Shown: positions 1-27,200 of the stretch, piece by piece
Layout of the letters: the number at the start of each line of letters is the position of its first letter
Position numbering within the stretch: the stretch's first letter is position 1
Source of the DNA: a virus
Length of the DNA stretch: 27,200 bases
Virus record (IMG/VR): IMGVR_UViG_3300042894_005581
Span: 1 to 27,200 of that record
Direction: 5' to 3' (one strand)
Made by a program: the position numbers and the translations under genes
The notes under the pieces: generated by a model
What the model was told of the DNA's origin: nothing
The model's database searches: none
What the model saw: only the letters and a program-made list of their open reading frames with translations

Positions 1-10
1 TAAAACAAAT

Positions 11-1354
11 ATGTCACACACATCAAAAGATCAAGTTGATCTCATTGAAGACATCACTGTTGAGGAACTACTTGCTGATGGACTCGTTGAAGACGTTGAA
101 GTTTCTGGCGAGGAACAAGGCAAGAAGAAGCTTGATGACGAAAAAGAAGGTACCGCGGATGCTCCAGTAGCAAATGCAGTACCGACCGATGCGCCTGCCG
201 CGGATGCTGTACAACCAGCCGCCGATGCAGTTGCGTCCGCAGTAAGTGCTGCGCCGGTGGCAGTTGCGCCACATTCTCTGGGACAACCAGAGTCTCCAGC
301 ACTTGCACCAGAAGTTCAAAAAGCCGTTGCGGCTACCGATTCAGCTATTGCAGCTGCGCCGGTCGCACAGGCTCCACAAACTAAAGCTGGGCTCATCAAT
401 GCGATGTACCAACATCTGTCGACAATGAAGACTGAGGATCTTGCTAATGTTTACAGCACTCTGACGACTCCACAAGAGACGCCAAAAGCTGAAGAACCAA
501 AGGCAGGCTCCGAAGATGATTCAGAAGCTGAAAAAGCCGACGAAAAAGGTGAAGACCAACAGCAACCAGAAGCAGAGAAATCTGCCGAAGGTGAAGATGA
601 CAAGGAAAAGGAAGATAAGAAAGAAGATGACGTTAAGGAAAACCTTGATGTTCTCTTACAGGCTGAAACCTCTCTTTCAGAAGCCTTCCGTTCTAAAGCA
701 TCCGAACTGTTCGAATCGACCGTTAAGGCCAAACTTGCAGAAGAAGTTACTCGAATCGAGGAAAACTACCGCTCCCAACTGGATGAAGAAACAACTAAAA
801 TTGCTTCTTCCCTTTCAGAAAAGGTCGACAGCTATCTTAGCTATGTCGTAGGTACCTGGATGGAAGAAAACAAAGTTGCAATTGAATCTGGTCTTCGCAC
901 CGAAATCGCCGAAAATTTCATTAACGCATTGAAGAATGTGTTCACTGAAAGCTACATCGAAGTTCCACAGGGCAAGGAAAATCTTGTTGATACACTCAAT
1001 AAGAATGTTGCTTCCCTTGAAGAACAGCTGATGAAGGCAACCGAATCAAACATGAAACTCAATGAGTCTGTAAACGCTCTCAAGCGCAATCAGATTCTCG
1101 CTGAGGCTTCAGTCGGTCTTGCTTCAACAGAAGCAGTCAAGCTCACCACTCTCGCAGAAGGCATTGATTTTGAAGACGCCGAATCTTTCTCAAAGAAGGT
1201 TCAGTCCGTCAAGGAATCATACTTCCGTAAGATTGTTAAGAAGTCCAAAGAAAATGAAGTAGAAACCGTCCTCAATGAATCGGGTCAAGAAATTGAACTG
1301 ACACCAGTGATGGCAGCTTACTCTTCAGCAATTACCCGCACACTCAAGTCATAA
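11..1354 (+). CDS. 22: Prohead core scaffolding protein (gp22-like), enlarged
   Basis: Main scaffold around which the capsid shell assembles; in T4 it is later chopped up by the head protease and lost. The C-terminal half (about residues 215-447) is rich in helix-forming, heptad-like sequence and ends with the pattern I recognise from T4-like gp22: GLASTEAVKLTTLAEGIDFE followed by a KESYF segment. It lies directly upstream of the major capsid gene, the expected gp22 position. The N-terminal ~200 residues are unusual: an acidic head, an Ala/Pro/Val-rich stretch (about 50-125), then a highly charged Glu/Asp/Lys tract (about 158-215). T4 gp22 is about 270 residues, so this 447-residue protein has a long low-complexity extension. 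The ten bases before the ATG show no Shine-Dalgarno site; a TAA at 1-3 may end the previous gene. Identity is from C-terminal pattern plus synteny. Confidence 0.85.
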   Translation: MSHTSKDQVDLIEDITVEELLADGLVEDVEVSGEEQGKKKLDDEKEGTADAPVANAVPTDAPAADAVQPAADAVASAVSAAPVAVAPHSLGQPESPALAPEVQKAVAATDSAIAAAPVAQAPQTKAGLINAMYQHLSTMKTEDLANVYSTLTTPQETPKAEEPKAGSEDDSEAEKADEKGEDQQQPEAEKSAEGEDDKEKEDKKEDDVKENLDVLLQAETSLSEAFRSKASELFESTVKAKLAEEVTRIEENYRSQLDEETTKIASSLSEKVDSYLSYVVGTWMEENKVAIESGLRTEIAENFINALKNVFTESYIEVPQGKENLVDTLNKNVASLEEQLMKATESNMKLNESVNALKRNQILAEASVGLASTEAVKLTTLAEGIDFEDAESFSKKVQSVKESYFRKIVKKSKENEVETVLNESGQEIELTPVMAAYSSAITRTLKS

Positions 1355-1388
1355 ACAATTTAACTCCTAAAATAAGGAATTAACTCAC

Positions 1389-2738
1389 ATGTTCAACTCA
1401 GAAAAACTCCAAGAAAAGTGGAATCCTATCATCAACCATAAGGATCTCCCAAACATCAAAGATAACTACCGCCGTGCAGTCACAGCAGTCATTCTTGAAA
1501 ATCAAGAAAAGGCTCTCCGTGAAGAACGCGCTCAGTCATCTTTCCAAGGTCTCAATGAGACCGCTGCTAATGCTACCACCGGTGGCACAGGCAACATCGC
1601 TAACTGGGACCCAATCCTCATTAGCCTCGTTCGTCGTAGCATGCCAAACCTGATCGCCTACGACATCGCTGGCGTTCAACCAATGAGCGGACCAACCGGT
1701 CTGATCTTCGCTATGAAGAGCAAATACACCTCACAAGGTGGAACTGAAGCTCTCTTCAATGAAGCCGATTCAGCATTCGCTGGTACCGGTTCACAAAGCG
1801 GTGATTCATCATCCCTCCCATCTGCTAAAGGTGGTACCGGATCCGATGGTAACTCCGACACTGTTTCCGACAGCTTTGATGTTGGTACCGGTATGGCCAC
1901 CAGCTACGCTGAAGGTCTCGGTTCAGGTTCTTCCGGTGCAGGCGCTTTCGGCGAAATGGCTTTCTCAATCGAGAAACAAACCGTTACCGCTAAGACCCGC
2001 GCTCTGAAGGCTGAATACACCATGGAACTTGCTCAAGACCTCAAGGCTGTTCACGGTCTTGATGCTGAGTCTGAGCTCGCTAACATCCTCTCTGCTGAAA
2101 TCCTCGCCGAAATCAATCGCGAAGTTATCCGCACGATCAATGTTAAAGCCAAGCTCGGTGCACAAACTGCAAATGTTGCCGTAAAGGGTAACTTCAACCT
2201 CCTCACCGACGCCGATGGTCGTTGGAACGTTGAACGCTTCAAGGGTCTTCTTGTTCAAATCGAACGCGAAGCAAATCAAATCGCCAAGGACACCCGTCGT
2301 GGCAAAGGTAACTTCATCCTCTGCTCTTCGGATGTTGCTACCGCTCTTGCAGCTGCCGGCGTACTCGACTACGCTCCAGCCCTCAGCACCCAACTCGAAG
2401 TTGACGATACCGGCAATACCTTTGCTGGCGTCCTCAACGGTCGTACCAAGGTCTACATTGATCCATACGCCACTGTTGACTACGTCACCGCTGGTTACCG
2501 TGGTACCAATCCGTACGACGCAGGTATGTTCTACGCTCCATACGTTCCACTCACCATGGTACGTGCAGTCGGTCAATCTGACTTCCAACCACGTATCGGC
2601 TTCAAAACCCGTTACGGCATGGTCGCAAATCCATTCGCTGAAGCTAATGTCTCCGACATCAGCAACGGCACCGGAACCAATCGCGCCAACAGATACTTCC
2701 GTATCTTCGGTGTCTCTGGTCTCCTTGACAATGGCTAA
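1389..2738 (+). CDS. 23: Major capsid protein (gp23-like)
   Basis: Main shell protein of the phage head. The T4-like signature is clear: the block NWDPILISLVRRSMPNLIAY (residues about 68-87) is followed by DIAGVQPMSGPTGLIFAMKS, and the C-terminal region contains YAPYVPLTMVRAVG and RIGFKTRYGMVANPF. The protein is 449 residues, shorter than T4 gp23 (521). A prohead-protease type site (L/I-x-E) occurs at L55-N56-E57 just before TAANATTGG, so the N-terminal ~57 residues are probably a removable delta domain (inference). An AAGGA Shine-Dalgarno site at 1374-1378 supports the start. Codons end heavily in C, as expected of a highly expressed gene. A strong terminator follows the stop. Confidence 0.97.
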   Translation: MFNSEKLQEKWNPIINHKDLPNIKDNYRRAVTAVILENQEKALREERAQSSFQGLNETAANATTGGTGNIANWDPILISLVRRSMPNLIAYDIAGVQPMSGPTGLIFAMKSKYTSQGGTEALFNEADSAFAGTGSQSGDSSSLPSAKGGTGSDGNSDTVSDSFDVGTGMATSYAEGLGSGSSGAGAFGEMAFSIEKQTVTAKTRALKAEYTMELAQDLKAVHGLDAESELANILSAEILAEINREVIRTINVKAKLGAQTANVAVKGNFNLLTDADGRWNVERFKGLLVQIEREANQIAKDTRRGKGNFILCSSDVATALAAAGVLDYAPALSTQLEVDDTGNTFAGVLNGRTKVYIDPYATVDYVTAGYRGTNPYDAGMFYAPYVPLTMVRAVGQSDFQPRIGFKTRYGMVANPFAEANVSDISNGTGTNRANRYFRIFGVSGLLDNG

Positions 2739-2771
2739 TCAGTCTCGGTATCTTGATTGATACCGGTTTTT

Positions 2772-2804
2772 AAAGAGGGGGGTCCGAAAGGGCTCCCCTT
2801 TTTA
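2772..2804 (+). terminator. Strong intrinsic terminator after gp23
   Basis: A GC-rich hairpin with a GAAA tetraloop (2786-2789): arms 2772-2785 and 2790-2803 pair almost fully, with a few G-U pairs, and the 3' arm ends in a run of T. It would end the abundant capsid transcript. Confidence 0.9.
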
Positions 2805-2807
2805 GTT

Positions 2808-2815
2808 TATAAATA
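2808..2815 (+). promoter_or_regulatory. T4-type late promoter TATAAATA before gp3
   Basis: Exact match to the T4 late octamer TATAAATA recognised by gp55. It directly follows the gp23 terminator and ends five bases before the gp3 ATG. By T4 spacing the transcript would begin at or next to the A of the start codon, giving a leaderless message. Confidence 0.85.
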
Positions 2816-2820
2816 CTTGT

Positions 2821-3285
2821 ATGAATAACCTTACTCAGAACAAGAACTACCTTTCTCCAACAGGTTTTAAGGTTAGCATCAATTCACAAGAATTTGCAAA
2901 CCTCGAGTATTTCTGTACGGTAACATCCATTCCGGCACTCAGCCTTGGAGAAGTGTCGACCCCTTTCCGTAACCAGCAGATATATACTCCGGGCGACCGC
3001 GTGGACTACGCATCATTTGATATGCGTTTCATTGTTTCGGAGAACATGGAAAACTATTCGGAACTCTATAACTGGATCCGTAACAATGCCCAAGAGGACA
3101 AGTGGAAGTGCTCGGATATGATTCTCCATATTCTCACATCAAGCAATAACCCAAACAAGCGTATCCGTTACGTTGATGCATTTCCCACAAACATCGGCGC
3201 GATTGAATTTCACACTCAGACCACCGATGTGGAATATGTGAGTGTTGATGCTTCCTTCAGATACAGTTACTTTGAATTTATCTGA
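2821..3285 (+). CDS. 3: Tail completion / tube terminator protein (gp3-like)
   Basis: Probable gp3, which caps the tail tube and stabilises the sheath at the head-proximal end. The 154-residue protein resembles T4 gp3 as I recall it: the segment FDMRFIVSENMENYSELYNW corresponds to the T4 'VRFIVDENLKSW...YEW' region, the middle ends in a hydrophobic strand before FPTNIGAIEF, and the C-terminus RYSYFEF matches the T4 aromatic ending. It sits between gp23 and UvsY, where cyanophage-like genomes carry gp3. gp3 and the tube protein gp19 share a fold, so a gp19-like paralogue is the main alternative. No Shine-Dalgarno site is present; the late promoter abuts the start codon. Confidence 0.75.
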   Translation: MNNLTQNKNYLSPTGFKVSINSQEFANLEYFCTVTSIPALSLGEVSTPFRNQQIYTPGDRVDYASFDMRFIVSENMENYSELYNWIRNNAQEDKWKCSDMILHILTSSNNPNKRIRYVDAFPTNIGAIEFHTQTTDVEYVSVDASFRYSYFEFI

Positions 3286-3295
3286 TCTAGGATAG

Positions 3296-3303
3296 GATAA
3301 ATA
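3296..3303 (+). promoter_or_regulatory. Late-promoter-like GATAAATA before uvsY
   Basis: One mismatch to TATAAATA, in the 28-base gap between gp3 and uvsY, ending ten bases before the uvsY ATG. The NATAAATA form is accepted in T4-like cyanophages. The predicted leader would be only a few bases and contains no Shine-Dalgarno site. Confidence 0.5.
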
Positions 3304-3313
3304 ATACTATATT

Positions 3314-3760
3314 ATGATTACACTTGATGACTTATTGGTAATGTGGAAGAAGGATGCTGAAATTGATGAGATGAATTTGGATGAGGCTTCGCAGAAGACC
3401 GCTAAGGTCCACGCAAAGTACCTTGAACTTATCTCCATCACAAAGCTCCAACTCAAGAAAAAAGAGCTTGACCAGAAAATCCTTTTAAAGGACAAATGGC
3501 TCTACTTCAATGGCAAGATGACGCAGGAAGAAATGACGGCGCGCGGATGGCCATTCGACCCATTCAATGGGCTCAAAATCATGAAGTCGGACCTCGAGTA
3601 TTACTTCAACTCCGACACCGAGCTTCAGAAGTCTGAAGAAAAAATCATTTACCTCAAGACTCTGGTGGAAACCCTTGAAGAAATCATGGGTACACTCCGC
3701 TGGCGCCATACGCATATCAAGAATATGATTGATTGGCGCCGCTTCACCTCGGGAGGTTAA
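3314..3760 (+). CDS. uvsY: Recombination mediator UvsY
   Basis: Loads the UvsX recombinase onto single-stranded DNA coated by gp32. The 148-residue protein is largely helical and lysine/glutamate rich and matches the T4 UvsY layout: an N-terminal LDDLLVMWKKDAEID, a central basic segment LKDKWLYFNGKM, and a C-terminal HIKNMIDWRRFTSGG resembling T4 'IKHIQDMRAFEAGK'. Size is close to T4 UvsY (137). The stop codon is one base short of the UvsW start and the 3' end of the gene supplies the UvsW ribosome binding site, so the two are likely translationally coupled. Confidence 0.9.
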   Translation: MITLDDLLVMWKKDAEIDEMNLDEASQKTAKVHAKYLELISITKLQLKKKELDQKILLKDKWLYFNGKMTQEEMTARGWPFDPFNGLKIMKSDLEYYFNSDTELQKSEEKIIYLKTLVETLEEIMGTLRWRHTHIKNMIDWRRFTSGG

Positions 3761-3761
3761 T

Positions 3762-5285
3762 ATGCCCGACATCCTTAAAATCCGTAAGAAGAATGAGGTG
3801 TTCATTCATATTGAGTGTGAACCATCCATTGCGAATGAGCTATCAGACTTCTTTACGTTCTTTGTTCCTGGTTATAAGTTCATGCCAGCCTACAAGAATA
3901 AGTTCTGGGACGGAAAGATTCGGCTCTTTGATTCTCGGTTAAAGACCATCTATGGCGGGCTTCTGCCATACATTAAAGAGTTTGCGGAGACCCGTAAATG
4001 CGAGATTGAATATGTTGATGATCCTTACTACGGGTTACCGCATACGCAGGAACTCATTGATCCGAATGAGCTTGCCGAATTCATTGCGAGCCTGAATCTC
4101 TATGCTCACGGCAAGTCTATTGATCCCCGTGAGTACCAAGTAGAAGCAGTGATGCACGCACTTTGCCACTGGAAGAGTCTTCTGCTGAGCCCCACGGCTT
4201 CGGGTAAGTCTCTCATCATTTACATTTTGATCCGTTGGTACCTTGCTCGTTACAATAAGAAAGTACTGCTGATCGTTCCCACAACTTCTCTGGTGGAACA
4301 GATGTACAAAGACTTTGGCGACTATGCCACATTGGAAGAATCATGGAACGTTGAAGCCACCTGCCATAGAATCTATTCGGGTAAGGAGAAAATCAACATT
4401 CAGCAACGTGTTGTGATCACTACATGGCAGTCCATCTACAAGATGCAAGCCACGTGGTTTGAACCGTATGGTATGGTCATCGGAGACGAGGCTCACAATT
4501 TCAAAGCCAAATCACTGGCTGCGATCATGGAGAAACTCAGAGATGCTAAATTTCGTATTGGTACTACTGGTACACTGGATGGAACTCAGACACATAAACT
4601 CGTGCTTGAAGGTCTCTTTGGTCCCGTCTATCAGGTTACTACTACAAAGACTCTCATCGAGCAGAACGCTCTTTCGGATCTCGACATTTCCGTCCTTTTA
4701 ATGAAATACAGTGATGAGCTATGCCAAGCCGCAAAGCACTTCGACTATCAAGCAGAGATTGATTTCATCGTGGCTCACGAAGCTCGGAATAAGTTCATCC
4801 GCAACCTTGCTATGGCACAAGAAGGTAACACACTTATTCTTTACAACTATGTCGAGAAACATGGAAAGCCACTTTATGCCAGCATCAATGAAAAGTTGAA
4901 TGAACTGCCACGTCGCACTCGTAAGCTATTCTTTGTTTCGGGCGGAGTGGATACCGATGAGCGTGAACGTATCCGTGAGATTACCGAGGGTGAGAAAGAC
5001 GCAATCATTGTGGCTTCCATGGGTACATTTTCCACGGGTATAAATATAAGAAACCTACACAACATCGTGTTTGCTTCTCCTTCAAAATCTCAAATTCGCA
5101 TCCTTCAGTCCATCGGGCGTGGCTTGCGTAAGTCGGATAATGGAGTCGCCACAAAGGTATTTGACATTGCCGATGATCTTCACTGGAAGAAATCACGCAA
5201 CTACACACTAGATCATGCTGCCGAAAGAATCAAACTGTATTCCAAAGAAAAGTTCAACTTTAAAATCTATGAGGTCTCCCTATGA
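3762..5285 (+). CDS. uvsW: RNA-DNA / branch-migration helicase UvsW
   Basis: Superfamily 2 helicase that unwinds R-loops and branched DNA and switches replication from origin- to recombination-dependent mode. Visible motifs: N-terminal double-stranded-DNA-binding type region (1-115), Q-motif region DPREYQVEAV, Walker A SPTASGKS (143-150), DEAH box VIGDEAHNF (242-245), motif III-like GTTGTLDG, and motif VI QSIGRGLRK. Length 507 is close to T4 UvsW. An upstream in-frame ATG at 3729 lies inside uvsY; the start at 3762 is preferred because GGGAGG at 3751-3756 lies five bases before it. The stop overlaps the next start (ATGA). A TATAAATA sequence occurs inside the gene at 5039-5046. Confidence 0.95.
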   Translation: MPDILKIRKKNEVFIHIECEPSIANELSDFFTFFVPGYKFMPAYKNKFWDGKIRLFDSRLKTIYGGLLPYIKEFAETRKCEIEYVDDPYYGLPHTQELIDPNELAEFIASLNLYAHGKSIDPREYQVEAVMHALCHWKSLLLSPTASGKSLIIYILIRWYLARYNKKVLLIVPTTSLVEQMYKDFGDYATLEESWNVEATCHRIYSGKEKINIQQRVVITTWQSIYKMQATWFEPYGMVIGDEAHNFKAKSLAAIMEKLRDAKFRIGTTGTLDGTQTHKLVLEGLFGPVYQVTTTKTLIEQNALSDLDISVLLMKYSDELCQAAKHFDYQAEIDFIVAHEARNKFIRNLAMAQEGNTLILYNYVEKHGKPLYASINEKLNELPRRTRKLFFVSGGVDTDERERIREITEGEKDAIIVASMGTFSTGINIRNLHNIVFASPSKSQIRILQSIGRGLRKSDNGVATKVFDIADDLHWKKSRNYTLDHAAERIKLYSKEKFNFKIYEVSL

Positions 5286-5677
5286 GCATGTATGACCTCT
5301 GTATGATTGTGAAGCTGACCTCGGGTGATTCCATTTTATGTCAGGTTCTGTCGGACACTGATGAGAACATTTTGATCCGTGACCCTTTACAGATTAACGT
5401 GATCAGCAATTCTACACCAGATGGCATCAGAGCTTCCACCTATTATGCTCCTTGGTTTCAAGGCACCGATTCAAGAATTCATATGATTCGGAAGATGCAC
5501 ATTCTGAGTGCTGCCATTCCGGATGAAGCTACCAAGATAGAATACGCAAGAATAGTTTCAGAAAGATTTGATCAGGAGCCGGAAGTAAAGAAACCCACAA
5601 GCAATAAGAAAGAGGACTCCTGGCTCGACCAATTGAATTTCAAGTTTGGTTCCGAGGAAGACCGCCATAAGAACTAG
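5282..5677 (+). CDS. Small Sm-like-fold protein of unknown role
   Basis: A 131-residue protein overlapping uvsW by four bases (ATGA), so probably co-translated. The first ~70 residues read like an Sm/LSm-type small beta-barrel: a strand MIVKLTSGDSILCQV, a turn, then ENILIRDPLQI. Many T4-like phages carry small proteins of this type (start 'KLxxGexIxxxV', then 'hxhxxPhxI'). The C-terminal ~40 residues are charged and low-complexity, ending SWLDQLNFKFGSEEDRHKN. A role in RNA binding or as a UvsW partner is only inference from fold and position. I do not recognise a named gene. Confidence 0.6.
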   Translation: MSMYDLCMIVKLTSGDSILCQVLSDTDENILIRDPLQINVISNSTPDGIRASTYYAPWFQGTDSRIHMIRKMHILSAAIPDEATKIEYARIVSERFDQEPEVKKPTSNKKEDSWLDQLNFKFGSEEDRHKN

Positions 5678-5811
5678 TATTCCTTAAGTTGAATAGAGAT
5701 TCATTATAACAGTGGATTCGGAGATGTAAACAGTAAATTTACATAAGTGTTTAATCTTTTGTTATTTACAATGTGTGATAAGTGTATAAAATGGTATTAT
5801 TAAATTGAATT
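5678..5811 (+). promoter_or_regulatory. Regulatory gap before gp55: inverted repeat and promoter
   Basis: This 134-base AT-rich gap holds no gene. It contains ATGTAAA (5724-5730) and TTTACAT (5738-5744), a 7-base inverted repeat with a 7-base spacer, and downstream of it a promoter with a second TTTACA copy at 5765. The inverted repeat could be an operator or simply a duplicated -35 element. No convincing terminator for the uvsW operon is visible. Confidence 0.4.
5765..5792 (+). promoter_or_regulatory. Sigma70-like promoter of gp55
   Basis: TTTTGTTA precedes TTTACA (-35, 5765-5770). The -10 is TATAAA at 5785-5790 (14-base spacer) or TAAAAT at 5787-5792 (16-base spacer). The predicted leader is about a dozen bases with no Shine-Dalgarno site. 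It shares the extended -35 with other intergenic promoters in the window. Confidence 0.65.
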
Positions 5812-6405
5812 ATGGAAATTGAAAAACCTTTAAAACCTTCCAAAAGAGAAGGAGTACATTACGTTAACAACCGTGAGTTCTCGCAGAACGTAGTTGATTA
5901 TGTCAACTCGGTTAAAAAAGCCAAAGAGGCTGGCACGGAGGTACCACGCATCACGGAATACATAGGTCGGTGCTTCCTACGCATTGCCGAAGGTCTCTCC
6001 CATAAACCTAATTTTATTCATTACACCTACCGCGAGGAGATGGTGATGGACGGAGTGGAGAACTGCATTAAGGCCATCATGAACTACAACGTGGAGGCTG
6101 CCACTCGTACGGGTTCTCCAAATGCATTTGCCTATTTCACTCAGATTAATTACTATGCCTTCATTCGCCGTATCATGAAGGAAAAGAAACAGCAAGACAT
6201 TAAGTTCCGTTACATCGAGCATGCAGGCATTACCGATTTCATGTCGGAGAGCTTGGACGGTTCCGAATTCACCTATGGCGTGGAGACGGGCTTCATTGAT
6301 GTTCTCAAGAATAGAATTGATAAGGTGAAAACGACAGATAAAGCAGTGAAGGAATTCAAGAAGAAAGTAAAGACGGAACTTGAATTCTTTATGTGTGAAG
6401 TATGA
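5812..6405 (+). CDS. 55: Late-transcription sigma factor gp55
   Basis: Phage sigma factor that directs host RNA polymerase to TATAAATA late promoters, activated by the sliding clamp. It shows T4 gp55 landmarks: HYVNNREFSQNVVDYVN near the N-terminus, IAEGLSHKPNF, EEMVMDGVENCIKAIMNY, and NAFAYFTQINYYAFIRRIMK, corresponding to T4 '[23 protein letters not shown]'. Length 197 versus 185 in T4. The C-terminus ELEFFMCEV resembles the acidic/hydrophobic clamp-binding tail of T4 gp55 (SLDFLYE). Its presence fits the exact late octamers seen elsewhere in the window. It has its own early/middle-type promoter and a terminator overlapping its stop codon. Confidence 0.95.
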   Translation: MEIEKPLKPSKREGVHYVNNREFSQNVVDYVNSVKKAKEAGTEVPRITEYIGRCFLRIAEGLSHKPNFIHYTYREEMVMDGVENCIKAIMNYNVEAATRTGSPNAFAYFTQINYYAFIRRIMKEKKQQDIKFRYIEHAGITDFMSESLDGSEFTYGVETGFIDVLKNRIDKVKTTDKAVKEFKKKVKTELEFFMCEV

Positions 6406-6435
6406 AAATTGCGATTTTAGCATCGCAATTTTTAT
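6405..6435 (+). terminator. Intrinsic terminator after gp55, merged with a late promoter
   Basis: Perfect 11-bp stem: arm 6405-6415 pairs with 6422-6432 around a 6-base loop, ending in a T run. The 5' arm begins at the last base of the gp55 stop codon, and the T run flows directly into TATAAATA at 6433. Early transcription would stop here while late transcription restarts. Confidence 0.8.
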
Positions 6436-6440
6436 AAATA
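6433..6440 (+). promoter_or_regulatory. T4-type late promoter TATAAATA before the NUMOD3 gene
   Basis: Exact late octamer fused to the end of the preceding terminator and ending five bases before the ATG at 6446, the same geometry as at gp3. A leaderless late transcript is predicted. Confidence 0.85.
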
Positions 6441-6445
6441 ATTAA

Positions 6446-6946
6446 ATGGAACAAAATAAATCAGACATCGAATGGCGGTTGGAATTAATAACTAATCCAC
6501 CAAAATCCAGTAAAATATATTCTCCAGAAGAATGGAGACATATTGTTTTATATGAGCTTACCCGTGAACCTACCCATTATGACCAATCAGGAGAAAAATC
6601 ATATTGGTATGGTAAACATAGATCAGAAGATACCAAGAGAAAAATCAAAGAAAATAATTCTTGTTTTTGGCTTGGAAAAACAGATGAGAATCACCCAGCA
6701 ACCGGTCAATTAAGACCGGACTCCGTTGAAATAGCTCGCCGAATGGGATTAAATAATAAAGGTAAACCAGTATGGAATAGCGGAAAAACAGGTTTACAAT
6801 GTCATTCACAAGAAACTAGAAAAAAAATGTCAGAAGCTCATATCGGCAGAAAAAAACCATCTGTTACTTGTCCACACTGTAAAAAAATCGGTGGAGAGGG
6901 TGCTATGATTCGATGGCATTTTGATAATTGTAAGGAGAAAAAATAA
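6446..6946 (+). CDS. NUMOD3 / zinc-finger protein, homing-endonuclease related
   Basis: A 166-residue protein with two NUMOD3-like DNA-binding segments: one at SYWYGKHRSEDTKRKIKE (about 52-69), and a second, PVWNSGKTG with ETRKKMSEAHIGRKKP (about 109-139). The C-terminus has a zinc-finger-like CPHC-x(2)-GGEGAMIRWHFDNC motif. This tail is typical of phage-encoded GIY-YIG or HNH homing endonucleases. No GIY-YIG or HNH catalytic motif is visible in the N-terminal ~50 residues, so it may be a remnant, a stand-alone DNA-binding protein, or carry an unrecognised nuclease domain. The gene is visibly AT-richer than its neighbours, with A/T-ending codons (AAA, AAT, ATA, AGA), and sits between the core genes gp55 and gp47, which points to a mobile insertion. 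Its TAA overlaps the gp47 ATG by one base. Confidence 0.75.
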   Translation: MEQNKSDIEWRLELITNPPKSSKIYSPEEWRHIVLYELTREPTHYDQSGEKSYWYGKHRSEDTKRKIKENNSCFWLGKTDENHPATGQLRPDSVEIARRMGLNNKGKPVWNSGKTGLQCHSQETRKKMSEAHIGRKKPSVTCPHCKKIGGEGAMIRWHFDNCKEKK

Positions 6947-8007
6947 TGCGTATAGCTCTTCTAAATGATAGTCACACGGGAGCCAGAAATGCCTCTGGCA
7001 TCTTCCTCGACTACTTTGCCAAGTTCTATAATGAGGTATTCTTTCCTTATTGCGACCAGAATGGCATCAAACAGATTCTCCATCTAGGAGATTTCTATGA
7101 TCACCGCAAGTACATTAACTTTACGGCGCTGAATCATAACCGCAAGACCTTTCTGGAGCCCATGGTACAACGTGGTATGATGATGGACATTATTCCAGGC
7201 AACCATGATGTCGTGTACAAGAATACAAATGACCTTTGCTCATTAAAAGAGCTCCTTGGTTACTTTGTGAATAACATCAACATCATTATGACTCCACGGG
7301 TGATGGAGTATGGCTCCTGCAAGATTGCAATGCTTCCATGGATTAACCAAGAGAACTACGCAGAGTCGATGAAATTCATTCAGACCTGTGATGCTTCCAT
7401 TCTTGGAGCACACCTTGAGCTTGCTGGCTTTGATATGCAGCCAGGAGTTGCGGCAACTCACGGTGAATCGCCGGAAGTGTTTAAACGCTTTGAAGCGGTA
7501 CTCTCTGGGCATTACCATACTAAATCCACCAAGGGCAACATTCACTATCTCGGCACCCAGTTTGAAATGACATGGGCAGACGTTGATGACCCAAAGTATT
7601 TCCATGTGTTTGATACGGAGACCCGAGAGATTACTCCTGTGAGAAACCCACTCACTATTTTCTCCAAGTTCATCTACGACGAACAACATGATTCTGACGG
7701 TATTGATGTAAGTACCTTTGATCATCACTTTGTGAAGGTCGTGGTGAAGTCAAAGAAGGACCTCTTCAAGTTTGACCGATTCCTTGATAGGCTTCAGAAA
7801 CGTCCGATTCATGAAATTAAAATTGCAGAGAACTTTGATGAATTTTTGGCTTCCAATGTTGAGCAGGATGCGTTAGAATCTATATCGGATACCGGAGAGT
7901 TGTTAAATAGTTATGTGGATGCAGCAGAAACGTCCCTTGATAAGGATGCGCTAAAGTCCAAACTAAGAGAACTCTACGCCGAAGCTCAAAATTTAGAAAT
8001 AGTATGA
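6946..8007 (+). CDS. 47: Recombination exonuclease subunit gp47 (SbcD/Mre11-like)
   Basis: Nuclease subunit of the gp46/gp47 complex, which resects double-strand ends for recombination-dependent replication and takes part in host DNA degradation in T4. The calcineurin-like metallophosphoesterase motifs are intact: NDSH (D8, H10), GDFYDHR (D49), PGNHD (N86-H87-D88), a downstream LGAHLE histidine, and SGHYHT. Length 353 versus 339 in T4. An AAGGAG Shine-Dalgarno site at 6932-6937, within the preceding gene, serves its ATG; it overlaps that gene by one base and gp46 by four. Confidence 0.96.
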   Translation: MRIALLNDSHTGARNASGIFLDYFAKFYNEVFFPYCDQNGIKQILHLGDFYDHRKYINFTALNHNRKTFLEPMVQRGMMMDIIPGNHDVVYKNTNDLCSLKELLGYFVNNINIIMTPRVMEYGSCKIAMLPWINQENYAESMKFIQTCDASILGAHLELAGFDMQPGVAATHGESPEVFKRFEAVLSGHYHTKSTKGNIHYLGTQFEMTWADVDDPKYFHVFDTETREITPVRNPLTIFSKFIYDEQHDSDGIDVSTFDHHFVKVVVKSKKDLFKFDRFLDRLQKRPIHEIKIAENFDEFLASNVEQDALESISDTGELLNSYVDAAETSLDKDALKSKLRELYAEAQNLEIV

Positions 8008-9713
8008 TTGTTTTCAAGTCTCTTAAATACAAAAACTTCCTTTCAACAGGCGATTACTTTACCAGCATCGACCTATTGAAAAGCCCCACGACGTTGATTG
8101 TGGGTCATAATGGTTCGGGTAAATCCACCATTCTTGATGCAATTTCATTTGGGCTCTTTGGTAAGCCTCACCGCGACATTAATAAGCCGCAGTTGGTCAA
8201 TTCCATTAACAATAGAGATTGTATTGTGGAAGTTGAATTCAGTGTGGGTCCGACAGCCTTCCGTATTGTCCGTGGCTTGAAGCCTGGTATCTTTGAAATT
8301 TACCAGAATGGCATCCTCATTAACCAGGAGTCACATAGTCGGGACTACCAGAAAATCCTTGAGCAAAACATTCTCAAGCTGAACCATAAGTCGTTCCATC
8401 AGATTGTGGTATTGGGTTCATCTTCCTTTATTCCCTTCATGCAGCTACCCAATAATGCTCGCAGAGAGGTTATTGAGGATCTATTGGACATTAACATCTT
8501 CACCAAGATGAATATTGTGCTCAAGGAGCGCACGGCAAAGCTAAGAGAGTTGCTCAATAACACCAACTATGAGATTGATCTTATTCGTGAAAAGATTAAG
8601 ATGCAGCAGAAGTACATTGGTGACCTTAAGAACCTTGACGCAGAGAATGTCGCAAAGAACGTAATACAGATTCAAGAGCTTCAGAAGGAGATTGATGAGC
8701 TCATATCGGAAAACGATGGCATCAATAAGACCATAGGTACCGAGCTTGAGACCGTCAAGAAAGAATCGGTTAGGCTCACAAACACGAAGAGTAAGTTGGC
8801 AACGTACCAGACTCAGATTGAAGCTAAAATTAAAGCATTGGTCCGTGATGCTAAGTTCTATGAAGAAAACAATAATTGCCCAACGTGCGCACAGGTGCTT
8901 GATGTCGCATTTAAGGAAGAAAAGCTGGGCAAGGTAAAGCTAAAGAATGATGAACTATCTCAGGCAAGAAACGATCTTATTGATGAACTGAACACCGTTA
9001 GTGATGAGATTAATGCTGCTACCGAAAAGCTGAATGGTTATTCAAAGCTGAATAACATAATCCTTTCAAACAATATGACGGTGTCTTCGATTCAGAAGCA
9101 AATCAAATCACTGGAAGCAGAATCTGCCAAGAGTAAGAATACCGACATTGCTTCTGCCGAAACAGCGCTATCCGACCTCACACTATTCTCGAATGATTTA
9201 AATGACCGTCGTGCCGGTTATTATGAGGAAGGTACCTACAATCAAGCCATTTCTGAAATGCTGAAGGACACCGGCATCAAGACAAAGGTCATTCGTCAGT
9301 ACCTTCCGGTAATGAACAAGCTAATTAATGGATACCTTCAGGTGCTGGACTTCTTTGTTTCCTTCAACCTGGATGAAGCCTTCGACGAGACCATTCGTTC
9401 ACGCCACCGTGATGAATTCTCCTATGCTTCCTTTTCGGAAGGTGAGAAACAACGCATCGACCTTGCCCTTCTCTTTACATGGCGCCAGATTGCCCGTATG
9501 AAGAACTCTATTTCCACAAATCTATTGATTCTGGATGAGACCTTCGATTCCAGTATGGACGCCGATGGTGTGGAGAATCTGATCAAGATTCTAAAGACCC
9601 TTGAGGACAATACAAATGTCTTCATTATCAGCCATAAAACCGACGCTTTGGACGGTAAATTCAGCGCAAAAATCGAGTTCTATAAGGAAAAGAACTTTAG
9701 TTACTGCAAATAA
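8004..9713 (+). CDS. 46: Recombination ATPase subunit gp46 (SbcC/Rad50-like)
   Basis: ABC-type ATPase partner of gp47. Walker A VGHNGSGKSTILDAI lies near the N-terminus (about residues 33-47), followed by long coiled-coil arms interrupted by a zinc hook CPTC (C292, C295), then the signature SFSEGEKQRIDLAL and Walker B LLILDETFDS near the C-terminus, and an ISH switch histidine. Length 569 versus 560 in T4. Start overlaps the gp47 stop (ATGA), the usual coupling for this pair. Confidence 0.96.
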   Translation: MIVFKSLKYKNFLSTGDYFTSIDLLKSPTTLIVGHNGSGKSTILDAISFGLFGKPHRDINKPQLVNSINNRDCIVEVEFSVGPTAFRIVRGLKPGIFEIYQNGILINQESHSRDYQKILEQNILKLNHKSFHQIVVLGSSSFIPFMQLPNNARREVIEDLLDINIFTKMNIVLKERTAKLRELLNNTNYEIDLIREKIKMQQKYIGDLKNLDAENVAKNVIQIQELQKEIDELISENDGINKTIGTELETVKKESVRLTNTKSKLATYQTQIEAKIKALVRDAKFYEENNNCPTCAQVLDVAFKEEKLGKVKLKNDELSQARNDLIDELNTVSDEINAATEKLNGYSKLNNIILSNNMTVSSIQKQIKSLEAESAKSKNTDIASAETALSDLTLFSNDLNDRRAGYYEEGTYNQAISEMLKDTGIKTKVIRQYLPVMNKLINGYLQVLDFFVSFNLDEAFDETIRSRHRDEFSYASFSEGEKQRIDLALLFTWRQIARMKNSISTNLLILDETFDSSMDADGVENLIKILKTLEDNTNVFIISHKTDALDGKFSAKIEFYKEKNFSYCK

Positions 9714-9720
9714 GATAAGC

Positions 9721-9751
9721 ATAAGTTATTGATGGTATTACACTTATTTTT
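9721..9751 (+). terminator. Possible weak terminator after gp46
   Basis: ATAAGT (9721-9726) can pair with ACTTAT (9742-9747) across a 15-base loop, followed by TTTTT. The stem is short and AT-rich, so this is tentative. Confidence 0.3.
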
Positions 9752-9778
9752 AGTGTACGCCATGGGGTCATTATTTGT

Positions 9779-9807
9779 TTTACTTCTATGTGTTTTCAAC
9801 ATATAGT
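9779..9807 (+). promoter_or_regulatory. Sigma70-like promoter abutting the zincin-VWA gene
   Basis: TTTACT (9779-9784), 17-base spacer, TATAGT (9802-9807). The -10 ends nine bases before the ATG at 9817, so transcription would begin only about two to four bases upstream of the start codon. Confidence 0.65.
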
Positions 9808-9816
9808 AGTACCATA

Positions 9817-12060
9817 ATGAATAACGGATCACAACAACAATCAATGCTGGCTCGCCTGCTGTCGAAGGAGAACATTTCTGTTCAACACGGCAAGTTCCAG
9901 ACCGCCTTCTTTGACGTGAAAAACCGCGTGCTTGGTCTGCCAGTCTGGAAAGACAAAGGCAAGGACGTGTACGACCTCTTGGTCGGTCACGAGGTCGGTC
10001 ACGCCCTTTACACCCCCCGTGATGCTTTGGACGGCAAACTCCCCTGCCGCAAAGACTACCTCAATATCGTTGAGGACGTTCGCATCGAGAAAATGATTCG
10101 TGCGACCTACCCCGGTCTCGTTGGCTCTTTCCGTCGTGGTTATGACGTGCTGAACGCCGAGGATTTCTTTGGAATCAAAGGCAAAGACGTTCAGGCTCTT
10201 ACCATCGGCGACCGTGTTAACCTCAAAGCCAAATTGGCTTCTGCCATCAATGTCTCCTTTTCTTCCGCCGAGCAATCCGTGGTCGATCAGGTAATGGCTG
10301 TTCAGACCTGGGATGATGTTGTGGCTGCTGCGATTGCGCTTCAGAAATTGGCTCAAGAACAAGCCGAACAAAATCCTAACGCCGAAGGCAAAGCCCCTAC
10401 TAAGAAAACGACGGCGGCGGGCGATCAACAAGCCGACCCCACGGCTCAAGGCGAGCCTATGGAAGGTGAGCCTGGCGAAAACCAAGCCGATGGTGCCGAT
10501 GATGAATCCAAGGACGGTGACGCCGACCTTAAGGAAGCTATTGAAAAAGCCCTTGACGACCTTATGGGCAATCCTAGCAAGCCCTCAAAAGACCAATCTG
10601 CTCCTACTCAGGATGGCAACGGCGACGAACAAAAAGCCGATGCTGCTCCCAAGTCTGAATTTGACCCAAACCACCACGGCACCGTGCCGGAAATCACCAC
10701 CAACTCTCACTTTGAAAAACAAGCCAAGACGCTTGTCGACAACAGCAACGAGGTTCGGGCGACGACTTACATTACCCTTCCTTCCAAACAAGATTTAGCT
10801 GGTATGATCATCTCAAATGAGACCATCACCAAAGACCGTGACGCCGCTTGGCAAAAACACCTTGAGACGTACAGCGGTGGGCACACACGCCCGACCTATA
10901 CCCAGGAATACGCCGAATTCATTGCCAGCACCAAGAAGTTTGTGGGTGTGCTCAGTAAGGAATTTGAGATGCGCAAAGCCGCCTATCAATACAACCGTGC
11001 TACCGTCTCTCAGACTGGTATCCTAAATGTCAACAAATTACACAGTTACAAAATTACCGACGACATTTTCCTGAGTGTAACCCAATTGGCCAATGCAAAA
11101 AGCCATGGTATGATGATGTTCATTGACTATTCTTATTCAATGAACACGACGATCAAGTACGTTCTCAAGCACGTGATCAATCTCAGCATGTTCTGCAAAG
11201 CTACCGGTATCCCTTTTCAAGTCTATGGTTTTACTGGTGACAATGATTCACGCCCTTATGTGTCTCCTGGCGATCAAACGCTGGGTCGCAAGGACGGTCA
11301 GCTTCTTATTGATAATGTTGTCATTCTGGACCTTATTAACTCTTCAATGTCCAAGAGTCAATATCAAGCCGCGCTCAAAGCCCTCTTTGATCAGACCCAA
11401 AATTCCTACGTTCAATCTAAATATGAACGCCTTGGCAACACTCCATTGAACGAGACCATCATCTTGGCTCACGACCTCGTCAATAAATTCAAAGCCAAAC
11501 ACAAAGTCCAGAAAATGACCACGGTATTTCTGACCGACGGCGAAGGACAACACCTCCGTACGTTTTCAGCCGCCGCATACAATGAAAATCGTATGGCTCC
11601 TGCATATGAGACCAATGTTGATCTCACCGTCAATGGTCGTCGTGTGAAATCTCCTCAAGGCAGCCTTACCGACGAACTCATCAAAAATCTGCGCATTACC
11701 ACTGGTACTAAAGCTATTGGTTTCTTCATCCCTTCCGGCACTCCGAATGCTCAACGCGACGTGGTTAATGCGCTTCAAAGCCGTCCAAAAAAGACCGACT
11801 ATCACGCGGCTTATACCCTCTGGCAGACCAAACTGTCCAAGGACTACAAGAAAAACAAATCGGTTGCCGTTGAGGACGGTTTCGGTTATGATCAGTACTT
11901 TGTGGTTGCTTCTGGCGCCGACCTTGATACCGAAGACGAAGACCTCACCATCACCTCGGACATGACTCGCTCCAAGATGGCCAAGGCTTTTTCCGAATTC
12001 TCCAAGTCAAAACAAGTAAACCGTGTGTTTGTTTCTAAGTTTGCCGAAACAATTTCCTAA
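9817..12060 (+). CDS. Zincin-type metallopeptidase fused to a von Willebrand A domain (CobT-like layout)
   Basis: A 747-residue protein in three parts. Residues 1-180: a zinc-peptidase-like domain with HEVGH (H58, E59, H62) and a downstream NIVEDVRIEKMI, where E86 is a likely third zinc ligand. Residues about 180-290: an acidic Ala/Pro/Gln/Asp-rich linker. Residues about 425-730: a von Willebrand A domain with a complete MIDAS, DYSYS (D437, S439, S441), T542 in NTPLNET, and LTDGEG (D574). The order N-domain, acidic linker, VWA recalls cobaltochelatase CobT, and the next gene is a CobS/MoxR-like ATPase. I infer a chaperone or protein-remodelling pair with possible protease activity; substrate unknown. 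A TTG at 9775 in the same frame would start inside the promoter and is rejected. Confidence 0.8.
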   Translation: MNNGSQQQSMLARLLSKENISVQHGKFQTAFFDVKNRVLGLPVWKDKGKDVYDLLVGHEVGHALYTPRDALDGKLPCRKDYLNIVEDVRIEKMIRATYPGLVGSFRRGYDVLNAEDFFGIKGKDVQALTIGDRVNLKAKLASAINVSFSSAEQSVVDQVMAVQTWDDVVAAAIALQKLAQEQAEQNPNAEGKAPTKKTTAAGDQQADPTAQGEPMEGEPGENQADGADDESKDGDADLKEAIEKALDDLMGNPSKPSKDQSAPTQDGNGDEQKADAAPKSEFDPNHHGTVPEITTNSHFEKQAKTLVDNSNEVRATTYITLPSKQDLAGMIISNETITKDRDAAWQKHLETYSGGHTRPTYTQEYAEFIASTKKFVGVLSKEFEMRKAAYQYNRATVSQTGILNVNKLHSYKITDDIFLSVTQLANAKSHGMMMFIDYSYSMNTTIKYVLKHVINLSMFCKATGIPFQVYGFTGDNDSRPYVSPGDQTLGRKDGQLLIDNVVILDLINSSMSKSQYQAALKALFDQTQNSYVQSKYERLGNTPLNETIILAHDLVNKFKAKHKVQKMTTVFLTDGEGQHLRTFSAAAYNENRMAPAYETNVDLTVNGRRVKSPQGSLTDELIKNLRITTGTKAIGFFIPSGTPNAQRDVVNALQSRPKKTDYHAAYTLWQTKLSKDYKKNKSVAVEDGFGYDQYFVVASGADLDTEDEDLTITSDMTRSKMAKAFSEFSKSKQVNRVFVSKFAETIS

Positions 12061-12100
12061 CGGTTATTGACTATCAACAACTTATACCATATCTTTGTGA

Positions 12101-12128
12101 TTTACTTTCATACGGTTTAATGTATGAT
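12101..12128 (+). promoter_or_regulatory. Sigma70-like promoter of the AAA+ gene
   Basis: TTTACT (12101-12106), 16-base spacer, TATGAT (12123-12128), in the 100-base gap between the two module genes. The predicted leader is about 26 bases, ends CTTTATT before the ATG, and has no Shine-Dalgarno site. Confidence 0.65.
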
Positions 12129-12160
12129 AGTACTATAACAATTAATTGACCTTCTTTATT

Positions 12161-13330
12161 ATGAAATCAGCATCCCTCACCATTCTTGCCTCCCTTAAGG
12201 AGACCCATCCCGACGTTACGGTTTTCCGCCGTAAAGTCATTGATACCGTGGCTGCAACCCATGGCTTCGTGGAAAAGGAATACAATGACCTCTTTGCAGA
12301 TGCCTACCGCGTCCACAAGGGTACCTACGACTATACCAGCCTCCTTCGTACCACTACGGCGGCAACCACCGTTTCCCAAGTTGTTCCTATGACTCCGGCA
12401 CCCGCCGTAATGAAATTGGGGACCTCTGTGAATTCCATCGTCAATACCGATGCTTATATTCCGCAAAGTGATCCTACCTACATTCGCTGGGGTGAATTCT
12501 CCGACATCATGACCGTGATCAAATCGCGGACGTTCTATCCCATCTTTATTGCCGGTCTGTCGGGCAATGGTAAGACCATGATGGTCGAACAAGCCTGTGC
12601 CGTAGCCGACCGCGAATACATTCGTGTTCAGATTTCACCAGAAACCGACGAAGACGATTTGATCGGTGGCTTCCGTCTCCTCAACGGCGAGACCGTGTTT
12701 GCCAAGGGTCCCGTGGTCAAAGCCATGGAACGTGGCGCCATTCTCCTCGTGGATGAAATCGACCGTTCCACCAACAAAATCATGTGTCTCCAAGGCGTGC
12801 TGGAAGGTAAGCCCATCATGATCAAAAAGACTGGCGAAGTCATTCGTCCGGCTGCCGGCTTCAATGTGATTGCCACTGCCAATACCAAGGGCAAAGGTTC
12901 CGAGGATGGTCGGTTTGTGGCTGCTACGGTTATTGACGAAGCCTTCCTCGAACGCTTTGTATGCACCATCGAGCAAACGTATCCACCATTGGCTACCGAA
13001 CGCAAAATCGTTGTGAAGCACATGGAAAAATTTAATGCCGTCGACGAAGAGTTTGCCGATAAACTCGTGACCTGGTCGGAAGTCATTCGCAAGACGTTTG
13101 CCGATGGTGGCGTTGACGAAATCATTTCCACTCGGCGCCTGTGCCATATCGCACACACATTCTCCATCTTCCGCGACCGGCTCAAGTCCATCAATATGTG
13201 TATCTCTCGGTTCGACGACGACACCAAACTCGCCTTCGCCGACCTTTACTCCAAGATTGATGCTTCGGTTGTTCCAGCTCCAGCAGCTGCTCCCACCCCT
13301 GCTCCAGAAGCCGCTCAGCCCGCGTTCTGA
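12161..13330 (+). CDS. MoxR/CobS-type AAA+ ATPase
   Basis: A 389-residue AAA+ ATPase. Motifs: Walker A GLSGNGKT (132-139), the MoxR/CobS-type segment SPETDEDDLIGGF (159-171), Walker B LLVDEID (195-201), sensor 1 IATANTKG (N241), a likely arginine finger LERF (R265), and sensor 2 STRR (323-326). The last ~20 residues are an Ala/Pro tail. T4-like cyanophages carry a similar gene usually annotated cobS, but no cobalamin genes are here. MoxR/CobS ATPases typically work with VWA-domain partners, and the upstream gene encodes one, so the two probably form one machine. The ATG at 12161 is chosen; an upstream TTG at 12146 adds four residues without support. Each gene has its own promoter. Confidence 0.85.
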   Translation: MKSASLTILASLKETHPDVTVFRRKVIDTVAATHGFVEKEYNDLFADAYRVHKGTYDYTSLLRTTTAATTVSQVVPMTPAPAVMKLGTSVNSIVNTDAYIPQSDPTYIRWGEFSDIMTVIKSRTFYPIFIAGLSGNGKTMMVEQACAVADREYIRVQISPETDEDDLIGGFRLLNGETVFAKGPVVKAMERGAILLVDEIDRSTNKIMCLQGVLEGKPIMIKKTGEVIRPAAGFNVIATANTKGKGSEDGRFVAATVIDEAFLERFVCTIEQTYPPLATERKIVVKHMEKFNAVDEEFADKLVTWSEVIRKTFADGGVDEIISTRRLCHIAHTFSIFRDRLKSINMCISRFDDDTKLAFADLYSKIDASVVPAPAAAPTPAPEAAQPAF

Positions 13331-13349
13331 AAATAAATTAACTTTGTTG

Positions 13350-13377
13350 TTTACAAACACCAACAACAGTATATGAT
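13350..13377 (+). promoter_or_regulatory. Sigma70-like promoter of the winged-helix gene
   Basis: TTTGTTG then TTTACA (13350-13355), 16-base spacer, TATGAT (13372-13377). The start of transcription would fall about 13384, inside the left arm of the inverted repeat at 13381. Confidence 0.65.
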
Positions 13378-13380
13378 TCT

Positions 13381-13432
13381 CTTATGGTTGAATTGGTCCC
13401 TTCAATCATAAGCAACTAAACAATAGGACCAA
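13381..13432 (+). promoter_or_regulatory. 12-bp inverted repeat with possible pseudoknot, leader of the winged-helix gene
   Basis: Arm 13381-13392 (CTTATGGTTGAA) pairs with 13401-13412 (TTCAATCATAAG) over 12 bp, one pair being G-U. The loop begins TTGGTCC (13393-13399), which is exactly complementary to GGACCAA at 13426-13432, allowing a 7-bp pseudoknot stem across a 13-base A-rich linker. As DNA, the same palindrome overlaps the predicted transcription start and could be an operator for the downstream DNA-binding protein. Which of the two applies is not decidable here. Confidence 0.6.
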
Positions 13433-13450
13433 AACTGAAAGATAGATAAT

Positions 13451-13681
13451 ATGAATAGCAATACATCCACCCAGAAAGCTCGCCTGTTTAAACTTCTTGC
13501 CAAAGGCACAGAGGTTACCATCGCCGAAGCCTCAAAACGCCTCAGCATCGCGAACCCATCTGCGGTCGTAGCTCAACTCCGTGACGATGGTTTCCCCATC
13601 TACACGAACCGTCGTAAGAACGCCCAAGGTCAAACGGTCTACAAATACCGTCTCGACACCAAGGCTCTTGCCAGCGCCTAA
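13451..13681 (+). CDS. Small winged-helix / helix-turn-helix DNA-binding protein
   Basis: A 76-residue basic protein. KARLFKLLAKGTEVTIAEAS begins a helix-turn-helix: helix 1 about 8-17, helix 2 from VTIAEASKRL, recognition helix ANPSAVVAQLRDDG, followed by a beta-wing PIYTNRRKNAQGQTVYKYRL. Such small wHTH proteins are common in phages and are often regulators. Its leader carries a palindrome overlapping the transcription start, so autoregulation is plausible but unproven. A clear terminator follows within 16 bases of the stop, making this a one-gene transcription unit. Confidence 0.75.
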   Translation: MNSNTSTQKARLFKLLAKGTEVTIAEASKRLSIANPSAVVAQLRDDGFPIYTNRRKNAQGQTVYKYRLDTKALASA

Positions 13682-13696
13682 TAGGTGAACTACAAC

Positions 13697-13730
13697 GGCT
13701 GCAGGACTCAATATCCTGCAGCCCTTTTCC
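13697..13730 (+). terminator. Intrinsic terminator after the winged-helix gene
   Basis: Perfect 10-bp stem GGCTGCAGGA (13697-13706) / TCCTGCAGCC (13714-13723), 7-base loop, followed by the pyrimidine tract CTTTTCCTTTTCC that runs to the next start codon. Confidence 0.85.
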
Positions 13731-13736
13731 TTTTCC

Positions 13737-14066
13737 ATGGAACAACAACAGACCGAGCAACAGTCTCCCCTCGAAGGTCGCAAATACGATACGGACAAGC
13801 CGGAATACGGTTTGATTCCTCCGTTTGCCCTTGAGGAGCTTGCTCATGTTCTTACCATCGGAGCCAAGAAATATGCCCGAGAGAACTGGAGATATGTACC
13901 AGAAGCCGAACGTCGGTATTATGATGCACTCCAACGCCATCTCTGGGCATGGAAACGTGGTGAGCGTTTTGATCCTGAAACGGGCCGACATCACCTAGGA
14001 CACGCAGCCGCGTGTCTCTTTTTCCTCTATGAACATGATCAGGGACACGCAGACACATCTTTTTAA
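13737..14066 (+). CDS. MazG-like dNTP pyrophosphohydrolase (dATP/dGTP diphosphohydrolase type)
   Basis: A 109-residue helical protein. The segment KYDTDKPEYGLIPPFALEEL, followed by a helix ending TIGAKKYARENW, and the C-terminal RHLWAWKRGERFDPETGRHHLGH pattern match small phage proteins annotated as dATP/dGTP diphosphohydrolase (MazG-like). The two glutamates of FALEEL and the HHLGHAAACLFF helix are candidates for the metal site. A role in adjusting the nucleotide pool for phage DNA synthesis fits its place just upstream of the sliding clamp, with a two-base gap. The ATG follows directly on the pyrimidine tract of the preceding terminator and has no Shine-Dalgarno site. Confidence 0.75.
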   Translation: MEQQQTEQQSPLEGRKYDTDKPEYGLIPPFALEELAHVLTIGAKKYARENWRYVPEAERRYYDALQRHLWAWKRGERFDPETGRHHLGHAAACLFFLYEHDQGHADTSF

Positions 14067-14068
14067 TT

Positions 14069-14737
14069 ATGAAACTATCAGAAAATACAATTAACCTCCT
14101 CAAGAACTTTGCCGGAATCAATCCGAACATGGTGTTCAAGCCCGGTAGTTCTATTGCCACAATTGCGGAAGCCAAGAATATCATGGCATCTGCCACAATC
14201 ACCGAGAGCTTTCCACAGGAATTTGGTATCTATGACCTCAATGAATTCCTTTCGACTCTTGCTCTCGTAGAGAATCCAGAACTGTCCTTCAGCGATGATT
14301 CCATTACCATTAAGGACGGCAAGACCTCCATTCGTTATTTCTATGCTTCCATGGACCTTCTCACGGCTCCATCCAAGCAAGTCACAATGCCGAATCCAGA
14401 AGTCAGCTTCATCCTTTCGGAAGATGTGTTGAACAAAGTCAAGAGAGCCTCGTCGGTTCTCGGCCATGCCAACATTGAAATCAAGGGTGAAAATGGTAAG
14501 ATTGTTGTGAATCTTACCGATGCAAAGAACGCCTCCGCGAATAAATACTCCATCGTGGTTGATGAGAACAATGCTTGCAAAGAGGTTTTCTCATTCATCT
14601 TGGTTATTGGAAACCTTAAAATGGTCTCCGGTGACTACACGGTAGAGATTAGTTCTAAATTGATCTCTCATCTAAAGCATACCACGCTCCCGGTGGAGTA
14701 TTGGATTGCTTTGGAAAAAACTTCAACGTTCGCTTAA
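14069..14737 (+). CDS. 45: DNA polymerase sliding clamp gp45
   Basis: Trimeric clamp that tethers gp43 and, in late infection, activates gp55-bound RNA polymerase. The N-terminus MKLSENTINLLKNFAGINPN closely parallels T4 gp45 (MKLSKDTTALLKNFATIN), and further matches are IYDLNEFLSTLALV, GKIVVNL, the strand FSFILVIGNLKMVSGDYTVE, and a C-terminal YWIALEKTSTF. Length 222 versus 228 in T4. It starts two bases after the previous stop; the upstream sequence CTTTTTAATT is T-rich and lacks a Shine-Dalgarno site. Confidence 0.95.
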   Translation: MKLSENTINLLKNFAGINPNMVFKPGSSIATIAEAKNIMASATITESFPQEFGIYDLNEFLSTLALVENPELSFSDDSITIKDGKTSIRYFYASMDLLTAPSKQVTMPNPEVSFILSEDVLNKVKRASSVLGHANIEIKGENGKIVVNLTDAKNASANKYSIVVDENNACKEVFSFILVIGNLKMVSGDYTVEISSKLISHLKHTTLPVEYWIALEKTSTFA

Positions 14738-14762
14738 GAAGTTGATAACCTAGGAAACATAT

Positions 14763-15008
14763 ATGGACAACAGCAAAGTAATACCAGAACAAGAACAGCA
14801 ACCAGCAGCCGCTCCGCAACTCGGTCTCAATGACCTTGCCGCAGTGGTTCAAATGATCGACATCGTCTCCCGTCGTGGAGCCTTTGAAGGTCCAGAACTC
14901 ACCGCAATCGGTGCCCTCCGTGGTCGCTTTGAAGCCTTCGTGAAGGCAAGCACCCCGAAGCCGACCGAAGAGCCAAAGCAAGAAGCCCCGGCTCCAGCTA
15001 AAGCCTAA
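14763..15008 (+). CDS. Small conserved phage protein downstream of the clamp
   Basis: An 81-residue protein with a compact core LGLNDLAAVVQMIDIVSRRG followed by AFEGPELTAIGALRGRFEAF, flanked by a Gln/Ala/Pro-rich N-terminus and a Pro/Glu/Ala tail. Small proteins with this 'IDIVSxRGAFxGxEL..hGxLRxRF' pattern are frequent beside gp45/gp44 in T4-like marine phages, but I know of no function. An AGGAAA Shine-Dalgarno-like site lies about 10 bases before the ATG. Association with the clamp or clamp loader is inferred from position only. Confidence 0.65.
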   Translation: MDNSKVIPEQEQQPAAAPQLGLNDLAAVVQMIDIVSRRGAFEGPELTAIGALRGRFEAFVKASTPKPTEEPKQEAPAPAKA

Positions 15009-15032
15009 TTGTTCTAACTCCGTACGGACTTT

Positions 15033-15069
15033 TGGTGGGGCAGTCATTAAAGAACCCACCACTTTTTAT
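15033..15069 (+). terminator. Likely intrinsic terminator
   Basis: TGGTGGG (15033-15039) pairs with CCCACCA (15055-15061) over 7 bp with a 15-base loop, followed by CTTTTTATT. It lies between the 81-residue gene and the DsbA-like gene, with no obvious new promoter after it, so it may be a partial attenuator. Confidence 0.5.
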
Positions 15070-15070
15070 T

Positions 15071-15331
15071 ATGAGCAACATTCCTACCTCGGCTGAAGAC
15101 CGCAAAGCCATCCTCACCGCCCTCGATCAAATCTCCGAAGCTATGTCGGAGATGCAAACACAAAAGGAGCAGATTCGTGAGATTCTAAAAGCACTGGAAG
15201 ACAAATACAAACTTCCAACCAAGACATTCCGTAAGGTCGCAATGATGTACCACAAACAGAATGTGGTTGAGTTTGAAAATGAAACATCTGAGATTAAAGA
15301 GGTTTACAAGACCATTGTCACTGGTGTATAA
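15071..15331 (+). CDS. dsbA: DsbA-like double-stranded DNA-binding protein
   Basis: An 86-residue helical protein. The C-terminal half TFRKVAMMYHKQNVVEFENE then EIKEVYKTI parallels T4 DsbA as I recall it (MFNRLLALYHKDNRDVFEAETEEVVELYDTVF). T4 DsbA binds near late promoters and aids late transcription. The N-terminal half is a heptad-like helix (ILTALDQISEAMSEMQTQKE). The start at 15071 is preferred over an in-frame start at 15032, which would lie inside the upstream hairpin. Here the gene lies between the clamp and the clamp loader rather than next to gene 33 as in T4. Its last codons carry the gp44 promoter. Confidence 0.6.
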   Translation: MSNIPTSAEDRKAILTALDQISEAMSEMQTQKEQIREILKALEDKYKLPTKTFRKVAMMYHKQNVVEFENETSEIKEVYKTIVTGV

Positions 15332-15332
15332 T
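15303..15332 (+). promoter_or_regulatory. Sigma70-like promoter abutting gp44
   Basis: TTTACA (15303-15308), 18-base spacer, consensus TATAAT (15327-15332), lying over the 3' end of the DsbA-like gene. The -10 ends eight bases before the gp44 ATG, so transcription should start at or within a base or two of it. No Shine-Dalgarno site is present. Confidence 0.7.
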
Positions 15333-15340
15333 AGACCCCT

Positions 15341-16288
15341 ATGTCAAACTCTAATGAATTCCTGTGGGTTGAAAAATACCGCCCACAAAAACTGGACGAC
15401 TGTATCCTTCCAGAGGGTCTTCTAAAGACCTTCAAGAGCATCGTTGAGTCTGGTGAGATGCAGAACATGCTGCTCACTGGTACCGCGGGTCTTGGTAAAA
15501 CAACTGTTGCACGCGCAATGTGTAACATGCTTGACCTCGACTACATGATCATTAACGGCTCGGAAGAATCCGGCATTGATGTTCTCCGTACCAAGATTCG
15601 CCAGTTTGCGTCATCGGTGTCCTTACAGTCCAGAGGTCCCAAGGTCATTATCCTGGATGAAGCAGACTACCTGAATCCATCTTCCACGCAGCCCGCGCTC
15701 CGTGGCTTCATTGAGGAATTCAGCAACAACTGCCGGTTCATTCTCACGTGTAACTTTAAGAATCGCGTCATCGAACCACTTCATTCCCGTTGTGCCGTAA
15801 TTGAATTCAATACTTCCAAGAAACAAATGGCATCACTTGCCAATGCTTTCTTAAAACGTCTTGAATTCATCCTCAAGGAAGAAGGTATTCAATACGAGCA
15901 GTCGGTTGTTGCCGAACTCATCCTCCGCTTTGCTCCCGATTGGCGCAGAGTGCTGAATGAGTGCCAACGCTATTCGGTTTCTGGTAAAATTGACAAGGGT
16001 ATCCTTGCAAACCTTTCGGACGCCAACATCACTCTGCTGATCAAGGCTCTCAAGGACAAGGACTTCAAGGCTGGTCGTGCATGGGTGGTCAACAACATTG
16101 ACTGTGAGCCTGCGGCAATCTTCCGCAAGATTTACGACAATATGACCGAGCATGCCAATCCCGACAGCATACCCAACATCGTGGTCATTCTTGCCAATTA
16201 CCAATACAAAGATGCCTTTGTTGCCGACCATGAGCTAAACCTCGTGGCGTGCATTACCGAACTCATGGCGTGCGCCGAATGGAAGTAA
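15341..16288 (+). CDS. 44: Clamp loader large subunit gp44
   Basis: AAA+ ATPase that, with gp62, opens the gp45 ring and loads it on primer-template junctions. Motifs: N-terminal WVEKYRPQKLDD, Walker A GTAGLGKT (47-54), Walker B IILDEADYL with the DEAD box (106-109), sensor 1 ILTCNFKNR, and the SRC motif HSRC (arginine finger R150). Length 315 versus 319 in T4. The next gene, gp62, starts four bases after its stop. Confidence 0.97.
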   Translation: MSNSNEFLWVEKYRPQKLDDCILPEGLLKTFKSIVESGEMQNMLLTGTAGLGKTTVARAMCNMLDLDYMIINGSEESGIDVLRTKIRQFASSVSLQSRGPKVIILDEADYLNPSSTQPALRGFIEEFSNNCRFILTCNFKNRVIEPLHSRCAVIEFNTSKKQMASLANAFLKRLEFILKEEGIQYEQSVVAELILRFAPDWRRVLNECQRYSVSGKIDKGILANLSDANITLLIKALKDKDFKAGRAWVVNNIDCEPAAIFRKIYDNMTEHANPDSIPNIVVILANYQYKDAFVADHELNLVACITELMACAEWK

Positions 16289-16292
16289 TACC

Positions 16293-16688
16293 ATGAACCC
16301 ATTTGAATACCTCAATTCCATCAACATGACCAAGACTAATATCATGGTCGACGACATTGCCGAAAAGCAATACGTTCCGTTCATGGTCAATAGAGGTCTT
16401 TCATACTTTCCAGACACGGTTGGTTTTGCGAATGAGATGAACCAAAACCACCATCTGGACAAGAGGCTCCAATACGAGTATCTTATAAATATAGTTAGTA
16501 GGAATAAACGATTCAGCAAATGGCTAAAACCAACTGAGTCGGAAGACCTCTTGATTGTTAAAGAACATTATGGATATAGTAATGAAAAGGCTAGATCCGC
16601 TTTGACGATTTTGAGTTCCGAACAACTAAACGAACTTAAACAAAAACATTTTAAAGGTGGACGCTCAACAAACAAATCAAAGCCTTGA
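16293..16688 (+). CDS. 62: Clamp loader small subunit gp62
   Basis: Non-ATPase subunit of the clamp loader, in the invariant position after gp44. The 131-residue protein has the short form usual in T4-like marine phages (T4 gp62 is 187): MNPFEYLNSINMTK, VNRGLSYFPDTVGFANEMNQ, and RFSKWLKP are characteristic, and the C-terminus GYSNEKARSALTILSSEQLN is helical. The 3' part, from about 16480, is noticeably AT-richer, with ATA/AGT/AGG codons, and includes an exact TATAAATA at 16484-16491. The stop overlaps the regA reading frame if the GTG start is used. Confidence 0.9.
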   Translation: MNPFEYLNSINMTKTNIMVDDIAEKQYVPFMVNRGLSYFPDTVGFANEMNQNHHLDKRLQYEYLINIVSRNKRFSKWLKPTESEDLLIVKEHYGYSNEKARSALTILSSEQLNELKQKHFKGGRSTNKSKP

Positions 16689-17121
16689 ACCTATCCCGGG
16701 TATCGTCGTGGACGAAACTCCCGTGGCATGGATTCCTGCTATGATGCTTGAGATTACCTTGAATGAACCGGATGATTTCCTTAAGGTTCGTGAGACACTT
16801 ACTCGCATCGGTGTCGCTTCTCGAAAGTCTTCCAACAAGCTATACCAATCCTGCCATATCCTACACAAGCAGGGTCGCTATTTCATCGTACATTTCAAAG
16901 AGCTGTTTCTCCTTGATGGCAAGCCTTCCAATCTGAATGTAAATGATTTACAAAGACGGAATACCATTGCCACCCTTCTTTCCGATTGGGGTCTGGTTAC
17001 CATTGTAAATGCAGAACAAGCCAAGGATAAGGCTCCACTGAGACAGATTAAGATCATTCCGTACCGCGATAAAGGTAATTGGGAATTGCTCCCAAAGTAC
17101 AATATCGGTAACACGAAGTGA
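16657..17121 (+). CDS. regA: Translational repressor RegA
   Basis: RNA-binding protein that blocks translation of early phage mRNAs, classically including gp44/45 messages. From residue 30 it aligns closely with T4 RegA: MLEITLNEPDDFLKVRETLT, SCHILHKQGRYFIVHFKEL, RRNTIATLLSDWGL, and PKYNIGN at the end. T4 RegA is 122 residues and begins at the equivalent of the ATG at 16744. An open frame extends upstream to a GTG at 16657, overlapping gp62 by 32 bases; the intervening codons look coding (C-ending), so a ~29-residue extension is possible. Neither start has a good Shine-Dalgarno site. The family identity is secure, the start is not. Confidence 0.93.
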   Translation: MDAQQTNQSLEPIPGIVVDETPVAWIPAMMLEITLNEPDDFLKVRETLTRIGVASRKSSNKLYQSCHILHKQGRYFIVHFKELFLLDGKPSNLNVNDLQRRNTIATLLSDWGLVTIVNAEQAKDKAPLRQIKIIPYRDKGNWELLPKYNIGNTK

Positions 17122-17129
17122 TATAAATA
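17122..17129 (+). promoter_or_regulatory. T4-type late promoter TATAAATA upstream of hsp20
   Basis: Exact late octamer beginning at the base after the regA stop codon. Transcription would start about 17135, giving a leader of about 83 bases to the hsp20 ATG. That leader can form a short hairpin, TTGCTG (17133-17138) with CAGCAA (17148-17153), and carries GGAGG at 17204-17208. Confidence 0.8.
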
Positions 17130-17217
17130 AGTTTGCTGGCACAACGTCAGCAACCGATGATGCCCAACTGGGGTTGTCGGAGATTACATAACCTTGCATA
17201 ACTGGAGGTAAAATAAC

Positions 17218-17637
17218 ATGTCAGGAAATACATACACGTTCCCACGGTCGGCCTTTGTAGGCTTCGACCATCTCTTCAACGAGCTCAACAGAGTCTCCTT
17301 AAGAGAGGATACATACCCACCGCATAATGTCGTTTTCATTGATGACGACAATTTCTTGGTGGAAATCGCCGTTGCAGGATTCTCTAAGGAGAACCTCGAC
17401 ATTCAGTTAAAGGATTCTATCCTTACTGTTAGCGGCGAAATGGAAGATGACCGCATCTATAACCATAAGGGCATTTCGACCCGTAAGTTCACCAGAACTT
17501 TTACGCTGTCGGAACATGTTCAGGTAAAAGGTGCCGACCTTAAGAATGGAATCCTTTCGATTCCGCTCACCAAGGTTGTTCCAGAATCAGAACGCCCAAA
17601 GAAGATTGAGATTGGCTCAACCTTCATTCAAGACTAA
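17218..17637 (+). CDS. hsp20: Small heat-shock protein, Hsp20 / alpha-crystallin family
   Basis: ATP-independent chaperone that holds unfolded proteins. The 139-residue protein has the alpha-crystallin domain at about 38-130: VEIAVAGFSKENLDIQLKDS with ILTVSGE, the strand TRKFTRTFTLSEHVQVKGAD, and the NGILSIPLTK region with the conserved I-x-I-like ILSI. Small Hsp20s are common in T4-like cyanophages. A GGAGG Shine-Dalgarno site ten bases upstream fixes the start. It has its own exact late promoter and a perfect terminator, so it is a single-gene late unit in the middle of replication genes; a role in late-stage protein folding or assembly is inferred from that timing. Confidence 0.93.
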   Translation: MSGNTYTFPRSAFVGFDHLFNELNRVSLREDTYPPHNVVFIDDDNFLVEIAVAGFSKENLDIQLKDSILTVSGEMEDDRIYNHKGISTRKFTRTFTLSEHVQVKGADLKNGILSIPLTKVVPESERPKKIEIGSTFIQD

Positions 17638-17657
17638 TTAACTTTTAGTTCTTGTGC

Positions 17658-17689
17658 GAGTGGTGACTTTTACGGTCACCACTCTTTTG
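17658..17689 (+). terminator. Intrinsic terminator after hsp20
   Basis: Perfect 10-bp stem GAGTGGTGAC (17658-17667) / GTCACCACTC (17675-17684), 7-base loop, then TTTTGTT. The T run overlaps the extended -35 region of the next promoter. Confidence 0.88.
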
Positions 17690-17692
17690 TTA

Positions 17693-17719
17693 TTTACATA
17701 CCGACAACCTTTGTATAGG
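17693..17719 (+). promoter_or_regulatory. Sigma70-like promoter abutting the primase-like gene
   Basis: TTTTGTTA then TTTACA (17693-17698), 15-base spacer, TATAGG (17714-17719); TAGGAT at 17716-17721 gives a 17-base spacer. The first choice ends eight bases before the GTG start at 17728, so a leaderless transcript is predicted. Confidence 0.65.
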
Positions 17720-17727
17720 ATTGTACA

Positions 17728-18678
17728 GTGAATTATTCCCTTACAGTATTCGACTCCATCTTTGATAATAAGACGGACAAGAAAGTCACCGTGGCTTCAT
17801 GGGAGGACTTTGAAAAACTTATGTTCCAACTCTCCAAACTTCCTGGTTACAAAGCCAAGAAGGGAGAGAAAAAGAAATCATCATCATTGATTTCTCCCGC
17901 AATTTATACCGAAGGCGCCACACGTGCAAATGCAAATGTAACTGGTTGGGGTGGTTGGGCTGCACTTGATGTTGATGAATATGATTGTTCGTTTGAGGAA
18001 GCAGCCGGGCGCTATGTGAAGTACCGTCATATCTGTTATTCAACTGCGTCATCACGCCCGGAGAAAAAGAAGTTCCGAGTGGTGTTCCAATTAAACAAGA
18101 TTGTTCCTGCCGATAAGATTCGGCATTTCTGGTACGCCTTGAACAAGCACTTTGGTTCCATCGGCGATGAACAGACCAAAGACCTAAGCCGAATGTACTA
18201 TGTTCCGGCTCAGTATCCGGATGCCGATAATTTTATCCTCGTGCATTCGGGAGAGATTATGGACCCCGATGCAATCATGGCGCAGCATCCATATTCCGAG
18301 AAGCCATCCATAACTCTTATGGACAAGTTTCCCGCGGCAATCCAAGCGGAGATTCTAAAGCATCGTAAGGAACAAGCCAACAACAATACAATCACTTGGA
18401 ACTCCTACCTCGATTGTCCGTTTGTAAACAAAGCACTCATTAAGGAATACAAATCAATTTCATCTATAGATGGTTCAGGAAGATACCGAATGATCTATAA
18501 GATTATGTCCAGCATTGCGTGTAATGCGGTAAAGAAACGCTATCCCATCACCGGTATGCAGATTGCAGAGATGGTAAGGGATTTGGATAGGGATACAGCA
18601 AGAATCTACCAGAAACGCCCTCTACACACGGAAGCAGATAGAGCGATTGAGTTTGCCTACAAATCCGTCACTTTTTGA
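17728..18678 (+). CDS. Putative archaeo-eukaryotic-primase-like protein
   Basis: A 316-residue protein that I do not recognise as a named T4 gene. Residues about 75-165 resemble primase-polymerase (AEP) domains of plasmids and phages: a strand with two acidic residues, WAALDVDEYD (D81, D83), then YSTASSRPEKKKFRVVFQL (S105, R117), and a distal KDLSRMYYVP (D152, R155), matching the usual 'hhhDhD ... YST.SS.pekp+.Rvvh.l ... D..R..ylP' layout. The C-terminal half looks helical. Adjacency to DNA polymerase supports a replication role. The start is GTG at 17728; no ATG gives a complete N-terminus, and the promoter is directly upstream. Alternative: an AEP-fold protein without primase activity. Confidence 0.5.
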   Translation: MNYSLTVFDSIFDNKTDKKVTVASWEDFEKLMFQLSKLPGYKAKKGEKKKSSSLISPAIYTEGATRANANVTGWGGWAALDVDEYDCSFEEAAGRYVKYRHICYSTASSRPEKKKFRVVFQLNKIVPADKIRHFWYALNKHFGSIGDEQTKDLSRMYYVPAQYPDADNFILVHSGEIMDPDAIMAQHPYSEKPSITLMDKFPAAIQAEILKHRKEQANNNTITWNSYLDCPFVNKALIKEYKSISSIDGSGRYRMIYKIMSSIACNAVKKRYPITGMQIAEMVRDLDRDTARIYQKRPLHTEADRAIEFAYKSVTF

Positions 18679-18705
18679 TTTACAACCATCGGCGGTTGGT
18701 ATAGT
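18679..18705 (+). promoter_or_regulatory. Sigma70-like promoter abutting gp43
   Basis: TTTACA (18679-18684), 15-base spacer, TATAGT (18700-18705). The spacer contains a small inverted repeat, CAACC (18683-18687) and GGTTG (18694-18698). The -10 ends eight bases before the polymerase ATG at 18714; a leaderless transcript is predicted. Confidence 0.65.
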
Positions 18706-18713
18706 GTTATTGA

Positions 18714-21320
18714 ATGGAATTTTACACAAACGTCCAAACCTACGGCGACCATATTCTCTATCGCGGCTATCGTGATGGGCTCCGGGTAAAGGACAGGGTC
18801 AATTTTAAGCCCACATTGTTTCTCGGCGTCGATGAGGCACAGTCGCCTTACATGTCGCTTACCGATGTTCCGGTGAAGCCAAATGTTTTTGGTTCTCTAA
18901 ATGATGCCAAGGAGTTTGTGGAAATGTATTCCCACACCGGTAAGGTGTATGGTAATACCCGTTGGGTCACCAACTTCATTCAGAATCAATTTCCCGATGA
19001 AATCCAATTCAACCGCGACATGGTAAATGTGGCGTCATTGGACATTGAAGTGCATTCGGATGAAGGCTTTCCCGACCCCGACCGCGCCGAATATCCTATT
19101 ACCGTCATTACGGTCAAAAACAATCACTCCGACATGTTCAACGTGTGGGGTGTAAAAGCATTCGACCCCGACCAATCTATTTTTGCCGGCAAGGTTGCTT
19201 ACACGCAGTATCGTAGCGAGGAAGAAATGCTTCAGGGCTTCCTCGACTGGTGGTCAAACACCCAAAACATGCCCGACATTCTCACGGGCTGGAACTCTAG
19301 ATTCTTTGACGTTCCCTACATCATCAACCGTATCGTAAAACTACTTGGCGAAAAGACCTGCACGAAGCTATCTCCATGGCCAACAATCAAGGGTTGCATT
19401 CGTCAGAAAAATGTAACGATTATGGGTCAGACGAAACTGTCCTATGAAATCGTTGGCATCTCTCAGCTCGACTATCTCGACCTCTTCCGTAAATTCACCT
19501 TGAACACCTACGGCAATCAGGAGTCCTATAAACTCGGACACATTGCCCATATCGTGCTGAATGAGACAAAACTGTCCTATGCCGAATACGGAAGCCTCGG
19601 CGGTCTCTACAAAAACAACTTTCAAAAGTATGTCGATTACAACATCAAGGACGTTGAACTTCTGGAACGCCTCGAGGATAAACTTGGTCTCATCACTTTG
19701 GTTCTTACACTTTCCTACATCGGTGGCGTAAACTATACCGACACCCTTGGTACCACTGCCATTTGGGAATCCATTATCTACCGTGATCTAATGTCACGCA
19801 AGATCATCCCTACCGTCACGCCGATTCGTCCAAGCTACGAATATACCATCATCGGTTCCAAGACCGACGAGGAGAAAGCCCTTGCCGAAGAAGGCGATGA
19901 ACCTGGTTCCTTTGCCGGTGGTTATGTAAAGGATCCTAAGGTTGGCTTTCATGATTGGGTATGTTCATTCGACTTGAACTCTCTGTATCCCAATCTCATT
20001 ATTCAATACAACATGTCGCCGGAGACCATTCTACCGGTTCAGATGCAGGGAGTCCATCCCGACAAACTTCTTGCCGGAAACATCCCGCAACCTGAAATTG
20101 AAAATGCCATTGTTGCGTCCAATGGTGTGCTGTTCGACCCCAACCGCAAGGGTATCATTCCAGAAATCATCAAGGGCATTTACGACAAACGTGTTGTCCT
20201 TAAGAAGGACATGATCGCGGAGAAGAAGAAACTTGAGAAAACCGACAAGTCCGACAAGGTTGCTAGGTTCAAGGTTGAACGTGAAATCAGTCGCCTTGAG
20301 AATCATCAGGTCGCTCTTAAAATTCTTCTGAACTCACTTTACGGTGCTCTTGGTAACAAACACTTTCATTACTTTGATGTCCGTGTTGCCGAGGGTACCA
20401 CTCTGTCGGGTCAGACTGCAATCCGTTGGGCAGAAATGAATGTGAACAAGTACCTTAACGGCGTCCTCAAAACTAAGGACATTGATTATGTAATTGCCAT
20501 TGACACCGACTCGGTGTATGTCACAATGAAACCCATTGTCGACATGTTCAAGCCCAACAACCCCGTGAAATTCTTGGATGAATTCTGCTCGAAAGCCATT
20601 GAGCCCGTGTTCAAGGATGCGTATGAAAAACTTGCCAAGAATGTAGGTTGCCCTGATAACCGCATGATCATGAAACGTGAGGCAATTGCCGACCGTGGTA
20701 TCTGGACCGCCAAGAAGCGTTACATCCTAAATGTCCACAACAATGAGGGCGTTCAGTATGCCGAACCCAAAATCAAGGTGATGGGTATTGAAGCCGTGAA
20801 GTCATCGACTCCGGAAATCTGTCGTGATGAAATGAAACGGATGTTCAAAATCATCCTGACCAAAACGGAAGCCGAAGCGCAGGCTGAAATCAAAGCCTTC
20901 CGCGACAAATTCAAGACACTCGACCCCGTAAACATTGCGTTTCCCCGCGGTACCAAGGACATCTCCAGCTATCGTAGTTCAAATACCATCTACAAGAAAG
21001 GTACTGGCGGCACTACGCCTATTCACGTCCGCGGTTGTCTTCTGTTCAATCATCATCTCAAGATGAAGAACCTTCTAAATAAGTACGAAACAATCAAGAA
21101 TGGCGAGAAAATCAAATTCATTTATCTTCGTACACCCAATGCAATCAATGAGAATGTCATTTCATTCATCGACGTGATTCCCAAGGAATTCAACCTCCAC
21201 AATCATATTGACTTTGACAAACAATTTGAAAAGACCTACCTCGACCCGATCAAAATCATTTTTGAAGCAATCGGCTGGAAGTGCGAGGAGACCTCATCGC
21301 TTGAAAACTTCTTTTCTTGA
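18714..21320 (+). CDS. 43: Family B DNA polymerase gp43
   Basis: Replicative polymerase with 3'-5' proofreading. Exonuclease motifs: ExoI SLDIEVHSDE (D110, E112), ExoII TGWNSRFFDVPY (D199), ExoIII YNIKDVELL (D313). Polymerase motifs: motif A SFDLNSLYPNL (D420), motif B KILLNSLYGALGN, motif C AIDTDSVYV (D597, D599), and the KKRY motif. The C-terminus SSLENFFS resembles the T4 gp43 clamp-binding tail (SLDMFDF). Length 868 versus 898 in T4, in one piece, with no intron or split. No Shine-Dalgarno site precedes the ATG; the promoter lies immediately upstream. A CCTTCTAAATAAG sequence at 21071-21083 recurs just before the next gene. Confidence 0.98.
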   Translation: MEFYTNVQTYGDHILYRGYRDGLRVKDRVNFKPTLFLGVDEAQSPYMSLTDVPVKPNVFGSLNDAKEFVEMYSHTGKVYGNTRWVTNFIQNQFPDEIQFNRDMVNVASLDIEVHSDEGFPDPDRAEYPITVITVKNNHSDMFNVWGVKAFDPDQSIFAGKVAYTQYRSEEEMLQGFLDWWSNTQNMPDILTGWNSRFFDVPYIINRIVKLLGEKTCTKLSPWPTIKGCIRQKNVTIMGQTKLSYEIVGISQLDYLDLFRKFTLNTYGNQESYKLGHIAHIVLNETKLSYAEYGSLGGLYKNNFQKYVDYNIKDVELLERLEDKLGLITLVLTLSYIGGVNYTDTLGTTAIWESIIYRDLMSRKIIPTVTPIRPSYEYTIIGSKTDEEKALAEEGDEPGSFAGGYVKDPKVGFHDWVCSFDLNSLYPNLIIQYNMSPETILPVQMQGVHPDKLLAGNIPQPEIENAIVASNGVLFDPNRKGIIPEIIKGIYDKRVVLKKDMIAEKKKLEKTDKSDKVARFKVEREISRLENHQVALKILLNSLYGALGNKHFHYFDVRVAEGTTLSGQTAIRWAEMNVNKYLNGVLKTKDIDYVIAIDTDSVYVTMKPIVDMFKPNNPVKFLDEFCSKAIEPVFKDAYEKLAKNVGCPDNRMIMKREAIADRGIWTAKKRYILNVHNNEGVQYAEPKIKVMGIEAVKSSTPEICRDEMKRMFKIILTKTEAEAQAEIKAFRDKFKTLDPVNIAFPRGTKDISSYRSSNTIYKKGTGGTTPIHVRGCLLFNHHLKMKNLLNKYETIKNGEKIKFIYLRTPNAINENVISFIDVIPKEFNLHNHIDFDKQFEKTYLDPIKIIFEAIGWKCEETSSLENFFS

Positions 21321-21348
21321 TTTACATCTGCACCATATTGTGTAATAA
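21321..21348 (+). promoter_or_regulatory. Sigma70-like promoter of the glycosyltransferase gene
   Basis: TTTACA (21321-21326) begins at the base after the gp43 stop codon, 16-base spacer, TAATAA (21343-21348) in the context TGTAATAAT. The predicted leader is about 13 bases without a Shine-Dalgarno site. Confidence 0.6.
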
Positions 21349-21356
21349 TCTATCCT

Positions 21357-21364
21357 TCTAAATA
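21357..21364 (+). promoter_or_regulatory. Weak late-promoter-like TCTAAATA
   Basis: TCTAAATA ends four bases before the ATG at 21369, nearly the geometry of the exact late octamers before gp3 and the NUMOD3 gene. It has one mismatch (C for A), a form reported for cyanophage late promoters (CTAAATA), so support is moderate at best. Confidence 0.35.
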
Positions 21365-21368
21365 AGAC

Positions 21369-22256
21369 ATGAATCCAAAATATCCAATATACATCATTTC
21401 TAAAGGTCGTTGGGAGTCTCGGCTCACTGTTCGTTCTTTGGATTTAATTAATGTTCCATACCGCGTGGTCATTGAACCACAGGAGTATGATAAGTATGCT
21501 GCCGTCATCGACCCGAAAAAGTTAATCGTGACGCCATTCAAGAATCTGGGTCAGGGAAGTATTCCCGTCCGTAATTTTGTGTGGGAGCACTCAATCAATG
21601 AAGGTCATAAACGCCACTGGGTCGTGGATGACAACATTGCGCATTTCTACCGCATCAACAACAATCTGAAGATTCGTGTGAACGACGGTACCATCTTCCG
21701 TTGCTGTGAAGACTTTACCGACCGTTTTGAGAATGTAAAGATGTCGGGAATGAACTATGCCTTCTTCTGTCCGGCTGGTTTATACCGTCCGCCGTACTAT
21801 TTGAACACTCGCATTTACAGTTGCATCCTTTTAGATAATTCACTTGATATGCGTTGGCGCGGTCGCTTCAATGAGGATACCGACATCAGTATTCGCATCA
21901 TGAAAGCAGGTTACTGCACAATTCTCTTCAATGCATTTACCTGTGGTAAGGCGGCGACACTCACGATGAAGGGTGGTAATACGGATGAGCTATATAAAGC
22001 TGCCAATGATAACCGTCTCTCCTTTGCTCAATCTCTACACGCTCAACACCCCGACGTTGTTCAAATTATCAAACGCTGGGGTCGTTGGCACCACCTTGTC
22101 GACTATACCGTATTTGAAAAGAATCATCTCATCCTCAAGAATGATCTTAACATTCCTAAGGGCACCAACGAATATGGTATGGTTCTAAAAAAGATGCCAC
22201 CAAAAGTAGATGCCGAACTCGACAACCCAGAATTAATCCAACACGAAAATGAATAA
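21369..22256 (+). CDS. TET-associated-type glycosyltransferase (GREB1-like)
   Basis: A 295-residue protein resembling the GT-A-fold glycosyltransferases found with TET/JBP dioxygenases in phages, which decorate hydroxymethyl-cytosines. The start PIYIISKGRWESRLTVRSLD and then YRVVIEPQEYDKY are the family's opening pattern; GQGSIPVRNFVWEHSINEGH and HWVVDDNIAHFYRIN follow, with DD as the probable metal/sugar-nucleotide site, then RWRGRFNEDTDISIRIMKAG (residues about 157-176) with a second acidic cluster. The Trp/Glu/Asp pattern is intact, so it looks functional. No TET dioxygenase or methyltransferase is in this window. It may modify phage DNA bases to evade host nucleases (inference from the family). 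It overlaps the next gene by eight bases. Confidence 0.75.
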   Translation: MNPKYPIYIISKGRWESRLTVRSLDLINVPYRVVIEPQEYDKYAAVIDPKKLIVTPFKNLGQGSIPVRNFVWEHSINEGHKRHWVVDDNIAHFYRINNNLKIRVNDGTIFRCCEDFTDRFENVKMSGMNYAFFCPAGLYRPPYYLNTRIYSCILLDNSLDMRWRGRFNEDTDISIRIMKAGYCTILFNAFTCGKAATLTMKGGNTDELYKAANDNRLSFAQSLHAQHPDVVQIIKRWGRWHHLVDYTVFEKNHLILKNDLNIPKGTNEYGMVLKKMPPKVDAELDNPELIQHENE

Positions 22257-22566
22257 CAAAAAAGTCCTCAAGAAAGAACTCAAAACGCCGGAGCACAACC
22301 TATTCTCGCTCTCGGGTCAAGAAGAAGCTACAACCCCATATCTTTGGGACAGTATGCCAGAATACAATCAGATCAATGAAAAGAGCTATGCCTGCTTCAA
22401 TGTTCGCGTTGAATCACAGGAAGACCTCGACAAGGTTGCTCAACTTCTTGGTCAGCCCATCACCGTCAAGACTCGGGCAATTCGTTACCCCGCCCGCGAC
22501 CGTTTCCGTAATACATTGCTCCGTTGGGTCACGGAAGAAAATACCGAACAAAAACCGACCGAATAA
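22249..22566 (+). CDS. Conserved small phage protein, unknown function
   Basis: A 105-residue protein overlapping the glycosyltransferase by eight bases, so likely co-translated. The core CFNVRVESQEDLDKVAQLLG followed by QPITVKTRAIRYPARDRFR fits a small family widespread in phages ('Y.V+FE..ED...F..LIGQ.I..KTKSIWYP') whose function I do not know. The 'VRVES.EDL..V' segment suggests a ferredoxin-like alpha/beta fold. Tight coupling suggests it may act with the glycosyltransferase, but similar proteins occur in other contexts too. A promoter for uvsX lies directly after its stop codon. Confidence 0.6.
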   Translation: MNNKKVLKKELKTPEHNLFSLSGQEEATTPYLWDSMPEYNQINEKSYACFNVRVESQEDLDKVAQLLGQPITVKTRAIRYPARDRFRNTLLRWVTEENTEQKPTE

Positions 22567-22568
22567 GG

Positions 22569-22596
22569 TTTACACCAACCGACAAGTGTATATAGT
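22569..22596 (+). promoter_or_regulatory. Sigma70-like promoter of uvsX
   Basis: TTTACA (22569-22574), 16-base spacer, TATAGT (22591-22596); an overlapping TATATA at 22589 gives a 14-base spacer. The leader would be about 12 bases, ending TTAAATT before the ATG, without a Shine-Dalgarno site. Confidence 0.65.
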
Positions 22597-22614
22597 TGAA
22601 CCATCTCTTAAATT

Positions 22615-23664
22615 ATGTCTTCATTACTCGCTAAACTAAAAAAGAATTCCCGCATTGATAGCTCGTCTACCTTGGATGAATCCAAGTTCTTCAATCAAGG
22701 TGACAACAGTGTTCCGACCGATGTTCCTATGATCAACGTCGCCCTCTCCGGCGACCTCGACAAGGGTCTCACTTCCGGTCTCACTGTTCTTGCTGGTCCA
22801 TCTAAACACTTCAAGACCTCATTCGCCCTCATCATGGTTGCGGCGTACATGAGAAAGTATCCAGAATCAATTGTTCTATTCTATGATTCTGAATTCGGTT
22901 CGCCGCAGGCTTACTTCAAGACCTTTGGTATTGATACCAGCCGCGTGCTCCACTGTCCAATCATGAATGTCGAAGACCTTAAGTTTGACATCATGAAACA
23001 GCTTGACGGAATTGAGAAGGGTGAGAAAGTCATCATCATGATTGACTCGGTCGGTAACCTTGCTTCCAAGAAGGAAGTTGAGGATGCCATGAATGAGAAA
23101 TCGGTTGCCGATATGACCCGCGCCAAGGCTTTCAAGAGCCTCTTCCGTATGGTGACTCCGCATCTGTCAATGAAGGATATTCCTATTGTTGCAATCGGTC
23201 ACACCTACAAGACCCAGGACATGTATCCCAAGGATGTTCTCTCTGGCGGTACCGGTCTCTATTACTCTGCCAACACGGTCTGGATTCTCGGACGCCAGCA
23301 AGATAAGGATGATGATGGTCTTCAAGGTTATCACTTTGTGATCAATGTAGACAAGTCTCGCTTTGTGAAAGAAAAGTCCAAGGTTCCAATTTCCGTTTCC
23401 TTTGCCAATGGCGTTGAGAAATACTCTGGACTCCTTGAGGTCTGCGTTGATGGTGGTTTTGTAACTAAACCCACCGTTGGTTGGTACCAAAAGAAAGGTG
23501 ATACCGCCAAGTACCGCGAAAAGGATACCTATACCGCAGAATTCTGGAAAGACATTCTTGACTCGAAAGACTTTAAAGACTACATCCGTACCCGCTATAC
23601 CCTAGGCGGTGAAGGTCAAAGTGGTCTCACCTCAATCGTAGATGATGAAGCCGATGAATCCTAA
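22615..23664 (+). CDS. uvsX: RecA-like recombinase UvsX
   Basis: Strand-exchange protein of T4-type recombination. Near-identical motif blocks to T4 UvsX: Walker A AGPSKHFKTSFALIMV (60-75), LFYDSEFGSPQAYFKTFGID, Walker B KVIIMIDSVGNLASKKE, the loop region EKSVADMTRAKAFKSLFRMV, AIGHTYKTQDMYPKDVLSGG, and NVDKSRFVKEKSKVPISVSF. Length 349 versus 391 in T4. The N-terminal helix (MSSLLAKLKKNSRID) for subunit contact is present. The last 23 bases overlap the next gene's longest start. It has its own promoter. Confidence 0.98.
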   Translation: MSSLLAKLKKNSRIDSSSTLDESKFFNQGDNSVPTDVPMINVALSGDLDKGLTSGLTVLAGPSKHFKTSFALIMVAAYMRKYPESIVLFYDSEFGSPQAYFKTFGIDTSRVLHCPIMNVEDLKFDIMKQLDGIEKGEKVIIMIDSVGNLASKKEVEDAMNEKSVADMTRAKAFKSLFRMVTPHLSMKDIPIVAIGHTYKTQDMYPKDVLSGGTGLYYSANTVWILGRQQDKDDDGLQGYHFVINVDKSRFVKEKSKVPISVSFANGVEKYSGLLEVCVDGGFVTKPTVGWYQKKGDTAKYREKDTYTAEFWKDILDSKDFKDYIRTRYTLGGEGQSGLTSIVDDEADES

Positions 23665-24007
23665 AATTACAGATACAGATTACGCTTTTGTTGAAAAGCC
23701 AACTTCCGAAATGTATTCGGTTAAGTTGAAGAGTGGTCAATGGTCGGGCGTCATTGTTACCTACGGAAAGGTTTCCTTAAAGGTCAACGAAGACAAAGAA
23801 ACAGCCACTCTTTCTTTTCAATTCAAGGTCGATGAAGCTCCGGCTCCACACGACGTAGAAATACTTGAAGAATCAAACGACTTCAATAACCATCTCGGCG
23901 ACATCCTCAGCCACATCATTCAAAATGCCTTCGATACGGGCAAGTATAAATTAGGGTCTAATGACAAACAATCTACAAACGACGATTCTGCAGAAGTTAG
24001 TGAATGA
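23642..24007 (+). CDS. Small conserved protein between uvsX and gp41, unknown function
   Basis: A 121-residue protein whose start overlaps uvsX and whose end overlaps gp41 by 47 bases. Possible ATGs are at 23642, 23645 and 23654; the last gives MNPKITDTDYAFVEKPTSEM and best resembles the beginning of small proteins found at this locus in T4-like marine phages. The first ~75 residues read as beta-strands (YSVKLKSGQWSGVIVTYGKV, TATLSFQFKVDEAP), then a helix (NHLGDILSHIIQNAF) and an acidic Ser/Asp tail. I know of no function; nesting between UvsX and gp41 suggests a replication/recombination accessory. Confidence 0.7.
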   Translation: MMKPMNPKITDTDYAFVEKPTSEMYSVKLKSGQWSGVIVTYGKVSLKVNEDKETATLSFQFKVDEAPAPHDVEILEESNDFNNHLGDILSHIIQNAFDTGKYKLGSNDKQSTNDDSAEVSE

Positions 24008-25355
24008 TGAAGGGTATTGCCGCAAGGTACTACCATTCATTAAACGCGAATACTTTGAGGGGTCGCATAGGTCCGTCTATAAACTAGTTATTGATTTCAT
24101 TGAGAAATACAATAAACTACCAACACAGACGACACTCAACATTGATCTCGTAAATAGAAATACCGACATCAGTGAGGAGCAGTATGACAACACGGTTAAA
24201 CTTATTGAATCTCTTAAGGAGAATCCCAAGGTCGAAGACCAGTGGTTACTTGAACACACCGAAAAGTGGTGCAAGGACCGCGCGGTGTTTCTTGCCATCA
24301 TGGAATCTATTTCCATTATTGACGGTAAGAAAAAGGAAGTCACTCAGGACGCAATTCCCGACATTCTGCAAAAGGCATTGGGAATCAATTTTGATAATTC
24401 TGTTGGTCACGACTACATTGGTAATGCCGACGACCGCTTTGACTTCTATCACAAAGTTGAAGACCGTACTCCATTCGACCTGGAGATGTTCAATACCATT
24501 ACAAAGAATGGTGTGCCTCGGAAGACTCTCAACATTTGTCTTGCGGGTACGGGCGTGGGTAAATCTCTATTCATGTGTCATGTGGCTTCTTCGTTCCTTA
24601 CTCAGGGCAAGAATGTACTTTACATTACACTTGAAATGTCGGAGGAACGCATTGCCGAACGTATTGACGCCAATCTAATGAATGTTCCGATTGATCAGTT
24701 GGCAAATATGCCAAAGGATCTTTACGAATCTAAAATCCAAAAGATTGCCGCAAAGACAAAGGGTACCCTTATTGTAAAAGAATATCCTACGGCTTCCGCT
24801 CATGCAGGACACTTCCGTGCTCTCCTGAATGAACTGAAACTCAAGAAGGACTTCAAGGCTGATGCCATCTTTATTGATTATCTCAATATCTGTGCATCGG
24901 CTCGTATGAAGGGTGTCGGCGGTTCCGTAAACACCTATTCATTCATTAAGGCAATTGCCGAAGAAATCCGTGGGCTTGCCGTGGAGTTTGATGTTCCCAT
25001 CTTCTCTGCGACTCAGACGACCCGCTCGGGTTTCGGCAACAGCGATGTTGAACTCACCGATACCTCCGAATCATTCGGTCTCCCTGCTACCGCCGACCTA
25101 ATGTTTGCATTAATCTCAACCGAGGAACTGGAGAAGATGAATCAGCTCCTCGTGAAACAGCTAAAGAATCGTTACAACGACCCCACAAAAAACAAGAAAT
25201 TCATCATCGGTGTCGACCGTGCTAAAATGCGGTTGTACGATGTCGAAAACAAAGCACAGACTCTCACTAAAGAACCAACCATCCGCCAAGCAAGTCCTTC
25301 GGTACCATCATTTGGAATTACTCCGAAACGTGACTTCAGTGGATTCAAAATGTAA
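23961..25355 (+). CDS. 41: Replicative DNA helicase gp41 (DnaB-like)
   Basis: Hexameric 5'-3' helicase of the replication fork. An N-terminal helical domain (MTNNLQTTILQKLVNDEGYC) with FIKREYFEGSHRSVYKLVID precedes the RecA-like core: Walker A CLAGTGVGKSLFM (about 193-205), LYITLEMSEERIAERIDANL, Walker B AIFIDYLNICASAR (about 300), and a distal QTTRSGFGNSDVELTDTSES with LVKQLKNRYNDP. The C-terminal SPSVPSFGITPKRDFSGFKM is a tail after the core. Length 464 versus 475 in T4. It begins inside the previous gene, a coupling that is common in this cluster. Confidence 0.96.
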   Translation: MTNNLQTTILQKLVNDEGYCRKVLPFIKREYFEGSHRSVYKLVIDFIEKYNKLPTQTTLNIDLVNRNTDISEEQYDNTVKLIESLKENPKVEDQWLLEHTEKWCKDRAVFLAIMESISIIDGKKKEVTQDAIPDILQKALGINFDNSVGHDYIGNADDRFDFYHKVEDRTPFDLEMFNTITKNGVPRKTLNICLAGTGVGKSLFMCHVASSFLTQGKNVLYITLEMSEERIAERIDANLMNVPIDQLANMPKDLYESKIQKIAAKTKGTLIVKEYPTASAHAGHFRALLNELKLKKDFKADAIFIDYLNICASARMKGVGGSVNTYSFIKAIAEEIRGLAVEFDVPIFSATQTTRSGFGNSDVELTDTSESFGLPATADLMFALISTEELEKMNQLLVKQLKNRYNDPTKNKKFIIGVDRAKMRLYDVENKAQTLTKEPTIRQASPSVPSFGITPKRDFSGFKM

Positions 25356-25359
25356 TACC

Positions 25360-25605
25360 ATGGAAACACAAACACAATTCGAAGACATTGAACCCAGCTT
25401 CAATCCAATTAACTTTAGCCCCTTTTCTCAACTTTTGGTGGGCACTCAGACTACCGATCCCGTTCTCGTTTTTAATGTCGGGGACAAAGAGATACTTAGA
25501 ATTGAGCGAAATGGAAATGTAATTGCTCCCGACCTTGAATCGGCTTCCGAAGCTGGTAGGGTCTTTATTGAAACTATTAGAAAAGAATTAAAATTCAAAC
25601 TTTAA
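25360..25605 (+). CDS. Small phage protein, unknown function
   Basis: An 81-residue protein starting four bases after the gp41 stop. An in-frame open stretch extends upstream into gp41, but METQTQFEDIEPSFNPINFS at 25360 is the first sensible start. The C-terminal half, VLVFNVGDKEILRIERNGNV then IAPDLESASEAGRVFIETI, resembles short phage proteins of the form 'ei.rI..dG.vi.....ea...F...l'. No function is known to me. Confidence 0.6.
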   Translation: METQTQFEDIEPSFNPINFSPFSQLLVGTQTTDPVLVFNVGDKEILRIERNGNVIAPDLESASEAGRVFIETIRKELKFKL

Positions 25606-25616
25606 TCATTTTGTTG

Positions 25617-25644
25617 TTTACTTTGCGGTACAACAATGTAATAT
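25617..25644 (+). promoter_or_regulatory. Sigma70-like promoter of the 193-residue gene
   Basis: TTTTGTTG then TTTACT (25617-25622), 16-base spacer, TAATAT (25639-25644) in the context TGTAATATAGG. The predicted leader is only a few bases before the ATG at 25657. Confidence 0.65.
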
Positions 25645-25656
25645 AGGAACTACAAT

Positions 25657-26238
25657 ATGGGAATGTTCGATACAATTCAATGGGGCGACAACCTACCCTT
25701 CACCGAAGAAATGAAGGGTCTTGGTCTTGCCAAAAACAACTGGTCCTTTCAGACCAAAGACTTTGACTGCTGCTTGGCCGACTATGTCGTTCAGGACGGT
25801 AAGCTCTTTCTAAAAAAATACAAGAATGAGAAATGGGTTGAAGGCGACCCAAAAGCCGAGAACTTCATGGACCGCCTAGGTTCTCTCAATCGTACCGAAC
25901 CCTATCTTGAAGCACAAAAATCAGTTACCCATACAGTTTATATGTATGAATACCGGCACGATGTTATCGGTCTTTGGGATTGCTCCATTGAGTTCAAGGC
26001 TGTATTTGTTCATGGAGCCGTTGAATCGGTTGAACTCATCCGCTTTGAAAAACTGCCGAATGCAGAAAGAAAACGAATCGACCGTGAATGGGAGGAACAC
26101 TTAGAATTGATCAACTCTTATTGGTACAACCGCTTCATTTTCCACACATCAACCTATCGCTGGGTACGTCACATCCTCTCCCGTGCCTTTTACAAAACCG
26201 GCACATTCTTCCAAACCATTTCCTATAAACTGCCATGA
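25657..26238 (+). CDS. Phage protein of the 'MGMFDTI' type, unknown function
   Basis: A 193-residue protein. The opening MGMFDTIQWGDNLPF, followed by WSFQTKDFDCCLADYVVQDG with a short charged segment, is a recurrent pattern in small uncharacterised proteins of phages and some bacteria ('MGMFD.h......P....G..FQTKDLdc.L..Y.i...G.L'). The cysteine pair and aromatic residues may form a small zinc or beta-rich domain, but no metal motif is certain. The C-terminal ~50 residues are basic and aromatic (YRWVRHILSRAFYKTGTFFQ). It overlaps the next gene by four bases. No function can be assigned. Confidence 0.65.
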   Translation: MGMFDTIQWGDNLPFTEEMKGLGLAKNNWSFQTKDFDCCLADYVVQDGKLFLKKYKNEKWVEGDPKAENFMDRLGSLNRTEPYLEAQKSVTHTVYMYEYRHDVIGLWDCSIEFKAVFVHGAVESVELIRFEKLPNAERKRIDREWEEHLELINSYWYNRFIFHTSTYRWVRHILSRAFYKTGTFFQTISYKLP

Positions 26239-26510
26239 GCTATATTGACAAACGCACCAACTCGCCAGCATATCGCCGTAAACTGAAAAAGTTTACCGAA
26301 GCAATCAAGTCCTATCGTGGGCTTACAAAGATTCCAGGACAGCCGCCAAAGCTAAAGTCCTCGGCGTCTCCTCGCGAGCTTGCCGACTATAACGATAAGA
26401 ATCAGTTCCGCGTTGACCGCTCGACGATTCGTTATTTCCTTTTTGCCCTGGAAGGCAGCAATGCCGACCGCCGCCCAGCAAAGACGGAAGAAGCTCCAGC
26501 CGCAGCCTAA
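26235..26510 (+). CDS. Small basic protein, unknown function
   Basis: A 91-residue protein overlapping the previous stop (ATGA). N-terminal two thirds basic (SPAYRRKLKKFTEAIKSYRG, KIPGQPPKLKSS), then a helix (VDRSTIRYFLFALEGS) and an Ala/Pro/Glu tail similar in composition to the tails of the 81-residue protein near gp45 and the AAA+ ATPase. I do not recognise a family. Confidence 0.6.
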   Translation: MSYIDKRTNSPAYRRKLKKFTEAIKSYRGLTKIPGQPPKLKSSASPRELADYNDKNQFRVDRSTIRYFLFALEGSNADRRPAKTEEAPAAA

Positions 26511-26511
26511 T

Positions 26512-26697
26512 ATGAAAGAATTCCTTATTGCCCTTCTAATTGTTTTGGTAATTGCATTCTTTGTATTTTACCCAATTGCTGCTATTTGGTCGCTCAATAC
26601 TCTATTCGGTCTTACCATTCCATTCACATTTAAAACTTGGTGTGCAGCCGGTTTACTCATCGGAGTGTTCACTGCCAGAATTACCATAAAGAAATAA
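26512..26697 (+). CDS. Small two-segment membrane protein
   Basis: A 61-residue protein starting one base after the previous stop. Two hydrophobic stretches are visible: FLIALLIVLVIAFFVFYPIA (about 4-23) and WCAAGLLIGVFTA (about 43-55), separated by a short loop LNTLFGLTIPFTFK; the C-terminus is basic (RITIKK). Small two-pass proteins with the 'LFG..IPFTFKTW' pattern are found in many T4-like phages. A membrane or lysis-related role is possible but there is no direct evidence. The longer in-frame ORF from 26380 lies in the previous gene and is not preferred. Confidence 0.65.
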   Translation: MKEFLIALLIVLVIAFFVFYPIAAIWSLNTLFGLTIPFTFKTWCAAGLLIGVFTARITIKK

Positions 26698-26701
26698 ACA
26701 C

Positions 26702-27200
26702 ATGAGAATCCTCTGCATATCCGATACCCACGGGCTCCATAAAGCCCTTGGTGATCTACCAGAAGCCGATGTTATTGTACATGCCGGGGATTTCTGTAAC
26801 CATGGAAGCATGGATGAAGCCATTCGAGCCATCGGCTGGTTCAATGCTCTTCCGTATAAGCACCGTGTGATCATTGCGGGTAACCATGACATTTTCATGG
26901 ACCCAAATCATTACGACTATTCCAGTACCGAAAGCTCCATCAAGGCAATCCTTCCCATTTCGGAAGGTTTCCACTATCTAAATGATTCTGGTGCCACAAT
27001 TGATGGAGTCAAGTTCTGGGGTTCTCCGGTACAGCCAGAATTCTTTAACTGGGCATTCAACCGCAAACGTGGTTCTGATATTCAGAAACACTGGGACCTT
27101 ATTCCAGAGGACACCGATGTCCTCGTGACTCATGGTCCGGCATACGGGTTTGTGGATGAGTGTCCCAATTACAAAATGCCTTGGGTGAATGAGAAAGTTG
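26702..27200 (+). CDS. Calcineurin-like metallophosphoesterase, cut by the window end
   Basis: Open to the end of the window (166 codons seen, no stop), starting four bases after the membrane-protein stop. Motifs: SDTHGLH near residue 7, AGDFCNHG near residue 28, IIAGNHDIF near residue 60, and VTHGPAYGF near the visible end. This arrangement, with WFNALPYKHRVIIAGNHD, resembles the MPPED/239AB-type phosphoesterases, which hydrolyse cyclic nucleotides or other phosphodiesters. The substrate in phage is unknown; it is distinct from gp47, which has the SbcD arrangement. The 3' end lies outside the window. Confidence 0.8.
   Translation, partial: MRILCISDTHGLHKALGDLPEADVIVHAGDFCNHGSMDEAIRAIGWFNALPYKHRVIIAGNHDIFMDPNHYDYSSTESSIKAILPISEGFHYLNDSGATIDGVKFWGSPVQPEFFNWAFNRKRGSDIQKHWDLIPEDTDVLVTHGPAYGFVDECPNYKMPWVNEKV

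Follow-up and report, generated by a model that had tools for sequence, protein, structure and literature searches.

A MoxR-type ATPase and zincin-VWA gene pair of T4-like phages, probably a remodelling machine with a conserved peptidase site

What is the role of the T4-like phage ATPase gene that is habitually listed among the vitamin B12 auxiliary metabolic genes and serves as a marker gene for communities of marine myophages? We examined this gene in the window, a 27,200-nt (27.2-kb) IMG/VR record of a T4-like phage, where it (P0002) is preceded by a gene for a zincin-VWA protein (P0001) and the two genes lie between gp46 and gp45 (Table 1). Profile matches identified gp55, gp46, gp45, gp44, hsp20, gp43 and uvsX in the window, and from position and sequence reading we take further genes to be gp22, gp23, uvsW, gp47, gp62, regA and gp41. 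P0001 matched PHROG 459 (‘peptidase’) from end to end (E 9.6e-177) and P0002 matched PHROG 249 (‘porphyrin biosynthesis’, E 1.3e-110), two families that are core genes of T4-like cyanophages; in Pfam, P0002 matched AAA_5 (E 1.1e-20), and P0001 matched no family at E <= 1. The copies of T4-like cyanophages and Pelagibacter phage HTVC008M belong to the same families over nearly the full length, with the same gene order and gp46-gp45 neighborhood, and are about 30% (zincin-VWA) and 50–60% (ATPase) identical to those in the window, where the MIDAS reads DYSYS as against D.SGS in these relatives. The sequence-only reading of this DNA had held the role of the pair to be probably undescribed, which is not supported as regards the module: the pair is a new member of a known, uncharacterised kind that was published in 2021. 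One description concerns jumbo phages of group 2.2, whose MoxR-vWA pair carries a metallopeptidase fused at the N-terminus and, as published, is alike in architecture and pairing; it was proposed to act in virion assembly on the analogy of ATV p618/p892 (PMC7824862). In a viral cobST cluster, cobT was equated with the cyanophage ‘peptidase’, this label was called a misannotation, and a hijack of CobN was proposed (PMC8651126). Further papers count cobS among the cyanophage core genes and treat its function as unproven (PMC3037559, PMC2984593, PMC9983427).

Table 1 Features of the gene pair, with positions in the window
Feature	Position	Strand	Remarks
P0001, zincin-VWA gene (PHROG 459 ‘peptidase’)	9817..12060	+	747 aa; ATG start 9817
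P0002, MoxR/CobS/midasin-type AAA+ ATPase gene (PHROG 249)	12161..13330	+	389 aa; ATG start 12161
Sigma70-like promoter TTTACT-N17-TATAGT, zincin-VWA gene	9779..9807	+	similar site in 55/82 relatives
Zincin-like (gluzincin-type) N-terminal domain, residues 9-187	9841..10377	+	model pTM 0.82; metallopeptidases are the best PDB folds
HEVGH zinc-binding/catalytic motif, residues 58-62 (E59)	9988..10002	+	HE[VI][GS]H in 113/113 intact relatives
NIVEDVRIE third-ligand region, residues 83-91	10063..10089	+	E86, D87, R89, I90 invariant
Acidic low-complexity linker, residues 188-292	10378..10692	+	25% Asp+Glu
VWA domain, residues ~430-700 (limits approximate)	11104..11916	+	top Foldseek matches are NorD VWA
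MIDAS DxSxS (DYSYS), residues 437-441	11125..11139	+	T542 and D574 complete the MIDAS
Sigma70-like promoter TTTACT-N16-TATGAT, ATPase gene	12101..12128	+	similar site in 77/102 relatives
Walker A GLSGNGKT (residue 132)	12554..12577	+	invariant in 69 sequences
Walker B ILLVDEID (residue 194)	12740..12763	+	D198, E199, D201 invariant

P0002 is a complete MoxR-type AAA+ ATPase: besides the Walker motifs it has sensor 1, the Arg finger and sensor 2, and the ATPase motifs were invariant across the 69 aligned sequences. Its nearest PDB sequences were midasin, CobS and NorQ, with the AAA modules of midasin closest (E 2.7e-38), and its score with the CobS model TIGR01650 was 63.2 bits, below the equivalog cut-off of 558.55 bits. 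As in other MoxR/VWA pairs, the ATPase gene is adjoined by a gene whose VWA domain has a complete MIDAS (DxSxS-T-D). In the full AlphaFold2 model of P0001 (pTM 0.68), a mostly helical N-terminal domain is followed by a disordered linker (pLDDT < 50 at residues 188–287) and the VWA domain, for which the best solved structures in Foldseek were the NorD VWA domains of the NorQ-NorD complexes 9qh6 and 9qhe. When the N-terminal domain was modeled alone, HEVGH and the ED motif were placed on consecutive helices (residues 48–65 and 79–97), and the six best PDB fold matches were all metallopeptidases, among them selecase, abylysin and, as the best match, the antirestriction protein ArdC; the best probability was 0.92, but the E-values were weak (0.18–0.5). 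The zincin-VWA profile had no significant match among solved structures. P0001 has both the HExxH motif and the downstream Glu ligand expected of a zincin, and H58, E59, H62 and E86 are invariant. The HEVGH motif, ED-R-E region, acidic linker, VWA domain with full MIDAS and MoxR ATPase had all been pointed out from the sequence alone, and their recomputed coordinates and residue numbers agree.

The same reading took the two proteins for an AAA+/VWA pair related to CobS-CobT but with a peptidase site, and the conservation of this site among the homologues bears it out. From 160 IMG/VR loci, the zincin-VWA protein was recovered in 118 long, distinct copies, 113 of them with a complete N-terminus and five in which it is cut by the contig end. 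The motif is HEVGH in 104 of the intact copies, HEVSH in five and HEIGH in four, and every one of them also has N..ED.RI. Since the overall identity among T4-like homologues is about 30% and all 113 copies keep the peptidase motifs, this conservation goes beyond chance. In an alignment of 45 zincin-VWA sequences, the invariant residues include both sites (H58, E59, H62, E86 and D87; D437, S439, S441, T542 and D574). Judged by these residues, the zincin domain is quite probably an active peptidase, and the ‘peptidase’ label of PHROG 459 is no mistake at the sequence level.

The two genes are also tightly coupled. The zincin-VWA gene lies directly 5’ of the ATPase gene on the same strand in all IMG/VR loci with room for it, except for one (L076) where it is followed by gp45 without the ATPase gene; apart from rare cases such as this one, the genes do not occur independently. 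Their usual surroundings are gp47-gp46-zincin-VWA-ATPase-gp45-gp44, with a gap of −1 to about 480 nt between them in the IMG/VR loci. In the annotated phage collection, the numbers of records per gene are equal (Synechococcus 365, ‘Cyanophage’ 61, Prochlorococcus 24; 450 in total), and in cyanophage S-CREM2 the pair (31017–34271) has been relocated as a unit away from gp46/gp45. Furthermore, Pseudoalteromonas phage XG4 encodes the VWA and zincin domains in separate ORFs adjoining the ATPase gene, which suggests that the two domains act in one complex. Meanwhile, HExxH has been lost in pABTJ2, xx99 and ZY21, which retain the VWA domain and the ATPase, implying that some lineages can do without the peptidase activity. 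Staphylococcus, Listeria and Mycobacterium phages with weak AAA matches had no zincin-VWA protein among the neighboring proteins examined, indicating that distant AAA homologues exist without this partner.

It is very likely that the pair is an ATP-driven remodelling machine. NorQ-NorD likewise consists of a MoxR ATPase and a VWA adaptor; there, a finger of the VWA domain reaches into the pore of the ring, the target, nitric oxide reductase, is gripped by the MIDAS, and ATP hydrolysis twists the linker, and a zincin domain of NorD is not described in these papers (PMC13036017, PMC9976466). The MIDAS domain of midasin (Rea1/Mdn1) also works with the ring, but midasin is a single giant eukaryotic chain for ribosome assembly and has no peptidase. 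We propose that P0002 would form a hexameric MoxR-type AAA+ ring with P0001 as its adaptor, in which the VWA/MIDAS and zinc-peptidase domains would be joined by the flexible acidic linker. If the pair works as NorQ-NorD does, the VWA domain may dock in the pore of the ring and hold an acidic residue of the substrate with the MIDAS metal, and ATP hydrolysis would twist or pull the adaptor to present the substrate. The zincin domain would then cut the exposed substrate, in a limited proteolysis during the replication stage. Such a machine would be an uncommon AAA+ protease that has its peptidase on the adaptor and not in a chamber, and its relatives in viruses that abound in the ocean and in phage-plasmids of E. 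coli and Klebsiella make the system testable.

The promoters bear on the time at which the pair would act. Each gene has its own promoter, as had been claimed with the suggestion that this may set their ratio. The promoters are sigma70-like sites of the form TTTAC[AT]-N14..18-TATRRT, which also occurs at gp55, gp44, gp43 and uvsX in the window. A looser pattern, derived from the window’s own intergenic regions after inspecting them, gave eight plus-strand sites against 0.3 expected, none of them more than 120 bp from a gene start. In relatives, sigma70-like sites precede the zincin-VWA gene (55/82 distinct cases) and the ATPase gene (77/102) about as often as gp43 (26/36) and gp45 (65/90), and they are rare at operon-internal genes (gp62, 0/65; gp47, 8/51). 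The phage late motif was found upstream of 0/82 zincin-VWA genes and 1/102 ATPase genes, compared with 10 of 13 tail-tube genes. These upstream sequences support an early/middle class for both genes. The machine would thus be made in early or middle infection alongside the replication proteins, in which case its substrate would most likely be a protein, of the phage or of the host, that belongs to the replication or takeover stage; it would not be a tetrapyrrole chelatase, nor probably a part of the virion. We assign the substrate to the replication stage itself only tentatively. The gene neighborhoods of relatives are suggestive only: in SSU5-like and related phage-plasmids and viruses, DnaE follows the pair in nearly all loci that are long enough, 1.5–3.2 kb downstream of the zincin-VWA gene, and in Vibrio phage ICP2 the pair has primase, helicase and polymerase nearby. 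The pair thus accompanies replication genes across unrelated replicases, including the T4-type clamp genes here, a weak argument for a replication substrate because early phage regions cluster many unrelated genes; the relocated pair of S-CREM2 speaks against it. Taken as a whole, a remodelling zinc protease of the replication stage is the explanation that we hold best, with somewhat more confidence than doubt.

First among the alternatives is the virion assembly proposed for jumbo phages (PMC7824862), in which the pair would serve as a chaperone-protease that remodels and cuts structural proteins; we consider it unlikely here. An archaeal virus MoxR-VWA pair without a peptidase, as cited in that article, is reportedly required for tail assembly, and a precedent therefore exists. 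However, promoters and proteomes argue against this role: the late motif is missing as described above, neither protein is among the 52 virion proteins mapped with coordinates in S-CREM2, and the text on the S-SZBM1 proteome (30 proteins reported) names neither of them, although assembly factors may be absent from the finished virion. T4-like phages already possess their own prohead protease. Moreover, IncHI2 conjugative plasmids, which are not known to make virions, carry a related set made up of an AAA protein, DUF3150 and a zincin-VWA protein whose motif reads HEAGH; this type was not found among the viral contigs scanned for it.

Two other alternatives, of similar standing to each other, are a little less probable again. 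In one, the pair would be a metal-insertion or maturation chaperone whose HExxH domain merely binds metal or the target and performs no proteolysis. NorQD, CobNST and ChlIDH all insert metal, and the repeated loss of HExxH while the VWA domain and ATPase persist is consistent with such a role, but the general-base Glu E59 is strict in the 113 T4-like copies and pure metal binding would not need it. In the other, a protease of host takeover or counter-defence would remove a host protein early. Early/middle-type promoters, the best fold match of the N-terminal domain (ArdC, an antirestriction protein itself carried on mobile elements) and the distribution of the pair over phages, phage-plasmids and conjugative plasmids would suit this function. 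The likeness to ArdC, however, is at the fold level only, and the pair is a stable core set in a fixed order, unlike typical counter-defence genes.

A viral CobST that hijacks host CobN and raises cobalamin output (PMC8651126 and older cyanophage literature) is very improbable, and was dropped as the best explanation in spite of the CobN/ChlH-family proteins of cyanobacteria and of a phage-plasmid relative homologous with CobT over its whole length, since both window proteins are far under the family cut-offs (63 against 558 bits for CobS; no CobT Pfam match for P0001), the conserved peptidase site is absent from real CobT, CobN (PF02514) was absent from the window, in line with the earlier remark that no cobalamin pathway is near such genes, and from eight related virus records, all of these sequences being possibly fragments, and related pairs occur in E. 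coli and Klebsiella phage-plasmids, B12 production in E. coli having needed added CobN, CobS and CobT (PMC6249242). If the ATPase belongs to a remodelling protease, the B12 reading of its ecology is wrong.

CobS-CobT resembles the window pair in the order of N-terminal domain, acidic linker and VWA domain and in the AAA+ partner; CobT differs in lacking HExxH and in partnering CobN. P0001 had no match to the CobT Pfam models PF06213 and PF11775, and a Klebsiella phage-plasmid relative with an intact HEVGH matched both (7e-23 and 5e-100). In profile comparisons, the T4-type N-terminal domain matched that of the phage-plasmid group (97.5%, 8e-12), which in turn matched that of cellular CobT (80.6%, 1e-5), with all unrelated control pairs below 1%. 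The direct match between the T4-type and CobT domains was not significant (3.5%), and by these profiles the T4-type protein is linked to CobT only via the phage-plasmid group. A tree of 42 proteins, with an unknown root and with ICP2 and IncHI2 on long branches of unsure position, has four changes of HExxH state (cellular CobT, pABTJ2, ZY21 and xx99), two of which are forced by well-supported branches. The peptidase site had been regarded as an addition to a CobT-like protein; the site is there, but the better reading is that it was ancestral and has disappeared from CobT, and the sequences strongly suggest, short of proof, that CobT is a pseudo-zincin that lost HExxH. We found no published link between CobT and zincins in the open literature searched, though one may still exist. 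CobT as a dead-peptidase relative of the phage protein appears to be the most interesting by-product of this analysis, and it offers a testable account of the former nature of the CobT N-terminal domain. It is a more doubtful suggestion that an ATP-driven zinc protease of the replication stage was ancestral in mobile elements, beside whichever replicase the element has, that the pair is its living representative, and that CobT descended from it through loss of the site and recruitment to B12 synthesis. When aligned with the phage relatives, CobT retains the VExAR[IV]E helix but reads GF/LxDxxAL where they have GHEVGHAL.

The pair of a zincin-VWA protein and a MoxR/CobS-type ATPase is encoded by cyanophage S-CREM2, contrary to a report that cobS is absent from this phage (PMC10665884). 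There the two genes are annotated as 'ribosome assembly protein' and 'MoxR-like ATPase', and they lie away from the customary site between gp46 and gp45. Among the loci with room for both genes, L076 alone has no ATPase gene separating the zincin-VWA gene from gp45, which comes next.

The zinc-peptidase motif HExxH has decayed in pABTJ2 (QEVAK), phage xx99 (REVST) and phage ZY21 (SEISK), despite which all three retain the VWA MIDAS and the ATPase. In the subgroup to which the window belongs, the MIDAS departs from the usual D.SGS, reading DYSYS, DYSSS or DYSHS, with the metal-binding positions retained. In Pseudoalteromonas phage XG4, the usually single zincin-VWA protein has undergone fission: each of its two domains has its own ORF, and the gene order is VWA, zincin, ATPase. 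On IncHI2 conjugative plasmids, a zincin-VWA protein whose HEAGH is intact is encoded along with an AAA ATPase and a DUF3150 protein. In our search of control genomes, Caulobacter vibrioides matched CobT (PF06213) and gave no match to CobN (PF02514); its CobT possibly has no chelatase partner.

The predicted -10 boxes of three window genes end only ~7–10 nt upstream of the start codons, and their transcripts would therefore be nearly leaderless. Elsewhere in the window, a 109-aa protein matches a domain common to the dATP/dGTP pyrophosphohydrolase and endolysin/RNA-polymerase-inhibitor families.

Coordinates of the features (L, locus of a relative, own numbering)
Feature	Location
S-CREM2 pair	L297:2622-5876
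Zincin-VWA gene, then gp45	L076:2-2780
Decayed HExxH, pABTJ2	L189:2888-4810
Decayed HExxH, xx99	L005:3637-5622
Decayed HExxH, ZY21	L006:3526-5610
MIDAS variant	window 11125-11139
XG4 split ORFs	L003:5935-8174
IncHI2 plasmid genes	L191:49-4693
-10-to-start, zincin-VWA gene	window 9802-9817
-10-to-start, gp43	window 18700-18714
-10-to-start, primase-like gene	window 17716-17728
109-aa protein	window 13737-14066
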